DNA from: Natronoarchaeum mannanilyticum
GTDB taxonomy: Archaea > Halobacteriota > Halobacteria > Halobacteriales > Natronoarchaeaceae
Assembly: GCF_039522665.1 (NCBI RefSeq)
Contig: NZ_BAAADV010000001.1
Span: 62,001-126,000, forward strand
Reading direction: 5' to 3'
Length of the DNA: 64,000 bases
Position 1 is the first letter of the stretch; every line of letters begins with the position of its first letter. A program made the translations under genes and the position numbers. Under the pieces are notes generated by a model, which saw nothing but the letters and a program-made list of their open reading frames with translations, had not been told where the DNA came from and ran no database searches. Shown here in pieces: positions 1-64,000 of this stretch.

Positions 1-301
1 TGGCCTGGACGTCGGTGTAGCTCGCGCCCTTCTCGACCATCTGGCGCAGCATCGCGCGGACGGCCGTGTCGGCGAACTTGCCCGGCTTGTCCTCGCTGGC
101 GTCGTTGGCGTCGCCGTCGGGCAGCATGATGTGGGCGAGCCCGCCGACGCCCGAATCCTCGTCGTACAGCGCGACCGCCAGACAGGATCCCAGCCCGTAG
201 GACTTGAGCGTCTGGCCGCTGTCGCTGACGACGAACTCGGAGATGCCGACGCGGATCGGATCCGGGTCGGGCGCGCCCGGTTCGCTCCCGTAGGTTTTCA
301 T
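1..301 (-). CDS. cheD: Chemoreceptor glutamine deamidase CheD (partial)
   Basis: About 100 N-terminal residues are visible; the gene runs off the left edge. The translation has the CheD hallmarks: a GLGSC motif with the catalytic Cys at about residue 40 and a GLAHIMLP motif with the catalytic His at about residue 57. CheD family proteins deamidate glutamines on methyl-accepting transducers and are stimulated by or bound to CheC. The ATG at 301 overlaps the stop of the upstream cheC gene in a 4-nt ATGA junction, so the two are probably translationally coupled. It is the last visible member of the minus-strand che operon. Function is assigned from family knowledge; the C-terminus cannot be checked here. 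Confidence 0.93.
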   Translation of the reverse strand, partial: MKTYGSEPGAPDPDPIRVGISEFVVSDSGQTLKSYGLGSCLAVALYDEDSGVGGLAHIMLPDGDANDASEDKPGKFADTAVRAMLRQMVEKGASYTDVQA

Positions 302-1566
302 GTGTCAGTTTCGACCTCTTCGATGCTGGCCTTGGTCGGCGCCTCCTCGATGCGGTCCATCGGCAGGTCGTTGATCGCGCGTTCGAGATCGGCCTCGTCG
401 GGGATCGCGTAGATGTTGCAGTCGAACTCCCGGTCGGCGGCCTGCACGACCGTGTCGAACACGAACGCGAACTCCTGGTTCTCGCCGAGTTGGATCACGA
501 CCGGGTCGATCACGGCCGCGCCCATGTCGTGGATGTACTCGGGCGGCGAGTGATCGATCGTCGTGTCGAGCACGTTGGCCCACCCGTCCAGGAAGCCGCT
601 GGCCATGATGTTGCCCAGCTCCTTGATCGCGCTCTGGCCCATCTCGCCGAACTCGTCGTCCGGTTCGTTGGGAACCATCGCGCGCACGATCTCCCGGGCG
701 GAGGACTCGTCGAACAGGAAGAGCAGGTAGCCGCTGGGCGTCCCGTCGAACTCGAAGGCGACGCCGACGAGCTGCTCGTCGTCGATCTCCTCGGGGAGCG
801 CCTCCAGCGGGACGAAGTTGAGCCGCCGGATCTCGACGCTGGTGTCGATGCCGGTCAGCATCGTGACGTTGTTGGCCACCTCGTCGGCGCCCCGCTGGGC
901 GAGCCGGTCGAAGCCGGCGAGCTTGTCGTACTCGATGCCGGACTCGCCGTCGGCGCCCTGGCGTTCGAGCACGTCGGCCATCGCGTCGTGCTCGGGGAAC
1001 AGGTAGTACCGAAACTTGATCTCCGTGTCGATCGCCTCGATCTGGCTCTGGAACAGCAGCGCCAGGTCGTCGGCGCCCGGCGTCGTGTCGATGTCTGTGA
1101 GGAACGCCTCGGCGGTGTCGCCCTCGACGAACTCCGGCGTCGCGACGTCGATCGCGGTGCCGAGCACGTCCGCCCAGCCGTCGATAAAGCCGCTGTTCAT
1201 GATCTGGCCGACCTCGGTGATCGTGCTCCGGTTCATCTCGTCGAACTCGTCGTCGGGACCCTCGGGCAGCGTCGGCGCGTCGTCGATCGTCGGCTGCAAG
1301 GTCTCGACGAGTCTGATCGCGCTCGCGCGATCGAAGACGATGACGGCGTGGCCGCCCAGCCCGCCCGACAGCTCGACGCGCACGCCGACCTTCTTGGTCT
1401 CGTCGGCGAGCTCCGCGCGGATGTCCGAGCCGCGCATGAAGTTGAGCTTCGTGACGCCGACGCGGGTGTCGACGCCGGTCAGGCGCGTGAGCCGGCCGGC
1501 CGCGAGCCCCGCGCCCTCCTGGGCCATCTGGTAGAACGTTCCGAGTGCGTTAACATCTAGTTTCAT
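298..1566 (-). CDS. cheC: Double-domain CheC-type chemotaxis protein
   Basis: This 422-residue protein contains two CheC-like units in tandem, about residues 1-200 and 210-400. Each unit carries one S-x3-E-x2-N signature (STITEVGQIMN in the first half, SAIKELGNIM in the second) followed by a DGW(A)NVL/ADVL stretch. CheC family proteins dephosphorylate CheY-P and regulate CheD. The gene starts 7 nt after the stop of the single-domain cheC and its stop overlaps the cheD start, placing it in the che operon. Classical CheC has two active-site motifs in about 200 residues; here there is one per unit, so the fusion may restore two sites in one chain. Which of the archaeal CheC classes it belongs to is not settled. 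Confidence 0.9.
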   Translation of the reverse strand: MKLDVNALGTFYQMAQEGAGLAAGRLTRLTGVDTRVGVTKLNFMRGSDIRAELADETKKVGVRVELSGGLGGHAVIVFDRASAIRLVETLQPTIDDAPTLPEGPDDEFDEMNRSTITEVGQIMNSGFIDGWADVLGTAIDVATPEFVEGDTAEAFLTDIDTTPGADDLALLFQSQIEAIDTEIKFRYYLFPEHDAMADVLERQGADGESGIEYDKLAGFDRLAQRGADEVANNVTMLTGIDTSVEIRRLNFVPLEALPEEIDDEQLVGVAFEFDGTPSGYLLFLFDESSAREIVRAMVPNEPDDEFGEMGQSAIKELGNIMASGFLDGWANVLDTTIDHSPPEYIHDMGAAVIDPVVIQLGENQEFAFVFDTVVQAADREFDCNIYAIPDEADLERAINDLPMDRIEEAPTKASIEEVETDT

Positions 1567-1573
1567 ACATCAC

Positions 1574-2179
1574 CTAAGCGTAGGAGGTCTCGATGCTGTT
1601 GACCATCTCGACGAACTCCTGGAGGTCCGGAAACGCGTAGATCTCGGCCTCGATCTCGTAGCTGGGCACGTTCAGGCTGGAGTCGAAGAACAGCGCCAGA
1701 TCCTCCTCGCCGAGCCCGGCCGTCCGGCCGACGATCTCGGCGGCCGGCGCGTACACGAGCTGGGGCGTCGCGATGTCGATCGTCGTGCCGAGCACGTCGG
1801 CCCAGCCGTCGATGAAGCCGCTGGCCATCATGTTGCCCAGCTCCTCGACGGCGCTGCGGGCCATCTCGCCCGACACCGAGGACATGTCGTCGACCATGTC
1901 GTTGAGCATCAGCGCCGTGATCTTCTTGGCGCTCTGTTCGGGGAACAGGATGAGGATGTGCCCGTGGGGCGGCTCCATCAGCCGGACCCGGACGCCGACG
2001 CGCTTGCCGTCGTCGAGCTGGGCCGTCAGATCCTCGACGTCGATGAAGTTCGTCTTCGTCACCTCCATCTTGGCGTCCTCGCCGGTCAGCTTGCTCATGT
2101 TGTCGGCGACGCCGTTCGTGCCGACTTTCGCCATCTCGTTGATGAAGCTCAACTTCCGTATGTCGACCATCAGACTCAT
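1574..2179 (-). CDS. cheC: Single-domain CheC-type chemotaxis protein
   Basis: The 201-residue product has one CheC signature (SAVEELGNMM, then DGWADVLGTT), the same arrangement as either half of the neighbouring double-domain protein, so the three units are paralogous. The predicted role is dephosphorylation of CheY-P or control of CheD in the archaellum signalling pathway. It lies 10 nt after the cheA stop and 7 nt before the double cheC gene, in the same minus-strand operon. ATG at 2179 is used; an internal ATG three codons later would change little. Confidence 0.9.
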   Translation of the reverse strand: MSLMVDIRKLSFINEMAKVGTNGVADNMSKLTGEDAKMEVTKTNFIDVEDLTAQLDDGKRVGVRVRLMEPPHGHILILFPEQSAKKITALMLNDMVDDMSSVSGEMARSAVEELGNMMASGFIDGWADVLGTTIDIATPQLVYAPAAEIVGRTAGLGEEDLALFFDSSLNVPSYEIEAEIYAFPDLQEFVEMVNSIETSYA

Positions 2180-2189
2180 TGTATCACCA

Positions 2190-5100
2190 TCATAGTGTTT
2201 CCACGTCCAGGATGTTCACGACGTCTCCCTCGCCCAGCACGGTCGCCCCGCTGAGGCCCGGGATGTCCCCGAGGAAGCCTTCAAACGGTTTGACCACGAC
2301 CTCCTGCTGTCCGCTGATCCGATCGCAGTGGAGCGCAACCGGGCGGACGTCGTCGCGAACTTTCACCGTCATGCCGTCGCCGTTCCGGCCCCGCTCGGGC
2401 GTCTCCAGGGCGTCGGCGAGCCGGATCAGCGGGTAGCTCTCCTCGCCCCGCGAGATCACCTCGCGGCCGTCTTCCGTCGAGACCGACCCCGAGGGGCCGA
2501 TCTCCTCGACGACCTTGATCGGGATGCCGTACTCCTCGCCGCCGGACTCGACGAACAGGACGTCGGCGATCGCAACCGAGATCGGAACCCGGAGCGTCAC
2601 CGTCGTCCCCTCGCCGACGTCGCTGTCGACCGACACCGAGCCGTCGAGCTCCTCGACGGTCCGAGCGACGACGTCCATCCCGACGCCGCGGCCGCTGACG
2701 TCGGTGACCTCCTCGCTCGTCGAGAAGCCCGAGTGGAACACGAGGTCGTACACCTCCTCGTCGTCCATCTCTAAGAGCTCCTCGTACTCCGCGATGCCCT
2801 GCTCGACGGCCTCGTCGCGGATCGCGTCGACGTCGAGCCCGCGCCCGTCGTCGGCGATCTCGATGACGACCTCGTCGCGCTCGCGCCGCGCGCGGAGTTC
2901 GATCGTGCCCTCGGGATCCTTGCCCGCCGCTTCGCGCTCCTCGGGGGGCTCGATCCCGTGGTCGATCGCGTTCCGGACCAGGTGCATCAGCGGGTCGCCG
3001 ATGTCGTTGAGGATCGAGCGGTCGAGCTCGACGTCCTCGCCGTCCATCTCCAGGGCGACCTGCTTGTCCTGGTCGCGCGAGAGGTCCCGGACGAGCCGGG
3101 GGAGCTTGTTGGCGACGGTCTTGAGCGGGACGAGCCGCACGTCCATCACCGTGTCTTGCATCTCGGAGGTGATCGTCTCCAGCTCGTCGACCTCGCCCTC
3201 GATCACGGTCCGGGGCTCGTCGGCCTCGACGGCCCGCCGGAGGCGGGCGCGGGTCGTGACCAGCTCCTCGACGAGGTTCATCAGGTCGTCGACCTGGTCG
3301 ACGTCGACCCGGATCGACTGGATCTCGTCGGCGCTGACGCCGGTGCCGGCGGCGGCCGACGGCGCGGAGTCCGCGTCCGCCTCGTCGGTCCCGTCTGCCG
3401 CGCCGGCGTCGGTCGCCGTCGGGCCGGTTGACGCCGTTGCCGCAGCGTCGTCCGCGTCGGCATCGGCAGCAGTTCCGGCTTCGGCGTCGGCCTCGCCGGT
3501 GTCGATTTCATCGGACGCGGTTCCGGCGTCACCCGCCGCCGGTTCGGTGACCGACGATTCGGCGTCCGCCGGTTTCGCTTCGCTGGCGTCCGCGTCTTCG
3601 GGTTCGTCGGTTTCAGCGTCCGTCCCGTCGTCCTGCGACAGGGCGTCGGCACCGAACGACGTGGTCTCGACCGACGGTTCGTCGTCCGCGTCCTCCTCGT
3701 CGGAGTCGTCCAACCCCATCGAGAGGTCTAGCTCGTCGGCCGATCCGAACTCCTCGTCCTCGTCGGGGCCGTCGGGGTCGCTGAAGTCGATGTCCTCGAA
3801 CTGCCCCGCGTCGCTGAGCTCGACGTCGTCGCCGTCCGCGGTGTCGCCGTCGTCGGTAGCGTCGTCGGGACCCGCGGCTGCGACGGGCTGGCTGTCGTCG
3901 TCGTCGCTGCCGAAGGGATCGTCCAGTTCGAGGTCCGGGCCGTCCTCGCCGACCTCGTCGCCGGTCGTCTCCGACTCGCCGAACGAGATGTCGTCGAGTT
4001 CGTCGTCGGTCGCGCCCTCATCTTCGGGCTCGCTTGCATTCTCCTCGTCCGATTCGGACGCGGAGGCGTCGAGCGCGCCGTCGAGGGCGTCGCCGATGTC
4101 GGTCGCCGTCGCGTCGTCGGACGCCGATTCGTCGGCGGCCGTCTCTGGGTCTGCGGACGAGTGTTCGTCCACGGCATCCCCGGACGCGTCGCCGGGAACC
4201 GGTTCGTCGTCGGCGTCCGCACTCGCGGACACCTCGTCCAGTTCCGGTTCGTTATCGGCGTCCGCAGACGGCTCGTCGGCGAACGGGTCGTCCGCGAACG
4301 GATCGTCTTCGACGCCCGCGGCGTCGGCATCGTCCACGTCGCCCTCGACAAGTTCGTCGACCGACGGTTCGTCGGTCGCCGGTTCGTCCTCGGATTCGTC
4401 CGAATCCTCGCCGATCAGCTCGCCGACCGACGGTTCGTCCGCGTCGCCGGCGCCGAAGGGGTCTTCCGCGACCTCGCCGGAGGCGAACGGGTCGTCGCCG
4501 CCGAGCTCGTCTTCGTCGAGCAGCTCGTCGAAGCCGACCTCGTCGTCGTCGAGTTCCTCGAACTCCAGCTCGGCGAGTTCGTCCTGGAGCTCGTCGAAGC
4601 CGACCGGGTCGACCTCCTGTTTGAGCTCCTGGAACGTGTCCGACGCGTCGCCCTCGCCGGCGTCGTCTGCCGTCGCATCGTCTGCGCCAGCGTCGTCCGC
4701 TGCAGCACCGTCCGCGGTCGCCTCGGCGTCGCCGGGATCGACCTCGTCGGGCGAGGGCGCGTCGACGTCGACGTCGCCGACTTCGACGTCGTCGAACGTC
4801 CCCGCGTCGCCCAGATCGTCGAACCCTTCGACGTCGTCGACCTGCTCGACCATCTCGTCCAAGTCGTCGTACTCGCTGAACTCGTCGAGCAGGTCGTCGA
4901 CCTCCATGTCGTCGGGGTCGACGTCCTCGGCGGGCTCCTCGACGGCCGTCTCGTCGGACGCCGCCTCGGCCGCGGCGTCCTCGCGGTCGAGGCGATCGGT
5001 CACGTCGGCGATGATCGCGCCCTCGACTGCGTCGACGGGATCGAGCGCGGCCGATATCGAGCCCTCATCGACGGCGCTGGCGAACACGGCGTCGAAGCTG

Positions 5101-5693
5101 CCGCCGTAATCGCCGGCCGCGATCTCGTCCGCTTCGGGGGCGGTTCCCAGGAGGTCGAACGCGTCCTCCAGCGCCTCGACGACGAGCATCCCCTGGGATT
5201 CGAGCTCCTCGGAGACGTCGAGCCGGACGTGAAAGAGGTTGTGCGAGCCGTCGGACGGGGCGTTCGCGGCCTCGACGAGCTCGTCGATCTCGCGGTCGCT
5301 GGGCTCGGTCAACCCTTCGGCCGCCGCGAGCTCCTCGCGGAGCCGTTCGATCGTGTCTGCCGGATCGGTCCGGGGCTCGCCGTGCTCGGGCACCTCGTCG
5401 ATCATCGCCTCGAGCTCGTCGACGCCCTCGAAGATGCGATCCATCAGCTCCGGCGACACTTCCAGCTTGCCGGAGCGCACGGCGTCGAGCAGGTCTTCCA
5501 GCGCGTGGGCCAGATCGCTCGCGTCGGTAAAGCCCATCGCCCCGCAGTTGCCTTTCAGCGTGTGGGCCGTCCGGAAGATCCGCTCCATCGCCTCGTCGTC
5601 GTCGGGATCCCGCTCCAGCGCGAGCAGCGCGTTGTTCAGCTCCGTTATGTTCTCCTCGCTCTCCTGAACGAACTCCCTGACGTACTCATCCAT
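2190..5693 (-). CDS. cheA: Chemotaxis histidine kinase CheA with giant acidic linker
   Basis: This 1167-residue CheA (usual length about 650-700) has all the canonical parts. The HPt domain P1 carries phospho-His44 in TAHTLKGNCGAMGF. A P2-like CheY-docking region lies at about 150-240. The P3 dimerisation helix pair starts at about 786, the P4 ATPase has the N box NAIDHGIEPP and G boxes DDGRGLD and GRGVGMD (about 870-1035), and the P5 CheW-like domain ends the protein. Between P2 and P3 is a low-complexity linker of about 545 residues rich in Asp, Glu, Ala and Ser. CheA autophosphorylates in response to transducers and passes phosphate to CheY and CheB. The start overlaps the cheB stop by 8 nt. 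The linker contains recurring DPF, FD(D/E)L and EPSV motifs (see findings). Confidence 0.96.
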   Translation of the reverse strand: MDEYVREFVQESEENITELNNALLALERDPDDDEAMERIFRTAHTLKGNCGAMGFTDASDLAHALEDLLDAVRSGKLEVSPELMDRIFEGVDELEAMIDEVPEHGEPRTDPADTIERLREELAAAEGLTEPSDREIDELVEAANAPSDGSHNLFHVRLDVSEELESQGMLVVEALEDAFDLLGTAPEADEIAAGDYGGSFDAVFASAVDEGSISAALDPVDAVEGAIIADVTDRLDREDAAAEAASDETAVEEPAEDVDPDDMEVDDLLDEFSEYDDLDEMVEQVDDVEGFDDLGDAGTFDDVEVGDVDVDAPSPDEVDPGDAEATADGAAADDAGADDATADDAGEGDASDTFQELKQEVDPVGFDELQDELAELEFEELDDDEVGFDELLDEDELGGDDPFASGEVAEDPFGAGDADEPSVGELIGEDSDESEDEPATDEPSVDELVEGDVDDADAAGVEDDPFADDPFADEPSADADNEPELDEVSASADADDEPVPGDASGDAVDEHSSADPETAADESASDDATATDIGDALDGALDASASESDEENASEPEDEGATDDELDDISFGESETTGDEVGEDGPDLELDDPFGSDDDDSQPVAAAGPDDATDDGDTADGDDVELSDAGQFEDIDFSDPDGPDEDEEFGSADELDLSMGLDDSDEEDADDEPSVETTSFGADALSQDDGTDAETDEPEDADASEAKPADAESSVTEPAAGDAGTASDEIDTGEADAEAGTAADADADDAAATASTGPTATDAGAADGTDEADADSAPSAAAGTGVSADEIQSIRVDVDQVDDLMNLVEELVTTRARLRRAVEADEPRTVIEGEVDELETITSEMQDTVMDVRLVPLKTVANKLPRLVRDLSRDQDKQVALEMDGEDVELDRSILNDIGDPLMHLVRNAIDHGIEPPEEREAAGKDPEGTIELRARRERDEVVIEIADDGRGLDVDAIRDEAVEQGIAEYEELLEMDDEEVYDLVFHSGFSTSEEVTDVSGRGVGMDVVARTVEELDGSVSVDSDVGEGTTVTLRVPISVAIADVLFVESGGEEYGIPIKVVEEIGPSGSVSTEDGREVISRGEESYPLIRLADALETPERGRNGDGMTVKVRDDVRPVALHCDRISGQQEVVVKPFEGFLGDIPGLSGATVLGEGDVVNILDVETL

Positions 5694-6867
5694 GCGTTTC
5701 CACCTCCGTCGAAAGGGCGTCTCCGATGCCCGCGGCGATCTCGTCGGCCGGCAACACGTGGTCGACGGCGCCCGTCGCGATCGCCTGGCGCGGGATGCCG
5801 AACACGGGGCTCGTCTCGCTGTTCTGGGCGATCGTCGTGCCGCCGGCGGCCTTGATCGCGCTGATGCCGGCCGCGCCGTCCTTGCCCATGCCGGTCAGCG
5901 CGACGCCGACCAGCGGCGGGTCGACCAGCTCGGCGGCCGACTCCATCGTCACGTCGATCGCCGGGCGGACACCGTGAACGCGCTCGTCGTCGGTCAGCCG
6001 CACGCGCAGTCCGCGATCCGAGGCGTGGGCGATTTCCATGTGCCGGTCGCCGGGGGCGATCAGCACCTCGCCGCCCGTGATCCGGTCGCCGTCGCTGGCT
6101 TCGCGGACGTCGTACTCGCACAGCGCGTCGAGTCGCGCCGCGAGCCGGTCGGTGAACTCCGCGGGCATGTGCTGGACGACGAGCACGCGGGCGTCGAGCT
6201 CGATCGGGAGATCGTACAGGATCCCCTCGACGATCTTCGGGCCGCCCGTCGAGGCCCCGACGACGATCGTGGGGTGCTCGCTGAACTCCCTGTCGGCGGG
6301 ATCGGATCCCGCGTCGGGAGCGTCGGGCGCGCTCGGGTCGGACGGGGCCGTCGTGGCCTCGCCCGCCGAGCGGGTGTCGGCCGTGGCGGCTCCCGGCCGT
6401 CGGTCCGCCGCGCGGGCCTCGCTGGCCGACGCGCGGTGGGCCGCCGCCGCGGCCCGCGAGGGCGCCAGCGACGAGACGTCGGCGTCCGCGACGGCGTCGA
6501 CGGTCTCGACCAGGCGGTCTTTCAGCCCGGCGATGTCGGTCGACACCTCCCCGCTCGGTTTCGCGAGGAAGTCGACGGCGCCCCGCGAGAGCGCTTCCAG
6601 CGTCTCCTCGGCGCCCTCGCGCGTGTGCGCGCTCAGCATGATTATTCGCGTCGGGTTCGTCGCCATGATCTCGCTGACGGCCTCGATGCCGTCCATCTCG
6701 GGCATCTGGACGTCCATCGTGACGACGTCGGGATCGTGCTTCCGGACGGCCTCGACCGCCCGCCGGCCGTCGCTCGCGCGATGCACGTCGTAGCCGTGCT
6801 CGGCCAGGACGTTGCCGATGACGGTCCGCATGAACTGCGAGTCATCGACAACGAGTACGCTCGTCAT
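5686..6867 (-). CDS. cheB: Protein-glutamate methylesterase/response regulator CheB
   Basis: The 393-residue protein has an N-terminal receiver domain with DD at 8-9 and phospho-acceptor Asp52 (VTMDVQMPEMDG). A hydrophilic linker follows, then a C-terminal methylesterase domain with GASTGGP (catalytic Ser), QHMPAEF (His) and TGMGKDGA (Asp). CheB demethylates (and often deamidates) transducers. I chose ATG 6867 because it starts at the receiver domain and overlaps the cheY stop in an ATGA junction; the open frame extends 41 codons further upstream but those codons lie inside cheY. Its stop overlaps the cheA start. Confidence 0.96.
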   Translation of the reverse strand: MTSVLVVDDSQFMRTVIGNVLAEHGYDVHRASDGRRAVEAVRKHDPDVVTMDVQMPEMDGIEAVSEIMATNPTRIIMLSAHTREGAEETLEALSRGAVDFLAKPSGEVSTDIAGLKDRLVETVDAVADADVSSLAPSRAAAAAHRASASEARAADRRPGAATADTRSAGEATTAPSDPSAPDAPDAGSDPADREFSEHPTIVVGASTGGPKIVEGILYDLPIELDARVLVVQHMPAEFTDRLAARLDALCEYDVREASDGDRITGGEVLIAPGDRHMEIAHASDRGLRVRLTDDERVHGVRPAIDVTMESAAELVDPPLVGVALTGMGKDGAAGISAIKAAGGTTIAQNSETSPVFGIPRQAIATGAVDHVLPADEIAAGIGDALSTEVETHG

Positions 6868-7226
6868 GCCGGGACGACGTCCTTGAGCGCCTTGCGGACG
6901 CTCGGCTCCTCGAACGGCTTCGTCACGTAGCCGTCTGCGCCGGCCTTGACGGCGAGTTTCATCTTCTCGCGCTGGCCGACGCTCGTGCACATGATGACCC
7001 GCGAGTCCGGGTCGAGTTTCTTTATCGCAGCCGTCGCCTTGATGCCGTTACACTTCGGCATCACGATGTCCATCATCACGATGTCCGGCTGCTGCTCTTT
7101 GTACAACTTGACCGCTTCAGCTCCGTTGGACGCCTCCCCTACGATGTCGTAGTCCTCCTCCAGAATCTGCCGTAGGAGATTCCGCATAAAATGAGAGTCG
7201 TCCACGATGAGCACCCCTGTCGACAT
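6864..7226 (-). CDS. cheY: Response regulator CheY
   Basis: This is a stand-alone receiver domain of 120 residues. The acidic pair is at 9-10, the phospho-acceptor is Asp53 in MMDIVMPK, the conserved Thr is at 81 and the conserved Lys at 103 (VTKPF). In haloarchaea CheY-P controls archaellar motor switching through archaeal adaptors such as CheF. The stop overlaps the cheB start (ATGA). It is the first gene of the tightly packed cheY-B-A-C-C-D block; a TATA-like box lies 39 to 44 nt upstream of its ATG (7265-7270), so this block probably has its own promoter, separate from cheW. Confidence 0.96.
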   Translation of the reverse strand: MSTGVLIVDDSHFMRNLLRQILEEDYDIVGEASNGAEAVKLYKEQQPDIVMMDIVMPKCNGIKATAAIKKLDPDSRVIMCTSVGQREKMKLAVKAGADGYVTKPFEEPSVRKALKDVVPA

Positions 7227-7264
7227 TCAGTTGTTACACCAACCACCGCTTGGCGAAACGGGAC

Positions 7265-7270
7265 CATAAA
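7265..7270 (-). promoter_or_regulatory. TATA box of the cheY-B-A operon
   Basis: On the minus strand this reads TTTATG inside AGCATTTATGG, about 44 nt before the cheY ATG. This predicts a 5' UTR of roughly 15-20 nt that includes a GGTGGTTGGTG stretch able to act as a weak ribosome-binding site. Inferred from spacing and composition only. Confidence 0.5.
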
Positions 7271-7387
7271 TGCTGTCTCTACATTATCACATACGATAAC
7301 CGAAAGGATCCGGTCGATCCGCCGTCGCTGGCGCCGGAAACGCCGAGCATCGCGCTCCCGGCTTGCCGGACGGGCAGCATCGCTCGC

Positions 7388-7490
7388 CGGGAGTCACGCG
7401 AGCGACCGAGGGGAGCGAGTGTGACGTCGGGGAGTCCACTGACTGAACGGAGCGAAGCGGAGTGAAGGAAATGGACTCCCCGGGAGTGAC
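7388..7490. repeat. Dispersed palindromic element, copy A
   Basis: This purine-rich block between cheY and cheW is about 85% alike, by eye, to the segment next to tRNA-Ala at 21424-21520. The order of parts is a GTCAC/GTGAC hairpin, the arm GGGGAGTCC, a GAGCGAAG-rich loop, and the perfectly complementary arm GGACTCCCC. The remainder of the 289-nt cheY-cheW gap holds the cheY promoter and shows no coding signal. Confidence 0.6.
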
Positions 7491-7515
7491 CGACACGCGA
7501 GAAGGTGGTCGTTCC

Positions 7516-8076
7516 TCAGGCGTCGCCCGCGACGGCGACCAGCCCTTCGACGTCGAGCAGCGAGATGCGCGTGTCGTCGGACGGGTCGCTGATCACCGCG
7601 CGCACGAGCTCGTGGGCCAGCGCGGCGTCGTCGACGCCGGCCTCGGGCGCGGGACGACGGTAGATCCGACTCACCGGGATCGACTCGACGCCGGTCACCC
7701 TATCGACCCGGATGCCGGCGCCCTGCCGGTCCGAGGACCGATCGAACACCAGAACGCGCTGGTCCTCGAGATCGGACGAAACGGATTCGCCGACGGGCAG
7801 ATAGACCCGCGGATCGATGATCGCGGTGATGTCACCGCGGAGGTCCATCACGCCGTCGATGGCGTCCGAGGAGCGCGGGACCCGCGTGTACTCTCCGACC
7901 TCGACGACGCTCCGGACCGACTCGACGTCGACGGCGTAGCGATCCGCGCCGATCCGGAACACGACGAATCGCTCGCGCTCCTCGGTCTCTTCGTCCTCTT
8001 CTTGCGGGTCCGGATCTCGGTCGCCCGCCTCCTCGTCGTCGAGTTCGAGGAGTTTCTCCGGTAGTTCCGTCGACAT
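7516..8076 (-). CDS. cheW: Chemotaxis coupling protein CheW
   Basis: The 186-residue protein has a 35-residue acidic N-terminal extension followed by a full CheW fold: FVVFRIGADRYAVDVESV, then VMDLRGDITAIIDPR and a distal VDRVTGV segment. CheW links transducers to the P5 domain of CheA at the membrane. ATG 8076 (MSTELPEK) is preferred over an in-frame GTG at 8091. It is on the same strand as the cheY-B-A operon but separated from it by 289 nt that contain a repeat element and the cheY promoter, so it is likely its own transcription unit. Confidence 0.94.
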   Translation of the reverse strand: MSTELPEKLLELDDEEAGDRDPDPQEEDEETEERERFVVFRIGADRYAVDVESVRSVVEVGEYTRVPRSSDAIDGVMDLRGDITAIIDPRVYLPVGESVSSDLEDQRVLVFDRSSDRQGAGIRVDRVTGVESIPVSRIYRRPAPEAGVDDAALAHELVRAVISDPSDDTRISLLDVEGLVAVAGDA

Positions 8077-8201
8077 CGTTTTGCTATTCACCGCGCCGGA
8101 GCACCAAAAACGTTGACCACCTCGCCTCGAGTACGTGCCGATCGCCCGTGTGCACTTGCCGTAAGATTCAAATCTGATAGATAGATAGTTGTGCGGACGA
8201 G

Positions 8202-8567
8202 ATGTCCCAGGAACGTTCCGAGCAACCGATCGACGACGACGCGGCGCCCGAGCGGCTCCTCGCGGCGCTGGGCGGCAAGTACAGCGCCCAGATTCTCGCG
8301 GCGACCCGCACGCCCACCTCGGCCCAGGCGCTGAGCGACAGCCTCGGGATCCCGATCGCGACCTGCTACCGCCGGATCGAGGATCTGACCGAGGCCGGAC
8401 TGCTCCGCTGCGAGGGCCGACAGCTCTCCGAGGAGGGCCGACGCACGAGCGTCTACAGGCGCACGCTCGACGGGCTGACGCTGGATTTCACCGGCGACGA
8501 GCCGACGATCGATCGCGAGGAACGCTCCGAGGCCAAAAATCGCCTGCAGGATCAGCTCGACGAGTAG
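8202..8567 (+). CDS. Winged-helix (ArsR-like) transcriptional regulator
   Basis: A 121-residue protein with a helix-turn-helix core at about 15-75 (LLAALGGKYSAQIL, then ALSDSLGIPIATCYRRIEDL, then a wing ending RTSVYRRTLDGL). This layout is typical of the many small haloarchaeal HTH regulators related to ArsR. No ligand domain is visible; the last 30 residues are charged. It is divergent from cheW and 113 nt upstream of queD on the same strand, so it could regulate either neighbour; the sequence does not say which. The region before its ATG has an AGATTCAAATCT near-palindrome and a GATA tandem repeat. Confidence 0.8.
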   Translation: MSQERSEQPIDDDAAPERLLAALGGKYSAQILAATRTPTSAQALSDSLGIPIATCYRRIEDLTEAGLLRCEGRQLSEEGRRTSVYRRTLDGLTLDFTGDEPTIDREERSEAKNRLQDQLDE

Positions 8568-8650
8568 CGGCGTCCCGATCGACTCGGCGGCGGCAGCGGT
8601 GGGGACGATCCGATCGCGGCGGCGGGAACGATTGCGCTCGGGACGAACGA

Positions 8651-8656
8651 TTTAAG
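8651..8656 (+). promoter_or_regulatory. TATA box of the queDEC operon
   Basis: TTTAAG begins 30 nt before the queD ATG, the spacing expected for a leaderless transcript. A short palindrome, ACTGCAGT, lies directly against the start codon. Confidence 0.6.
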
Positions 8657-8680
8657 GTATTCTCCCTATAGTACTGCAGT

Positions 8681-9157
8681 ATGACCGAGTCAGGAGCGGT
8701 CGCCCGCGACGACGACGCGGCCGACGCTCGAACGCCCGCCACCGACGAGCGCGTGCTGTACGTCGGCCGGGACCGACCGATCCGCATCAGCGCCGGACAC
8801 CGCCTCATGCACCACGACGGCAAGTGCAGCCGCCCGCACGGTCACAACTACGAGATCGCGGTGCGCGTGACCGGCGATCTCACCGAGGAGGGGTGGGTCG
8901 TCGACAAAGGTGATATTACCTCGGTAATATCCGAGTGGGACCACATGTTCCTACTGGAAGCCGACGATCCGCTTGTCGAGGCGTTCGAGTCCTCTGGCGA
9001 CGGCGACGCCGTCGTCGAACTGGAGCGCCCGCCGACCGCTGAGGTGATGGCCGCCGTTCTCGAGGAGCGGCTCGCCGACGCGCTGCCCGAGACCGTCAGC
9101 GACGTCGCGGTCCAGGTCAGCGAGACGGCCGAACTCTGCGGCGGGAGCCCGATCTGA
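8681..9157 (+). CDS. queD: 6-carboxytetrahydropterin synthase QueD
   Basis: The 158-residue protein belongs to the PTPS/QueD family. The catalytic and zinc region is clear: SAGHRLMHHDGKCSRPHGHNY, with the zinc-ligand His residues and the catalytic Cys. The later region has DKGDI and a WDHMFLL motif. QueD converts dihydroneopterin triphosphate to 6-carboxytetrahydropterin, the second step of 7-deazaguanine synthesis. It is followed after 2 nt by queE and then by queC, so the three genes form a preQ0 operon supplying archaeosine for tRNA position 15. Confidence 0.95.
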   Translation: MTESGAVARDDDAADARTPATDERVLYVGRDRPIRISAGHRLMHHDGKCSRPHGHNYEIAVRVTGDLTEEGWVVDKGDITSVISEWDHMFLLEADDPLVEAFESSGDGDAVVELERPPTAEVMAAVLEERLADALPETVSDVAVQVSETAELCGGSPI

Positions 9158-9159
9158 CC

Positions 9160-9969
9160 GTGCCCGTCAGCTCCGACGTCGAGGCCGAACGCGACGCCGA
9201 CGCCGGTCAGGACGCCGACGCCGAGGAGTCGCCGATCGACGCCGGCGACGGCCTGCCGATCAACGAGCTGTTCTACTCGCTGCAGGGCGAGGGCCGGCTC
9301 GCGGGGACGCCCTCGGTGTTCGTCCGCACCTCGGGCTGCAACCTCCGGTGCTGGTTCTGCGACTCCTATCACACCTCCTGGGAGCCGACCCACGCGTGGG
9401 AGTCGCTCGAGGACATCGTCGCCGCGGTCGAGGAGTACGAGGAGGCCGACCACGTCGTGCTGACGGGCGGCGAACCGCTCGTCCACGACGCCGCGGTCGA
9501 CCTGATCGAGCGCCTCGATGCGGCGGGCTACCACGTCACCGTCGAGACCAACGGGACGATCCACCGCGACGCGCCGATCGACCTCGCGAGCGTCAGCCCC
9601 AAACTTTCCAATAGTACGCCGACCGCCGAGCGCGATCCGGCGGGCGAGGGCGAGTGGGCCGAGCGCCACGACGACCGGCGGATCGATATGGACGCGCTGA
9701 CCGCGCTCGTGGAGGACTACGATACCCAGCTGAAGTTCGTCGTCGCCGACGACGAGGACCTCCCCGAGATCCTCGACCTGCTCGACCGACTCCGGGCCGC
9801 CGCCGCGGTTCCTGTGCCCGACGAGGACGTCCTGCTGATGCCCGAAGGCGCGACCCGCGAGCGACTCGCCGAAACCCGCGAGCGCGTCGCCGATCTCGCG
9901 CTCGAACACGGGTTCCGATACACGCCCCGCCTGCACGTCGACCTCTGGAACGACGCCCCCGAAACCTGA
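9160..9969 (+). CDS. queE: 7-carboxy-7-deazaguanine synthase QueE (radical SAM)
   Basis: This 269-residue radical SAM enzyme has its Fe-S cysteines at 60, 64 and 67 in CNLRCWFC, the CxxxCxxC form. The preceding EL-FYSLQGEGRLAGT and following GGEPL and VETNGT motifs are typical of QueE. It rearranges 6-carboxytetrahydropterin to 7-carboxy-7-deazaguanine. The start is GTG at 9160, 2 nt after the queD stop. The first 30 residues are an Asp/Ala-rich extension absent from bacterial QueE. Member of the queDEC operon. Confidence 0.95.
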   Translation: MPVSSDVEAERDADAGQDADAEESPIDAGDGLPINELFYSLQGEGRLAGTPSVFVRTSGCNLRCWFCDSYHTSWEPTHAWESLEDIVAAVEEYEEADHVVLTGGEPLVHDAAVDLIERLDAAGYHVTVETNGTIHRDAPIDLASVSPKLSNSTPTAERDPAGEGEWAERHDDRRIDMDALTALVEDYDTQLKFVVADDEDLPEILDLLDRLRAAAAVPVPDEDVLLMPEGATRERLAETRERVADLALEHGFRYTPRLHVDLWNDAPET

Positions 9970-9990
9970 ACCGACGACAGACACGAACCC

Positions 9991-10728
9991 ATGACCGACA
10001 CTCCCGCGACCGAACCTGACGAGACGACCGACGAACAGTCCCCCGGCGCCGTCGTGCTGGCGTCCGGTGGTATGGACAGCGCGACCGCGGCCTACGAGGC
10101 CCGCGACCGGGGCTACGAGCTGTACCTGCTCCACACCTCCTACGGCCAGCGCACCGAGGGCAAGGAGTACGAGTGCGCCCGCGCGCTCGCCGAGGAACTC
10201 GACGTCGAGGATTTCCTTCGGGTCGAGACGAGCCACCTCGCCCGCATCGGCGCCTCGAGCCTCACCGACGACGAGATCGACGTCGAAGACGCCGATGATA
10301 CCGACGACGACGAGATTCCCGACACCTACGTCCCCTTCCGGAACGCCAACCTGCTCTCGATGGCCGTCTCCTACGCCGAGGCCAACGACTGCGAGGCGAT
10401 CTTCATCGGCGCCCACAGCGAGGACTTCTCGGGGTATCCGGACTGTCGTCCCGAGTTCTTCGAGGCGTTCCAGACCGTGGTCGACGCCGGAACGAAGCCC
10501 GAAACCGAGATCGAGGTCGCGGCGCCGTTCGTCGAGTTCTCGAAGACCGACATCGCCGAGCGCGGCGACGATCTCGGCGTCCCCTACGAGCTCACCTGGA
10601 GCTGCTACCGCGAGGAAGCGCCGGCCTGTGGCACCTGCGACGCCTGCGCCTTCCGGCTGGAGGCGTTCCAGAACCTCGGCCTTCGTGATCCGATCGAGTA
10701 CGAGGAGCGGCCCGAGTACGCCGACTGA
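9991..10728 (+). CDS. queC: 7-cyano-7-deazaguanine synthase QueC
   Basis: A 245-residue PP-loop ATPase: SGGMDS at residues 25-30, and a C-terminal zinc site formed by SCYRE, ACGTCDAC and flanking residues. QueC turns 7-carboxy-7-deazaguanine into preQ0 with ATP and ammonia. It starts 21 nt after queE and closes the operon. In archaea preQ0 is inserted into tRNA by ArcTGT and then converted to archaeosine; those genes are not in this window. Confidence 0.96.
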   Translation: MTDTPATEPDETTDEQSPGAVVLASGGMDSATAAYEARDRGYELYLLHTSYGQRTEGKEYECARALAEELDVEDFLRVETSHLARIGASSLTDDEIDVEDADDTDDDEIPDTYVPFRNANLLSMAVSYAEANDCEAIFIGAHSEDFSGYPDCRPEFFEAFQTVVDAGTKPETEIEVAAPFVEFSKTDIAERGDDLGVPYELTWSCYREEAPACGTCDACAFRLEAFQNLGLRDPIEYEERPEYAD

Positions 10729-10757
10729 CTCGCGGCGCCGTTCTCTCTCCCGCTGAC

Positions 10758-11702
10758 TCACTCCCCGCTCGCGTTCGACGCCGACGACGCCGCGGCGTCC
10801 CCGCGCCGAGCGGTGCTCGTGACGTAGATCCCCGCCAGCACTACGGCGCCGCCGACGAGCGTGACGGGCGGGGGAACTTCCGAGAGTAACAGGAGCGCGA
10901 GCAGCGTCGAGCCGACGGGCTCGCCGAGCAGCGACACGCTGACGACGGTCGACCGGACGTGCTCGAGCGCCCAGTTGAGGACGGTGTGGCCGAGCACGCC
11001 CGGGCCGACGGCGAGGCCGAGAAAGAGCAGCCACTCGCGGGCCGGGTAGGCCAGGAGCGGGTTCCCCTGCGCGAGGACGATCCCCAGCAGCGTCGCGGCG
11101 CAGGTCGCGTACACCACCGTGACGTAGGGGAACAGCGACACGCGCTGACGGATCGACCGGCCGGCCAGGAAGTAGACCGCGGCCATCACGGCGCCGACGA
11201 CCGCCAGCGCGTTTCCGACGCGGGCCTCGCCCGCGACCGCGACCGACGCGTCGGGATCCGCGACCGACATCACCACCGCGCCACAGACGGTCACGCCGAT
11301 TCCGAGGGCGATCCGCCGATCGACGAACTCGCCGAGCAGCAGGTACGCGCCCAGCGCCACGAAGATCGGCTGCGTCTGGACGAGCGTCACCGAGGCCGCC
11401 ACGGTTGTCAACGCCAGGCTCTCGAACCACGCCGCGAAGTGCAGGGCGAGCGCGACGCCCGCGACCACCGCCGACGCGGCGTCGCGACGAGAGAGCCGCC
11501 GGAACTCGCCTCGGCGGCGCCCCAGCGCGAAGGGAGCGACCAGCGCGAGGGTAAACAGGACCCGGTAGAACGCCGCGACGCTCGCGGCGGCGCCGCTCCA
11601 GCGGACGAGGATCGCAGCGGTGCTGACCGCGGCGACCGCGACGGCGAGCGCCGCCATCGGCGGGACGCGATCGTCGGCCCAGTCGCTGACGTCACCGGAC
11701 AC
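10758..11702 (-). CDS. EamA/DMT-superfamily transporter
   Basis: A 314-residue membrane protein with about ten hydrophobic segments in two similar halves. Motifs typical of EamA are present in each half, such as FYRVLFTLALVAPF, then VASVTLVQTQPIFVALGAYLLLGE, and in the second half VVSVSLLGEPVGSTLLALLLLSE. DMT exporters move metabolites or amino acids out of the cell; the substrate cannot be read from the sequence. The start is GTG at 11702. It is convergent with queC. Confidence 0.85.
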   Translation of the reverse strand: MSGDVSDWADDRVPPMAALAVAVAAVSTAAILVRWSGAAASVAAFYRVLFTLALVAPFALGRRRGEFRRLSRRDAASAVVAGVALALHFAAWFESLALTTVAASVTLVQTQPIFVALGAYLLLGEFVDRRIALGIGVTVCGAVVMSVADPDASVAVAGEARVGNALAVVGAVMAAVYFLAGRSIRQRVSLFPYVTVVYATCAATLLGIVLAQGNPLLAYPAREWLLFLGLAVGPGVLGHTVLNWALEHVRSTVVSVSLLGEPVGSTLLALLLLSEVPPPVTLVGGAVVLAGIYVTSTARRGDAAASSASNASGE

Positions 11703-11753
11703 GTCCCTACAGGAACCTCCCCGACGCTTGAACGTTACTCCCGCGCGGCGGTC

Positions 11754-12239
11754 TCAGTCTTCGAGCAACTCCTTCGTCCGGCGGTGGCGGTACCGGAACA
11801 TCGGCTCGAAGCCGACGACTGCGAGCGGTCCGACCGCCCGGCCCGCGGCGCCGCCCGGCAGTTCGTACTCGATGCGATCGCGAGCCAGCGTCTCGCCGCC
11901 CTCCGCCGCGAAAAACGAGTGCGTGTGGACCCAGCGCGCGAACGGCCCGTCGACCATCTCGTCGCGAAACCGGGCGACGCCTTCGCCCGATTCGCGCTCG
12001 ACGATCCGGGACGTCCAGCGCTGGCGCGGCCCCACGCCGAACGGGCGGACCGACGCCCGAATTTCGGCGCCGGTGTCGAGCACGTCCGGGTCGCGCTCGC
12101 CGTCGGGCCCGACGATCGACTCGACGCGCATTCCCATCCAGTCGGGCGTCAGCGCGACCAGCCCGTCGACGGTCGAGTGGAACGCCCAGACGTCTTCGAG
12201 CGGCGCGCGGACTCGCGTCTCGCGCTGATACGTCGCCAT
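11754..12239 (-). CDS. SRPBCC-family (START-like) protein
   Basis: The 161-residue protein begins with a typical SRPBCC/polyketide-cyclase-like strand (YQRETRVRAPLEDVWAF) and contains the alternating beta-strand pattern ending in a basic helix (MFRYRHRRTKELLED). Family members form a helix-grip fold that binds hydrophobic ligands. The function is unknown. It lies between the transporter and the Lrp regulator, with separate short intergenic gaps, so operon membership is uncertain. Confidence 0.75.
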   Translation of the reverse strand: MATYQRETRVRAPLEDVWAFHSTVDGLVALTPDWMGMRVESIVGPDGERDPDVLDTGAEIRASVRPFGVGPRQRWTSRIVERESGEGVARFRDEMVDGPFARWVHTHSFFAAEGGETLARDRIEYELPGGAAGRAVGPLAVVGFEPMFRYRHRRTKELLED

Positions 12240-12296
12240 ACCGAGCCTACGGACGGGACGACCAAAACGGTCCGGACTCCGACAGTCGCGGCGAGG

Positions 12297-12725
12297 TTAC
12301 TTCAGACGCTCCTGCAGGAACGATGGGTGGGCCGCGGTGACGCCGTCGATCTCCATGATCCGGTCGCCGATCACGTCGGCCAGCTCGTCGCCGTCGCCGG
12401 CGCGCACTTCGGCCATCAGCATGTGGTCGCCGCTGGAGGTGTACAGCGACTCGATCTCCTCCAAGTTCTTCAGCGCGCGGGTCGCCTCGACGTAGCGCTC
12501 GCTCTCGACGTCGATGCCGACCAGCGCGATCGACTGGCTCGACAGCTTCTTCGGATCGACGTCGGCGGAGTAGCCGACGATCACGCCCTCGTCTTCGAGC
12601 TTCTCGATGTACTTTCGAACCGTCGGCTTCGAGACGTTCGCCCGGTTCGCGATGTCCGCGTAGGACGCCTTCGCGTCCTCCTCGAGAACAGAGAGGATAC
12701 GATCTTCCGTAGACTCGGTGCTCAT
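12297..12725 (-). CDS. Lrp/AsnC-family transcriptional regulator
   Basis: A 142-residue protein with an N-terminal HTH (YADIANRANVSKPTVRKYIEKLEDEGVI, about 20-48) and a C-terminal RAM/AsnC ligand-binding domain (IALVGIDVES, then SGDHMLMAEVRAGDGDEL). Lrp proteins respond to amino acids or related metabolites and commonly autoregulate. It sits downstream of korA-korB on the same strand but has its own AT-rich promoter containing an inverted repeat (12732-12756), consistent with autoregulation. Control of korAB is possible but is not shown. Confidence 0.9.
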   Translation of the reverse strand: MSTESTEDRILSVLEEDAKASYADIANRANVSKPTVRKYIEKLEDEGVIVGYSADVDPKKLSSQSIALVGIDVESERYVEATRALKNLEEIESLYTSSGDHMLMAEVRAGDGDELADVIGDRIMEIDGVTAAHPSFLQERLK

Positions 12726-12731
12726 GGGCGT

Positions 12732-12756
12732 ATATTTTGCGCCGAACGGAAAATAT
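12732..12756. promoter_or_regulatory. Palindromic operator/promoter of the Lrp-like gene
   Basis: Perfect 7-bp arms ATATTTT and AAAATAT are separated by 11 nt, 7 nt upstream of the Lrp-like start codon; the distal arm sits where a TATA box is expected (about -25 to -31). Arms of this type spaced by about two helical turns centre to centre suit a dimeric Lrp regulator. Confidence 0.6.
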
Positions 12757-12821
12757 CTTTTGAATCGGTTAACCCGCGTTCGTCGATCGCGACCTGTCGG
12801 CGCGACGAACCGTCGGCCGGT

Positions 12822-13763
12822 TCAGGCGTGCCGGTCGAGCAGGTCGTAGGACCGCTCGGACTCCCAGTCGTAGTCGTCGTCGAAGTACCGCTCCGCGAGC
12901 GGCTCGTCGGGCATCTCGCCGATCGCCTGCTTCTCCTCGGTGTAGGAGGGACGGTCGTCGTCGACGTAGAACCGGCCGGTCAGCACCTTGCCGTCGGCGA
13001 GGGACTCCTCGGCTTCCTGGGCCATGTTCGCGGCCGCGCCGCGGTCGTGGATGTCGTGCTCGTAGTCGTCGGACTCCTGGATGTCGATGTAGGGGACGTA
13101 CTGCTTGGCGTCCTTGTTCCAGGTCGGGCACTGGGTCAGGAAGTCGACGTGGGCGAACCCGTCGTGCTCCATCGCCTCGACGAGGATCTCCTTGGCCTGG
13201 TTCGGGTTGACCGCGGCCGTCCGCGCGACGTAGGACGAACCGGCGGTCAGCGACAGGCTCAGCGGGCGGATCGGCGACTTCGCCGAGCCCGAGGGCTGGG
13301 TCTTGGACTTGTGGCCCTTGGGGCTGGTCGGCGAGGTCTGGCCCTTGGTGAGCCCGAAGATCTCGTTGTTGAACACGATGTAGGTCATGTCGTGGTTCTC
13401 ACGAGCGGTGTGAATGAAGTGGTTCCCGCCGATGCCGTAGCCGTCGCCGTCGCCGCCCGCGGCGATCACTTCGAGGCCGGGGTTGGCGAGGTTGGCGGCG
13501 CGGGCGACCGGCAGCGACCGGCCGTGGATCGTGTGGAACCCGTAGCTGTCGAGGTAGCTGTTGAGCTTGCCCGAACAGCCGATGCCCGTACAGAGCAGCG
13601 TCTCCTCGGGCGAGCGGCCGACTTCCGGGAGGGCCTGCTTCAGCGCCTTGAGGACGCCGAAGTCGCCACACCCCGGACACCAGGTCGGCTGGGGCTCGAT
13701 GCCAGGCGTGTACTCGTCGCGGTCGATCTCTCGTTCTTCACCGATTGCGTTGAATGCGCTCAT
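12822..13763 (-). CDS. korB: 2-oxoacid:ferredoxin oxidoreductase, beta subunit
   Basis: A 313-residue thiamine-diphosphate subunit. It has the CPGCGDFG motif (Cys29, Cys32), a second cysteine motif CTGIGCSG, and the TPP site GDGDGYGIGGNH followed by NNEIFGLTKGQ. With KorA it oxidatively decarboxylates 2-oxoglutarate (or another 2-oxoacid) to the acyl-CoA, reducing ferredoxin; haloarchaea use such enzymes in place of dehydrogenase complexes. The start is 18 nt after the korA stop. Whether the substrate is 2-oxoglutarate or pyruvate is judged from family resemblance only; Kor is my preferred call. Confidence 0.9.
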   Translation of the reverse strand: MSAFNAIGEEREIDRDEYTPGIEPQPTWCPGCGDFGVLKALKQALPEVGRSPEETLLCTGIGCSGKLNSYLDSYGFHTIHGRSLPVARAANLANPGLEVIAAGGDGDGYGIGGNHFIHTARENHDMTYIVFNNEIFGLTKGQTSPTSPKGHKSKTQPSGSAKSPIRPLSLSLTAGSSYVARTAAVNPNQAKEILVEAMEHDGFAHVDFLTQCPTWNKDAKQYVPYIDIQESDDYEHDIHDRGAAANMAQEAEESLADGKVLTGRFYVDDDRPSYTEEKQAIGEMPDEPLAERYFDDDYDWESERSYDLLDRHA

Positions 13764-13781
13764 ACGTGAATCACCTCGTGG

Positions 13782-15677
13782 TTAGTCCCCGGCGGCGGGC
13801 TCGATGCGGGTGTTGGTGCCCGGCGTCTGGCCCTCGCCGTCGATCTGCGCCTCGAAGCCCTCGACGATCTCCCAGGGCTCGAAGGGGTTGCCGTTGTACT
13901 TGAGCAGGCTCGAGAGCTTGTCACCGAACCGGCCGAGCTCCTTCTGGGTCAGGCCGCGGAACTGGGCGGTGGCGTTCATCTCGACGACGATCGCCTCGTC
14001 GACGCTCTCGAGGAACTCGGTCATCTCCTTCTTGGGGTACGGCATCAGGTCGCTGACGCCGATGGACTTGACCGAGTAGCCCTGGTCGTTGAGTCGGTCG
14101 ACCGACTCCTCGACGGCGCCCTGCTGGGAGCCCCAGACGACGAGCCCGTAGTCGGCGTCCTCGGGACCGTGGTAGGACTGCTGGGACTCGTGGTCCTCGT
14201 CGAGCTCCGTGCGGATGGACTGGAACTTCTGCATGCGCCGGTCCATCTGGGCGACGCGGTTTTCGGGGTCCTCGCTGATGTGGCCCGAGAGGTTGTGCTC
14301 GTTACCCGTGGCGAGGTAACGGCCGCCCTTCTGGCCGGGCAGCGAGCGCGGGCTGACGCCGTCCTCCGTGTCGTGGAGGAAGCGCTGGAACTTGCCCGAC
14401 TCGTCGTGGGCCGCCTCGGCGATCTCCTCTTCGGTGAGGACGCTGCCCGGGTCCGGATCGGGCTGGCGGTCGAAAAAGTCCTTGGGGACGCTGCGGTTCT
14501 CGCCGGAGAGCTTCTGGTCGATGATGACGATCGCCGGGATCTGGTAGTCGTAGGCGATCTTGAACGCCATCCGCGTCTGCTCGTAGGCCTCGGCGGGGTT
14601 GCCGGGCGCGAACACGACGCGGTTCGAGTCACCCTGACTCGTGTACAGGATGTGCTCGAGGTCGGACTGCTCGGGCTTGGTGGGCATCCCCGTCGAGGGG
14701 CCGGCCCGCATCGCCTCGATCAGCACGATCGGCGTCTCGGTCATCTCGGCGAGGCCGAGGGGCTCGCTCATCAGCGCGAAGCCGCCGCCCGAGGAACCGG
14801 ACATCGACTTCACGCCGGCGTGGCTGGCGCCGACCGCCAGCGCCGCGGCGGCGATCTCGTCCTCGACCTGCTCGGAGATCCCGTTGAACTTCGGCAGGTT
14901 CTGGGACATGATCGTGAACACGTCGGTCCACGGCGTCATCGGGTAGCCGGCGATGAAGCGGCAGCCGGCGTCCAGGGCGCCGTAGGCGACGCCGTTCGAG
15001 CCCGAAACGAGCACCTGCTCTTCCTCGGTGGACCCCTCGGGGACGCGCAGGTCGTGCTCGAACTCGTACTCGTCCTGCACGAGTTCGTAGGCGTCGTGGA
15101 GCACCTCGATGTTCTGTTCGAGGATGTCGCCGCCCATGGCCTCCTCCATGAGGTCCTCGAACGGTTCGAGCTCGATGTCCAGCAGCGCGGCGGTGACGCC
15201 GACGCCGGCGGTGTTGCGCATGACCTCGCGGCCGTGCTCCTTGGCGATCGAGCGAAGATCGATGTCGAAGACGTGCCAGTCGTTCTCCTCGGCGCGCTCC
15301 TCGAGCTCCGGGACGTCCTCGGAATCGAGCAGGCCGGAGTCGTACACGATGATCCCGCCCTCTCGGAGGTCGTCGAGGTTCTCCGAGAGCGGCTTGATCT
15401 CCTCGTCGCCGTAGTATGCTTCGTCCTGCGGGTTCCGGGCGAACGAGTCCCCCAGCGCGAGCAGGAAGTTGTACCCGTCACCGCGCGACTGTACGTCGTG
15501 GTCGGCGGCGCGAATCTCCACGTACGTGTGGCCACCGCGGATTCGCGACGGGTAGTGACGATGCGTGAACACGTTCAGCCCCGATCGCATCAGGGCCTTG
15601 GCGAAGTTCTGGCTCGTCGAGTCGATTCCGTCTCCGGAACCGCCCGCGATTCGCCAGATGAGTTCGTCGTCAGTCAT
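13782..15677 (-). CDS. korA: 2-oxoacid:ferredoxin oxidoreductase, alpha (gamma-alpha fused) subunit
   Basis: A 631-residue protein. The N-terminal gamma domain starts MTDDELIWRIAGGSGDGID and contains THRHYPSRIRGGH. The alpha pyrimidine-binding domain follows (SGSNGVAYGALDAG, then RFIAGYPMTPWTD, then MSGSSGGGFALMSEPLGLAE). It forms the Kor complex with KorB. I start at ATG 15677 because the gamma domain begins there; the 28 upstream in-frame codons lie in the leader, which holds a TATA-like element and a 6-bp hairpin. Operon korA-korB. Confidence 0.9.
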   Translation of the reverse strand: MTDDELIWRIAGGSGDGIDSTSQNFAKALMRSGLNVFTHRHYPSRIRGGHTYVEIRAADHDVQSRGDGYNFLLALGDSFARNPQDEAYYGDEEIKPLSENLDDLREGGIIVYDSGLLDSEDVPELEERAEENDWHVFDIDLRSIAKEHGREVMRNTAGVGVTAALLDIELEPFEDLMEEAMGGDILEQNIEVLHDAYELVQDEYEFEHDLRVPEGSTEEEQVLVSGSNGVAYGALDAGCRFIAGYPMTPWTDVFTIMSQNLPKFNGISEQVEDEIAAAALAVGASHAGVKSMSGSSGGGFALMSEPLGLAEMTETPIVLIEAMRAGPSTGMPTKPEQSDLEHILYTSQGDSNRVVFAPGNPAEAYEQTRMAFKIAYDYQIPAIVIIDQKLSGENRSVPKDFFDRQPDPDPGSVLTEEEIAEAAHDESGKFQRFLHDTEDGVSPRSLPGQKGGRYLATGNEHNLSGHISEDPENRVAQMDRRMQKFQSIRTELDEDHESQQSYHGPEDADYGLVVWGSQQGAVEESVDRLNDQGYSVKSIGVSDLMPYPKKEMTEFLESVDEAIVVEMNATAQFRGLTQKELGRFGDKLSSLLKYNGNPFEPWEIVEGFEAQIDGEGQTPGTNTRIEPAAGD

Positions 15678-15689
15678 ATTTGGTGTCCC

Positions 15690-15704
15690 GGCCCGTAGCG
15701 GGCC
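15690..15704 (-). promoter_or_regulatory. Hairpin in korA 5' leader
   Basis: GGCCCG-CTA-CGGGCC on the minus strand is a perfect 6-bp stem with a 3-nt loop, 12 nt upstream of the korA ATG and about 40 nt downstream of a TTTAGT TATA-like box. It would sit in a leader of about 35 nt, unusual here because most genes in the window look leaderless. Confidence 0.5.
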
Positions 15705-15906
15705 AGCAGTATCTGAATCTTTGGACTGACCCGAACTAAAGCCTTTGCTATCCGTTGGCAAGGAACTATTATGAAGGTCTCCTTACACCGCAGAAATTCT
15801 AGCGTATATTCGTGATAGATTCGGATCGCCGCTGCTACGCGACCTCCGTCTACCGCCAGTTGGTACCACGGGCCCCGGCCGCTCGACTGCTCCGACTGGC
15901 GACCCG

Positions 15907-16137
15907 TCAGATCCGTTGCCTGACCGATCGGACGATCTCGTCGACGTCGAACTCGTCGTCGGCGACGTCGAAGACCGTCTCGCCGTCCACGTCGACTCTG
16001 AACACGCCGCCGTCGCCGGTTCGGAGCGTGACGGCTTCGACGTCTCGCTCCAGCGCCTGGAGGATCGCGCGCTGAAGGTCCATCGCCCGGTCGAGGTGGC
16101 CGCAGGGGACGCAGTACTCGATTTCGACTGTCGTCAT
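15907..16137 (-). CDS. SelT/SelW/SelH (Rdx)-family thioredoxin-fold protein
   Basis: The 76-residue product starts MTTVEIEYCVPCGHLDRA, the beta1-CxxC-helix pattern of the Rdx family, and continues with a distal GGVFRVDVDGETVFD strand pair, as in SelW-like proteins. Both motif positions are Cys, not selenocysteine. Rdx proteins are small thioredoxin-like redox proteins of poorly known function. ATG 16137 places the first strand at the N-terminus; an in-frame start 9 codons upstream adds only a basic tail. It lies upstream of korA with a 229-nt gap. Confidence 0.85.
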   Translation of the reverse strand: MTTVEIEYCVPCGHLDRAMDLQRAILQALERDVEAVTLRTGDGGVFRVDVDGETVFDVADDEFDVDEIVRSVRQRI

Positions 16138-16191
16138 GTGCGACGGTTTCGGCCGAACCGGCAAAAAGGCGCGGCCGGTCGACCGGCTCCG

Positions 16192-16455
16192 TTACTCGCG
16201 ATCGTCGGCCTCGGCCGCGATCGCGAAGGCGGTGATGCGACGACGCCGGAGCGAGGCGATGTGGTAGCGCGTCGTCATCGCGGCGTACGCGACCAGCGCC
16301 GCGGCCGCGGGAAGCGCGATCGAGAGCGAGGCGCCGAACGCGAAACCGTTGACTACGAGTGCGGCCGCCAGCAGGAGCGGCAGGAACGTAAACAGCGTCG
16401 TGCGGGTCGGCGCCGCCCGGTAGAGCGTCGCCAGCGTCTGCAGTCGTGCGTCCAT
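16192..16455 (-). CDS. Small two-TM membrane protein
   Basis: An 87-residue protein with two hydrophobic helices (about 20-40 and 43-60) and a basic linker after TM2 (YHIASLRRRRIT). No enzymatic motif is visible. It resembles the 82-residue protein at 45776-46024 in length, two-TM layout and the YH(I/V)A motif after TM2, suggesting a haloarchaeal paralogous family. Function unknown. Confidence 0.65.
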   Translation of the reverse strand: MDARLQTLATLYRAAPTRTTLFTFLPLLLAAALVVNGFAFGASLSIALPAAAALVAYAAMTTRYHIASLRRRRITAFAIAAEADDRE

Positions 16456-16546
16456 CGTGCTCGTCCGTCACAGACTCCCGCCGCCGGCAAAAACAGTTTC
16501 GGTCGGTCACCCGGAGCACGCGGTCGTACACTCCGTGCCGGGGCGG

Positions 16547-17098
16547 TCAGAGTTCGACGACGCTCTCGCCAGCCAGCGTTTCGGGGACTCGCAGCGTGTG
16601 CGTCGTGGTCGCCCCGGCCGCCGTCGTCAGGCGGACCGTCACCTCGTCGCCGGGCGATAGGCCCTCCCCCTCGTCGAGTCCCGCCTCGCCGTAGATGCGG
16701 ACGTACCCGATGTCGCTCCCCTCGGTCAGTACCGCGTCGTCGTCGCCGACGACCTCGACGGAGGGAGACGGCTCGACGCCGTCGCCGACCGTCTGGACCG
16801 ACGCCGACCCCAGGTCGACCGAGTCGGCCCCCGGTGCCGTCCGAACCCTGAGCTTGACCGTCTCGATGGTCCCATCATCGCCGACCTCACCGAGCGCCGA
16901 GACGACCTGCACTCGTTCGGTGAGTTGGTCGAGGCTCTCCTCGCCCGTCTCCTCGGCCTGAGCCTGCAGCGCGAGCGCCGTGTTCAGCAGGAGCGACGCC
17001 GCGATCGCCGCGACGAGGACCGCCGCGATGAACACCACCAGCAGCTCGACGCCGACCTGCGCGCGGTCGTCCTCTCCGTGTCGCCGGCCCAAATCCAT
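16547..17098 (-). CDS. Archaellin-like (flagellin N-terminal-like) protein
   Basis: A 183-residue protein whose first 60 residues closely follow the archaellin pattern: a charged leader, DDRAQVGVELLVVFIAAVLVA, then LLLNTALALQAQAEETGEES. The prepilin-peptidase-type site would be near the DDRA junction. The rest is a Thr/Val/Asp-rich beta domain without Cys. It could be a minor archaellin, a FlaG/FlaF-like stator component, or a pilin; no archaellum assembly genes lie next to it. It has its own AT-rich promoter (TATTTTAGCC about 20 nt upstream). Confidence 0.75.
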   Translation of the reverse strand: MDLGRRHGEDDRAQVGVELLVVFIAAVLVAAIAASLLLNTALALQAQAEETGEESLDQLTERVQVVSALGEVGDDGTIETVKLRVRTAPGADSVDLGSASVQTVGDGVEPSPSVEVVGDDDAVLTEGSDIGYVRIYGEAGLDEGEGLSPGDEVTVRLTTAAGATTTHTLRVPETLAGESVVEL

Positions 17099-17188
17099 CT
17101 TCGCCTATCGGCTAAAATACTATCGTGACCTGAACAAAAATACGTCGGTTCTTGGCGATGAACGAATCCGGAATCCGGGAGGAAAATC

Positions 17189-17983
17189 TCACCGCGACGG
17201 GTACGACTCGACGACGGCGTCGAGCGCCTCGTGGTGCTCGGTGGTGTGGGGTGCGGTCAGCGGGGAGACACTCACACGTCCCTCCACGACGGCCCGGCGA
17301 TCCGTCCCCTCGGCGTCCTCGATGTCGCCCTCGGCCATCCGGTCCCAGATCCGGTCGTGGAGCGCGATCGTGTCGCCGTTGTGCGTCGCGTCCATGTCGT
17401 AGACGTGGGAAGGGCGCGTGACGGTCATCGGCGCCGGGTCGCCGTCCGGCAGCGGGGCGTTGACGTTGAGGTAGTCGGCCTGCTCGAACACGCCGTTCCC
17501 CGCGGCATTCTCGACGAGGTACTCGGTCGCTCGGGCGGCCTCGGCGTAGTCCTCGCGGGTCGTTTCGACCTCGTGGAACTCCATGTCACCCGTGGGCACG
17601 TACAGCGAAACGGCGATCGCGGGGATGCCGAAGAAGGCCGCCTCGACCGCCGCGCTGACCGTCCCCGAGCGACCGAGCACGTACTCGCCGAGGTTCGCGC
17701 CGCGATTGCAGCCCGACACCACCAGATCGGGGTAGGGACCGATCGCCTCCAGCCCGGCGACCACGCAGTCCGACGGCGTCCCGGCGATGGCGTAGCCCAG
17801 CTCGTGCTCCTCGATCCCGACCTCGGTCGACATGGCGCGACCGACCGCGCTCTGGTCGTCGGCCGGCGCGACCACGGTCACGTTGCCGATGTCGGCCAGC
17901 GCGTCGTGGAGCGCCCGGATCCCGACGCTCCCGATCCCGTCGTCGTTCGTCAGGAGGATCTCCGGCTCCTCGGACTCGTCCAT
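17189..17983 (-). CDS. surE: 5'/3'-nucleotidase SurE
   Basis: The 264-residue protein has the SurE motifs LLTNDDGIGSVGI at the N-terminus (metal-binding DD), VVAPADDQSAVG, SGCNRGANLGE, and a modified SGTVSAAVEAAFFG. SurE is a metal-dependent survival-protein phosphatase acting on nucleoside monophosphates. ATG 17983 puts the Rossmann-like first strand at residue 8; an in-frame start 11 codons upstream is possible. It is divergent from the downstream flavoprotein gene. Confidence 0.92.
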   Translation of the reverse strand: MDESEEPEILLTNDDGIGSVGIRALHDALADIGNVTVVAPADDQSAVGRAMSTEVGIEEHELGYAIAGTPSDCVVAGLEAIGPYPDLVVSGCNRGANLGEYVLGRSGTVSAAVEAAFFGIPAIAVSLYVPTGDMEFHEVETTREDYAEAARATEYLVENAAGNGVFEQADYLNVNAPLPDGDPAPMTVTRPSHVYDMDATHNGDTIALHDRIWDRMAEGDIEDAEGTDRRAVVEGRVSVSPLTAPHTTEHHEALDAVVESYPSR

Positions 17984-18132
17984 GCCGGGACGGTCGGACG
18001 CCCCGGCGAAAAGCACACCGGTCGCCGATCGAACACTGCGCCCGCTCGACGCCGATCCTCGATCGGAACCGCCCGAATCCGGCGCGAGCGCCTCCCGTCC
18101 CGAATGCGAAGGCTCCGCACACTCGGGGCGGA

Positions 18133-18138
18133 TTTATG
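18133..18138 (+). promoter_or_regulatory. TATA box for the CoA-disulfide-reductase-like gene
   Basis: TTTATG begins 30 nt before the GTG start, which implies a leaderless transcript; an imperfect inverted repeat, GTCGACA/TGTTGAC, lies between the TATA box and the start. Confidence 0.55.
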
Positions 18139-18162
18139 CGTCCCGTCGACAACTGTTGACGC

Positions 18163-19584
18163 GTGACTACGTTCGTCGTAGTCGGCGGCGACGCCGCCGG
18201 CATGTCGGCCGCGAGCAAGGCCAAACGAGACGATCCCGATCTCGACGTCGTCGTGTTCGAGCGGGGCGAGTGGGTGTCATACGGCGCCTGCGGGCTGCCG
18301 TACTACGTCAAGGGCGAGATCCAGTCGCTGCAGGATCTGGTTTCGGTGACGCCCGAGGAGTTCCGCGAGGAACGCGACATCGACCTCCGGACTGGCCACG
18401 ACGTGATCGACGTCGACCCCGACGACCGCACCGTCACCGCCCGCAGCGACGACGGCGAGGTGACGGTGGCGTACGACCACCTGCTGCTGGCGACCGGCGC
18501 GGCCGCCGTCGAGCCGCCGATCGAGGGGCTCGACCGCGAGGGCGTCTTCACGCTCGGCTCGATGTCGGACGGCAACGACCTCCGCGAGTACGTCGCCCGA
18601 TCGCGATCCGACGACGACCTCCACCAGCCCGATCGGGGCCCGGCCTGCCAGTTCCTCGACACCTGCAGCGGGCCGGTCGGGGTCGTCGGCGGCGGATACA
18701 TCGGCGTCGAGATGGCCGAGGCGCTGGCGGCCAACGGCTTCGAGGTCCACCTGTTCCAGCGCGGCGACCGCATCCTCAAGCAGTTCAGCGAGGCGACGAG
18801 CGAGCGCATTCTCGATCACCTCCGCGATCAAGACGTCGCGGTGTACCTGGAAGACGAGGTCGAGGCGCTGGTCGGCGACGACCGCGTCGAGGCGATCGAG
18901 ACGACCGACGACCGCGTCCCGATCGACATGGCGCTGGTCGGCACCGGCGTCCGACCGCGGACGGAACTGGCCGAGGACGCCGGGATCGAACTCGGCGAGA
19001 CGGGCGCGATCGCGACCGACGCCTACCGTGAGACGAACAAACCCGACGTCTACGCGGCGGGCGACTGCGCCGAGGCCGAACACGTCGTCACGGGCGAAGC
19101 GGCGTACGTCCCGCTGGCGCTGACGGCGAACCGCCACGGGCGCGCGGTCGGTCAGACCGTCGCCGGGACGCCGTCGAAGGGCGGCGGAATCGCGGGGACG
19201 GCCGCCGTCAAGGCCTTCGAAGTCGAGGCCGCCCGGACCGGCATCCTCGACCACGAGGAGGGCCGCGCGGCGGGGTTCGATCCGATCACCGAGACGATCG
19301 ACGCAAAGTCCCGCGCGGGCTACTACCCCGACGGCGGGACGGTGACCGTGACGCTCACCGCCGACCGCGACTCCGGTCGGATCCTGGGCGGCTGTCTCGT
19401 CTCGGAGTACGGGGAGGGCGCCGTCCACCGGAGCCACGCGCTCGTCGGCGCCGTGACCGAGGGCGTCACCGTCGACGAACTGTCGGACTACGACCTCGCC
19501 TACGCGCCGCCGTTCAACACCACATGGGACCCCGTGCTGACCGCGGCGAAGGTGCTGGGCGGGAAGCTCGAACCGGATCGGTAG
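18163..19584 (+). CDS. FAD-dependent pyridine nucleotide-disulfide oxidoreductase, CoA-disulfide reductase type
   Basis: A 473-residue flavoprotein. It has FAD motif VVVGGDAAGMSAAS, a single redox Cys at residue 43 in SYGACGLPYY (as in CoA-disulfide reductase and NADH oxidase, not a CxxxxC pair), the NAD(P)-binding GVVGGGYIGVEMAEAL, and the second FAD motif DVYAAGDCAEA. The C-terminal dimerisation domain is complete. The likely reaction is NAD(P)H-dependent reduction of a low-molecular-weight disulfide or O2. An insertion of about 20 residues (SRSDDDLHQPDRGPAC) precedes the NAD domain. Start codon GTG. Confidence 0.87.
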   Translation: MTTFVVVGGDAAGMSAASKAKRDDPDLDVVVFERGEWVSYGACGLPYYVKGEIQSLQDLVSVTPEEFREERDIDLRTGHDVIDVDPDDRTVTARSDDGEVTVAYDHLLLATGAAAVEPPIEGLDREGVFTLGSMSDGNDLREYVARSRSDDDLHQPDRGPACQFLDTCSGPVGVVGGGYIGVEMAEALAANGFEVHLFQRGDRILKQFSEATSERILDHLRDQDVAVYLEDEVEALVGDDRVEAIETTDDRVPIDMALVGTGVRPRTELAEDAGIELGETGAIATDAYRETNKPDVYAAGDCAEAEHVVTGEAAYVPLALTANRHGRAVGQTVAGTPSKGGGIAGTAAVKAFEVEAARTGILDHEEGRAAGFDPITETIDAKSRAGYYPDGGTVTVTLTADRDSGRILGGCLVSEYGEGAVHRSHALVGAVTEGVTVDELSDYDLAYAPPFNTTWDPVLTAAKVLGGKLEPDR

Positions 19585-19678
19585 TTCTGGCGCGTGCGGC
19601 TCGCCGTCGACGCTGTCGCAGCGAACCGCGGCAGTGCGGTCGCTTGCTTCGAACTACGAAGTCAGGGCGCTCGACGTC

Positions 19679-19800
19679 AGAACGTGATGATCTCGTAGTC
19701 GCGGCCGACCGGCGAGCGGACGCTGAGACGTCGATCGTGACGAGGCCGGCGTCGTCGATCACCTCGTCGGCGCCGAACGCACCTGCACGGTGTGCGGTAT
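19679..19800 (-). pseudogene. Possible frameshifted coding remnant
   Basis: On the minus strand one frame reads GADEVIDDAGLVTIDVS and the next frame continues SVRSPVGRDYEIITF and then stop; a single-base shift joins them into a plausible protein C-terminus. No start and no homolog can be recognised. The rest of the 245-nt gap between the two flavoprotein genes shows nothing else except a short tandem duplication near 19800-19850. This may be chance. Confidence 0.2.
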
Positions 19801-19829
19801 CGGTCGGTATCAGTGTGATGCTGGCGGTA

Positions 19830-21287
19830 TCAGTGATGGTGGTGATGCTGGTGGTCGCCGCCGCGAGTGAACTGCCCGGAGAACGCCCGCTGGACGACCT
19901 CCGAGAGCGCGGGGTGGATGTGGACCGACTCGCGAATATCTCGCACGGTCCCGGACCCGGCTTTCATCGCGACGACGACCTCCTCGATCAGGTTCGACGC
20001 TTCCGGACCGACGATGTGACAGCCAAGAATCTCGCCCTCCATATCGATGAGCGGCTTGACGAACCCCTCGGCCTTCATCGCGCTGCCACGGGCCGTGTCC
20101 TCGTACCGGTAGGTTCGCTTGGCGTACTCCGTGTCGGCGGTCCGCAGCTCCTGTTCGGTCGCGCCGACGCCGGCGACCTCCGGCGAGGAGAACACGGCGA
20201 ACGGCATCGCGGTGTAATCGACCGGCTCCGGCTCGTCGCCGAGGACGTTGCGCGCGACCGCTTGCGCTTCGTGGTTGGCGCTGTGTTTCAGCAGGTACTC
20301 GCCGACGATGTCGCCCAGCGCCCAGACGCCGTCGGCCGTCGTCCGCAGGTACTCGTCGGTCTCGACGAACCCGGCGTCGTCGGTCTCGACGCCCGCCGCG
20401 TCGACGTTCAGCGTGTCCGTGTTGGGAGTTCTGCCGGTCGCGACGAGCAGTTCGTCGCCGCTGATGGTCACGCGCTCGGCGGCGCCCTCGCCGGATTGGG
20501 GTTCCGGGTACGGCTCTTCTCCCGGCTGCGGGTACTCCCGGGCCTCCACGGCGATCTCGCCGTCCGACTGCGAAACCGCCGTCGCCTCGTAGCCCGCGTA
20601 CACGTCGAGGCGATCGTCGAGTCGCTCGGTGAACTCGGCGGCGACTTCCTCGTCGGCGTCCGGCAACAGGTTCGGACGCCGACCGACGATCGAGACGTCG
20701 CTGCCGAACGTGCCGAAGAAGTGGCCGAGCTCGGCGGCGATGTACCCCCCGCCGATCACGACGAGGTGTTCGGGCGGCGCTTCGAGCTGGAGCGCTTCCT
20801 TGCTGGTCACGTAGTCGACGTCCTCGATGCCGTCGATCGGCGGAATCGACGGTCGCGCTCCGGCGGCGATCAGCACGGTCTCCGCCCGTAGTTGCTCGCC
20901 CTGATCGTCGCCCGCGACGAGTTCGACCGTCTTCTCGTCGACGAACCGGGCTTCGGCCTGATACAGGTCGTGCCGGGAGGACGAGCTCAGGCCCCGCTCG
21001 ATCGAGTCGGCGTCCTCGGCGACCTCCTCGTTGACCCCCCGGACGATGTCGGCGAACTCGACGCCCTCGACCGACGCGTCGATGCCGAACTCGTCGGCGC
21101 GCTCGATCGTTTCGAGGACCTCCGCGCGGTACAGCAGCATCTTCGAGGGGATGCAGCCGCGGTTCAGACACGTCCCGCCGAGCGGCCCCTTCTCCACGAC
21201 GGCGACCGATTGCCCGCGGTTCGCCGCCGCGTTGGCGACGTCGAGGCCGGAGCCCGAGCCGATCACCAGAAAGTCGTACCCTTCCAT
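19830..21287 (-). CDS. Dihydrolipoyl dehydrogenase-like disulfide reductase with C-terminal His tail
   Basis: A 485-residue class I pyridine nucleotide-disulfide reductase: FAD motif FLVIGSGSGLDVANAA, redox pair GGTCLNRGCIPSK, NAD motif VVIGGGYIAAELGHFF, second FAD motif VWALGDI, and the C-terminal active-site region HIHPALSEVVQ. It could be a lipoamide dehydrogenase, a mercuric-reductase relative, or the haloarchaeal bis-gamma-glutamylcystine reductase; it stands alone without 2-oxoacid dehydrogenase genes, which favours the last. ATG 21287 is chosen at the first FAD strand. The protein ends in a natural Gly-Gly-Asp-His-Gln-His5 tail. Confidence 0.85.
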   Translation of the reverse strand: MEGYDFLVIGSGSGLDVANAAANRGQSVAVVEKGPLGGTCLNRGCIPSKMLLYRAEVLETIERADEFGIDASVEGVEFADIVRGVNEEVAEDADSIERGLSSSSRHDLYQAEARFVDEKTVELVAGDDQGEQLRAETVLIAAGARPSIPPIDGIEDVDYVTSKEALQLEAPPEHLVVIGGGYIAAELGHFFGTFGSDVSIVGRRPNLLPDADEEVAAEFTERLDDRLDVYAGYEATAVSQSDGEIAVEAREYPQPGEEPYPEPQSGEGAAERVTISGDELLVATGRTPNTDTLNVDAAGVETDDAGFVETDEYLRTTADGVWALGDIVGEYLLKHSANHEAQAVARNVLGDEPEPVDYTAMPFAVFSSPEVAGVGATEQELRTADTEYAKRTYRYEDTARGSAMKAEGFVKPLIDMEGEILGCHIVGPEASNLIEEVVVAMKAGSGTVRDIRESVHIHPALSEVVQRAFSGQFTRGGDHQHHHHH

Positions 21288-21414
21288 GCGTCCGATTATC
21301 ACGCCGGACGCAATGAATCCGGGCCCGTCATTGCGACCCGCGCGTCCGAACGCGGCGGGTTCTCCAGACCGAAACGGGGCGTCGTTACTGCGATCGAAAC
21401 ACGGAGGAAAACGT

Positions 21415-21520
21415 GTGGACTCGTCGGGAGTCACGCGAGCGACCGGAGGGAGCGAGTGTGACGTCGACGAGTCCGCTGACTGAGCGAACGAAGTGAGCGA
21501 AGGAAGTGGACTCGTCGGGA
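21415..21520. repeat. Palindromic element copy B with duplicated tRNA-Ala 3' end
   Basis: GTGGACTCGTCGGGA occurs at 21415-21429 and again at 21506-21520, where it is the 3' end of tRNA-Ala. Between them lie the GTCAC/GTGAC hairpin, an inverted copy of the arm (GACGAGTCC, ending at 21474) and a GAGCGAA-rich stretch. The block matches copy A at 7388-7490. Confidence 0.65.
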
Positions 21521-21578
21521 TTTGAACCCGAGGCCTTCCCCGTGCCAGGGGGATGATCTACCGCTGATCTACGAGCCC
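21507..21578 (-). tRNA. tRNA-Ala (anticodon GGC)
   Basis: A 72-nt cloverleaf on the minus strand. The acceptor arms are GGGCTCG and CGAGTCC with discriminator A; the D arm follows GATCAGCGGTAGATC; the anticodon stem CCCC/GGGG encloses loop CTGGCAC, giving anticodon GGC; and the T loop is GTTCAAATC. CCA is not encoded and no intron is seen. A TATA box lies upstream at 21611-21616. Confidence 0.95.
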
Positions 21579-21610
21579 TCGAACGCACTACTGGCTATCT
21601 GCCGCTCCGG

Positions 21611-21616
21611 TATAAA
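21611..21616 (-). promoter_or_regulatory. TATA box of tRNA-Ala
   Basis: TTTATA on the minus strand lies 33-38 nt before the tRNA 5' end, the normal archaeal spacing for a short 5' trailer to be removed by RNase P. Confidence 0.65.
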
Positions 21617-21730
21617 CCTCTCGAAATAGACGACGGGACGGGATTGTGTGGCACGGGACAGAGATCCGTGACGGTCCGATGGCATCCCGAACCAGCTGAT
21701 TTCGGCAGCTCCGGCGAGCGTTACGAAATC

Positions 21731-21881
21731 CTTTAGTCGGCGTCCGCGCAAGTTCCCGTCGGGAACAGCACGGCCGCAAATCTGACACGCCGCGTTTCTC
21801 GCGGCTCGGGATTGCGGAAGTGCGCCCGGCCCGCAGCGGCCGGATTACGTCTGCGGTTGTGCGGTTCCTATCCTCAAATAC
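21731..21881 (+). promoter_or_regulatory. Candidate promoter and structured leader of rpsO
   Basis: A CTTTAGTC box (21731-21738) of the kind seen about 30 nt upstream of several genes here lies about 150 nt before the rpsO ATG. Three perfect hairpins follow: GTTCCCG-T-CGGGAAC (21752-21766), GCCGCG-TTTCT-CGCGGC (21789-21805) and CCGGCC/GGCCGG (21826-21843). The 303-nt gap between tRNA-Ala and rpsO contains no protein-coding signal. Confidence 0.4.
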
Positions 21882-22343
21882 ATGGCACGAATGCACACTG
21901 ATCGCCGTGGGTCGTCCGGATCGGACCACCCCACGGCAGACGAACCGCCGGAGTGGAGCGACGTCGACGCCGACGAGATCGAAGAGCGCGTCGTCGAACT
22001 GGCAGAGCAGGGCCACGACCCGAGCCAGATCGGGATGAAACTGCGCGACGAGGGCGTGAAGGGCACGCCCGTCCCGGACGTCAAGCTGGCGACCGGCAAG
22101 AAGGTCAAGGAGATTCTCGAGGAGAACGACGCCGAGAGCGACCTCCCCGAGGACCTCCGGAACCTGCTCGAGCGCTCGGTTCGCCTCTACGAGCACGTCG
22201 AGGAGAACCCCCAGGACCACCAGAACAAGCGCGCGCTCCAGAACACCGAGTCGAAGGTTCGCCGCCTGGCCAACTACTACCGCGGCGACGAGATCGACGA
22301 GGACTTCAAGTACACCTACGAGCGAGCCAAGGAGCTCCTGTAG
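21882..22343 (+). CDS. rpsO: 30S ribosomal protein S15
   Basis: A 153-residue archaeal/eukaryal-type S15 (S13e-like). An N-terminal extension MARMHTDRRGSSGS precedes the conserved core, with PPEWSDVDADEIEERVVELAEQG and the C-terminal rRNA-binding helices DHQNKRALQNTESKVRRL. It binds 16S rRNA early in small-subunit assembly. It is the first gene of the rpsO - RecJ-like - pcc1 - rps3ae cluster, an arrangement conserved in haloarchaea. Confidence 0.97.
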   Translation: MARMHTDRRGSSGSDHPTADEPPEWSDVDADEIEERVVELAEQGHDPSQIGMKLRDEGVKGTPVPDVKLATGKKVKEILEENDAESDLPEDLRNLLERSVRLYEHVEENPQDHQNKRALQNTESKVRRLANYYRGDEIDEDFKYTYERAKELL

Positions 22344-22349
22344 ATCACG

Positions 22350-23540
22350 ATGTCCGCCGCCGGTCGCACCGAACCCGACGCCCCCGCCGCCAGCGATATC
22401 GCCGCCGCCGTTCGCGACGCGCCGTTCGTTCGGCTGTTCGCGAACGCGGACGGCGACGCGCTGGCCGCCGCGGGCGTCCTCGCGCGAGCGCTCGACGACC
22501 TGCGCCGGCCGTTTCAGGTCGGCGTCGTCGAGACGGCCGCCGAGAGCGCCGACCGGATCGCCGCCGGCGATCCGGAGACGCTGGCCGTGACGGTCGGGAA
22601 CGGCGTTGCGCCGACCGACGTCGACGCCGAAGCTGAGGGCGCCGGCGCACTCTCGATCTCGGCGACCGACCGACCGGCGAGCCTCACCGCCTTCGAGAGC
22701 GCGCGGGAGCTGGGCGCGACGCCCGATCCCGTCCTCGCGCTCGCCGGCGTCCTCGCGGCGGGCGAGACGCCCGGCGCGGGCGACACCAGCACGGTGCTGG
22801 AGGCCGCGCGCGAGGCCGGCGTCGAGCGGCGCCCCGGCGTCGGGACGCCGACGGCCGATCTCGCGGACGGGCTGGCCCACACCACGCTCGCCCGCGCGCC
22901 GTTCTCGGGCGACCCCGGTGCGGCGCAGGCGACGCTCGCCGAACTCGGGCTGCCGGCCGAACTCGACGCGGACGCGCACCGGCGCGTCGCATCGCTGTTC
23001 GCGCTGGAGGCGACCGAGACTGACGCGGCGACTGAACGCGCCGTCGACGCGATCGAGCACGCGCTCCGACCGCACGCCGCGCCCGCCGACGCGCCGTTCG
23101 CGACCGTCGAGGGGTACGCCGACGTGCTCTCGGCGGTGGCGACCGACGCGCCGGGCACCGGCGTCGCGCTCGCGCTGGGCCACGACGCCCGCGCGGACGC
23201 GATCGAAACCTGGCGCGCTCACGCCGCCGCGGCCCACCGCGGACTCGACGAAGCGACGACCGGCCGGTACGACGGCCTGTTCGTCGCGCGCGTCGACGAC
23301 GCTCCGGTCCGGACGACCGCCCGGCTCCTGCGGGACTTCCAGTCCCCGGAGCCGGTCGCGATGGCCGTCTCGGACGACGAGGCCGCCGTCGCGGCCGCCG
23401 CGGCGTCCGGCGTGGACGCCGCGCTCGCCGCTGCCGTCGAAGAGGTCGGCGGCGCGTCGGCCGGCGGCCCCGAGCGCGGGTTCGCACGGTTCGACGGCGA
23501 CACCAAGGCGTTCATCGCCGCGTTCAGGGAGGCGCTATGA
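22350..23540 (+). CDS. RecJ-like DHH-superfamily protein, divergent
   Basis: A 396-residue, very Ala/Asp-rich protein located between rpsO and pcc1, where archaea encode a RecJ-like phosphoesterase. The position of motif I reads FANADGDALAAAGVLARAL, so an ADGDA element remains, but I find no DHH motif where motif III should be (the region reads LSISATDRPASL), and a Gly-rich DHHA1-like end (GGASAGGPERGF) is present. Family members are DNA/RNA exonucleases or oligonucleotide phosphatases. Catalysis is doubtful here. The stop overlaps the pcc1 start (ATGA). Confidence 0.7.
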   Translation: MSAAGRTEPDAPAASDIAAAVRDAPFVRLFANADGDALAAAGVLARALDDLRRPFQVGVVETAAESADRIAAGDPETLAVTVGNGVAPTDVDAEAEGAGALSISATDRPASLTAFESARELGATPDPVLALAGVLAAGETPGAGDTSTVLEAAREAGVERRPGVGTPTADLADGLAHTTLARAPFSGDPGAAQATLAELGLPAELDADAHRRVASLFALEATETDAATERAVDAIEHALRPHAAPADAPFATVEGYADVLSAVATDAPGTGVALALGHDARADAIETWRAHAAAAHRGLDEATTGRYDGLFVARVDDAPVRTTARLLRDFQSPEPVAMAVSDDEAAVAAAAASGVDAALAAAVEEVGGASAGGPERGFARFDGDTKAFIAAFREAL

Positions 23541-23839
23541 GACGGGCGACGATCCGCTCCGAACTTGACGACGCGCACGTGATCGCGCGGGCGATCCGCC
23601 CCGACAACACCGACGAGATGTCGACGCGCGTCGAGCGGCCGGACGGGGCGACGGACGCCTCGTCCGACAACGCCGACGCGCCGGCCGACGCCGGGGAAGA
23701 CTCGGCGACCGTCGTCACCGAGATCGAGCGCGAGACGACCGGCGGACTCAGGACCAACGTCGACGACTACGTGGTCAACGTGGACGTCGCGACGCGAGTC
23801 GCACAGCACGCGAAACGACACACCAACACACAATCATGA
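23537..23839 (+). CDS. pcc1: KEOPS complex subunit Pcc1
   Basis: A 100-residue Pcc1/CTAG-like protein: the N-terminal strand ATIRSELDD followed by ARAIRPDN, and the C-terminal helix motif TNVDDYVVNVDVATRVAQH. Pcc1 dimerises the KEOPS complex that makes t6A37 in ANN-decoding tRNAs. The middle (about 38-60) is an acidic insertion (TDASSDNADAPADAGED) not present in most Pcc1. It overlaps its neighbours on both sides by 4 nt (ATGA), so translation of RecJ-like, Pcc1 and S3Ae is probably coupled. Confidence 0.9.
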   Translation: MRRATIRSELDDAHVIARAIRPDNTDEMSTRVERPDGATDASSDNADAPADAGEDSATVVTEIERETTGGLRTNVDDYVVNVDVATRVAQHAKRHTNTQS

Positions 23840-24471
23840 GCGAACGATCCGTATCGAAGCAGGCACAGGAAAAGCGGTGGTACACCATCCACGCTCCCGA
23901 GCAGTTCGACCGCGAGGAGCTGGGCGAGACCCCCGCAGACGAACCGGACAAGGTCCTCGGTCGCACGATCGAGACCACGCTGGGCGACCTCCGCAACGAG
24001 TCCAGCGAGAACAACACCAAGCTGAAGTTCAAGATCAACGACGTCGGGAGCGACGCGGCCTACACCGAGTTCGTCAAGCACGAGCTCACCCGCGACTACC
24101 TCCGCAGCCTCGTCCGCCGGGGCGCGTCGAAGGTCGAGGCGTACGTCACGGTGCTGACGACCGACGACTACCGCGTCCAGGTCCAGCCCGTCGCGTTCAC
24201 GACGAAGAAGGCCGACGCCAGCCAGGAGCAGGCGATCCGCCGAACGATGATCGACCTGGTCGAGGAGTCCGCCGAGGAGCACTCCTTCGAGCAGCTGCTC
24301 GACAGTATCGTCGACGGCCGCCTCTCCAGCGCGATCTACGGCGAGGGGAAGGAGATCTACCCGCTGCGCCGCGTCGAGATCCAGAAGACGACGCTGGAAG
24401 CCCGACCCGAAGAGGTCGCCGCCGAGGAGGAGACCGCGGTCGACGTCGACGACGACGACGTCGAGGTCTGA
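23836..24471 (+). CDS. rps3ae: 30S ribosomal protein S3Ae
   Basis: A 211-residue S1e/S3Ae protein: N-terminal KQAQEKRWYTIHAPEQF, central VGRTIETTLGDL-type segment (here LGRTIETTLGDL), KHELTRDYLRSLVRRGASKVE, and YPLRRVEIQKTTL before an acidic tail. It is a small-subunit protein found only in archaea and eukaryotes. Last gene of the cluster; a run of five T follows at 24493-24497 as a probable terminator. Confidence 0.97.
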   Translation: MSERSVSKQAQEKRWYTIHAPEQFDREELGETPADEPDKVLGRTIETTLGDLRNESSENNTKLKFKINDVGSDAAYTEFVKHELTRDYLRSLVRRGASKVEAYVTVLTTDDYRVQVQPVAFTTKKADASQEQAIRRTMIDLVEESAEEHSFEQLLDSIVDGRLSSAIYGEGKEIYPLRRVEIQKTTLEARPEEVAAEEETAVDVDDDDVEV

Positions 24472-24488
24472 TCGGCGATTCCGAACTG

Positions 24489-24497
24489 AACCTTTTT
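24489..24497 (+). terminator. T-run terminator after rps3ae
   Basis: AACCTTTTT, 18-26 nt after the rps3ae stop, matches the short oligo-T terminators typical of archaeal genes; no strong hairpin is needed or seen. Confidence 0.45.
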
Positions 24498-24555
24498 CGC
24501 GCGCTCGACCGGCGAGTGGTAACGCCGCTCGGCGCCATGAGAGACTGCGACGGCG

Positions 24556-24981
24556 CTACTCGGTGACGACGATCGTCCCGTCCATCCCCTGCGGAACGTG
24601 GGGGATGCAGTAGTAGCCGTACTCGCCGGGCACCTCGAAGGTGTGCTCGAACGTCTGGCCGCGCTGGATGTTGCCGCTCCGGCTGTTCGTCCAGGCGTCC
24701 TCGGCCTCGGACTGGCTCTCGTGGCCGCCGGTCGCGAAGTACTCCGCCTCTTCGGGGATGTTGTCCTCGTAGGCCGTCACCGAGTGGCCGCGCGAACTGG
24801 TGTTCCGCCAGACGACGGTGTCGCCGACCGACACCTCGTAGGTGTCCGGCAGGAAGCCGTTCGCACTCATCCCGATGTCGTAGTCGTCGCCGCCGCTCTC
24901 GCCGAGTCCGAGGACGGTACAGCCCGACAGTCCCGCCGCGGCGACGCTCCCGACCGCGGCCAGGTACGCGCGACGCTTCAT
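24556..24981 (-). CDS. Halocyanin-like blue copper lipoprotein
   Basis: A 141-residue exported protein. The signal peptide MKRRAYLAAVGSVAAAGLSGC carries a lipobox ending at Cys21, so it should be lipid-anchored outside the membrane. The plastocyanin/azurin-like domain has type 1 copper ligands: His in RGHSVTAYE, then Cys, His and Met in YYCIPHVPQGMDG. Halocyanins carry electrons in the respiratory chain. ATG 24981 is supported by the signal peptide and by a TATA box (CATAAAT) about 28 nt upstream. Divergent from the archaetidylserine synthase gene. Confidence 0.92.
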   Translation of the reverse strand: MKRRAYLAAVGSVAAAGLSGCTVLGLGESGGDDYDIGMSANGFLPDTYEVSVGDTVVWRNTSSRGHSVTAYEDNIPEEAEYFATGGHESQSEAEDAWTNSRSGNIQRGQTFEHTFEVPGEYGYYCIPHVPQGMDGTIVVTE

Positions 24982-25005
24982 GCCTCTGTCTCGGGACCGG
25001 GAGGA

Positions 25006-25011
25006 TTTATG
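25006..25011 (-). promoter_or_regulatory. TATA box of the halocyanin-like gene
   Basis: CATAAA(T) on the minus strand, about 25-30 nt before the ATG, suggests a leaderless mRNA. Confidence 0.5.
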
Positions 25012-25070
25012 AGCGCCGATTCGTTCGAGCGTGACTGATGCTCCCCGAGTCTCTCCACGGAAACTGCGAC

Positions 25071-25151
25071 CACCTCGAAAGCCCCCGTCTGCGTCGGCTG
25101 ACCTAACAGGCCATCGGGTGGGACTGAAAGGGGCCGGGGGCTTTCGAGGTG
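25071..25151. repeat. Perfect 17-bp inverted repeat with 47-nt spacer
   Basis: CACCTCGAAAGCCCCCG (25071-25087) and its exact complement (25135-25151) flank a 47-nt spacer containing GGGTGGGACTGAAAGGGGC. It lies in the divergent intergenic region (265 nt) between the halocyanin and archaetidylserine synthase genes. No ORF is inside it. Confidence 0.8.
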
Positions 25152-25246
25152 TTGACAGCGTCGATTGCCCCACCAAGAACAGCGAACGGTACTGCTAGCG
25201 CGGGGAATGTAAAGACGTAAGTCCCGCGTGGGCATTTCCGACGCAC

Positions 25247-25975
25247 ATGCAGCCTCGGTTCGTCGGCCGGGTGAGTCTCGCCGACGCGGTGACGGTGGCC
25301 AACGCGGCGCTTGGCTTTCTCGCCGTCCTGACGACGTTCGAGGACGTCGAGCTCGGCGCCCGGCTGCTGTTGCTCGCGGCCGTCGCCGACGGGCTCGACG
25401 GCGTCGTCGCGCGCCACGTCGGGAGCTCTGCGGCCGGCCCCTACCTCGACTCGCTGGCCGACGTCGCCTCCTTCGCGGTGGCGCCGGCGGCGCTCGTGTT
25501 CGTCGCCGTCCGAGACGGCTGGGGCGTGACGGCGCCCGCCCCGACGCCCGAAGCCGCGCTGACAGCGGGCGTTCCCGCGCTGTTCGTCGCGATGGCCGTG
25601 TTGCGCCTGGGGATGTACACCGCCTACGACACCAAAGACGAGTACACCGAGGGCGTCCCGACGACGCTGGCCGCGACGATCCTCAGCGCGGCCGTCCTCG
25701 CGGGGATGACCGACCCCGACGTGCTGATCGCGGCGACGGCCCTGTTCTGTTACCTGATGGTCTCGCCGATCGAGTACCCCGATCTGCTGGCTCGCGACGC
25801 CTTTATCATGGGCGTGACCCACTCGCTCGCGATTTTGCTGCCGTCCTACGCGAACAACTCCTTCCCGTTCGCGCTGCTCGTCCTCGCGCTGGCGTACCTG
25901 ACGCTCGGGCCGCGGTTCTACTGGCGCGACGGGCTACCCGAGCCCCCGCTGGTGGGGTCGAAAGGAAACGCTTAG
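25247..25975 (+). CDS. assA: CDP-alcohol phosphatidyltransferase (archaetidylserine synthase type)
   Basis: A 242-residue membrane enzyme with about six to eight TM segments. The CDP-alcohol phosphotransferase motif is complete: D-GLDG-VVAR-8 residues-G-PYLD-SLAD. The archaeal members closest in length transfer archaetidyl from CDP-archaeol to L-serine. The gene is close to and co-directional with the HEAT-repeat gene downstream (about 95 nt). The substrate alcohol is inferred from family size and context, so a related CDP-alcohol transferase cannot be excluded. Confidence 0.82.
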   Translation: MQPRFVGRVSLADAVTVANAALGFLAVLTTFEDVELGARLLLLAAVADGLDGVVARHVGSSAAGPYLDSLADVASFAVAPAALVFVAVRDGWGVTAPAPTPEAALTAGVPALFVAMAVLRLGMYTAYDTKDEYTEGVPTTLAATILSAAVLAGMTDPDVLIAATALFCYLMVSPIEYPDLLARDAFIMGVTHSLAILLPSYANNSFPFALLVLALAYLTLGPRFYWRDGLPEPPLVGSKGNA

Positions 25976-26002
25976 GGGACGTACGCACACAGGTTCGAGT
26001 AT

Positions 26003-26074
26003 ATGGTCACGAGTCCGAGCGGCGCGACGTCCCGGTCGGGAGCCGACGGCGCGCTCCCGGGGGTGTCCGCATGA
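26003..26074 (+). CDS. Possible 23-codon leader ORF coupled to the HEAT-repeat gene
   Basis: An ATG at 26003 opens a 23-codon frame (MVTSPSGATSRSGADGALPG...) whose TGA stop at 26072-26074 overlaps the ATG of the downstream gene (ATGA). No homology can be claimed. It may be a regulatory upstream ORF or chance. Confidence 0.25.
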   Translation: MVTSPSGATSRSGADGALPGVSA

Positions 26075-27333
26075 GCGACGAGGAGAGCGGGGACGCCGAG
26101 GAGAACGGTGACCCCGAGCAAAACGGCGACGCCGCCGAGGAGATCACGGTCGAGTCGCTCCGCGAGCGCCTCGAGGCGATCGAGGCCCAGCTCGACGAGG
26201 CCGAAAGCGAGGACGATCTCGACGAGGTCGAGGCCGAGCTGGAAGACCTCGAGACCGATCTCGAGGCCGCGGACCTCCCCGAGCCGGACGACGAGGACGA
26301 GGACCCGCCCGAGGAAGAAATCGAGTCCGAAAAAGAGGACCTCGAAGAGCAGCTCGAAGAACAGCGAGGCCCCTACGCCGAGGACGTCGTCGCCGAGATC
26401 GAATCGGCGATCGACGAGATCGAGTCGAGCGAGTGGACCGAGGCCGGTGCCGCGGAGCTCGCGACGGTCGTCGACGAGTTCCTCGACGCCGCCGGCGACG
26501 AACTCGACCAGGCCTTCGAGCGGACCGGCGAGGAGACCGACGACCTGGCCGAAGCGCTCGAGGCGGCGATCGACGGCGTCGAAGACGCCGATCTCGACGC
26601 CGACGAGGACGCCGAGACGATCGCAGCGCTGCTCGAGCACGCCGAGGCGCTCGTCGCCGGCGTCGAGGACGCCGAGACGTGGAGCGACCTCTCGGTGCGC
26701 GAGAAACTCGACCATCACGGGTTCTACGACGTGCTCGACCACCGGAAGGACTTCCCGCCCGAGTGGCACGCGCTGAAGGTGTTCGAGAAGCGCGGCGAGG
26801 TCGACAAGATCCTCGTCGCGCTCGACCTGCTCGACTCCGATTTCATGGAGGAACACTGCCTCGAGGCGCTCCGCCGGATGGGCCCCGAGGAGGCCGTCGA
26901 GCCCATGATGGAACGCGCCCAGAAGCGCGACCAGGACGCCATCGAAATTCTGGGCAAGATCGGCAGCGACGAGCCGGTCGACACGCTCGTCGAGTACATC
27001 GAGGGCGACGGCAACCCCGGCCTCCAGAAGGTCGTCCTCAAGGCGCTGGGCGAGATCGGCAGCGACGAGGTGACCCAGGACGTCGCCGACAAGCTCGTCT
27101 CCGACAACGAGGAAATCCGCTCGCGCGCCGCCCGATCGCTGGGAATGATCGGCGACACCCGCGCGGTCGAGCCGCTCGCGGACGTTCTCGATAACGACGA
27201 CTCCGACACGGTTCGCGCGAGCGCCGCCTGGGCGCTGGTGCAGATCGGCACCGAGGACGCCCTCGACGAGGTTAGTCGGTACAGCGACGACCGCGCGTAC
27301 CTCGTTCAGTCGGAAGCCGAGAAGGCTATCTAA
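26071..27333 (+). CDS. HEAT-repeat protein with acidic coiled-coil N-terminal half
   Basis: The 420-residue protein has two halves. Residues about 1-215 are extremely acidic and predicted coiled coil (runs such as RLEAIEAQLDEAESEDDLDEVEAELEDL have heptad spacing). Residues about 220-420 form HEAT/PBS-lyase-like repeats of about 30 residues, for example DAIEILGKIGSDEPVDTLVEYI, LKALGEIGSDEVTQDVADKL, and RSLGMIGDTRAVEPLADVL. HEAT repeats are protein-protein scaffolds; no enzymatic site is visible. It follows the archaetidylserine synthase gene. ATG 26071 is chosen because upstream codons in frame belong to a shadow of the preceding gene. Confidence 0.85.
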   Translation: MSDEESGDAEENGDPEQNGDAAEEITVESLRERLEAIEAQLDEAESEDDLDEVEAELEDLETDLEAADLPEPDDEDEDPPEEEIESEKEDLEEQLEEQRGPYAEDVVAEIESAIDEIESSEWTEAGAAELATVVDEFLDAAGDELDQAFERTGEETDDLAEALEAAIDGVEDADLDADEDAETIAALLEHAEALVAGVEDAETWSDLSVREKLDHHGFYDVLDHRKDFPPEWHALKVFEKRGEVDKILVALDLLDSDFMEEHCLEALRRMGPEEAVEPMMERAQKRDQDAIEILGKIGSDEPVDTLVEYIEGDGNPGLQKVVLKALGEIGSDEVTQDVADKLVSDNEEIRSRAARSLGMIGDTRAVEPLADVLDNDDSDTVRASAAWALVQIGTEDALDEVSRYSDDRAYLVQSEAEKAI

Positions 27334-27354
27334 GTAGCGAGCGGCTCCGACCGC

Positions 27355-28125
27355 TCACAGCAGCAACTCGATTTCTAACTCCGTCTCGCGGATCGTCGCG
27401 TCGTCGGCCGCACAGGTCGCTTCGACGTCGCCGGTGCTTCCCGACGGCCCGTCCACGTCCGTCCATCCGTTCTCGTCGAAGTACCGCTCCCAGGCGTCGG
27501 CGTGGGTCGAATCCTCGATGGCGACGGTCAGGTTTCCGGACGACCTATTGAGGCCCGTCCGGTCTTTCGTCGCGCGGATGCGAAGCGTCGACGACGTCGA
27601 CACCGACGACGGCTGCGTGGCCGTCAGGTTCGTGTACGACACGATGGCGCGATCGGGGCCGCTCGACGACGTCGTGCAGACGAACTCGGGCGGCCGCACC
27701 ATCACGCTGTGTCCATCGTCGGCGCGGAACGCCGCGCCGAGTTCGTAACTGATCTCGGTCCCCTCGTGGTTGTAGTCGAGCGTGCCGACGGGCCCGTCGT
27801 ACCAGGGAACCCCGTCGACGGACACGTTCAACCGGGTGCTGTCGTCCACGCTCACGCCGCCGCCGCGCGGGTTAAGCTGGCTCAGTCGTTCGACGCCGCG
27901 GCCCGTCTGCAGGTCGCTGAAACTCACCGTCATCGTCTCGAACGCACGCTCGGCGTTCCTGTTCTGTTCGTTGATCTGCGCCTCGCCGAGCGCGCCCATG
28001 CCGAACACGTACACGAGTCCGACCGACGTGATGATGATCGAGAACACCAGGATGAACGCCAGCACGTCGCTGACCGCCCGGTCGTCCGTGGGGTCGGGCC
28101 GTCGCATCGGCGTCGGTCCGATCAT
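27355..28125 (-). CDS. Pilin-like protein, last gene of pilB-pilC operon
   Basis: A 256-residue protein starting MIGPTPMRRPDPTDDRAVSDVLAFILVFS: a charged leader, then DDRAVS and a hydrophobic helix, the archaeal type IV pilin-like layout. The remaining 200 residues are predicted beta-rich and extracellular, with three Cys residues including one near the C-terminus. It belongs to a haloarchaeal family of unknown function (I recall DUF numbers in the 726x/728x series for these operon partners, unverified). ATG 28125 overlaps the stop of the upstream gene (ATGA). Confidence 0.72.
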   Translation of the reverse strand: MIGPTPMRRPDPTDDRAVSDVLAFILVFSIIITSVGLVYVFGMGALGEAQINEQNRNAERAFETMTVSFSDLQTGRGVERLSQLNPRGGGVSVDDSTRLNVSVDGVPWYDGPVGTLDYNHEGTEISYELGAAFRADDGHSVMVRPPEFVCTTSSSGPDRAIVSYTNLTATQPSSVSTSSTLRIRATKDRTGLNRSSGNLTVAIEDSTHADAWERYFDENGWTDVDGPSGSTGDVEATCAADDATIRETELEIELLL

Positions 28126-28613
28126 GCTTCCTCCAGCGTGATCTTGTCGTCGACGGTCTCGTTGTAGGTGATCCTGATGTCGCCGCCGGTGACGGAGGTC
28201 GGTTCGACGGCCGTCACGTTCTTGAACGGCACTTCGACGTCCTCGGACGTCTGGCTCGCGGAGAGTATCAGACACGTTTCCCGATCCCACGTCCCGCACG
28301 CGTCGTCACCGTGTGCAAGTTCGATGCGATAGGAGCTGCCAGCGACAGTATTCGGGTGTGAAACAGTGACGTTCGTCGTGCCGTTCGATGATCGGTTCGC
28401 CGCCTGGTCGACGGCGGTGATCTCCGCCCCGAGGCGTTCCCCGATCGTCTCCATCTCCTGGTAGGCCGCGCGGTCCATCTGGCTTTCGAGCATCGTCGTC
28501 GTCCCGATGAACAGCCCCGAGATCAGGATCGTGGTGATACCGATCGTCAGCACGTGAGTCAGCGCCGTCGAGACGCCGCGGTCGTCCGTGCTGAAGGTTC
28601 GTTTTCGTCTCAT
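28122..28613 (-). CDS. Pilin-like protein of pilB-pilC operon
   Basis: A 163-residue protein starting MRRKRTFSTDDRGVSTALTH followed by a TM helix, the DDRGVS motif matching archaeal prepilin processing sites. The C-terminal part is beta-rich with a C-x5-C pair (CGTWDRETC) likely to form a disulfide. Overlaps neighbours on both sides by 4 nt (ATGA), so it is translated in series with them. Function inferred only from its operon. Confidence 0.72.
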   Translation of the reverse strand: MRRKRTFSTDDRGVSTALTHVLTIGITTILISGLFIGTTTMLESQMDRAAYQEMETIGERLGAEITAVDQAANRSSNGTTNVTVSHPNTVAGSSYRIELAHGDDACGTWDRETCLILSASQTSEDVEVPFKNVTAVEPTSVTGGDIRITYNETVDDKITLEEA

Positions 28614-29047
28614 GGTGCGCTCACGTTGATCGTGGTTTCGCGCTGGACGGCTGACGTTTCGTAGATGATTCGGACCTCTGCCCAGTCGATTTCGGCGTCC
28701 GAATCTGATGGCCCGGTTTCGACCACGGTGACGTTGACGTACGTCGGACCGGACGCCGCGGTGCTGTTCGCTAACAGGTTGTTGTACGTCGAGACGTTCT
28801 CTTCGAGCTCGTCCGGGTAGCCATTGTCGACGTCCTCGTTGACCTCGTGGATCAGCGTGGCCGTCGTGTTCTCGACCGACTGCTCGACGCCGGTCCCGTC
28901 GGCCACCGTCTCGACGGTGCCGCTCGATCCGACGCTGGCGGTAAACAGCGTCGTCGAGAACACCAGCGCGATGGCGATGAGTATCAGCGCGAACGACACC
29001 GCGCCCGCGAGGATGAGCTGGCCGCGATCGGATTGTGTGTCTATCAT
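28610..29047 (-). CDS. Pilin-like protein of pilB-pilC operon
   Basis: A 145-residue protein: MIDTQSDRGQLILAGAVSFAL and a TM helix to about residue 36, then a Thr/Asn/Glu-rich extracellular region. The SDRGQ segment before the helix is like its operon neighbours. No Cys. Lies 2 nt after the upstream gene and overlaps the next by 4 nt. Confidence 0.72.
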   Translation of the reverse strand: MIDTQSDRGQLILAGAVSFALILIAIALVFSTTLFTASVGSSGTVETVADGTGVEQSVENTTATLIHEVNEDVDNGYPDELEENVSTYNNLLANSTAASGPTYVNVTVVETGPSDSDAEIDWAEVRIIYETSAVQRETTINVSAP

Positions 29048-29049
29048 GG

Positions 29050-29694
29050 TTACCAGATGATCGTCAGCCGCACCTCTACGACGTTGTAGATGTGGTTCGA
29101 CTCGGACGTCGCCGGTGGGATCGGATAGTTCTCATCGTGCGCCTCTCGAAGTGTAAGTGGGTCCGAGTCATCGGTACACGACGACGTTAGCGTCTGGTCC
29201 TCGTATAGCGTGACAGTGTGTGAGACGGTGATCGACTTGCGAAGCGCGTTCCCCTGTTCGATGACCGATTGTTCACCTCCTTCGATCGCGTCTTCGCCCT
29301 CTTCCGGTCGATACACTGCCTTCATGGTGTAACTGCTGTATCTCTCCGAGAACGTCTCCGTAAGCATCGTCCCCAGCGAGTTGTTGATCTCATCGCCGTT
29401 GCGGTAAGCCCCCTCCGCGCCCGTTGACCCATTGAACCTTCCGTCTCCGGAAGTGTCCCAGCACCGTAACGTCGCCGAGAGATTGCCGTCCTCGTCGGCG
29501 ATCCTGAGAACGTCGGTCGCCTGCTGCCCGACGTCTGACTGGACGCCCCTGTCGATCGTCCCCGAAGTCGAGGGAAGCAACACCGCCGAGTTTAGCGCCA
29601 TCAGCACTGCGGTGAGCAGGATCATCGCGCCGATGATCCCTTCGAGGGTGTAGGCCTGTCCACGGTCGTCGTCGGATCCACCGTTCCCGATCAT
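29050..29694 (-). CDS. Pilin-like protein of pilB-pilC operon
   Basis: A 214-residue protein with N-terminus MIGNGGSDDDRGQAYTLEGIIGAM and a TM helix; the RGQAYTLEG stretch, with Glu about 6 residues after the putative cleavage Gly, is the most prepilin-like of the set. The large soluble part has two Cys (CWDTS and SSCTDDS). ATG 29694 is preferred to GTG 29703 because it leaves a 2-nt gap from the preceding stop at 29697-29699. Confidence 0.72.
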   Translation of the reverse strand: MIGNGGSDDDRGQAYTLEGIIGAMILLTAVLMALNSAVLLPSTSGTIDRGVQSDVGQQATDVLRIADEDGNLSATLRCWDTSGDGRFNGSTGAEGAYRNGDEINNSLGTMLTETFSERYSSYTMKAVYRPEEGEDAIEGGEQSVIEQGNALRKSITVSHTVTLYEDQTLTSSCTDDSDPLTLREAHDENYPIPPATSESNHIYNVVEVRLTIIW

Positions 29695-29696
29695 GG

Positions 29697-30233
29697 TCAC
29701 CACACCCTCACGACTAGTCTGTACGCCGGACCAGGATCGTCTACCCAGTCGTTATCCCCTACGGTGACGATTCGAGCCGCCGTCGAGGTATCGCGTCCCT
29801 CCGGCGACGGCCCGACTGCCGCTTCGTCGGCGTCGATATCGGCGTCGTCATCGTCGAGAGCGATCGGACCCTCGCGATCAGTTCCGATAGTGGTTAGCGT
29901 CACGTTGACCTGAGTGTTCGAGGAGACGCCGACGGCTCTGCGAAGGTCATCCTCGTCCCCAGCGAACCAGTAGTTGATCTCGCTGCTGGTTAGCTCGTTC
30001 GTCCCCTCATCACCGGTCACGTTGTCGGCGATCAACATCCCGATCCGGTCGGCCTGGCTGTCGGGGCCCTCGTCGGCGATCGCCTGCTCGTAGGGGGTGA
30101 ACAGCGACGGGAACATGAGAAACACCGCGCCCACGACCAGCAGGAAGATGCTGATGCCGACCGCGAAGTCCTGGACGGTCTGGGCGCGCTCGTCGTCGCC
30201 GAACGCCGCGCCGGGAAGTCGATCGCCGGACAT
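29697..30233 (-). CDS. Pilin-like protein of pilB-pilC operon
   Basis: A 178-residue protein starting MSGDRLPGAAFGDDERAQTVQD, then a strongly hydrophobic helix (about 24-44) and an acidic extracellular domain. DDERAQ replaces the DDRGQ/V motif of its neighbours. It follows pilC by 1 nt. Function inferred from context as a minor pilin or pseudopilin. Confidence 0.72.
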   Translation of the reverse strand: MSGDRLPGAAFGDDERAQTVQDFAVGISIFLLVVGAVFLMFPSLFTPYEQAIADEGPDSQADRIGMLIADNVTGDEGTNELTSSEINYWFAGDEDDLRRAVGVSSNTQVNVTLTTIGTDREGPIALDDDDADIDADEAAVGPSPEGRDTSTAARIVTVGDNDWVDDPGPAYRLVVRVW

Positions 30234-30234
30234 G

Positions 30235-32280
30235 TTATCCGACGACCGCCCAGACGGCGAGCGCGATAGTCACCAGCACGACCACGAACTTGCAGCCGCT
30301 GAGCAGATCCGCGTCGCGGATGTAGCCGCTGATCAGGCCCGACAGGATCGCCTGCATCGTCACGGCGTGGAAGAACAGCATCGACATCAGCTGGGTGTCG
30401 ACGTTGGCTCCCAGCGCCGCGGGGCCGCCGGCGCCGCCGCCCCCGCCCGCGCTGTCGGTCAGCCCGGCCATCACGTCGAGGAACTGCGTCTGCAGGATCG
30501 CCATCACCGCCAGCAGCGTCAGGTACGTCATGATGATGATGACCATCTGCATCCGCGTTCGTGACTTGCGCTCGCGGACGATGTCGTCCTGGTTTTCGCT
30601 GGCCTGCGCGGCGGTCGAAAGCACGTCCGAGATCTGGCTCGACGCCTCCTGGGCCTTGCTGATCAGCTTCACCGTGCGGGCGAGTCGCGGGACGTGGTAC
30701 TTGTTGTTGAACTCGACCAGCGCGTCCCGCAAATTCATCCCGTAGTTGACCTTCGCGTACATCGTCTCGAACTCGGTTGCGAGTTTCCCCGTGGACGTCT
30801 CGGCGACGGTGTTGAACGACTCCAGCAGCGTCAGCCCGGTGTCGTTGGCGCTCGAGAGCTTCCGGAGGTTCTCCGAAATCTCACCGAGTACGCGCTTTCT
30901 GTAGCGGACGTTCCACTCGTAGAACACCGTCAGCGGCACCAGGATGATGTACAGCGGGAGGTAGACGTACACGAACGTCCCCCAGACGGGGTTGGACTTC
31001 ATCGCACCCAGCGACGTCGGCGCCGAGCCCGCGACCAGCGCGGTCGAGACGATGACCAGCGCGGCGGGGACGGTCAGCGCCAGCGTCATCAGCGGGTTGT
31101 CCCGGAAGAAGATGTGCGGCCGCCGGAGCACGTCGAGTGTCTCCAGGGTCCCCTCGCGGTTCTTGATCCGGTCGAACACGCTGAACTCGCCGGTGTACGC
31201 CTCGATCAGGCCGAGATCGAGTAGGCCGCTGTCTTTGTCGACTTGCACCCACTGGCTCGATCCCTGCGGGTTGAGGAACCCGTCGCCGACCTCGTCTTCT
31301 TTCACCGTCGAGACCAGCACCAGGAAGCCCAGCCCCGTCAGCGGGATCATCCCGTAGACGGTGCCGTACAGCATCTCGGTCCTGCTCTGGCCCATCATCT
31401 GCATGATGACGAGGATGATGATCAAGAGCAGCGGGAACAGCGACAGCGTCATGTACATCTCGCCGAACAGCTCGAGGGTCTCGAGAGTGAGCTCCTGTTG
31501 CTGCTTGGCGGTTCGCATGTGCTTTTCTTTCTTGTCGTTGAGAAAGTCCTGCATGTCGCCGCCGCTGTTGACGATCGACAGCATGTCGGTGAGGAACTGG
31601 CTCAGCTCGTCGCTGGGCGTGTTCATCGACTGGTTCCGGATCGCCGAGCGGTAGTCCGTGTCGAAGTACTCGGTCTCCTGGACGATGCTCTGGAACTCCT
31701 TTGCGACCTCGCCGTACGTGTCGTCGGCTTTCGCCATCGCCTCCAGAATTTCGAGCTGGTTGAGCCCCCCGATCGAGAGGGCGTACATGAACGAGACGGC
31801 GTCGGGCAACAGCATGTTGATCTCGCGCTTGCGCGCCGACGATCTGGAGTACGGCACCGCGATCAGCGTCCCGAATCCGATGCCGAACCCGATCGCGCCG
31901 AACACGAGCCCGCTGGCGAAGATGATCGCCGGTATCTTGACCGTCTGGATGAACTCGAGCACCGCCTCGTTGGGGACGGGCATCCCGAGCAGCGGTTCGG
32001 TGCTGCTGAACACGCCGATCGAAACCAGCGAGTAGCCGACCAGGATCCCGAGCACCCACAGCACGACGCCGCTCATGACGCCGATCGCCAGCGCGCGCGA
32101 GATGTACATCTCGACGGTGACCGGCATCCGCGCCTCGCCGAGCTTTCGCTCGACGTCCCTGACGAAGTCGCTGTCCTCGCTGAACAGCCGGTCGTACAGC
32201 GGGTAGAACGCGTCGCCGAGCCCGCTTCCGGTGCTGAATCCGCTGCCGCCCGGTCCGTTACCGGCCGTATCCAGGCTCAT
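30235..32280 (-). CDS. pilC: Type IV pilus/type II secretion platform protein PilC (duplicated TadC-like)
   Basis: A 681-residue polytopic membrane protein made of two T2SSF-like halves. In half one, SFMYALSIGGLNQLEILEAM, then ELSQFLTDMLSIVNSGGDMQDFL; in half two, KLSSANDTGLTLLESFNTVA, then NLRDALVEFNNKYHVPRLARTVKLI. TM segments occur in clusters near 70-180, 280-330, 410-470 and 590-680. PilC is the inner platform on which the PilB ATPase drives pilin assembly. It starts 2 nt after the pilB stop and is followed by five pilin-like genes. Confidence 0.9.
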   Translation of the reverse strand: MSLDTAGNGPGGSGFSTGSGLGDAFYPLYDRLFSEDSDFVRDVERKLGEARMPVTVEMYISRALAIGVMSGVVLWVLGILVGYSLVSIGVFSSTEPLLGMPVPNEAVLEFIQTVKIPAIIFASGLVFGAIGFGIGFGTLIAVPYSRSSARKREINMLLPDAVSFMYALSIGGLNQLEILEAMAKADDTYGEVAKEFQSIVQETEYFDTDYRSAIRNQSMNTPSDELSQFLTDMLSIVNSGGDMQDFLNDKKEKHMRTAKQQQELTLETLELFGEMYMTLSLFPLLLIIILVIMQMMGQSRTEMLYGTVYGMIPLTGLGFLVLVSTVKEDEVGDGFLNPQGSSQWVQVDKDSGLLDLGLIEAYTGEFSVFDRIKNREGTLETLDVLRRPHIFFRDNPLMTLALTVPAALVIVSTALVAGSAPTSLGAMKSNPVWGTFVYVYLPLYIILVPLTVFYEWNVRYRKRVLGEISENLRKLSSANDTGLTLLESFNTVAETSTGKLATEFETMYAKVNYGMNLRDALVEFNNKYHVPRLARTVKLISKAQEASSQISDVLSTAAQASENQDDIVRERKSRTRMQMVIIIMTYLTLLAVMAILQTQFLDVMAGLTDSAGGGGGAGGPAALGANVDTQLMSMLFFHAVTMQAILSGLISGYIRDADLLSGCKFVVVLVTIALAVWAVVG

Positions 32281-32282
32281 CG

Positions 32283-35200
32283 TCAGTCATCACCGTCCTC
32301 GGCGTCGAAGTCGACGTACTCGAACCCCTCTATCTCCTTGTCCGGACCGCCGCCGTCGTCCTCGTCGTCTTCCGTGAAGATCGAGTCGTCGTCCGCGCTG
32401 TCGATCTCGTCGAAGATCGACCCCGACTCCTCGACGTCCTCGGCGTCGTCGTCGCTGAACACGTCACCGCCCTCACCGGTGTCGAACATCGACTCGGCGG
32501 CTGCCGGATCGACCGACGTTCGGTCCTCGGTGGCGTCGGTCCCCTCGTTCTCGTCCGGCGCCGACGCGTCCGCGGCGTCGGGCGTCCGTTCGGCCTCCAC
32601 GTCCGGCGTTTCGGCGCCCGGCGTCCGTTCCGGGTCCGGCGTTTCGGCGTCCGATGCAGTGTCCGCGGACGTGTCGACGCTCGGCGTTTCGGCGTCGGTC
32701 GGCGGTCGGTCCGTCGAGTCCTCGTCAACCGGTCGGGCGGGCTCCGCGTCGGCGTCCGGTTCGGTCGCCGGTTCGTCGGTGGCCGGTGCCGGTTCGGCTG
32801 GCTCCGGTGTCGGTTCGTGTGGTCCAGTCGCTGGTTCATCCGGCTCAACCGATTCGGGGGCGTCGTCAGCCGAACTGTCCGGTTCCGAGTCCGACCGGTC
32901 GCCGAACGGGCCGTCGACGTCGCCCTCGAAGTCGTCGGTCGTCGGACCGCCGAATCCGTCGTCCGCGTCGTCGAACAGCGACCCGTCGTCCGCGGGTTCG
33001 GGGTCGTCGCTGAACACTCCTCCCGCTTCGGCGTCGTCGCCGAAGACGGAGCCGGCTTCGGTCTCCTCGGCATCGGGTTTCTCGGAGCCGAACCCGGTGT
33101 CGGCGTCTTCGGTCTCAGTCGCGGCTGCTGCTTCGGTCGACTCGGTTTCGGCGGGCTCCGCGTCGGCGTCCGGTTCGACCGGTTCCGTTTCTGCGTCCGC
33201 CTCGGCCGAGTCCGCTCGGGCGGCCGCTTCAGCAGACTCCGCCCCGACATCCGGTTCGGCGGACTCGGGGTCGGCGTCGGCAGGTTCCGTCGCTGCTTCG
33301 GCGTCCGTCCGGTCGGTCGACGCCTCGGCTTCAGCCGTTTCGATGGGCGTATCCGTTTCGGACGGCTCGGACGCCGAGTCCGCGTCGATGCCGGAGGCAG
33401 CGTCCGACTCCGCCGGTTCGGCAGCCGGCAGCGCGTCCGAAGTTTCGCTCGACTGGTCCTGCGAGGGCGACGCCGACTCCCCAGCGTCGACGGTCTCGCC
33501 CCCGCTCGCCGGCGACGGTTCGTCCGGCGCCTCCGCGTCGTCCGGGCTCTCGATGGCCGGCGTCGACGCGCTCGGCGAGTCGGCCGCGTCGGCGGACGCT
33601 CCGTCGGCCGCGGCGTCGGCGTCGCCGGTCTCGGTGTCGAGGTTGTCGATGGCGTCCCGGGCTTCGGACGGTACCTCCTCGCCCGACGCGTCCGCGTCGG
33701 CGCCGTCGTCGAAGAAGAAGCCGCCGTCGTCGCTGAACCAGTCGGGCTCCTCGACGTCCTCGCCGGCGTCGCCGAAGGAGATGCTGTCGCCGTCGATGCC
33801 GAAGGCGTCCTCGTCGGGCGTCGAGTCGTCGAACTCGAACTCGTCGCCCCCGTCGTCGCCGGTCAGTTCCGGCTCCGAGGCTTCCTCGACGCCGTCGAGG
33901 GCGCTCGCCAGACCGCTCGGGGTCTTGCCCTTGTACTCCTGGAGGATCGACTCCTCGGCGCGTTCGAGAACGTCGGTCACCTCGTTCATCCCCTCCTGAT
34001 CGGGGTCGGGACGGGGGACGAGCTCTTCTTTCTCGGGATCGACGTCGATCAGGACGCTCTCCATCTCCCGGAGGTCTTCGAGACTGTCCTCCAGAACGCC
34101 GTTGGCGATCAGCGTCAGGATCGTCTCCGGATCGTTGATGAAGGCCTGGATCGTCGCCGCGACCTGCGCGTACTCGTTGAGGTCGTTCTTGATGAGGTAC
34201 GCGAGGATCACCCGGCGCTTCTCGAGTTCCCGGTCGAGCCGCTCCTGGCCCCACCCGCGGTCGAACTTGATCTCCTCCAAGGTGTTCGACTCGCCCATCT
34301 TCAGGAACTCGTCTGTCTCGGCCTGCCACTGGTAGACGTCCTGGACGTTGATTTCGTCGTTCTCGGCGTCGTAGTGGTTGACCTCGGTCAGCACCTTGTT
34401 CCGGCGGACCTTGTTGCCCTGGACGCGGGTCTGGGTCTGGATCGACACCAGGTCCAGCGCCGTGAACATCGTCTTCGAGACGTTGATCGGCGCCGTGGTG
34501 AACCGCTTGAGCACTTCGCCGACCGAGTCTGCGTGGAACGTGGTGTAGGTGGTGTGGCCGGTCGACATCACCTGGAACAGCGTCCGGCCCTCCTCCCCGC
34601 GGATCTCGCCCATCACGATGTAGTCGGGACGCTGGCGGAGCGCGGCCTCCAGCAGGTCGAACTCGTCGACGTCGCCCTGCGAGTCGTCAGAGAACGACGG
34701 GCGCGTGATGCTGGCGATCCAGTTTCGCTGGGGTAGCTCGACCTCGCGGGTGTCCTCGATGGAGACGATCTTCGTGTTGCTCGGGATGAACAGCGAGACG
34801 GCGTTCAGGCTCGTCGTCTTCCCCGAAGCCGTACCGCCCGCGAAGATCAGGCTCTTGTGGTTCTCGATGCAGAGCCAGAGGAACGCCATCTCGTCGAGCG
34901 AGAACGTCGTCCAGTTGATCAGGTCGATCGGCGTGAAGGGGACGTCCTTGAACTGACGGATCGTGTAGTTGGTCCCGTGGTCGGACACCTCGCGCCCCAG
35001 CGTCAGCTGAGAGCGCGACCCGTCGGGTAGCGTGGCGTCGACCTGGGGTCGGCGCTTGCTGATCCCTTTGCCCGAGCGCTGGGCCATCTTGACGACGAAG
35101 TCGTCGAGCTCCTCCTCGCCGTGGTAGATGTTCGTGATGATCTGCTCGTAGTCGCTGTGGTAGACGAAGACGGGCGAGTTGTACCCGTCGCAGGAGATGT

Positions 35201-36452
35201 CCTCGACGTTGATGTCGTGCTTGATCGGGTCGATCCGCTCGTAGCCGATGAAGTTCCGCTTCAGCAGGTAGAGTAGCTTCTCGACCTGGTACTCCGTCAG
35301 CGTCTCGGGGTCGTCCTCCAGTACGGCGGGTTCGGGTCGCGCCTCGATGCCGTGGAGCCCGCCGTCGTCCTCGTCGTCGGGCTCGACGTCGCGGCCGAGC
35401 AGCTTCTTGATCTCCGTCACGTAGTCGCCGCTGCCGCTACCGGGGCTGGTAAAGAGGTCGTAGCGCTGGAGCAGTTTCTTGGTCTCCCGATCGATCACGT
35501 CCTTGCGGACTGACTCGTCGCCCCCGGTCGCGATGTCGTCGTCGGCGTACTTGATCGCGGTTCGGAGCTTCCCGGAGAGGAACTCCTGCAGGTCGATTTC
35601 GATCTCGTTGAGGTGGGGCTCGATCGCGTAGTACTTCTTCTCGTTTTCCTTCTCGGAGTGAAACAGGATGATGAACGAGTAGGGTTTGTTGACCCAGTAG
35701 CGGTTCTCCTCCCGGAAGTGGATCTTCTTCTCCATCGGGACGGCCTTCTCGAGGTCGTAGCGGTTGACCACGGTGGTGTGGCCCTCGACTGTCGAGAAGA
35801 ACTCGTCTTCGGCCTCGTGTTCGACGTTGACGGTCCGTTCGTCGACGAGATCGGCCAGCTCCTCGGCCTTCGAGTTGCCCTCGAACAGCTTGTTCTCTAC
35901 GTCCTCGGGCTCGAAGCCGAGATGCTCTTCGGGCTCGAAGGGAACTTTCTCGCCGTCCTCGCGGGGCGCCTCGACGCCGGTGCCGCGCCCCTCGTAGTAG
36001 AACTCCTGTTTGAAATGCTCCCACTCGTAGGCGTCCTTGACGCAGGGCGTCTGGACGGGGTCGATGTACTCCCAGAGCGTCCGGTCGACGTCCTCGGCGA
36101 TCTCCTCGTGGTCGCCGAACACGGACCCCAGCTCGTCGGGATGAAATCCGAGATACGGGACGGGGTCGAACTGCACGCGGTTCCAGTCGGCTCCGGACGG
36201 TTTCTCCGGTTCGGCGTCCTCGTCGTCGTCGGCACCGGCGTCGAGGCCGAGACGCTCGTCCTCGGGATCCGGATACAGCTCCGAGACCTCGGTACCGTAT
36301 CCGAACTCCTCCATGAAATCCGCCCACGTGTACCCCCCGACACTCGCGGGCGTCGCGTCCGATGACGGATCCCCGTCGTCCTCGGAGGTGGCCGACTCAT
36401 CGGCGCCGTCGAATCGTCCAGAACCCGACTGGTCGGCGTCGTCGATAGCCAT
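32283..36452 (-). CDS. pilB: Type II/IV secretion ATPase PilB with giant acidic C-terminal tail
   Basis: A 1389-residue PilB/FlaI-class ATPase. An acidic 90-residue N-terminus and an N-terminal domain to about 400 precede the ATPase core: Walker A GGTASGKTTS at about 539-548, an Asp-box IEDTREVELP, Walker B IVMGEIRGEE at about 612-621, and a HTTYTTFHAD His-box. From about residue 862 to the end is a low-complexity acidic tail of about 530 residues with repeated motifs (see findings). It should power pilus or secreted filament assembly with PilC. ATG 36452 is chosen over TTG 36476 because a TATA-like TTTTATG lies about 30 nt upstream of the ATG and overlaps the TTG region. Confidence 0.93.
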   Translation of the reverse strand: MAIDDADQSGSGRFDGADESATSEDDGDPSSDATPASVGGYTWADFMEEFGYGTEVSELYPDPEDERLGLDAGADDDEDAEPEKPSGADWNRVQFDPVPYLGFHPDELGSVFGDHEEIAEDVDRTLWEYIDPVQTPCVKDAYEWEHFKQEFYYEGRGTGVEAPREDGEKVPFEPEEHLGFEPEDVENKLFEGNSKAEELADLVDERTVNVEHEAEDEFFSTVEGHTTVVNRYDLEKAVPMEKKIHFREENRYWVNKPYSFIILFHSEKENEKKYYAIEPHLNEIEIDLQEFLSGKLRTAIKYADDDIATGGDESVRKDVIDRETKKLLQRYDLFTSPGSGSGDYVTEIKKLLGRDVEPDDEDDGGLHGIEARPEPAVLEDDPETLTEYQVEKLLYLLKRNFIGYERIDPIKHDINVEDISCDGYNSPVFVYHSDYEQIITNIYHGEEELDDFVVKMAQRSGKGISKRRPQVDATLPDGSRSQLTLGREVSDHGTNYTIRQFKDVPFTPIDLINWTTFSLDEMAFLWLCIENHKSLIFAGGTASGKTTSLNAVSLFIPSNTKIVSIEDTREVELPQRNWIASITRPSFSDDSQGDVDEFDLLEAALRQRPDYIVMGEIRGEEGRTLFQVMSTGHTTYTTFHADSVGEVLKRFTTAPINVSKTMFTALDLVSIQTQTRVQGNKVRRNKVLTEVNHYDAENDEINVQDVYQWQAETDEFLKMGESNTLEEIKFDRGWGQERLDRELEKRRVILAYLIKNDLNEYAQVAATIQAFINDPETILTLIANGVLEDSLEDLREMESVLIDVDPEKEELVPRPDPDQEGMNEVTDVLERAEESILQEYKGKTPSGLASALDGVEEASEPELTGDDGGDEFEFDDSTPDEDAFGIDGDSISFGDAGEDVEEPDWFSDDGGFFFDDGADADASGEEVPSEARDAIDNLDTETGDADAAADGASADAADSPSASTPAIESPDDAEAPDEPSPASGGETVDAGESASPSQDQSSETSDALPAAEPAESDAASGIDADSASEPSETDTPIETAEAEASTDRTDAEAATEPADADPESAEPDVGAESAEAAARADSAEADAETEPVEPDADAEPAETESTEAAAATETEDADTGFGSEKPDAEETEAGSVFGDDAEAGGVFSDDPEPADDGSLFDDADDGFGGPTTDDFEGDVDGPFGDRSDSEPDSSADDAPESVEPDEPATGPHEPTPEPAEPAPATDEPATEPDADAEPARPVDEDSTDRPPTDAETPSVDTSADTASDAETPDPERTPGAETPDVEAERTPDAADASAPDENEGTDATEDRTSVDPAAAESMFDTGEGGDVFSDDDAEDVEESGSIFDEIDSADDDSIFTEDDEDDGGGPDKEIEGFEYVDFDAEDGDD

Positions 36453-36477
36453 TGGATACACCCTTTCTTTGACCAAT

Positions 36478-36486
36478 CATAAAACC
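36478..36486 (-). promoter_or_regulatory. Probable TATA box of the pilB-pilC operon
   Basis: GGTTTTATG on the minus strand, ending about 26-34 nt before the chosen PilB ATG, preceded by an AT-rich stretch. Supports a leaderless or nearly leaderless operon mRNA. Confidence 0.5.
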
Positions 36487-36687
36487 TTCCGACAATTATT
36501 ACTGCTGATAACTACGTTGGCCGCCGGACAGTCACGACGGTAGATTGGCCGACCCCCGGACACGTGCCGCGCTCTCGGCATCTATCGTCGATTATTGCTC
36601 AGCCATCCCGCTATCATTACTTCTACCTAGTTATAGAATTTTAACGTGTTTGGGACCCCGTTCATAAGGCGGTCATGGAAGATTCGA

Positions 36688-36730
36688 GGCTACAACCCCA
36701 CCCTTCTGGGCGGGGAGGATGTCAAATGCA
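36688..36730 (-). mobile_element. IS200/IS605 (TnpB-type) right-end-like remnant or terminator hairpin
   Basis: Directly after the pantoate kinase stop, the minus strand reads TTTGACATCCTCCCCGCCC, then AGAAGGGTGGGG: an 8-bp stem with one mismatch and a 5-nt or shorter loop. Haloarchaeal TnpB-type elements commonly end with a TCCTCCCCGCC...GGCGGGG hairpin. No tnpA or tnpB is nearby. The rest of the 279-nt intergenic region is AT-rich pilB promoter DNA. Confidence 0.4.
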
Positions 36731-36731
36731 G

Positions 36732-37559
36732 CTACCTGAGCATCGCGCCTGCGGGATGCGTGGCACAAACTTCCGGATCGTACCCTGCGTCGGTCAGCCC
36801 GGTCCCGAGTGCGAACACCGTCTCGCCGAGCATCGCCATCGACGCCTGCCCGCCGGCCTCGCTGACGTCCTGAATCGCCTCTCCGACCCGCTCGCTCAAC
36901 AGCTCCGCCTCCCGAGCGAAGCGGCGCGAGGCGAAGATAAAACTCGACAGCGTCGGCTCGCGCACGACCCGGGAGAGCGCGCGCTCGCCCGCCTCGTCGA
37001 TCGGGTCAGTCTCGCCGCCGAGCACCGCTTCGGTGTCGAGTTCCCCGAACGTGACGTATTCGACGCGTGCGCGTGCGGGGACGGCGTCGAGCAGGTTGTG
37101 CTGGGGCCCGCCGGGTTCGAGCCTGATCGGGACGCCGCCCCGCGCCTGCGCGACCACGTCCCCGAGCCCGGTTCCGGACTGGACCTCCGCGCCGTGGGCG
37201 ATCGTCACGAGCTCGTTCTCCGAGAGCGCCAGTCCGAGCGCGCGGTTGGCCGCCAACGCCGTCCCGAGCGACAGTGCCCCCGAGACGCCGAACCCCGATC
37301 CGAGCGGGAGCTCCGATTCGGCCGTCACGACCGCGTCGGCGTCCAGCGCGTCGAGGACGCGCTCGACCGGCTCGACGTCGATGCTCGCGCCGTCGAGATA
37401 CATCTCGCGCTCGTCGGCCGGCCGCACCGTCACCTCGACGCCGTCGGTCAGCGCCAGTCCGGCGCCCTGCGATCCGGCCTTCGTCGGGTCGTCGTCCTCC
37501 GAGACGGTGAAAAAACCGGTGACGTGGCCCGGCACGAACGCGGTCGCCTCGTCGCTCAT
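36732..37559 (-). CDS. pok: Pantoate kinase (GHMP family)
   Basis: A 275-residue GHMP kinase: N-terminal FVPGHVTGFF, the ATP loop ESELPLGSGFGVSGALSLG (canonical P-x3-G-L-G-S-S-A variant), a GTGLGDVVAQARGG segment typical of archaeal pantoate kinase, and a C-terminal QASMAMLGETVFALG motif. It phosphorylates pantoate for archaeal CoA synthesis, working with phosphopantothenate synthetase (not in this window). The C-terminus ends HPAGAMLR next to the IS-end-like hairpin. Confidence 0.9.
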   Translation of the reverse strand: MSDEATAFVPGHVTGFFTVSEDDDPTKAGSQGAGLALTDGVEVTVRPADEREMYLDGASIDVEPVERVLDALDADAVVTAESELPLGSGFGVSGALSLGTALAANRALGLALSENELVTIAHGAEVQSGTGLGDVVAQARGGVPIRLEPGGPQHNLLDAVPARARVEYVTFGELDTEAVLGGETDPIDEAGERALSRVVREPTLSSFIFASRRFAREAELLSERVGEAIQDVSEAGGQASMAMLGETVFALGTGLTDAGYDPEVCATHPAGAMLR

Positions 37560-37752
37560 CGTCGTCCTCCTCGGTCTCGTCCCAGCCCGGTCATTGGAGC
37601 GGTCTTTCCGGCGGATCCCAATAAGCGTACAGATTGGCGGTCGGCGATACTCGTGTGGATCGAGACCGGCGCCGCGGCGTCTCGACGAGCAAAGCGAGTC
37701 GGGGCTCGAAGCGCGACGCGCTTCGGCGCCGAGACGCCGCGCCGAAACTGCT

Positions 37753-38322
37753 TCAGTTTCGATCGGGCAACTGCACCCGCCCTTCCCGGTTCATGTCGGC
37801 GTCCATCTCGAGGTCGCCCCGGTCGCGCAGCTCCTCCAGTTCGGTCTTGGCGCCGCCGCGATCGTAGTCGGCGAGCACGGTCGCGGCGTCGAGCAGTAGC
37901 TGTTCGGGGACGCCCCGGCCCTGCCCGCCGCGGTCGGTGCCGCGGGGCGAGGTTTCGATGTCCTCGGCCATCACCCGAACGAACGCTCGCAGATCGTCCC
38001 CGGGACCGAGCTGCTCGTGCCAGCGCTTCGGGAAGTTGCTCACCCGGTCGGTACCGACGCGGTAAAACGCATCCTCTCCCGTCCACGTCTCGCTGTCCTC
38101 GGTGCGCCGGTCGATCTGTTCGCGGACGACGTCGGCGCTGCGGGGGAAGACGTTCTTCTCGACGAGCGCCTCGACGTAGGCGTCGAGCTGGTCGTCGCTG
38201 ACGCCCGGCCGCTCGTCGTCGTCGTAGCGTTCGATGTACAGGAGCAGCTCGCCGACGAGCAGCGACTCGCCCTCGCGCTCGGCCTGTTCGAGAACGTAGT
38301 CGTTCGGTTCCGGATCGGTCAC
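37753..38322 (-). CDS. Hypothetical haloarchaeal protein
   Basis: A protein of about 189 residues that I do not recognise. It is charged, with predicted helices (EREGESLLVGELLLYIERYDD, LDAYVEALVEKNVFPRSADV), a central RTEDSETWTGEDAFYRVG segment, and a C-terminal helix resembling a small oligomerisation or HTH-like region. No TM or signal peptide. GTG 38322 is the best start; a TTG nine codons upstream is possible. It sits between ppsA and pantoate kinase on the same strand. The 193-nt gap after it contains GC-rich inverted repeats of the kind common in haloarchaeal spacers. Confidence 0.65.
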   Translation of the reverse strand: MTDPEPNDYVLEQAEREGESLLVGELLLYIERYDDDERPGVSDDQLDAYVEALVEKNVFPRSADVVREQIDRRTEDSETWTGEDAFYRVGTDRVSNFPKRWHEQLGPGDDLRAFVRVMAEDIETSPRGTDRGGQGRGVPEQLLLDAATVLADYDRGGAKTELEELRDRGDLEMDADMNREGRVQLPDRN

Positions 38323-38402
38323 GTGCGAGTTGCCCACGGGCGCGCGCAAAAGCGTGGGGGCAGGACCGGCCGGGCGACCGAGTCAGCGGTCGACCGACCC
38401 GA

Positions 38403-40811
38403 TCAGCGCACCGACTCCAGCAGCAGGCGCTGCTCGACGCGCTCGACGCGCTGTTGGACGTCGCGGACGGCGTCGGCGTTGGCGCTGATCGAGGTGATCC
38501 CCTCGTCGACGAGGAACTCCACCATCTCGGGCTTCGAGCCCGCCTGCCCGCAGATGCTGGTCTCGACGCCGCGCTCGCGGCACGTCTGGATCGTCTCGGA
38601 GATCAGGTCGAGCACCGCGGGGTGGAGCTCGTCGAAGCGGTCCGCGACGGCGCCGTTGTTGCGGTCGACCGCCAGCGTGTACTGGGTGAGGTCGTTGGTC
38701 CCGAACGAGGCGAAGTCGATGCCCGCGTCGGCCATCTTCTCGACGCCCAGCGCGGCGGCAGGCGTCTCGATCATCGCGCCCCACGAGCGCTTGTCGGGGT
38801 CGATGCCCGCGGCCTCCATCTCCCGGCGGGCGCCCAGCACGTCCTCGGCGTCGTTGACCAGCGGGAACATGATCTCGACGTTGTCGTACCCCTTCTCGTA
38901 GAGGCGCCGGAACGCGGCCAGTTCGTGGCGGAACGTTTCGGGCTTGTCGAGGCTCCGCCGGATGCCACGGTAGCCCAGCATCGGGTTGTGCTCCTCGGGC
39001 TCGTCCTCACCGCCCTCCAGTTCGCGGAACTCGTCGGTCGGCGCGTCGAGCGTGCGCACGCGGACCGGTCGGGGGTAGAACTCGTCGGCCACGGTGCTGA
39101 TGCCGTCGACCAGCTCGTCGACGAACGCGCGCTCGCCGTGATCCTCGACGTAGCGCTCGGGCGTCTTGCCCAGCGAGATGACCATGTGCTCCATCCTGAG
39201 CAGGCCGACGCCGTCGGCGCCGGTCGCCGCCGCGCGCCGCGCGGCCGACGCCTCCGGGATCGAGAGGTTCACCTTCACCTCCGTCGCGGTCATCGGCTTG
39301 GCCTGCCGGGGCTGGCCGGCGCTCTCGCCCGCAGCCTGCTGGGCCCCGCCAGCGTCCTCGGCGGTTGCGGTGTCGGTCTCCCCCTCGGTGACGGCCCCTC
39401 GTTCGCCGTCGATCGTCACGACTTGACCGTCCTCGAGCGTCGAGGTCGCGCCGCCGGTGCCGACGACGGCGGGGACTTCCAGTTCCCGCGAGACGATGGC
39501 GGCGTGGCTGGTCATCCCGCCCTCGTCGGTGACGAGCCCGACGGCCCGTTTCATCGCGGGCACCATGTCCGGCGTCGTCATCTCGGTGACGATCACGTCG
39601 CCCTCGCGCACACGGTCCAGTTCGTCGAGCTGGTCGACGACGCGAACGGCGCCGCTCGCTCTGCCGGGACTGGCGCCCAGTCCGGAGACGAGGACCTCGC
39701 CGGTCTCGTCGCCGCCGGACTGCTCGGCGACGGTCCCGCTGCCGGACTCCTCGGCGACTGCCCCGCTGCCGTCGGTCGCGCTGGCTCGGGCGTCCCCCGA
39801 ATCGGCGCCGGCGCCCTGGGAATCGAGGTCCATGTCGCCGAGCGCGCCCTCGGACGCCGACCCCGACTCGTCGTCGATCGTCGTGATCGGGCGGGACTGG
39901 AGCATGTGGACCTCGCCGTCCACCATCGCCCACTCGACGTCCTGGGGCGTCCCGTAGTGGTCCTCGACGGCCTCGCCGAGTTCGACGAGCGCCGCCAGAT
40001 CGTCGTCGGAGAGTACGCGTTGCTCGCGGCGATCCTCGGGCACCTGTCGCTCGACGGTCTCGCCCGTCTCCTCGTCCTTGACGTGCATCACCTTCTTGTC
40101 GGCGACGGTGACCTGTTCGACGGCGCCGGTCTCGCGGTCGACCACGTAGTTGTCCGGCGACACCGATCCGGAGACGACCGCCTCCCCGAGCCCCCACGCG
40201 GACTCGACGACCATCCGCGGATCGCCGGTCGAGGGGTGGCTCGTGAACATGACGCCGCTGCGGTCGGCGTCGACCATCCGCTGGACGACGACCGCGATGT
40301 CGACGATGCTGTGGTCGAACCCCTGCTTCTGCCGGTAGTAGATCGCGCGCCGGGTGAACAGCGACGCCCAGCACTCCCGCACGCGTTCGAGCAGGTCCTC
40401 CTCGGTGACGTTCAAAAACGTCTCCTGCTGGCCGGCGAAGCTCGCGTCCGGCAGGTCCTCGGCGGTCGCCGACGAGCGCACGGCCACGAACGGGTCGTCG
40501 CCCAGTTCGCCGTAGGCCTCGAGGATCTCGGCCCGAAGCTCGTCGGGTAGGGGCGCGTCCAGGATTAGCTCCTGGGCGCGCTCGGCGGCGTCGGACAGCG
40601 CGGCCGAATCCTCGACGTCGACGTCGACGACCGAGAACAGCTCCTCGTCGATCCCGGTCGACTCGAGGAACGACCTGTAGGCCGACGCGCCGACGACGAA
40701 TCCCGAGGGGACGGGCAGATCCGCGCCCGTCAGTTCGCCAAGCGACGCGCCCTTACCGCCGACCGCGTCAACATCATCGGCACCGATCTCGTCCAGCCAG
40801 AGCACTCCCAT
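38403..40811 (-). CDS. ppsA: Phosphoenolpyruvate synthase (pyruvate, water dikinase)
   Basis: A 802-residue PpsA. The ATP-grasp domain starts GGKGASLGELTGADLPVPSGF and includes SSATAEDLPDASFAGQQETFLN; the phospho-His domain has GGMTSHAAIVSRELEVPAV with catalytic His at about 434; the PEP-binding TIM barrel has GLLRMEHM, MLGYRGIRRS, and SICGQAGSKPEMVEFL with the catalytic Cys. It makes PEP from pyruvate and ATP for gluconeogenesis. Two low-complexity insertions (about 315-370 and 475-505) flank the swivelling domain. An AT-rich region precedes the start. Confidence 0.96.
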   Translation of the reverse strand: MGVLWLDEIGADDVDAVGGKGASLGELTGADLPVPSGFVVGASAYRSFLESTGIDEELFSVVDVDVEDSAALSDAAERAQELILDAPLPDELRAEILEAYGELGDDPFVAVRSSATAEDLPDASFAGQQETFLNVTEEDLLERVRECWASLFTRRAIYYRQKQGFDHSIVDIAVVVQRMVDADRSGVMFTSHPSTGDPRMVVESAWGLGEAVVSGSVSPDNYVVDRETGAVEQVTVADKKVMHVKDEETGETVERQVPEDRREQRVLSDDDLAALVELGEAVEDHYGTPQDVEWAMVDGEVHMLQSRPITTIDDESGSASEGALGDMDLDSQGAGADSGDARASATDGSGAVAEESGSGTVAEQSGGDETGEVLVSGLGASPGRASGAVRVVDQLDELDRVREGDVIVTEMTTPDMVPAMKRAVGLVTDEGGMTSHAAIVSRELEVPAVVGTGGATSTLEDGQVVTIDGERGAVTEGETDTATAEDAGGAQQAAGESAGQPRQAKPMTATEVKVNLSIPEASAARRAAATGADGVGLLRMEHMVISLGKTPERYVEDHGERAFVDELVDGISTVADEFYPRPVRVRTLDAPTDEFRELEGGEDEPEEHNPMLGYRGIRRSLDKPETFRHELAAFRRLYEKGYDNVEIMFPLVNDAEDVLGARREMEAAGIDPDKRSWGAMIETPAAALGVEKMADAGIDFASFGTNDLTQYTLAVDRNNGAVADRFDELHPAVLDLISETIQTCRERGVETSICGQAGSKPEMVEFLVDEGITSISANADAVRDVQQRVERVEQRLLLESVR

Positions 40812-40965
40812 CTGTGTTCGGGTGATCCACGAGGGCGGTTAAGAACTTTTCTAATAACTATTATAGATTGGAACGCGTATCCGAGTAAATTCTGTGAGCG
40901 GAAGCGCCTCGAAGTCGACCGAACCGGCGCAAGCCCGGTCGAGCGGTGACGTCTCGCCGCCTACA

Positions 40966-40971
40966 TTTATC
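40966..40971 (+). promoter_or_regulatory. TATA box of the 195-residue membrane protein gene
   Basis: TTTATC begins 31 nt before ATG 40997, a leaderless spacing that supports this start over upstream in-frame alternatives. Confidence 0.5.
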
Positions 40972-40996
40972 TGGGACGAACGTCTCTCCAACGAGC

Positions 40997-41584
40997 ATGC
41001 GACTGACAACCTCGCTTCGGTGGGCACTGTACTACCGCGGCCTCGCGCTGCTTTCCTTCCTCGTCGGCGCGGCCGTGGCGGCCGCCGGCGTCTGGATCGG
41101 CCTCTACGACGTGCTGGTGGCGGTGCTCGATCTGGCCTCGGGCGGCGGATCCGTCTCGGACGCCCTGGCGTCGTCGCGCCCGATCGCGGGCGGCGCGCTG
41201 GTGGTGCTCGGCTTCGCGATCTGGCAGCTCGGCAAGACCGCGGCGTTCTACAAGACGCTGACGCAGGCGACCGAGTCGGAGATGGCCGATCGGTTCGACA
41301 CTCAGACCGTCAAAAGCGAGATTCTCGCGGCGCTCGACGAGCAGCTCTCGGAGCTGCACGCGGACGTGGAGACGACCCGTCGGCAGGTCAGCCGGCTGAA
41401 CCGCGAGGACCACGCGGACGAGCTCGTCGACGACGCCGTCGGGGCCGAAACGCCCGCGAGCGGCGACGATCGCGGTACGGCGTCGGGCACCGGACGCGGA
41501 ACGGCGTCGAACAGCGACGATCGCCGGTCGGGGGAGTCGCCGACGGAGAACGAGACGCCCTCGGGAACTCCCGAGAACCGGTAA
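40997..41584 (+). CDS. Two-TM membrane protein with coiled-coil tail
   Basis: A 195-residue protein with TM1 (about 11-36) and TM2 (about 65-85), then a helix with coiled-coil character (SEILAALDEQLSELHADVETTRRQVSRL) and a Ser/Thr/Gly-rich disordered C-terminus. No enzyme motif. The cytoplasmic coiled coil resembles the connector of two-TM sensor proteins but no signalling domain is attached. Divergent from ppsA. Function unknown. Confidence 0.7.
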   Translation: MRLTTSLRWALYYRGLALLSFLVGAAVAAAGVWIGLYDVLVAVLDLASGGGSVSDALASSRPIAGGALVVLGFAIWQLGKTAAFYKTLTQATESEMADRFDTQTVKSEILAALDEQLSELHADVETTRRQVSRLNREDHADELVDDAVGAETPASGDDRGTASGTGRGTASNSDDRRSGESPTENETPSGTPENR

Positions 41585-41595
41585 GTCGACCCGCC

Positions 41596-42504
41596 TCAGG
41601 CTTCGACGATCTCGTCCGATTCGATCTCCGGCACCGCGATCGTTCCTTCCAGACTCGTCACGCCGGCGCCGCCGACGCGGATCTTCTCGCCCACTTCGAC
41701 CCGCACCTCGCCGGGCCGATCGAGCACGTGGCCCTGCTCGAACAGCAGCTCGTCGGGGAGATCGCCGCCGAACGCGTCCGTGCGTCGGAGGTAGGCGCCG
41801 ACGGCGCCCGAGGCGGTGCCGGTGACCGGATCCTCGGGGACGCCCGCGCCGGGCGCGAACATCCGACCGTGGAGCGTCGCGTCGGGCGAGAGCGCGTCGA
41901 ACGTAAAGAGGTAGAGCCCGGTCGCGCCGACCTCCTCGCACAGCGCCTCGATCGCGGCCGGGTCGGGGTCGGCGCCCGTGACCTGCCGGAAGTACGTCGC
42001 CGGGACGACGAGGAAGGGAAGGCCGGTCGAGGCGACCGCCAGGGGGAGGTCGATCTCCAGCTCGCGGAGCGCGACGCCGTCGATCCCCAGCGCGTCGGCG
42101 ACCCGATCGTAGTCGAGGTCGACCTCGCGGAACTCGGGGCGGTCCTGGGTCATCCAGACGACGCCGTCCTCGCCGATCTCGACGTCGAGGACCCCGACGT
42201 TCGTTTCGAGGGTGTGCTCGCCAGCCGGCAGCTCCTCGGCCTCGCGAAGGTAGACGTGGCTGCCGATCGTGGCGTGCCCGCAGAGGTCGACCTCCTCGGT
42301 CGGCGTGAAGTAGCGCACCTTCCGGTCGGCGGGCCCGCTGGGCAGCAGGAACGCGGTCTCGCTGACCGACAGCTCCCGCGCGATCGCCTGCATCTGCTCC
42401 TCGGACAGTCCCTCGGCGTCCGGGACGACCCCGGCCGGGTTGCCGGCCAGCGGCTCCTCGGTGAACGCGTCGACGAGGGCGACCTCGAGTGTGTCGTCGC
42501 TCAT
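41596..42504 (-). CDS. PhzF-family isomerase-like protein
   Basis: A 302-residue PhzF/epimerase-fold protein. N-terminal VALVDAFTEEPLAGNPAGVVPDA, then SETAFLLPS, then YFTPTEEVDLCGHATIGS with the DxCGHAT motif, and in the second half DATLHGRMFAPGAGVPEDPVTGTASGAV. PhzF proteins catalyse isomerisations in secondary metabolism, but most chromosomal members have unknown substrates. ATG 42504 is chosen because the fold starts 5 residues later; an upstream in-frame start adds 8 codons. Confidence 0.9.
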   Translation of the reverse strand: MSDDTLEVALVDAFTEEPLAGNPAGVVPDAEGLSEEQMQAIARELSVSETAFLLPSGPADRKVRYFTPTEEVDLCGHATIGSHVYLREAEELPAGEHTLETNVGVLDVEIGEDGVVWMTQDRPEFREVDLDYDRVADALGIDGVALRELEIDLPLAVASTGLPFLVVPATYFRQVTGADPDPAAIEALCEEVGATGLYLFTFDALSPDATLHGRMFAPGAGVPEDPVTGTASGAVGAYLRRTDAFGGDLPDELLFEQGHVLDRPGEVRVEVGEKIRVGGAGVTSLEGTIAVPEIESDEIVEA

Positions 42505-42607
42505 GCCAGGGTACAACGGGGACCGCACTCAAAGGAGTGACGCCACGGGCGGGTCGGTCGGACGAGCCGATCGACGGCGTCAGCGTCCGGCGGCGTCCGC
42601 AGGCGTC

Positions 42608-44047
42608 TCAGAGCCCGTCGAGCCAGTCGGCCAGATCGGTCACGACCGACTCGGCGACGTTGTTCGGGACGGAGTACTCCGCCGGAACGGAGGTGCCGTA
42701 TCCGGGCATGAACATGTGGTTCAACTGTTCGTACGACTCGAAGGCGGCGTCCGAATCGTCGGATAGCTCGGACTGCCAGAGGCCGAAATCGTCCTCCGGC
42801 GACACCTGATAGTCCCGCTGGCCCTGAAGGAACTGCATCGGAACGGACAGGTCGGCGGCCGTCGCGACCTGATCGTAGTCCGCGATGCTGTCCCAGAACG
42901 CGCCGGACTCCTGGAACAGCTGCTCGTCGTCCTCGTAGTTCCCGTTACGGATCTGCTCGGCCATGTTCCGGGCGGCCTGCAGCTGGTTCTGCGCGACGTC
43001 GAGGCTGTGATCGCCGAGGTTCGCGAGGTACTCGTACTGCTCGACGAACACGTCCGGCAGCGGGCGCGCGGGGGCCGCGAGCGCGACACCGCCGGCCAGC
43101 TCGTCCGATCGCTCGACGATCCGCGGCATCGCCATGCCGCCGAGGCTGTGGCCGACCGCCGCGACCGGACCGACCGGCTCGGCCTGCCGGATGCGGTCGA
43201 CGGCCGCCAGCGTGTCCGAGACGACGATCCGGTCGAACGTCGCCTCCGCGGGCGCCACGTTGCAGGCGTACGTGCGCTTGTCGAACCGCAGCGCGGCGAC
43301 GCCGTTGCTCGCCAGTCCCTCGGCGATGTCCTTGAACGGCTTGTTCGGACTGCCGCGGCGGGACTCGTTGCGGTCGACCGGACCGCTCCCGTGGACGAGG
43401 ACGACGCCGGGCACCTCCCCGTCCGCGTCCTGACGAGCCTGCGAGTCAGGGCTCGACGAGCTTCGCTCGTCGGCGTCGGGAAGCGTCAGCGTCCCCTCGA
43501 TGAGACAGTCCTCGACGTCGAGTTCGACCGTTCGCTCCTCGAACGAGTTCGCGTCGACGTACGACGGGCTGGCGTACTCGCCGACGACGACGGCACCGAG
43601 CAGCTGCGGGTCGTCGGTGTGGGTGACCTGCAGATCGGCGTCGGCCTCCGCGAACGCGAGCGTCGCGACGACGGCGCTCCGTCCCTGTACGGTCGTCGTC
43701 TCGGTTTCGGCGATCTCGACGTACTCGTTGCCGGCGGCCGTTAGCCCCATCCAGAGCCGTTCGAGCTGGGCGACGAGGCGGTCCTGACTGGCGATCTCCG
43801 AGGAAAATCGTTCGGCAGCGCGCTCGTACTCGCCGGCCGAGAGGTCCCCGACCATGGCGGTCACGAGCGCTTCGGGCGTCTCCGGCTCCCCGTCGTCGCC
43901 GGTCGACTCGTTGTTCTCGCCGGGCGACGGGTCGTCGCCGTCTCCGGGATCGTCCGAGAACAGCCCCGTACAGCCTGCGACCGACGCCGCGGTCGCGGTC
44001 GTCACCCCGGCGAGTAGCGATCGCCGGGTCGATTCTCGTTTGTCCAT
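42608..44047 (-). CDS. Secreted lipoprotein alpha/beta-hydrolase
   Basis: A 479-residue protein. A twin-arginine-like leader (ESTRRSLLAGVTTATAASVAGC) ends in a lipobox Cys, followed by an acidic spacer. Residues about 55-150 look like a DUF3887-type ligand domain; the alpha/beta-hydrolase follows with VVLVHGSGP and the nucleophile elbow GHSLGGMAMP. An ester or peptide hydrolase at the cell surface is likely; the substrate is unknown. A short hairpin-forming insertion encodes ADERSSSSPDSQARQD around 43435-43475, in the acidic loop before the first hydrolase strand. Convergent with nothing; divergent from the phosphoribosyltransferase. Confidence 0.82.
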   Translation of the reverse strand: MDKRESTRRSLLAGVTTATAASVAGCTGLFSDDPGDGDDPSPGENNESTGDDGEPETPEALVTAMVGDLSAGEYERAAERFSSEIASQDRLVAQLERLWMGLTAAGNEYVEIAETETTTVQGRSAVVATLAFAEADADLQVTHTDDPQLLGAVVVGEYASPSYVDANSFEERTVELDVEDCLIEGTLTLPDADERSSSSPDSQARQDADGEVPGVVLVHGSGPVDRNESRRGSPNKPFKDIAEGLASNGVAALRFDKRTYACNVAPAEATFDRIVVSDTLAAVDRIRQAEPVGPVAAVGHSLGGMAMPRIVERSDELAGGVALAAPARPLPDVFVEQYEYLANLGDHSLDVAQNQLQAARNMAEQIRNGNYEDDEQLFQESGAFWDSIADYDQVATAADLSVPMQFLQGQRDYQVSPEDDFGLWQSELSDDSDAAFESYEQLNHMFMPGYGTSVPAEYSVPNNVAESVVTDLADWLDGL

Positions 44048-44156
44048 CGTGTCGAGAATACGTAAGGTGGCGTTAAATTATTTTACATTCCGCGGAACGA
44101 ATCTTTAGTCGGTACTCTCCACCCCGCGTCCGGCATACGCGTCTGCGGTGTCGAGA

Positions 44157-44177
44157 CGCACCACTTTAGGCGGTGCG
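44157..44177. promoter_or_regulatory. Inverted repeat over the phosphoribosyltransferase TATA box
   Basis: CGCACC and GGTGCG flank ACTTTAGGC, which holds the TTTAGG TATA box (44165-44170) 29 nt before ATG 44194. A repressor site over the TATA box is an inference. Confidence 0.4.
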
Positions 44178-44193
44178 ACGCCCTCCCGTAGGC

Positions 44194-44895
44194 ATGGGCG
44201 AGCTTCCGGACGAGTTCAAGTGCACGGTCTCCGACTGGGACTACATCTACAGCCTCTGTCGGACGGTTAGCGAGCAGGTCAAGGCCGCGGAGTTCGAGCC
44301 CGACGTCGTCGTCGCGCTCGCGCGAGGCGGCTGGTTCGCCGGGCGGTGTCTCTGTGACTTCCTCGGGCTCGACGACCTGACGAGCCTGAAGATGGAACAC
44401 TACGTCGGAACGGGTCAGAAGGCCGACGAGCCCCAGGTCCGCTACCCGATGCCGGAGGGCAGCGTCGAGGGCAAGGACGTGCTGATCATCGACGACATCG
44501 CCGACACCGGCGGGTCGATCGAGCGCGCCCACGAGTACGTCACCGACCGGAACCCCGGCGAAGTGCGGACCGCCACCCTGCAGCTGCTCCAGACAAGCGA
44601 GTTCGAGCCGGAGTTCGTCGGCGAGCGCTTGGAGGAGTGGGCCTGGATCGTCTACCCCTGGAACTTCATCGAGGACATGATCGAGCTGATCGAGGGCGTC
44701 ATGGAGAAAGCCGACCAGGACGCGTTCGACGACGAGGACGTGCGCCACTACCTCTCGGAGTTCCACGACGTCGACCGGATCGAGATGGAGATCGCCCAGC
44801 CCGACCGGCTGGACGAGGTGCTGACCGAGATGGAACGCCGCGACGTGATCGAGGCGACGACCGGCGACGGGGACCGCTGGCGGCTGGCGGAGTAG
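44194..44895 (+). CDS. Phosphoribosyltransferase with C-terminal extension
   Basis: A 233-residue protein. The PRTase type I core has VVVALARGGWFAGRCLCDF, a basic-Lys/metal loop segment, and the PRPP signature DVLIIDDIADTGGSIERA at about 97-114. The C-terminal 70 residues are a helical, acidic domain, FIEDMIELIEGVMEKADQD to the end, ending in a winged-helix-like segment (LTEMERRDVIEATTGDGDRW). Likely a purine (guanine/xanthine) phosphoribosyltransferase by resemblance; the base is not certain. Confidence 0.85.
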   Translation: MGELPDEFKCTVSDWDYIYSLCRTVSEQVKAAEFEPDVVVALARGGWFAGRCLCDFLGLDDLTSLKMEHYVGTGQKADEPQVRYPMPEGSVEGKDVLIIDDIADTGGSIERAHEYVTDRNPGEVRTATLQLLQTSEFEPEFVGERLEEWAWIVYPWNFIEDMIELIEGVMEKADQDAFDDEDVRHYLSEFHDVDRIEMEIAQPDRLDEVLTEMERRDVIEATTGDGDRWRLAE

Positions 44896-44930
44896 ACCGG
44901 TCTGTCCGGACGAGCGCCACGGCCGACCAC

Positions 44931-45623
44931 TCAGTCCAGGCGCACGTTGTCGAATACGTGCCGAACGTCGGTCTCCCAGACGATGTTCATGCCGACGGCG
45001 ACGGTCGCCGCCCCGTCGACGTCGCCGACGTCGTAGCTGAACGTCTTCCAGCCGGAGTGGGCCTCGACGTCGTTGTCGCGATCGAAGTCGACCTCGACGA
45101 GCTCGCTCGAGGACTTCTCGCCGGCGTAGAACGCTACCTGCGTCAGGATGTTGAACGACTCCTCGTCGTTGTACACGTCGACGCTGACGGACTCGACGTC
45201 CGACAGGTCGACCGTCTGGGCGACCCAGACGGTGCCGTCGTCCGCGCTTCCGTCCAGGTAGAACTCGACCGAGGCGTCCCCATCCGAGGCTCGCCGGTCG
45301 ACGGTCGTGACGCCGTGGTCGACTTTCTCGGTCGAATCGCCGGGCTCTTCGGGGAGATCTGTACCGACGGTCCAGCCGTTGAGACCGTTCTCGAACGACG
45401 GATTCTCGAACGCGACCGGATGGGGCTCGCCCGACTCCGACTCGTTCGGATCGGAATCCTCCGGCTCGGTCTCGTTCGGTGCGGAATCAGACGGATCCGA
45501 TTCGTCCGGGTCCGTCTCGTTGGGCTCGCCGTCCGAGTCGTCCTCTAGCATTCCTGTGCAACCGGCTGCGGCGGACGCGCCGAGCGCGCACGCCGCGGTG
45601 GAGAGCAGTTGTCTGCGTCGCAT
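44931..45623 (-). CDS. Secreted lipoprotein with jelly-roll (carbohydrate-binding-like) domain
   Basis: A 230-residue protein: MRRRQLLSTAACALGASAAAGC leader and lipobox, then a 45-residue acidic spacer with repeated D/E-P-N-E-T/S units, then a beta-sandwich domain starting AFENPSFENGLNGWTVG, a pattern typical of CBM/galactose-binding-like modules. It would bind a sugar or polymer at the cell surface. No catalytic motif. Confidence 0.75.
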   Translation of the reverse strand: MRRRQLLSTAACALGASAAAGCTGMLEDDSDGEPNETDPDESDPSDSAPNETEPEDSDPNESESGEPHPVAFENPSFENGLNGWTVGTDLPEEPGDSTEKVDHGVTTVDRRASDGDASVEFYLDGSADDGTVWVAQTVDLSDVESVSVDVYNDEESFNILTQVAFYAGEKSSSELVEVDFDRDNDVEAHSGWKTFSYDVGDVDGAATVAVGMNIVWETDVRHVFDNVRLD

Positions 45624-45775
45624 CGTCGTCGACTTCGGGGTCCCGAGGTAGGTATCTTCTCTAAGCTAAAACGTCCGTTTGATCCACCGCACCGACGACG
45701 TGACCGCTCAGCGACGGTTACCGCATCAGAAGGTTCTTACTTGGCCTCACCTACTATCGTCAAGACCCGCTTACC

Positions 45776-46024
45776 ATGCCCGCATCCGATTATCTCGACC
45801 TCGCCCGCGCCGAGCCGGGCCGCGTCGTCGCCTACTCGGTCGTCCCCGTTCTCGTCGCGCTCGCGCAGCTGGCGAACGTACTGCACCACGGCATCTCGCC
45901 GGTGTACCCCGGTCTGTTCGCGCTGGCGCTGATCGCGTTCGCGGCGCTCGCCGCGCAGTACCACGTCGCGGCCAACCGCGTCGAAGAAGCGTGGTCGGCG
46001 ACTGCCGGGCAGTCGGCCGACTGA
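45776..46024 (+). CDS. Small two-TM membrane protein
   Basis: An 82-residue protein with two hydrophobic segments (about 18-37 and 45-62) followed by AQYHVAANRVEEAW. Similar in layout to the 87-residue protein at 16192-16455. Function unknown. The 152-nt upstream gap shows only promoter-like AT-rich DNA. Confidence 0.65.
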   Translation: MPASDYLDLARAEPGRVVAYSVVPVLVALAQLANVLHHGISPVYPGLFALALIAFAALAAQYHVAANRVEEAWSATAGQSAD

Positions 46025-46025
46025 A

Positions 46026-46496
46026 TCAGGCCGTCCGGATCGCGGTGTCCCGATCCTCCGCCTGGCTCCCCTTGTAGGCGTTGTACGCGCCGATCGCCGC
46101 CACGATCAGCCCGCTGACGACCGTGCTCCAGAACATTCCGGTTCCCATCGTGAACGTGATGAAGGGAGCGACCAGCAGCCACAGCCCCAGCAGCGCGACC
46201 AGCCCGGCGGCCGCGCGGCTGACGTTTTCCTCCTTGGACAGCCGGTAGAAGTTCGCGCCGGCCACCAGGAAGATCGCGGTCCCGACGATCACGTTGTTCC
46301 AGCCGGCCGCCGCCAGGCTGATGCCGTCGGCGACGTCGCCGTACACGAACGGGGAGAGCGCGACCCAGGCCCCGAACAGCGACGCGAGTCCGGCCAGCAG
46401 CTTCGAGCCGCGCAGATCGACCGTCCGGTGGTCGTCGGCCTCGCGGCGGTCGTCGGTCGTCTCCGCGGTCATATCTCTGTCGGATGTGTCTGCCAT
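46026..46496 (-). CDS. SPW-repeat membrane protein
   Basis: A 156-residue protein with four TM helices and two SPW-type repeats: LASLFGAWVALSPFVYG and LVALLGLWLLVAPFIT. The N-terminal 35 residues are hydrophilic. SPW proteins are membrane proteins of unknown role. ATG 46496 is preceded by GGAGGGT (46503-46509 complement), one of the few clear Shine-Dalgarno-like sites in this window, and a GATAAA TATA-like box at 46551-46556. Convergent with the two-TM gene, 1 nt apart. Confidence 0.8.
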   Translation of the reverse strand: MADTSDRDMTAETTDDRREADDHRTVDLRGSKLLAGLASLFGAWVALSPFVYGDVADGISLAAAGWNNVIVGTAIFLVAGANFYRLSKEENVSRAAAGLVALLGLWLLVAPFITFTMGTGMFWSTVVSGLIVAAIGAYNAYKGSQAEDRDTAIRTA

Positions 46497-46561
46497 GATT
46501 GTACCCTCCAATCGGAACGACGTCGCTAAGCCGGGAAAAGGAGTCGACTGTTTATCTCCCG

Positions 46562-46577
46562 ACCTGCGATCGCAGGT
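46562..46577. promoter_or_regulatory. Perfect 16-bp palindrome upstream of the SPW gene
   Basis: ACCTGCGATCGCAGGT is a perfect palindrome 6 nt upstream of the TATA-like box of the SPW-repeat gene and 14 nt after the stop of the 38-codon gene. It is a good operator candidate and could alternatively end the small gene's transcript. Confidence 0.5.
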
Positions 46578-46590
46578 AGCTAGCGGCGAC

Positions 46591-46707
46591 TTACTCGCGA
46601 CGCCTGCGACCGTCGTCCCGGACGTACTCCAGCGCGGAGACGTACTCGGTTGGGTCGACGCGCTCTTCGGACTCGCGGAGACGTTCACGAATTTTCGTTG
46701 GAGTCAT
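46591..46707 (-). CDS. Small 38-residue protein
   Basis: The minus strand encodes MTPTKIRERLRESEERVDP and continues to TAA at 46591, 38 residues, highly charged and helical with a basic end (DDGRRRRE). It is too short for standard ORF lists, but codon use has the GC-rich third positions of neighbours for most of its length. It sits upstream of the SPW-repeat gene on the same strand. No homolog recognised. Confidence 0.45.
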   Translation of the reverse strand: MTPTKIRERLRESEERVDPTEYVSALEYVRDDGRRRRE

Positions 46708-46816
46708 GTGCTATCATACGACACGCTAGAGCATAACTGCTACGGTGAGCGGTGCTGCGTCGGCAGCGCGACGAGATCAGGTATCGGCGCCGGCCAGCGG
46801 TCGTCGACAGCGCCGC

Positions 46817-47815
46817 TCAGTCCGCGACCGCCGGCTCCTCGGCCTCGACGGCGCTGGGATCCTGGACCCAGAGATCGCCGAACAGCTCGTCCTGCTGGAG
46901 CTCGACGTGGCCGCGGTTCGCGAGAAAGAGCAAGGCGAGGTACGTCTCGACGCGGGAGCCGCCGGCGTCGTCGATCTCGGCGTACAGCACCTCGCGTCGC
47001 CCCGCGTCGTACTGCTCGCGGAGCACCCGATTGACGTCCTCGATCACCGTCTCGATGTCCTCCTCGTGGGCGTTGCCGGTCACCTCGTCCTCGGTCGGCT
47101 CGTCGGCCGCCCGGAGGTCGTCGCCGGAGTGGTAATCGAGCGTCTGAGTGCCCCGCTGGAACCCCTGGGGCGACTCGGTCGTGTCGTACTCGCGGGATTC
47201 CTTCCACCAGGTGTCGCGCTCGGCCTCCCGCAGCTCGCGGACGAGCTCGTCGAGCGTCTCGGGCTTGCCCCGGACGCTCTTCCGATCGAGGCGGCGCTCC
47301 ATCTCGGCTTCGAGCCCCGCGACCGGATCGGGGCCGGCGGGGGCGTCGCCGCCGCTCTCAGGGTCGTCGACGAACGGCTGCTCCCACGGCTCGGGCTCGT
47401 CGGGCTCCTCGGTCCCCTCCGAGAGCAGCCCGTCGCCTTTCATCCGGAGGAGCACGCTCGCGTAGAACAGCGCCCGCCCCGAGGTCCGGAGGTCGGCCTC
47501 GTCGAGCCGGTCGAGGTACTTGTCGGTCACCGTCACGACGTCGATGTCCCACGGGTCGATCTCGCCCTCCTCGGCGAGATTCACCAGCAGCTCGACCGGT
47601 TCGACCTCCTCGTCGTCGTCCTCTCCGTCGCCGGACGCCGCTGCGGCGTCGGGTGAAGCCGTTGCGTCGTCAGGGTGTGCGTCTCCGGCTTCCCCGTCGC
47701 CGGACGCCGAAGCGTCCCCGCCGAGACCGCCGGGGAGTCCGTCGTCGCCCGCGTCGTCCGGCCGCTCGCGGTCCTCGTGGCCCGCGATGTTCAGCGGCAC
47801 GTCGTCGTCAGTCAT
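46817..47815 (-). CDS. scpA: Segregation and condensation protein ScpA
   Basis: A 332-residue kleisin. After a 65-residue acidic low-complexity N-terminus, the kleisin N-domain reads EPVELLVNLAEEGEIDPWDIDVVTVTDKYL and ASVLLRMKGDGL; the C-terminal winged helix is VETYLALLFLANRGHVEL followed by DELFGDLWV. ScpA bridges the SMC dimer heads. It overlaps the smc stop by 8 nt, so the pair is coupled; no ScpB gene is adjacent. Confidence 0.93.
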   Translation of the reverse strand: MTDDDVPLNIAGHEDRERPDDAGDDGLPGGLGGDASASGDGEAGDAHPDDATASPDAAAASGDGEDDDEEVEPVELLVNLAEEGEIDPWDIDVVTVTDKYLDRLDEADLRTSGRALFYASVLLRMKGDGLLSEGTEEPDEPEPWEQPFVDDPESGGDAPAGPDPVAGLEAEMERRLDRKSVRGKPETLDELVRELREAERDTWWKESREYDTTESPQGFQRGTQTLDYHSGDDLRAADEPTEDEVTGNAHEEDIETVIEDVNRVLREQYDAGRREVLYAEIDDAGGSRVETYLALLFLANRGHVELQQDELFGDLWVQDPSAVEAEEPAVAD

Positions 47816-50800
47816 CCGCGCTCACCTCCCCGTCGCCCGAGCCGTCGAGCTGGATGCCGGTGACCGCGCTGACGTTGTCGCCCTGCATCGTGACGCCGAT
47901 GGCGCGCTCGGAGCGATCCAGCATCGCCGAGCGGTGGGACACGACGACGAACTGCGCGTCGCCCGCGAGCTCGTCGACCATCTCGCCGACGCGCTCGGCG
48001 TTGGCGGCGTCGAGAAAGGCGTCGACCTCGTCTAACGCGTAGAACGGCGCCGGGTTGTACCGCTGGATCGCGAAGATGAAGGCGAGCGCGGTCAGGGACT
48101 TCTCGCCGCCCGACATCGCGTCGAGGCGCTGGATCGGCTTGTCGCCGGGCTCGGCCTTCATCGTCATGCCGCCCTCGAAGGGATCCTCGGGATCTTCGAG
48201 GTGGAGCGTCCCGGTGCCGTTCGAGAGCCGCTGGAAGATCTCCTCGAACTGGTCGTCGATCGCCTCGTAGGCTTCCATGAACGTCGCTTTCTTCTGGGCC
48301 TCGTAGGAGTCGATCCGCTCGCGGATGCCGTCCCGCTCCTCGACGAGGGTGTCGCGGCCCGCTTCGAGTTCTTCGAGGTCTTCCTCGACCTCGTCGTACT
48401 CCTCGATCGCGAGCATATTTACGGGTTCGAGCTCCTCCATCTCGGATTCGAGCGTCTCGACCCGCTCGGTGACCTCGTCGTGGTCGGGGATCTCCTCGGG
48501 ATCGTACTCGCCGACGGCGGCTTCGAGCTCCTCGACCTCCCACTCGAGCCGGTCTTCGGCGTCACGCAGATCCTCCAACTTGCTCTCGACGCGGTCGACG
48601 TCGTCCCGGGCGCTGTCGCGCTCGGACTTTGCCGCCTTGAGTTCGTCCTTGAGCTCGGAGCGCTCGTCTTTCAGCTCGGCCAGCTCGTCTTCGAGTTCGA
48701 GGACCTCCTGGCGTTTCTCTTCCAGCAGTTCTTCCTTCTCGTCGATCTGATCTTCGAGCTCCGATATCTGCTCCTCGCAGTCGGCCTTGCGATTTTGAGC
48801 GTCCTCGATCGTCTCGTTGAGCTCCTCGATCGACTCCTCGGCGTACTGCTTCTCGAGCTGGTACTCGTTGAGATCGGCGTCGAGATCGTCGAGCGTGTCC
48901 TCCAGCTCGTCGATCTCGTCCTCGACGGCCTCGGCCTGGCTGGTCAGCTCCGGAATTTCGGAGTCGGCCAGCTCGGTCTCTAGCTCCTCGATGTCGGCGT
49001 CGATCTCGGCCAGCTCGTCGTCGGCCTCGTCGAGCTCCTCGTCGATCTCGCTCATGCGCTCGTCGACCGACTCGCGCTCCTCGCGGAGCTCTTCGAGTCG
49101 GTCTTCCTTCTCGCCGATGCTCTCGCGAACCGCCTCGATCTCGGCCTCGGTGCTCTCGATCTCCGATTCGATCGAGCGCACCTGATCGTTCGCGTCGGTC
49201 TTGCGGTCGCGCGCGTCGTCGAGGCGGTCCTCGACGCCCTGGAGGTCCTCGCGCAGCGAGTCGCGCTCGTCCTGTAGTTCCTGGATCGCCTCTGCGACCC
49301 GTTCGAGCTGGCCCTTGCCGGACTTCGAGAACGAGTACCGAGAGCCGCTGGTCGAACCGCCGGTCATCGCGCCGCTCTTCTCGACGAGTTCGCCGTCGAG
49401 CGTGACCATCCGGAAATCGCCCATGTACTCGCGCGCGGTGTCCATGTCCTCGACGACGAGCGTGTCGCCGAGCACGTACGAAAAGATGCCCGAGTAGCTC
49501 GAATCGAAGTCGACGAGATTGTACGCGAAGTCGACGACGCCCGGATCCGAGGGCTTCGAGGGGAGGCTCCGGGAGTGCATCTCCGTCAGCGGGAGGAAGG
49601 TGGCCCGACCCGCGTTGCGCGACTTCAGGTACTCGATGCAGTCCTGGCCGACGCCGTCGTCGTCGACGACGACGTTGGCGAGCCGGCCGCCCGCCGCCGT
49701 CTCGCAGGCGGTCGCGTACTGCTGGGAGACGCCGCCGAGCTGGCCGACGGTGCCGTGGACGCCGTCGAGGTCGCCGTTCAGAATCGTCGTCACCGCGCGG
49801 CCGTAGGAGCTGTCGCCGCTCTCGTCGGCGCGGGCCTCGAGCTCGGCGTACTCCTGTTGCTTGGCCTGGATCTCGTCCTCGACGTCGGCGATGTCGTCCT
49901 GCAGCGACCGCTTTTGCTGCTTGAGATCGTCGACGACCTCCTCGATGTTCTCGGCGTTCGACCGGGCCTTCGTCAGCTCGTTCTGCAGGTCCTCCACGTC
50001 GGACTCCAGTTCGGGGATCTGCTCGCGCGCTTCGTCGATCTCGGCCTCGAGGTCCGCGATCTCGTTGGAGCGGCGCCGCGCCTCGTCGAGCAGCCGATCC
50101 TTCTCGCGCTGGAGGTCGTTGCGTTCCTCCTTGACCGACTCGCGGTCGGCCTTGCGCTCCTGCAGGTCGGCCTTCAGCTCGTCGAACTCGGTGTCGATGT
50201 CGTCGATCTGCTGCTCGATGTCGGCGAGCTCGGCCTCCTTGGACTGGATGTCCGCCTTGACGGAGGACTTCTCGACCTTGATCTCCCGGATGTCGGACTC
50301 CAGGTCGTCGATCTCCTCCTGCTTGCGGTCGACCTCGACGAACGCCTCACGACGCTCGTTTTCGGCGGCCTCGCGCTTCTCTTCGGTCGACTCGATCTTG
50401 TCCTCGAGCCGGGCGACGTCGCCTTTGATCCCCTCGATCTCGCTTTTGATCTCCAGCTGTTCGTCCTCGCCCTTGCGCTCGATCTCGGCGTTGAGATCCT
50501 CGAGATCCTCTTCCAGCCGGACGACCGTACCTTGCTTCTCGTCGAGGTCGCGCTGGAGCTCTTCGAGTTCCGCCTCGCGCTCGGCGATCGACTCGCGGAC
50601 GTCCGCGAGGTCGTCGCGCTTGTCCTCGAGTTCCGCGGCTTTGAGGTAGCCCTCGTACTCCTCTTTCTCCTCGCGGAGCGACTGGTACTCCAGGGCGGTC
50701 TCGCGCTCGTCGCTGAGCTGGTCGAGGCGCTCCTGCTTCTCGTCGATCTTCAGCTGGGCCTCGTCGATCTGGTCCTCGACCGCCTCCAGTTCCTCGAAGG

Positions 50801-51389
50801 CGTCCTCCTTCTTGGCGTCGAACTCGGCGACGCCGGCGATCTGGTCGATGATCTCCCGGCGCTCGTGGGGCGTCATGTTGATGATCTCGGTCACGTCGCC
50901 CTGCATGACGACGTTGTACCCCTCTGGCGTGACGCCGGCCTGCGCGAGCAGGTCCTGGATGTCCGAGAGGTTGACCGAGCGCCCGTTGAGATAGTAGTAC
51001 GAGTAGTAGTTGTCCTCGGTCTCCTTGACGCGCCGCCGGATCGTCACTTCCTCGACGTCGCCGACGTCCTCGCTCCCGGCGGCGTTGACGATCTGCCCCC
51101 GGTCGAGCGAGCCGTCCGAGTTGTCCAGCACGACTTCGACGCTGGCCTCGTTCGGCCCGGCGTTCTCGGCGCCGTCGTCGAACCCAGGGTTGTAGATCAG
51201 GTCGGTCAGCTTCTGTGCGCGGATGCCGCGAGCGCGGGCCAGTCCCAGCGCGAACAGCACCGCGTCGATGATGTTCGACTTCCCGCTACCGTTCGGGCCG
51301 GTGACGACTGTGAAGTCCTCGTAGAACGGGATGCGGGTCTTGCGGCCGAAGCTCTTGAAGTTTTCCAGAACGAGCTCTTTTATATGCAT
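47808..51389 (-). CDS. smc: Chromosome segregation protein SMC
   Basis: A 1193-residue SMC: Walker A GPNGSGKSN at 31-39, two long coiled coils (about 170-500 and 680-1010), a hinge at about 520-670 (GRAVTTILNGDLDGVHGTVGQL to MTGGSTSG), and the C-terminal head with SGGEKSLTALAFIFAIQ at about 1090 and Walker B FYALDEVDAFLD. It forms the archaeal condensin with ScpA. It is the long central gene of the minus-strand group 52065-46817. Confidence 0.97.
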   Translation of the reverse strand: MHIKELVLENFKSFGRKTRIPFYEDFTVVTGPNGSGKSNIIDAVLFALGLARARGIRAQKLTDLIYNPGFDDGAENAGPNEASVEVVLDNSDGSLDRGQIVNAAGSEDVGDVEEVTIRRRVKETEDNYYSYYYLNGRSVNLSDIQDLLAQAGVTPEGYNVVMQGDVTEIINMTPHERREIIDQIAGVAEFDAKKEDAFEELEAVEDQIDEAQLKIDEKQERLDQLSDERETALEYQSLREEKEEYEGYLKAAELEDKRDDLADVRESIAEREAELEELQRDLDEKQGTVVRLEEDLEDLNAEIERKGEDEQLEIKSEIEGIKGDVARLEDKIESTEEKREAAENERREAFVEVDRKQEEIDDLESDIREIKVEKSSVKADIQSKEAELADIEQQIDDIDTEFDELKADLQERKADRESVKEERNDLQREKDRLLDEARRRSNEIADLEAEIDEAREQIPELESDVEDLQNELTKARSNAENIEEVVDDLKQQKRSLQDDIADVEDEIQAKQQEYAELEARADESGDSSYGRAVTTILNGDLDGVHGTVGQLGGVSQQYATACETAAGGRLANVVVDDDGVGQDCIEYLKSRNAGRATFLPLTEMHSRSLPSKPSDPGVVDFAYNLVDFDSSYSGIFSYVLGDTLVVEDMDTAREYMGDFRMVTLDGELVEKSGAMTGGSTSGSRYSFSKSGKGQLERVAEAIQELQDERDSLREDLQGVEDRLDDARDRKTDANDQVRSIESEIESTEAEIEAVRESIGEKEDRLEELREERESVDERMSEIDEELDEADDELAEIDADIEELETELADSEIPELTSQAEAVEDEIDELEDTLDDLDADLNEYQLEKQYAEESIEELNETIEDAQNRKADCEEQISELEDQIDEKEELLEEKRQEVLELEDELAELKDERSELKDELKAAKSERDSARDDVDRVESKLEDLRDAEDRLEWEVEELEAAVGEYDPEEIPDHDEVTERVETLESEMEELEPVNMLAIEEYDEVEEDLEELEAGRDTLVEERDGIRERIDSYEAQKKATFMEAYEAIDDQFEEIFQRLSNGTGTLHLEDPEDPFEGGMTMKAEPGDKPIQRLDAMSGGEKSLTALAFIFAIQRYNPAPFYALDEVDAFLDAANAERVGEMVDELAGDAQFVVVSHRSAMLDRSERAIGVTMQGDNVSAVTGIQLDGSGDGEVSADD

Positions 51390-51432
51390 GCGTTGTCATC
51401 TCCCGGGCGACGCCCGCGGTCGGCCCCGGCGA

Positions 51433-51777
51433 TCACGCGACGATGATGTCGTCGCCGAGTCCGGAGCCGTCGGTTTCGTCCTCCCCGTTGTCCCCATCTC
51501 CCTTATCCGCTTCGGCTGCCGCCTCCTGGACGTCCTCGGGTGCGGCTTCGTCGGAGGGCGCGTCGCCCTGTTCGGATTCGGACTCCGCGTCGGCGTCGGC
51601 GGCGTCCCGCCGTGCGGTGGCCGGGGTGCCCGTCGTGGCGCCCTCGCTCGGTTCGAGTTCGGCTTCCAGCAGGCGGACGCGCTCTTTCGTCTCGACGAGC
51701 TCCTCGGTGAGCCCGCGAACGGTCGACTCCAGCTCGGACACCGTCGCTTCGAGTTCCTCGACCCGATTGTTCGACAT
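51433..51777 (-). CDS. Acidic coiled-coil protein upstream of smc
   Basis: A 114-residue protein. Residues 1-45 form a coiled coil (RVEELEATVSELESTVRGLTEELVETKERVRLLEAEL); the rest is an acidic, disordered tail ending GLGDDIIVA. This family lies next to smc in many haloarchaea to my knowledge, but its role is unknown. ATG 51777 (MSNNRVEEL) is preferred to an upstream start 15 codons earlier. The gap to smc is 43 nt. Confidence 0.75.
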   Translation of the reverse strand: MSNNRVEELEATVSELESTVRGLTEELVETKERVRLLEAELEPSEGATTGTPATARRDAADADAESESEQGDAPSDEAAPEDVQEAAAEADKGDGDNGEDETDGSGLGDDIIVA

Positions 51778-51855
51778 ATGAATGAAGGGGCGGCTCTGTA
51801 CCCTTAAACGTGCGTCAGACAAACAAAAGAAATCTGAGCATTACGCCGCGGCCGG

Positions 51856-52065
51856 TCACCAGGTGTTCCGGTCGACGGCCGTCAGCGCCGAGCCGTAGCC
51901 GATCGCCAGCCCGCCGGTGAACACGAAGAAGACGGTGATCATCGCGCTCTGGTGGTCGACGCCGTTGCGCCAGTAGATCGTCAGCAGTCCGATCCCCAGC
52001 GCCACGGACGCCAGCCCGATCGTCCGCAGCTGCGCCGGAGAGAGGCCGAACGGAATGTACACCAT
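51856..52065 (-). CDS. Small two-TM membrane protein
   Basis: A 69-residue protein, MVYIPFGLSPAQLRTIGLA and onward, with two TM helices (about 14-32 and 42-60) and short tails. ATG 52065 is chosen because earlier in-frame codons are rich in Pro and lie in the divergent promoter region shared with gatB. Function unknown. Confidence 0.7.
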   Translation of the reverse strand: MVYIPFGLSPAQLRTIGLASVALGIGLLTIYWRNGVDHQSAMITVFFVFTGGLAIGYGSALTAVDRNTW

Positions 52066-52177
52066 ACCGGCGTGAATCCGTCGAACCGGCAAATATGTTG
52101 TGCTCGACGGCGGCGGTGTTGCCGGCGGGACAACCACTGATGAGCGGCGCGACGCCGTGCGCGCGCTTGCGTTAGTC

Positions 52178-52183
52178 TTTAGC
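52178..52183 (+). promoter_or_regulatory. TATA box of gatB
   Basis: TTTAGC (in GTCTTTAGCGG) begins 30 nt before the gatB ATG, a leaderless spacing. Confidence 0.5.
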
Positions 52184-52207
52184 GGTCCCGTCCCGAACCC
52201 GTCGCCA

Positions 52208-53707
52208 ATGACCGCGCAGGCGACTCAGCAGGACGCCGACCTCGCCGTCGTGATCGGGCTGGAGGTCCACGTCCAGCTCGAGACCGACACGAAGATCTTC
52301 TGTCGCTGCTCGACCGACCAGACCGACGCCGAGCCCAACTCGAACACCTGCCCCGTCTGCCTGGGGCTGCCAGGCGCGCTGCCGGTGCTCAACGAGGGCG
52401 CCGTCGAGGCCGCGGTGAAGGTCGGCAAGGCGATCGACGCCGACATCCCCGAGGAGACCCGCTTCCACCGGAAGAACTACTACTACCCCGACCTGCCGAA
52501 GAACTTCCAGATCACCCAGTACGACGAGCCGATCTGCCAGGACGGCGAGTTAGAGGTCGGCGTCGAGGGCGAGCGCCGCGAGATCGGCATCGAGCGCGCA
52601 CACCTCGAGGAAGACCCCGGCAGCCTCCAGCACGTCGGCGGCTCGATCGACACCGCCGACTACACGCTGGTCAACTACAACCGCGCGGGCGTCCCGCTGC
52701 TGGAGATCGTCACGCGGCCGGACTTCCGGAGCCCCGACGAGGTTCGCGCGTTCCTCGCCAAGCTCGAAGAAGTTCTGGAGTACCTCGGCGTATTCGATAG
52801 CACGCGCGACGGTAGCCTGCGCATCGACGCCAACATCTCGCTCGTCCAGACCAGCGACGCAAACCTCGATGCCGACACCGGCGAGTTCAGCGACGAGGCG
52901 CTGGAAGAAGCCAACCGCACGGAGGTCAAGAACATCTCGAGCCACAAGGGCGCCGAAAAGGCGCTGGCCTACGAGGTGACTCGCCAGAAGAACGCGATCA
53001 AGCGCGGGCGCGGCGTCGAGCAGGAGACCCGCCACTGGGACGAGGCCAAGGGGATCACCGTCTCGATGCGCTCCAAGGAAGAAGAGAAGGACTACCGCTA
53101 CTTCGGGGAGGCCGACCTCCCGCCGCTGCAGGTCGCCGACTGGAAGGAGAAAATCGCCATCCCCGAACTACCCGACGCTCGCCGCGAGCGCTTCCGCGAG
53201 GAGTACGGCCTGGGCGAGGAGGCCGCGAGCAAGCTCACCTCCACGAAGCAGGTCGCGGACTTCTACGAGGACGTCGCCGAGGAGTACGACCCGGACCTCG
53301 CGGCGACGTGGGTCGCGGATAACCTGCTGGGCGAGCTCAACTACCGCGACATGGAAGTGACCGACGTCGAGAGTCGTCTCGACGAGGTGACTCGCCTCGT
53401 GGAACTCGTCGCGACCGACGAGATCACCGCGAAGAACGCCCGCGAGACGGTGCTCCGCGAGATGCTCGACGAGGGCCGCGCGCCCGACGAGATCGTCGAG
53501 GACGAGGGGCTGGGCAAGACCGACGACGACGAACTCCAGCAGGCCGTCGAAGCCGCCATCGAAGAGAACCCCGACGCCGTCGAGGACCACGAGAACGGCG
53601 AGGACGGCGCCATCAACTTCCTCGTCGGGCAGGTCATGCAGAAGACGGGCGGCTCGGCCGATCCGGGCGACGTGAACCAGCTGTTGCGAGACGAGCTGGC
53701 GGAGTAA
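52208..53707 (+). CDS. gatB: Aspartyl/glutamyl-tRNA(Asn/Gln) amidotransferase subunit B
   Basis: A 499-residue GatB: VVIGLEVHVQLETDTKIFC, the zinc Cys pairs CRCSTD and NTCPVCLGLPG, then FHRKNYYYPDLPKNFQITQYD and HLEEDPG. The C-terminal YqeY-like tRNA-binding domain ends EIVEDEGLGKTDD to DVNQLLRDELAE. With GatA and GatC it amidates Asp-tRNA(Asn) (and possibly Glu-tRNA(Gln) where GatDE is absent). ATG 52208 is supported by the TATA box 30 nt upstream. GatA and GatC are not adjacent. Confidence 0.96.
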   Translation: MTAQATQQDADLAVVIGLEVHVQLETDTKIFCRCSTDQTDAEPNSNTCPVCLGLPGALPVLNEGAVEAAVKVGKAIDADIPEETRFHRKNYYYPDLPKNFQITQYDEPICQDGELEVGVEGERREIGIERAHLEEDPGSLQHVGGSIDTADYTLVNYNRAGVPLLEIVTRPDFRSPDEVRAFLAKLEEVLEYLGVFDSTRDGSLRIDANISLVQTSDANLDADTGEFSDEALEEANRTEVKNISSHKGAEKALAYEVTRQKNAIKRGRGVEQETRHWDEAKGITVSMRSKEEEKDYRYFGEADLPPLQVADWKEKIAIPELPDARRERFREEYGLGEEAASKLTSTKQVADFYEDVAEEYDPDLAATWVADNLLGELNYRDMEVTDVESRLDEVTRLVELVATDEITAKNARETVLREMLDEGRAPDEIVEDEGLGKTDDDELQQAVEAAIEENPDAVEDHENGEDGAINFLVGQVMQKTGGSADPGDVNQLLRDELAE

Positions 53708-53710
53708 CGA

Positions 53711-53727
53711 ACGGCGCGAAGCGCCGT
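53711..53727 (+). terminator. Hairpin after gatB
   Basis: ACGGCGC-GAA-GCGCCGT forms a perfect 7-bp stem with a 3-nt loop, 4 nt after the gatB stop. No T-run follows, so it may protect the 3' end rather than terminate. Confidence 0.4.
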
Positions 53728-53836
53728 ACCACTCCAACCGGAGCGCGGCGTCCTCCCGACGCGAAATAGAGCGATCGGCGGCTTCGCCCACCCAGGTAGT
53801 AAGAAAAACTATATGTTTTCGTGACAGTGGTCCGCT

Positions 53837-54175
53837 ATGGACTGTCCGCGATGCGGCGAGCAGTTGATCCACTACAGCCTCGGGGACAGCGAGACGTGGA
53901 ACTGTCAGAGCTGTTCGTACTCGGGCATCACCGTCGAACACCGGAGCGACCGCCCCGAAACCGAGTCCTGGGCGGAGAGCTTCGAGCGGTTCTACGAGCA
54001 GACCGCGGAGGCCGAGACGCCCGACCGAACTGAGACGCCGGACCGCTGCGTCGCCGCGACGGCCTCCGGCCAACGGTGTTCGCGCGACGCGAAACCGGGC
54101 GAGCGGTACTGCGGCCAGCATCTCGCGATGGTCGAGCGCGACGGCGCCGACGCGGTGACCGATCACGGCCGATAG
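53837..54175 (+). CDS. Zinc-ribbon protein
   Basis: A 112-residue protein with an N-terminal zinc ribbon (MDCPRCGEQLIHY... NCQSC, CxxC pairs at 3-6 and about 23-26) and a second Cys/His cluster near the C-terminus (RCVAATASGQRCSRDA, then YCGQHL). The middle is acidic. Possible nucleic-acid or protein binding; no specific function. A TATA-like AACTATATG lies about 35 nt upstream. Confidence 0.75.
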   Translation: MDCPRCGEQLIHYSLGDSETWNCQSCSYSGITVEHRSDRPETESWAESFERFYEQTAEAETPDRTETPDRCVAATASGQRCSRDAKPGERYCGQHLAMVERDGADAVTDHGR

Positions 54176-54288
54176 GTTGGAGGCGGCCGCGCCCGCGGCG
54201 CAGCCGCGGCAGATGCCGCGGATCGGCGTCGGATTTCAATCGTTACGGAAGAAAAAATCGATTCTCCCCGCCCGTCATTTAAATACCA

Positions 54289-54303
54289 CCCCGAAAATCG
54301 GGG
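54289..54303 (+). promoter_or_regulatory. Hairpin between TATA box and start of the HalOD1 gene
   Basis: CCCCGA-AAA-TCGGGG is a perfect 6-bp stem, just downstream of a TTTAAAT TATA box (54278-54284) and 36 nt before ATG 54339. It covers the expected transcription start and may be an operator. Confidence 0.45.
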
Positions 54304-54338
54304 AATCATTCAAGTAGTCTCGTCCTGCAGACCCGTGT

Positions 54339-54671
54339 ATGGACGAAGAACAGTTTCATCGCCTCTCAGCCGACGCCGCCGATCGCGACGGCGACGACGA
54401 GATCCAGCTCGACGCCGACGCCCCGAAGGCGATCTTCGAACCGTCGACGGGCGGTTCGGCGACCGAAGCGATCGTCTCGCTGGTGGCTCAGGAGGAAGAC
54501 TGCGCGCCGCTCGAGCTCGACCCGCTGTACGACGCCGTCGATCCCGAGGCGCTCGACAACATCTGTACCGCCACGCCCGACACCTCGCTTCGCCTCTCCT
54601 TCGACTACGCCGGCTACACCGTCCTGGTCGACGGGAGCGGGATCGTCCAGCTGATCCAGACCGACCACTGA
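54339..54671 (+). CDS. HalOD1 output-domain protein
   Basis: A 110-residue protein that is essentially one HalOD1 domain: AIVSLVAQEEDCAPLELDPLYDAVDPEALD, then LRLSFDYAGYTVLVDGSGIVQL. HalOD1 domains occur at the C-termini of haloarchaeal regulators and as stand-alone proteins; their partners are unknown. It lies upstream of topA on the same strand but 143 nt apart. Confidence 0.88.
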   Translation: MDEEQFHRLSADAADRDGDDEIQLDADAPKAIFEPSTGGSATEAIVSLVAQEEDCAPLELDPLYDAVDPEALDNICTATPDTSLRLSFDYAGYTVLVDGSGIVQLIQTDH

Positions 54672-54814
54672 GCGGGCTCGACAGTTCGTTTTCGGCTTGC
54701 TTCAGCCGGTCAGTCCCCGCCGCAGTCGTCGTGTTGAGCACCCCGAAAGGTTTACCAGCCGGGTTGTCCTACGGCTGATAACGACCGACAGAGCGGAGTC
54801 GGAGGTGCCATCCT

Positions 54815-57334
54815 GTGGAACTCATCATCACCGAGAAGGACAACGCGGCCCGACGGATCGCCGACATCCTGAGCGGCGAGTCCGCGAGCTCGACCCGCCG
54901 GAACGGCGTCAACGTCTACCGGTGGGGCGGCAAGCGCGTGATCGGCCTCTCCGGTCACGTCGTCGGCGTCGACTTCCCCGAGGAGTACAGCGACTGGCGC
55001 GACGTCGAGCCCGTCGAGCTGATCGACGCCGAGGTCGAGAAGACGCCGACCCAGGAGTCGATCGTCGCGGCGCTGCGCTCGCTGGCCCGCGACGCCGACC
55101 GGGTGACGATCGCGACCGACTACGACCGCGAGGGCGAACTGATCGGCAAGGAGGCCTACGAGCTCGTCCGGGACGTCAACGAGGACGCCCCGATCGACCG
55201 CGTGCGGTTCTCCTCGATCACCGAGCGCGAAGTGCAGAACGCGTTCGACAACCGCGAGGAGCTGGACTTCGATCTCGCGGCGGCCGGCGAGGCCCGCCAG
55301 ACGATCGACCTGATCTGGGGCGCCGCCCTGACGCGCTTTCTCTCGCTGTCGGCGCGCCAGCTCGGCGACGACTTCATCTCGGTCGGCCGCGTCCAGACGC
55401 CGACGCTGCGCCTGCTGGTCGACCGCGAGCGCGAGATCCAGGCGTTCGAGCCCGACGACTACTGGGAGCTGTACGCCGATCTGGAGAAAGACGACGACGA
55501 TTTCGAGGCCCAGTACTTCTACCGCGACGAGGACGGCAACGAGGCCGAGCGCGTCTGGGACGAGGACCTCGCGGACGCCGTCTACGAGGCGCTCGCGGCG
55601 ACCGACGCGAGGACGACCGTCGAGCGCGTCAACCGCCGGACCCGGACCGACAGCCCGCCCGAGCCGTTCAGCACCACGCAGTTCATCCGCGCCGCGGGCA
55701 CGCTGGGCTACTCGGCCCAGCGCGGGATGAGCGTCGCCGAGGACCTCTACACCGCCGGCTACATCACGTACCCGCGGACCGACAACACGGTCTACCCCGA
55801 CGATCTGGACCCCGAGGAACTGCTCGACGAGTTCGTCGGCCACTACACGTTCGGCGACGACGCCGAGTCGCTGCTGGAGATCGAGGATATCGAGCCCACC
55901 GAGGGCGACGAGGAGACGACCGACCACCCGCCGATCCACCCGACCGGCGAGATCCCCAAGAAGAGCGAGCTCTCCGACGACGAGTGGGAGATCTACGAGC
56001 TCGTCGTCCGCAGGTTCTTCGCGACGGTCGCGGAACCCGCGGTCTGGGAGCACCTCAAGGTCGTCGCCGAACTCGACGGCGCGGTGTCGATCGACCTCCC
56101 CGAGGAGACCGACGACGTGACGCTGAAGGCCAACGGCAAGCGCCTCGTCGAGGCGGGCTACCACGACGTCTATCCGTACTTCAACACCAGCGAGAACTAC
56201 GTCCCCGACGTCGAGGAGGGCGAGCAGCTCGCGATCGCGGAAGCGCGCCAGGAGGACAAGGAAACCCAGCCGCCCCGCCGGTACGGCCAGTCCAGACTCA
56301 TCGAGACGATGGAGAAGCTGGGCATCGGGACGAAGTCGACTCGCCACAACACCATCGAGAAGCTCTACGACCGGGGCTACGTCGAGGGCGACCCGCCGCG
56401 GCCGACCAAGCTCGCGATGGCGGTCGTCGAAGCCGCCGAGGAGTACGCCGACCGCGTCGTCAGCGAGGACATGACCAGCGAGTTGGAGCGGGACATGACC
56501 GCCATCGCCGAGGGCGAGGCGACGCTCGACGACGTCACCGAGGAGTCCCGTGAGATGCTCGGACGTGTGTTCGAGGAGCTAGTCGAGTCCCGCGAGGAGA
56601 TCGGCGATCACCTCCAGAAGTCGCTCAAGGCCGACAAGACCCTGGGGCCTTGCCCCGAATCGGACCACGACCTGCTGGTCCGCCGCGCCCGGGGCGGCTC
56701 GGCGTTCGTCGGCTGCGACGGCTATCCGGAGTGCGAGTACACCCTCCCGCTGCCGAGTACGGGCAAACCGCTGATCCTCGACGAGACCTGCGACGAGCAC
56801 GACCTGCGCCACGTCAAGATGCTCGCCGGCCGCCAGACGTTCGTCCACGGCTGCCCGCAGTGCAAGGCCGACGAGGCCGGCGAAGGCCCGATCCTCGGAG
56901 AGTGCCCCGACTGTGGCGACGAACACGACGGCGAACTCGCCATCAAGCAACTGCGCAACGGCTCGCGGCTCGTCGGCTGCACCAGATATCCGGACTGCGA
57001 CTACTCGCTGCCCCTTCCCCGCCGCGGCGAGATCGAGGTCACCGACGAGCACTGCGAGGAACACGGGCTGCCCGAACTGATCGTCCACAACGGCGACGAA
57101 CCCTGGGAGCTGGGCTGTCCGATCTGCAACTACCGCGAGTACCAGGCCCGCGAGAGCGACTCGGGCAGCGACCTCGAAGCGCTCGACGGCATCGGCGCCA
57201 AGACCGCCGAGAAGCTCGCCGACGCCGGCATCGAGAGCATCGACGATCTGGAGTCGGCCGAGCCGGACGCCGTCGCCGGGCGGGTCGACGGCGTCAGCGA
57301 GGACCGGATCCGGAAGTGGCAGGCGAAAGCCTAA
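54815..57334 (+). CDS. topA: DNA topoisomerase I (type IA)
   Basis: An 839-residue type IA topoisomerase. It has the Toprim domain (LIITEKDNAARRIA and TDYDREGELIGKEAYEL with the acidic metal site), SVGRVQTPTL, and the catalytic Tyr at about 320 in AGYITYPRTDNT. The C-terminal region has three zinc-finger-like Cys sets (CPESDHD/CDGYPEC, CPQC/CPDC, CTRYPDC/CPIC), and the last 50 residues form a helix-hairpin-helix domain (LDGIGAKTAEKLADAGI). It relaxes negative supercoils. The start is GTG at 54815. TATA-like GGTTTACC precedes it. Confidence 0.95.
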   Translation: MELIITEKDNAARRIADILSGESASSTRRNGVNVYRWGGKRVIGLSGHVVGVDFPEEYSDWRDVEPVELIDAEVEKTPTQESIVAALRSLARDADRVTIATDYDREGELIGKEAYELVRDVNEDAPIDRVRFSSITEREVQNAFDNREELDFDLAAAGEARQTIDLIWGAALTRFLSLSARQLGDDFISVGRVQTPTLRLLVDREREIQAFEPDDYWELYADLEKDDDDFEAQYFYRDEDGNEAERVWDEDLADAVYEALAATDARTTVERVNRRTRTDSPPEPFSTTQFIRAAGTLGYSAQRGMSVAEDLYTAGYITYPRTDNTVYPDDLDPEELLDEFVGHYTFGDDAESLLEIEDIEPTEGDEETTDHPPIHPTGEIPKKSELSDDEWEIYELVVRRFFATVAEPAVWEHLKVVAELDGAVSIDLPEETDDVTLKANGKRLVEAGYHDVYPYFNTSENYVPDVEEGEQLAIAEARQEDKETQPPRRYGQSRLIETMEKLGIGTKSTRHNTIEKLYDRGYVEGDPPRPTKLAMAVVEAAEEYADRVVSEDMTSELERDMTAIAEGEATLDDVTEESREMLGRVFEELVESREEIGDHLQKSLKADKTLGPCPESDHDLLVRRARGGSAFVGCDGYPECEYTLPLPSTGKPLILDETCDEHDLRHVKMLAGRQTFVHGCPQCKADEAGEGPILGECPDCGDEHDGELAIKQLRNGSRLVGCTRYPDCDYSLPLPRRGEIEVTDEHCEEHGLPELIVHNGDEPWELGCPICNYREYQARESDSGSDLEALDGIGAKTAEKLADAGIESIDDLESAEPDAVAGRVDGVSEDRIRKWQAKA

Positions 57335-57343
57335 CAGACGACC

Positions 57344-57409
57344 TTTTTATCGCTCGGGTGGGCTCGCTCGGGCCCGAACGCCCTCGCTCGCCACCGCTCG
57401 CGATAAAAA
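57344..57409. terminator. Inverted-repeat terminator after topA
   Basis: TTTTTATCGC (57344-57353) and GCGATAAAAA (57400-57409) are perfect inverted arms, with further partial pairing (GGTGG/CCACC) inside. The five T after the topA stop can act as its terminator. A second hairpin, GCGCCC-TGTC-GGGCGC, follows near 57448-57463. The 246-nt gap to the cupin gene has no coding signal. Confidence 0.5.
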
Positions 57410-57550
57410 TCTCGGCCAAAAACTCCGCTTACTCGCTCGCGCCCTGTCGGGCGCTCGCTCGTGCGCGGTACAACTACTCAGTCTCTAACCGCACCGCTAG
57501 CACAACCTCAGCACCGCGACCGCGCCGCATGACGCCGCTGCGGAGTCAGC

Positions 57551-57556
57551 TTTAGG
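57551..57556 (+). promoter_or_regulatory. TATA box of the cupin gene
   Basis: TTTAGG begins 30 nt before ATG 57581, consistent with a leaderless transcript. Confidence 0.5.
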
Positions 57557-57580
57557 GCGCCACGCCGCCATCGTCCGGGT

Positions 57581-57952
57581 ATGAGCGATCCGGAGCCGAC
57601 GATCCGACGCGCCGAGGAGATCGAGTACGAAACAGTCGACGCGGCGGAGGGGTTGTCGAAGGGCGTCCTGATCGGCGAGGACGAGGACGCGCCGAACTTC
57701 GCCGTCCGGCGGTTCGAGCTCGACGCCGGCGCCGAGGTGCCGAAACACACCAACGAGGTCGAACACGAGCAGTACGTCCTCTCCGGCGAGTACGTGGTGG
57801 GGATCGACGACGAGGAACACGAGGTGAGCGCGGGCGACTCGCTGTTGATTCCGGCGGGGACGGTCCACTGGTACCGGAATGAGGCCGACGAGCCGGGCGC
57901 GTTCATCTGCGCGGTACCGAACGGCGACGACGAGATCGAACTGGCGGAGTGA
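57581..57952 (+). CDS. Cupin-domain protein
   Basis: A 123-residue single cupin: metal motif 1 as VPKHTNEVEHEQYVLSGEY (His, His, Glu ligands) and motif 2 as PAGTVHWYRN. The family binds Fe, Mn or Zn and includes isomerases, dioxygenases and ligand-binding proteins. Nothing in the neighbourhood indicates a substrate. Convergent with the toxin gene. Confidence 0.9.
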   Translation: MSDPEPTIRRAEEIEYETVDAAEGLSKGVLIGEDEDAPNFAVRRFELDAGAEVPKHTNEVEHEQYVLSGEYVVGIDDEEHEVSAGDSLLIPAGTVHWYRNEADEPGAFICAVPNGDDEIELAE

Positions 57953-58040
57953 CGCGTCGGCGTCTCTCGCAGCTTCAGAGTTCGAAGCGACTATACTTTG
58001 AATTTCGAAGTAATCGGATAGAGCGACGTAGCGTCTCTCT

Positions 58041-58562
58041 TCAGTCGTCGCCGGCTGCAGCCGCTTCGATCTGTTTTAGGGCCTCTTCACGGAGTTCGCC
58101 GGTCATGTGGAGACCGTTCTCGTCGACCCTGCGAAGCAGATTCGCCGCCTCGTCGGCGTCGCGGCCCTCCTTGACGGACCGTCTGATCGCCCCGACAGTT
58201 CCCGTTACGGTTGCACCGAGTCCGTCGGCCATCGTCCGAACACGCTTATCGTCGGAGACGACCCCTGCTTCCATTCCCCGTTCTCTCCAGTGAAGCACGG
58301 CACCGATAATCGCTGCGTCCCCCGAGGGTTCGCCGTCACCGAGCAGATCGAGCGCCTGACCGACCGGATCTACCGGAATCGACTCCGTACGCGCGGGACC
58401 GTCGAGCAGCCGCTCGACGTTCGTCCGAGCGGGTTCCGTCGTTACCTCCGAGAAAACGCGATCGGGAACGACTAACTCGCCGTCGAAAGCCGTGAGGACA
58501 TCGAGTTCGCCGACCGCGCCTAACGCGATCAGCGGCGTCGCATCGAGATAGATCTGCCTCAC
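58041..58562 (-). CDS. PIN-like toxin (DUF3368 family)
   Basis: A 173-residue protein: N-terminal IYLDATPLIALGAVGELDVL with the first PIN Asp, VVPDRVFSEVTT with the acidic second position, SGDAAIIGAVLH and VVSDDKRVRTMADGLG with the distal Asp residues, then TGTVGAIRRSVKEG. This is the DUF3368 pattern, a PIN-fold ribonuclease usually paired with UPF0175. The start is GTG 58562, overlapping the antitoxin stop (GTGA). Second gene of the TA operon. Confidence 0.85.
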   Translation of the reverse strand: MRQIYLDATPLIALGAVGELDVLTAFDGELVVPDRVFSEVTTEPARTNVERLLDGPARTESIPVDPVGQALDLLGDGEPSGDAAIIGAVLHWRERGMEAGVVSDDKRVRTMADGLGATVTGTVGAIRRSVKEGRDADEAANLLRRVDENGLHMTGELREEALKQIEAAAAGDD

Positions 58563-58861
58563 AGTTCGCTAGCGGCGTCGGCGTCCCGGCGCAGATCCTC
58601 CGGCGTCAGTTGCGTCGTGAGATTGCGCTCGCGGGCGATCTCCAGCCACTCGGCGACGCTCACGTCGGCGATGCGCGCCGCCTCGTTGACCGAGATCTCG
58701 CCGGACTGGTACTGCTCGACCGCTCGCGTGATGCGCAGTTCGTGGAGCCCCTCGCGGAGCGCCTTCCTGACGACGCTGCTCTTGTCCTCGTCGAGCAACT
58801 CCGCGACGGCTTCGAGGTCGTCGGCCTCGTCGTCGGGGAGCCTCGCGCTGATCGACGCCAT
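58559..58861 (-). CDS. UPF0175-family antitoxin
   Basis: A 100-residue protein: an N-terminal ribbon-helix-helix-like segment (ISARLPDDEADDLEAVAELLDEDKSSVVRKALREGL) and a C-terminal UPF0175 helix-turn-helix (SVNEAARIADVSVAEWLEIARERNL). It should repress the operon and neutralise the DUF3368 toxin. The start codon is preceded by a GTATAC palindrome and two direct 10-nt repeats at 58871-58890. Confidence 0.85.
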   Translation of the reverse strand: MASISARLPDDEADDLEAVAELLDEDKSSVVRKALREGLHELRITRAVEQYQSGEISVNEAARIADVSVAEWLEIARERNLTTQLTPEDLRRDADAASEL

Positions 58862-58870
58862 GTATACAAT

Positions 58871-58890
58871 GTACTACGGCGTGCTACGGC
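58871..58890 (-). promoter_or_regulatory. Direct repeats upstream of the antitoxin gene
   Basis: GTACTACGGC and GTGCTACGGC stand head to tail (one mismatch), 10-29 nt before the antitoxin ATG, where an autoregulating antitoxin would bind. TGTATACA adjoins the start codon. Confidence 0.4.
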
Positions 58891-58925
58891 AAAAGTCCTC
58901 GGTCGAGGATTCGTTTCGCCGGGCG

Positions 58926-59672
58926 CTACTGCAGGTACGCCGACTCGAGGTACTCCTCGACCTCACCGACCAGATCCGACTCGAACGTCCAGAAGCCGTC
59001 CCACAGCTCGGGCTCGCGCTCGACCGCGACCAGCGCGGCCTCCTGGACGTCCTCGCGTTCACTCGTGAAGACGACGAACCACGAGGTTCGGATCTCCTCG
59101 GCGTCGATTCCGTGGAGTGCGACGCCGGGGTGATCGAGCGGGTCGGCGTCCGGAATGCCGTAGACGTGCACGTCGAGATCGGCGTCGCCGAGCGTCTCGT
59201 AGGCGGCGAGCGTGCCGCGCTCGTCGTCGAGCCGCGAGAGCTCCTGGAAGCCGCTGTGCAGGACGCCCTCGCCCGCCTGGAGCGCCATCGCCTCGATCTC
59301 GCGGGAGAGCTGGATCAGGAGGTACTTCTGGTGCCCCCCGACCGAGAACGTCGTCTCGCCCAGTCCGGCGATCACGTCGGGCGTGTCGACGTTCTCCAGC
59401 GGCCGCGAACCGGTGATGTAGAGATCCGAGTTCACCGTGAGCACGCTGTCGCGGACCTCGGTGAGCGAGGAGACCGCCAGCGCCTCGCCGGCCTCGCAGA
59501 GCAGGACCTCGTTTTCCGGGGCGTCCGCGTCGTCGATCTCCTCGACGACGACGTCCTGGTCCGCGAAGCGATCTTCGAGCATACCGTAGACGGGGTCCTC
59601 CTCGGTGCGGTTGACCACCCGCAGCGTCAACTCTCGCCCCTCGACCCCGTCGACGAACTGTGCAAACGTCAT
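58926..59672 (-). CDS. DICT sensory-domain protein
   Basis: A 248-residue protein of the haloarchaeal DICT family: N-terminal [20 protein letters not shown], central [27 protein letters not shown], then [23 protein letters not shown], and a C-terminal region with [29 protein letters not shown] domains are predicted light- or redox-sensing domains linked to signalling. ATG 59672 is preferred to ATG 59687 because a CTATAAG TATA box (59701-59707) then lies about 34 nt upstream. Divergent from the GGGP synthase gene. Confidence 0.82.
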
Positions 59673-59740
59673 CTCTCGTCTCGGCATGGATGCGGGATCG
59701 CTTATAGGTTGGGTCCGCCGGAGCGGCAGTTCCGAAGGGG

Positions 59741-59746
59741 TTTTAG
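59741..59746 (+). promoter_or_regulatory. TATA box of the GGGP synthase gene
   Basis: TTTTAG begins 29 nt before ATG 59770, supporting this start and a leaderless transcript. Confidence 0.5.
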
Positions 59747-59769
59747 CCGATCCTTTAGATTGCTCGGGT

Positions 59770-60471
59770 ATGACGACTCGCTGGGCCGAGTGGGACCACA
59801 TCGTGAAGATCGACCCCGACAAGACGTTAGTCGAGGGCGAGACGTTCGAGGACGTCTGCGAGACCGGCACCGACGCCATCGAGATCGGCGGGACGACCGG
59901 GATGACCACCGACAAGATGCAGCGCGTGATCGACGCCTGCGCGACCCACGACGTGCCGCTGTACCTCGAACCCAGCGCGCCCGAGGTCGCGGTCAACGAC
60001 GAAGCGCTCGACGGGTATCTCATCCCGACCGTGTTCAACGCGGGCGACCCCTTCTGGACCGTCGGCGCCCACAAGGAGTGGGCCCGCATGGAGGAGGATT
60101 TGCCCTGGAACCGGATCACCACCGAGGCGTACGTCGTGATGAACCCCGACGCCAGCGTCGCGACCTACACCGAGGCCGACTGCGATCTCGGGCCGGACGA
60201 CGTCGCGGCGTACGCCGAGGTCGCCGAGGAGATGTTCGGACAGGAGATCGTGTACGTCGAGTACTCCGGCACGCTGGGCGATCCCGAGGTCGTCGAAGCG
60301 GCCGACGAAGCGCTCGACGACGCCACGCTGTTCTACGGCGGCGGCGTCCACGACTACGACTCGGCCTACCGGATGGGCGAGCACGCCGACGTGATCGTCG
60401 TCGGCGACCTCGTCCACGCCGAAGGCGTCGACGCCGTCGAGGAGACGGTGCGGGGCGCCAAGGAGTCCTGA
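59770..60471 (+). CDS. Geranylgeranylglyceryl phosphate synthase
   Basis: A 233-residue PcrB/GGGPS TIM-barrel enzyme: [13 protein letters not shown] at the N-terminus, [14 protein letters not shown], the loop [11 protein letters not shown], the central [19 protein letters not shown], and [12 protein letters not shown] with [12 protein letters not shown]. It joins sn-glycerol-1-phosphate to geranylgeranyl diphosphate, the first committed step of archaeal ether-lipid synthesis. It is a group I-like enzyme by length. Only about 100 nt separate it from the MATE gene. Confidence 0.95.
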
Positions 60472-60576
60472 GCTGCGGCTTCTACACTCACTGCGACGCC
60501 GGAACGCGGCGTGCCAACGCCTCTCGACCCGTTCCGCGACCTGAAGGCCTAAGAGCGACGATCGATTAGCTCCGCT

Positions 60577-62070
60577 GTGTCTTCTGCGACGAGCCGACTG
60601 CCCAACCCGGTCCGCTGGCTCCTGCTGTCGATCGGTCGCCTGCTCGCGCGAGCGGGCCTGATCGACGGCCGCAGAGCCGAGCGGACGACCGACCTCGCGT
60701 GGCCCCGGATCGTCACCGGGCTGGCGCGGATGTCCAAGTCCGCCGCCGACGTCGCGATGGTCGGGGCCGCGCTCGGGTCGGCGGCGATCGCCGGTGTCGG
60801 CGTCGCGACGCCGTTCTGGGGGCTGGCGTTCGCGTTCGGCGGCGGCGTCGCCGGGGCGACGATCGGCCTCGTCTCCCAGCGCTACGGCGCCGACGCCCGC
60901 GAGGAGCTGTCGCTGGCGGTCACGACGGGCTGGCTGGTCGTGCTCGCGCTTACGCTCCCGCTCGCGGCGCTGTTCTGGACGTTCCCCCGAGAACTCGTCG
61001 CGCTGGTCGGCCAGGCGCTGGCCGACGACAGCCCCGCCGCGATCGCCTACGGGGCGGACTACCTCAAAGTCGTCGCGCTCGGGGTGCCGTTCGCGGGCCT
61101 GAACCTGATCGGGAGCCGGACGCTCGTCGGCGCCGACGACGCCTGGACGCCGATGATCCTCCGGGCCGGCGGCGCCGCCGTCAACGTCGCCATCAACGCC
61201 GTGCTGATCTTCGCGGTGGGGATGGGCGTCGTCGGCGCCGCGATCGGGACGGTCGTCGCCAACGTGCTCGTCCTCGGCGCGTTCGTCGCCGGATTCGCCG
61301 GCCTAAGGCTGCCGCTGATCGGCGAGTTTCCGGTGACGCTGACCCGCTCGGCCCCCGTCGCCACGCTCGGCGAGGTTCGCGACGTCGTCACGATCGGCGC
61401 GCCGCTGGTGTTTACCAACACCGCGCGGCGGGCCGCCCAGTTCCCGATGCTGGCGATCGTCGCGCTGTTCGGCGCCGACGTGCTGGCGGCCTTCGTCGCG
61501 GCGCGGCGCGTCCGCGACCTGATGGACACGCCCGGCTGGGGCTTCTCGCTGGCCTCCAGCAGCCTCGTCGGGCAGGAACTGGGCACCGGCGACGAGCGAG
61601 ACGCCGCCACCTACGGCTCCGAGGTGCTCCTGTTCGGCGTGGCGGTGTACGCGGTCGCCGCCGGGCTCGTGTTTGCGTTCGCCCGGCCGATCGCGGGCGT
61701 CTTCGCCGACGATCCCTCGATGGTGCCGCTCGTCGCGACGTTCATAGTCGTGGCCTGCGTCAGCGTCGTGTTCCGCGGCGTCAGCGGCGGTGCGACCGGT
61801 CCGCTACGCGCCAGCGGCGACACGCGCTGGCCGTTCTACGCGCAACTGCTCGGACTGTACGCGTTCACGCTGCCGATCGCGTACGCCGGCGCGGCGTCGA
61901 TCCCGTTGCCCGGCCTCGCCGCGGTGACGCCGCTGGGCATCGAGGCGCTGTACGTCGCGCTGGTCGTCGAGACGCTGGTGCCCGCCGTCGTCACCTACTA
62001 CCGGTTCAAGAGCGGCCGGTGGATGGCGATCAGCCGGTCCTATCGCCCCGAGGCGTCGCTGAGCGACTGA
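60577..62070 (+). CDS. MATE-family multidrug/Na+ efflux protein
   Basis: A 497-residue membrane protein with about twelve TM helices in two six-helix halves. The first half has AAIAGVGVATPFWGLAFAFGGGVAGATIGLVSQRYGA, a typical MATE TM1-TM2 region, and the second half has FTNTARRAAQFPMLAIVALFG and SSSLVGQELGTG. MATE proteins exchange Na+ or H+ for toxic cations or lipid-linked substrates. The start is GTG 60577; the first 40 residues are a basic amphipathic extension. Confidence 0.9.
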   Translation: MSSATSRLPNPVRWLLLSIGRLLARAGLIDGRRAERTTDLAWPRIVTGLARMSKSAADVAMVGAALGSAAIAGVGVATPFWGLAFAFGGGVAGATIGLVSQRYGADAREELSLAVTTGWLVVLALTLPLAALFWTFPRELVALVGQALADDSPAAIAYGADYLKVVALGVPFAGLNLIGSRTLVGADDAWTPMILRAGGAAVNVAINAVLIFAVGMGVVGAAIGTVVANVLVLGAFVAGFAGLRLPLIGEFPVTLTRSAPVATLGEVRDVVTIGAPLVFTNTARRAAQFPMLAIVALFGADVLAAFVAARRVRDLMDTPGWGFSLASSSLVGQELGTGDERDAATYGSEVLLFGVAVYAVAAGLVFAFARPIAGVFADDPSMVPLVATFIVVACVSVVFRGVSGGATGPLRASGDTRWPFYAQLLGLYAFTLPIAYAGAASIPLPGLAAVTPLGIEALYVALVVETLVPAVVTYYRFKSGRWMAISRSYRPEASLSD

Positions 62071-62160
62071 TTGGTCTCGATAGTCCGCCGAATCCGTTTC
62101 CCTCGATGTGTGGTAACACCAAACAATAAATACGACAGACGTAGTCATAGTTCGTTGTCC

Positions 62161-62391
62161 ATGTCTAGTTCGCGACGTACCCTTCCGATCCGACCCGACG
62201 CGATCCCCACGTCGCTGCTCGCGCTGGCAACCGTCGCCGCGCTGACGCTGACCGGTGCCGATGTTGGCGTCAGGGCGCTGATGGCTGCTGGACTCTCGAA
62301 GAACGCGGCGGGCACCGGAACCATGCTTGTCGCCATCGTCGTCGGGCTCGCCGTACTGATGCGACTGACGAGAGCCGTCTCGACCCGATAA
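62161..62391 (+). CDS. Small two-TM membrane protein
   Basis: A 76-residue protein with a basic N-terminus (MSSSRRTLPIRPD), TM1 (about 17-33) and TM2 (about 51-68). No known motif. ATG 62161 is used because the earlier in-frame codons overlap the MATE stop region and the AT-rich promoter between them (AAATACGAC). Function unknown. Confidence 0.6.
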   Translation: MSSSRRTLPIRPDAIPTSLLALATVAALTLTGADVGVRALMAAGLSKNAAGTGTMLVAIVVGLAVLMRLTRAVSTR

Positions 62392-62706
62392 TTGGCGGCC
62401 GGACGCTCAATTTCGAGTTTCGGGCATCCGAATCGTTGTTTTTCGCGCTCTCGCTCCGAGAGCGACTGCGTCGCCCTCGCGACGCTCTCCCTGGGTCACC
62501 CTCAGATTCTATATCGCAATATGAGATTTATCACTTCGTTCAGACACCGCTTCGGCGTCGCACCGAAATCAGGACAAATCGAGGCGTTAACCCGTGAAGT
62601 GCTCAAAATCGACACATAGAAGCGCATTTTGGTGGATCGCAAGCGAACGGAACCCGCTCGAAGCGGCGCCTCGGGCGTCGAGCGCGCCTGCGCCGAACCG
62701 ACGCAG
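62392..62706. other. Intergenic region without a recognisable gene
   Basis: The 315 nt before the aspS TATA box contain GC-rich short inverted repeats (CGCTCTCGCTCCGAGAGCG near 62445) and an AT-richer stretch at 62510-62640. That stretch encodes short uninterrupted peptides on both strands (for example MRFITSFRHRFGVAPKSG on plus) without a known family. It could be a decayed insertion; I see nothing firm. Confidence 0.4.
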
Positions 62707-62712
62707 TTTAAG
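62707..62712 (+). promoter_or_regulatory. TATA box of aspS
   Basis: TTTAAG begins 30 nt before the aspS ATG. GGAGGT directly abuts the start codon, too close to work as a ribosome-binding site if the mRNA is leaderless. Confidence 0.6.
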
Positions 62713-62736
62713 GCGCGGCACTCCGAACCCGGAGGT

Positions 62737-64000
62737 ATGCAGGACCGCACTTACACAGCGGACGCCGAGCCGGGCGACGCCGTCACCGTCGCCGGCTGGG
62801 CTCACGAGATCCGCGACCTCGGCGGGATCGCCTTCCTCATCGTTCGAGACCAGTCCGGGAAGATCCAGGTCAAGTTCGAGAAAGACGAGATGGACGACGA
62901 GCTCGTCGAAACGGGACTGGACATCTCCCGGGAGAGCGTCGTCAAGGTGACCGGCGACGTCGAGGAAGAACCCCGCGCTCCGACCGACGTCGAGATCGTC
63001 CCCGAAGACGTGGAGGTCATCGCGCCCGCGGACCCCGAACTGCCGCTCGATCCCTCGGGGAAGGTCGACGCCGAACTCCCGACGCGACTCGACAACCGGA
63101 CGCTCGACGTCCGAAAGCCCGAGATACAGGCGATCTTCGAGATCCGCGCGGAGATCCTGCGCGCGGTTCGCGACTACTTCCGATCGATCGGCAGCACGGA
63201 GATCAACACGCCGAAGATCGTCGCCACGGGCACCGAGGGCGGCACCGAGCTGTTCCCGGTCACCTACTTCGGCCAGGAAGCGTTCATGAACCAGTCGCCC
63301 CAGCTGTTCAAGCAGCTGATGGTCGGTTCCGGACTCGAGCGCGTCTTCGAGGTCGGCCCGATCTTCCGCGCCGAGGAGCACAACACGCCGCGACACCTCA
63401 ACGAGGCGACGATGATCGACTTCGAGTCGGCCTTCATCGACCACGAGGAGGCAATGGACGTCTGCGAGGGCACGCTCCACGCCGCCTACCAGGCCGTCGA
63501 GGAGAACTGCCAGGAGGAGCTCGAACTCCTGGGGTACGACGACTTCGCGGCCCCTGAGGAGGACTTCCCGCGACTCACCTACGAGGAGGCTCTCGAGCGC
63601 ATCAACGCCACCGGCGAGCTTGACGAGCAGCTCGTCTGGGGCGACGACCTCTCTACCGAGGCCGAAAAGGCGCTCGGCGACGAGATCGGCGGCCACTACT
63701 TCATCACCGACTGGCCCAGCGAGATCAAGCCGTTCTACATCCAGGACTACGACGACGACGAGGAGCTCTCGAAGGGCTTCGACCTCATGCACCCGCGCAT
63801 GGAACTGGTCTCGGGCGGCCAGCGCGAGCACCGCTACGAGAACCTCGTCGAAGGGTTCGAGCAGCAGGGGCTCGATCCCTCGCAGTTCGAGTACTACACC
63901 AAGATGTTCAAGTACGGCATGCCGCCCCACGCCGGGTGGGCCTACGGCGTCGAGCGCGTCGTGATGACGATGCTCGACCTCGACAACATCCGGGAGGCCG
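62737..64000 (+). CDS. aspS: Aspartyl-tRNA synthetase (partial, archaeal type)
   Basis: 421 residues are visible and the frame is open at the right edge. N-terminal OB-fold anticodon domain: [32 protein letters not shown]. Class II core: motif 1 region [28 protein letters not shown], motif 2 [24 protein letters not shown], and the start of motif 3 [14 protein letters not shown]. The short hinge and the absence of a bacterial insertion domain are archaeal. In the presence of gatB it may be a non-discriminating AspRS that also charges tRNA(Asn). Confidence 0.96.

Follow-up and report, generated by a model that had tools for sequence, protein, structure and literature searches.

The PilB4-PilC4 operon of Natronoarchaeum mannanilyticum and its cassette of five pilin-like genes, a possible tip or initiation complex of a haloarchaeal pilus

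Introduction

Seven genes of Natronoarchaeum mannanilyticum (pilB, pilC, P1, P2, P3, P4 and P5; Table 1) form one tight run on the minus strand of a 64-kb stretch, called the window here, of a 3.57-Mb haloarchaeal assembly. Judged by its sequence, the run is an operon of the PilB4-PilC4 class of type IV pilus, a kind that has already been catalogued (Makarova 2016; PMC4858521). The five pilin-like genes are an ancient set of fixed order and a unit of its own, with an order that reaches the methanogens, and they may act as a single complex. The reading followed below, which from sequence is given an even chance, is that of a PilB4-PilC4 pilus with P1-P5 as a fixed tip or initiation complex and a shaft of PilA-type pilins or P4.

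In the catalogue (PMC4858521, Figure 4B), the PilB4 locus of Haloferax volcanii, HVO_1160, encodes an ATPase that haloarchaeal additions extend at both its N- and C-terminal ends, together with a pilin set of its own, the roles of which were called unclear. Both proteome and RNA data have shown pilB4-C4; these genes are down-regulated in H. gibbonsii on infection with HFTV1 (PMC12542753). A literature search found no phenotype report for PilB4, no tip complex of archaeal pili and nothing on the neighbouring locus tags HVO_1154-1159.

Table 1. Features of the operon, in window coordinates
Feature	Position	Strand	Length and family match	Remarks
pilB4-type assembly ATPase	32283..36452	-	1389 aa; Pfam T2SSE 1.9e-31, PilB3_C 1.8e-06 (weak)	ATG at 36452, stop at 32283
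pilC4-type (TadC/T2SSF) membrane platform	30235..32280	-	681 aa; Pfam T2SSF 1.3e-28	match in two stretches
P1, pilin-like, DUF7287	29697..30233	-	178 aa; Pfam 2.5e-34	mature N-terminus QTVQD, Asp at +5
P2, pilin-like, DUF7288	29050..29694	-	214 aa; Pfam 1e-51	ATG at 29694; mature N-terminus QAYTLE, Glu at +6
P3, pilin-like, DUF7261	28610..29047	-	145 aa, short form; Pfam 1.5e-07	first 8 mature residues acid-free
P4, pilin-like, DUF7266	28122..28613	-	163 aa; Pfam 2.9e-21	begins RG↓VS as PilA does; acid-free; candidate major pilin
P5, pilin-like, DUF7289	27355..28125	-	256 aa; Pfam 3.1e-50	ATG at 28125; Asp at +3; long N-helix and all-beta head
TATA-like TTTTATG, possible promoter of a leaderless transcript	36478..36484	-		some 29 nt ahead of the pilB ATG; putative, read from the sequence

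Operon layout and the PilB4 ATPase

The encoded protein families mark the run as a filament-assembly module, and from sequence it is nearly certain that the operon specifies a filament-assembly machine. The original prediction had described packing by gaps or overlaps of 1-4 nt; these are gaps of 2 nt (pilB-pilC, P1-P2 and P2-P3) or 1 nt (pilC-P1) and 4-nt overlaps (P3/P4 and P4/P5). The operon is flanked by genes for a sugar/pantoate-type kinase and a HEAT-repeat protein (sequence read by eye), the latter convergent and 21 nt from the operon end, so that neither a prepilin peptidase nor an adhesin adjoins it, as had been stated. The missing peptidase is ordinary, because the sole PibD match of the genome is encoded elsewhere (G000:C1:1058182). 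A clue to function from conserved neighbours was sought and dropped, since 2 of 80 loci retain the kinase and none the other flankers tested. A sigma-70 promoter scan was set aside as having no meaning in an archaeon.

PilB consists of an N-terminal extension, a VirB11-like T2SSE domain (residues 464-687) and a C-terminal tail of 611 aa (window 32283-34118) that is 34% Asp/Glu and 3% Lys/Arg. The open frame of PilB4 varies between about 700 and 1475 aa among lineages. Relatives of the PilB core numbered 271 in a single genome scan, and the top 80 are named haloarchaeal loci with 91-96% identity. The match to the catalogued class lies in a VirB11-like, euryarchaeal-clade ATPase that carries additional domains at its N and C termini (an identity-based assignment; 1389 aa), an adjacent PilC/TadC gene (Pfam T2SSF) and a co-encoded pilin set with a class III signal in all five members; P5 also fits arCOG02911 by description (duplicated, 250-550 aa). 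Because the operon matches the PilB4 system of PMC4858521, it does not represent an undescribed kind of machine, and this part of the original prediction is not retained. The extra ATPase parts, the PilC/TadC partner and the own pilins are shared with Haloferax PilB4-PilC4. Orthologous P1-P5 operons occur in named Haloferax loci, including one of H. gibbonsii (L039), and the H. volcanii control was positive for DUF7287 and DUF7288. The window operon differs from the Haloferax system, for which HVO_1160 was compared by description, in its short P3 and in having no adjoining long P5-like gene.

Two better-known kinds of archaeal system resemble the operon less. The PilB3-PilC3/PilA adhesive pilus (H. 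volcanii; Halobacterium pil-1) shares with it a same-clade ATPase and PilC, and the closest paralogue of the window PilB in its own genome is PilB3-like, with 55% core identity (identity and gene context served to assign paralogues). This PilB3-like pair lies at a separate locus (L107, G000:C7), where PilB has 562 aa and no pilin is encoded, as is described for PilB3 loci (PMC6491452), whereas the window operon co-encodes five pilins and thus is not a PilB3/PilA locus. The PilB1-PilC1/pil-2 clade 4C hybrid likewise combines PilB-PilC with several pilins, one of them P5-like, but its ATPase is distant, and its likely representative here is another locus. That locus (L109, G000:C1:428000-447999) holds a second PilB-PilC operon, whose own pilins include one that is P5-like; it is probably of the clade 4C PilB1 type. 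An orphan ATPase of about 625-744 aa with a weak T2SSE-family match is encoded at G000:C1:865000-884999 (L111); similar open frames occur in most of 15 genomes tested, also in genomes with few or no pilus systems.

PilB4 is both commoner and more conserved than the better-studied PilB3. Over a 300-residue core and outside the window's family, PilB4 orthologues are mostly 86-94% and PilB3 orthologues mostly 80-88% identical; among sampled haloarchaea, PilB4, the type with the cassette, was found in 68 of 72 genomes and PilB3 in about 59 of 71. A second PilB4-like copy in one genome (G065:C3:284145-284963; 85% identical) has three TGA stops and is probably a pseudogene.

The five pilin-like proteins

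A charged leader, a class III motif and a hydrophobic helix had been predicted for all five proteins, and each indeed carries the motif with a hydrophobic stretch behind it (P1 DDERA↓QT, P2 DDDRG↓QA, P3 QSDRG↓QL, P4 TDDRG↓VS, P5 TDDRA↓VS); the R-A/G before Q or V is kept across orthologues (70-76 sequences per family). A strict class III scan of the 64 kb yielded six signals in 383 open stretches of at least 90 aa, and four of these are P1, P3, P4 and P5. P2 fails the strict filter solely because of its conserved Glu at +6. The cluster of five signals is not due to chance. The fifth signal of the strict scan belongs to a lone archaellin-like gene of 183 aa on the minus strand (window 16547-17098; RAQVGVELLVVFIAAVLVAAIA), with no archaellum genes seen adjoining it.

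Acidic residues of the N-helix are distinctive. Asp is present at +5 in all 76 P1 orthologues, Glu at +6 in all 73 P2 orthologues and an acidic residue at +3 in 56 of 70 P5 orthologues; P3 and P4 have no N-helix acid (73/73; the first 8 mature residues for P3), although some methanogen P4 proteins do have Glu at +6. Across orthologues, identity to the window's proteins is 39-57% in the N-helices and 20-30% in the ectodomains; set against the 91-96% of the PilB core, the latter range fits parts that are exposed at the surface and carried by a motor that stays constant. The length of P3 runs from 132 to 461 aa, with about 300-330 aa in most orthologues. The short form seen in the window also occurs in some Natrialbaceae-type loci. 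Profile comparison relates P1 to P2 and makes P4 and P5 mutual paralogues; further P5-like genes of the same genome lie at G000:C7:209817, C7:582876 and C1:441023, the last inside the second pilB-C locus.

The extracellular domains had been described as beta-rich. This holds for the AlphaFold2 model of P5 (pLDDT 92.5), which has a 62-residue N-helix and an all-beta head, but not for that of P2 (pLDDT 84), with a helix broken near residue 39-42 and a mixed alpha/beta head. Foldseek found no match in the PDB for the P5 and P2 models at E<=1e-3; PDB sequence profiles gave no significant relative of P2, P4 or P5. That none of the five is a standard major pilin agrees with the absence of any Pilin_N (PF07790) match in P1-P5, even at E<=1, while the same family identifies ten PilA-type pilins elsewhere in the genome.

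Distribution of the cassette

The gene-neighbourhood survey that the original prediction had proposed found P1 to P5 in the same order and on the same strand behind pilC in 54 of 55 named haloarchaeal loci, the 55 being those with enough downstream sequence; pilC follows pilB in the named loci. Among 97 near-complete haloarchaea, DUF7288 (P2) is present in 92 and DUF7287 (P1) in 91, and DUF7287 adjoins all 105 tabulated copies of DUF7288. In 72 genomes with PilB4 positions, PilB4 and DUF7288 occur together in 67, PilB4 alone in one, DUF7288 alone in none and neither in four (Fisher p = 5e-6, phylogeny ignored); G066, with a marginal DUF7288 match (E 9.5e-5) that falls below the family cut-off and was left out, is counted under neither. 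The cassette lies within 8 kb of PilB4 in 64 of the 67 genomes having both. Four of the five haloarchaea without DUF7288 in this sample also lack PilB4. G044 keeps PilB4-C4 and PilA-type pilins without P1 and P2, so the cassette is not indispensable everywhere. A wide spread of the families without PilB and PilC, which would speak against the predicted multi-subunit filament machine, is not seen: DUF7288 is found in 217 of 296 genomes of the phylum and in none of its 20 listed PilB-negative genomes (two result tables compared).

The set also holds together away from the motor genes. Several genomes of family f3 have full P1-P5 sets apart from pilB-C or inverted to it, and second copies are mostly whole cassettes and seldom single genes. 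In methanogens and other relatives the P1-P2-P3-P4-P5 order is kept, sometimes convergent with pilB-C and often standing alone; at two or three of the loci concerned, an open frame recognised by nothing but its class III signal stands in the P3 slot. There P5 is usually followed by a longer P5-like gene (about 420-510 aa). In Haloferax and Halorubrum, P5 is immediately followed, on the opposite strand, by a long P5-like gene of some 450 aa or more (L024, L028, L035, L038, L051, L052, L062, L067 and L074), which is a candidate sixth component. It may be conjectured that the long P5-like genes encode an adhesin-type component. At one further locus (L041), about 3.6 kb separate the pilB and pilC fragments and none of P1-P5 was detected, possibly owing to an insertion or disruption.

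PilB4-only genomes and the pilus shaft

In at least three genomes, of 98-99% completeness and 3-7 contigs (G029, G047 and G060), PilB4 beside the cassette is the only PilC-linked PilB type found; no PilB3-like, archaellum-like or clade-4C ATPase was found in them. Each has an extra ATPase with a weak T2SSE match (about 625-744 aa) resembling the orphan common to most tested genomes, and G029 has one further sub-threshold ATPase hit. PilA-type pilins number four in G029, five in G047 and three in G060, and on sequence PilB4 is the best candidate for their assembler there, although these PilA genes could be unassembled.

These genomes bear on the question of whether the PilB4 pilus is self-contained, that is, whether one of the five proteins, most likely P4, forms the shaft with the other four as minor pilins and PilA uninvolved. 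Such a pilus, whose probability is put somewhat short of even, was predicted in PMC4858521, where the PilB4 system is assigned its own major pilin (arCOG03926) and no dependence on PilA. P4 would suit the part in being short, in its PilA-like VS start and in its weak profile similarity (E ~0.5) to PilA-type archaeal pilins of solved structures; on the other hand, it is single in each cassette, unlike expanded major pilins such as the ten PilA copies here, it has no significant Pilin_N match, and PilA genes are still kept in the PilB4-only genomes. When pilB3-C3 is deleted in H. volcanii, PilA pili are lost though pilB4-C4 is reported to be expressed (review, PMC4371748); this argues against PilB4 standing in for PilB3 as the builder of PilA pili in this species and agrees with an own major pilin. 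A counterpoint is that the PilB4 protein of H. volcanii was detected in glycerol minimal medium only (PMC7305310).

Proposed tip or initiation complex

For a PilB4-PilC4 pilus with P1-P5 at its tip, the operon would be a complete assembly module; homology and distribution support PilB4 as the assembly ATPase, PilC4 as the membrane platform and P1-P5 as class III signal proteins maintained as one fixed set. PibD would cut all five pilins after R-A/G, and PilB4-C4 would extrude the processed proteins. P1-P5 would not be alternative shaft subunits; one of each would join in a hetero-complex of fixed composition, from which the filament starts and which caps its tip. The order within the complex may be set by the conserved N-helix acids (Asp5, Glu6, acidic 3, none, none), and the shaft would be made of PilA-type pilins from other loci or, under certain conditions, of the PilA-like P4. 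The tip-complex step is suggested by single copies, fixed order, mostly whole-set duplication and the distinct conserved N-helix acids.

Bacterial minor-pilin operons (fimU-pilVWX-pilE) and type II pseudopilins are likewise single-copy sets of varied sizes and differing N-helix acids. The acid-code argument takes these bacterial pilins as its model and is one of analogy, and they also serve as the working analogy for a tip complex; P1-P5 have no detectable sequence relation to them, and P5 and P2 no PDB fold match. The wider proposal, that P1-P5 are an ancient obligate five-subunit tip or initiation complex across Halobacteriota, encoded as a cassette of fixed order, arranged by a position-specific acid code of the N-helices and starting PilA shafts via PilB4-C4, is held to be less likely than not.

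The five helix-plus-head subunits also recall the five type II secretion pseudopilins, and the operon could encode a short pseudopilus-like machine for secretion or DNA uptake in place of a long adhesive pilus. This is improbable: among the genes next to the operon none was recognised as serving export, as a secretion channel or in DNA uptake, the neighbours differ between genomes, and the cassette can stand apart. Haloarchaeal-class archaea have no outer membrane. Its sister systems in archaea form adhesive pili (PMC6491452, PMC4292770). Secretion and adhesion had both been considered in the original prediction; nothing found points to secretion, and for the pilus with a P1-P5 tip complex, adhesion, aggregation or surface contact is from its sequence the most likely role. 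The set, which had been predicted as a possible dedicated machine, need not be self-contained, as ten PilA-type pilins and extra long P5-like proteins are encoded elsewhere and the cassette of some lineages sits apart from pilB-C.

A role of the five proteins mainly as unpolymerised, membrane-displayed pilins, for example in regulating motility or adhesion from the membrane, is very unlikely. H. volcanii without PilB3-C3 keeps some adhesion through membrane pilins, and pilin H-domains regulate motility (PMC4371748), while the tight operon with pilB-C and the co-loss with PilB4 favour assembly.

New here are the cassette that is fixed across the phylum, the pattern of acids and the genomes with PilB4 only. 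The cassette supplies five named candidates for an archaeal pilus tip, and PilB4-only species are a natural setting for asking whether PilB4 builds PilA filaments. If the wider proposal is true, no pilus motor of haloarchaea would be more universal than PilB4, and PilB4 would need no major pilin of its own.
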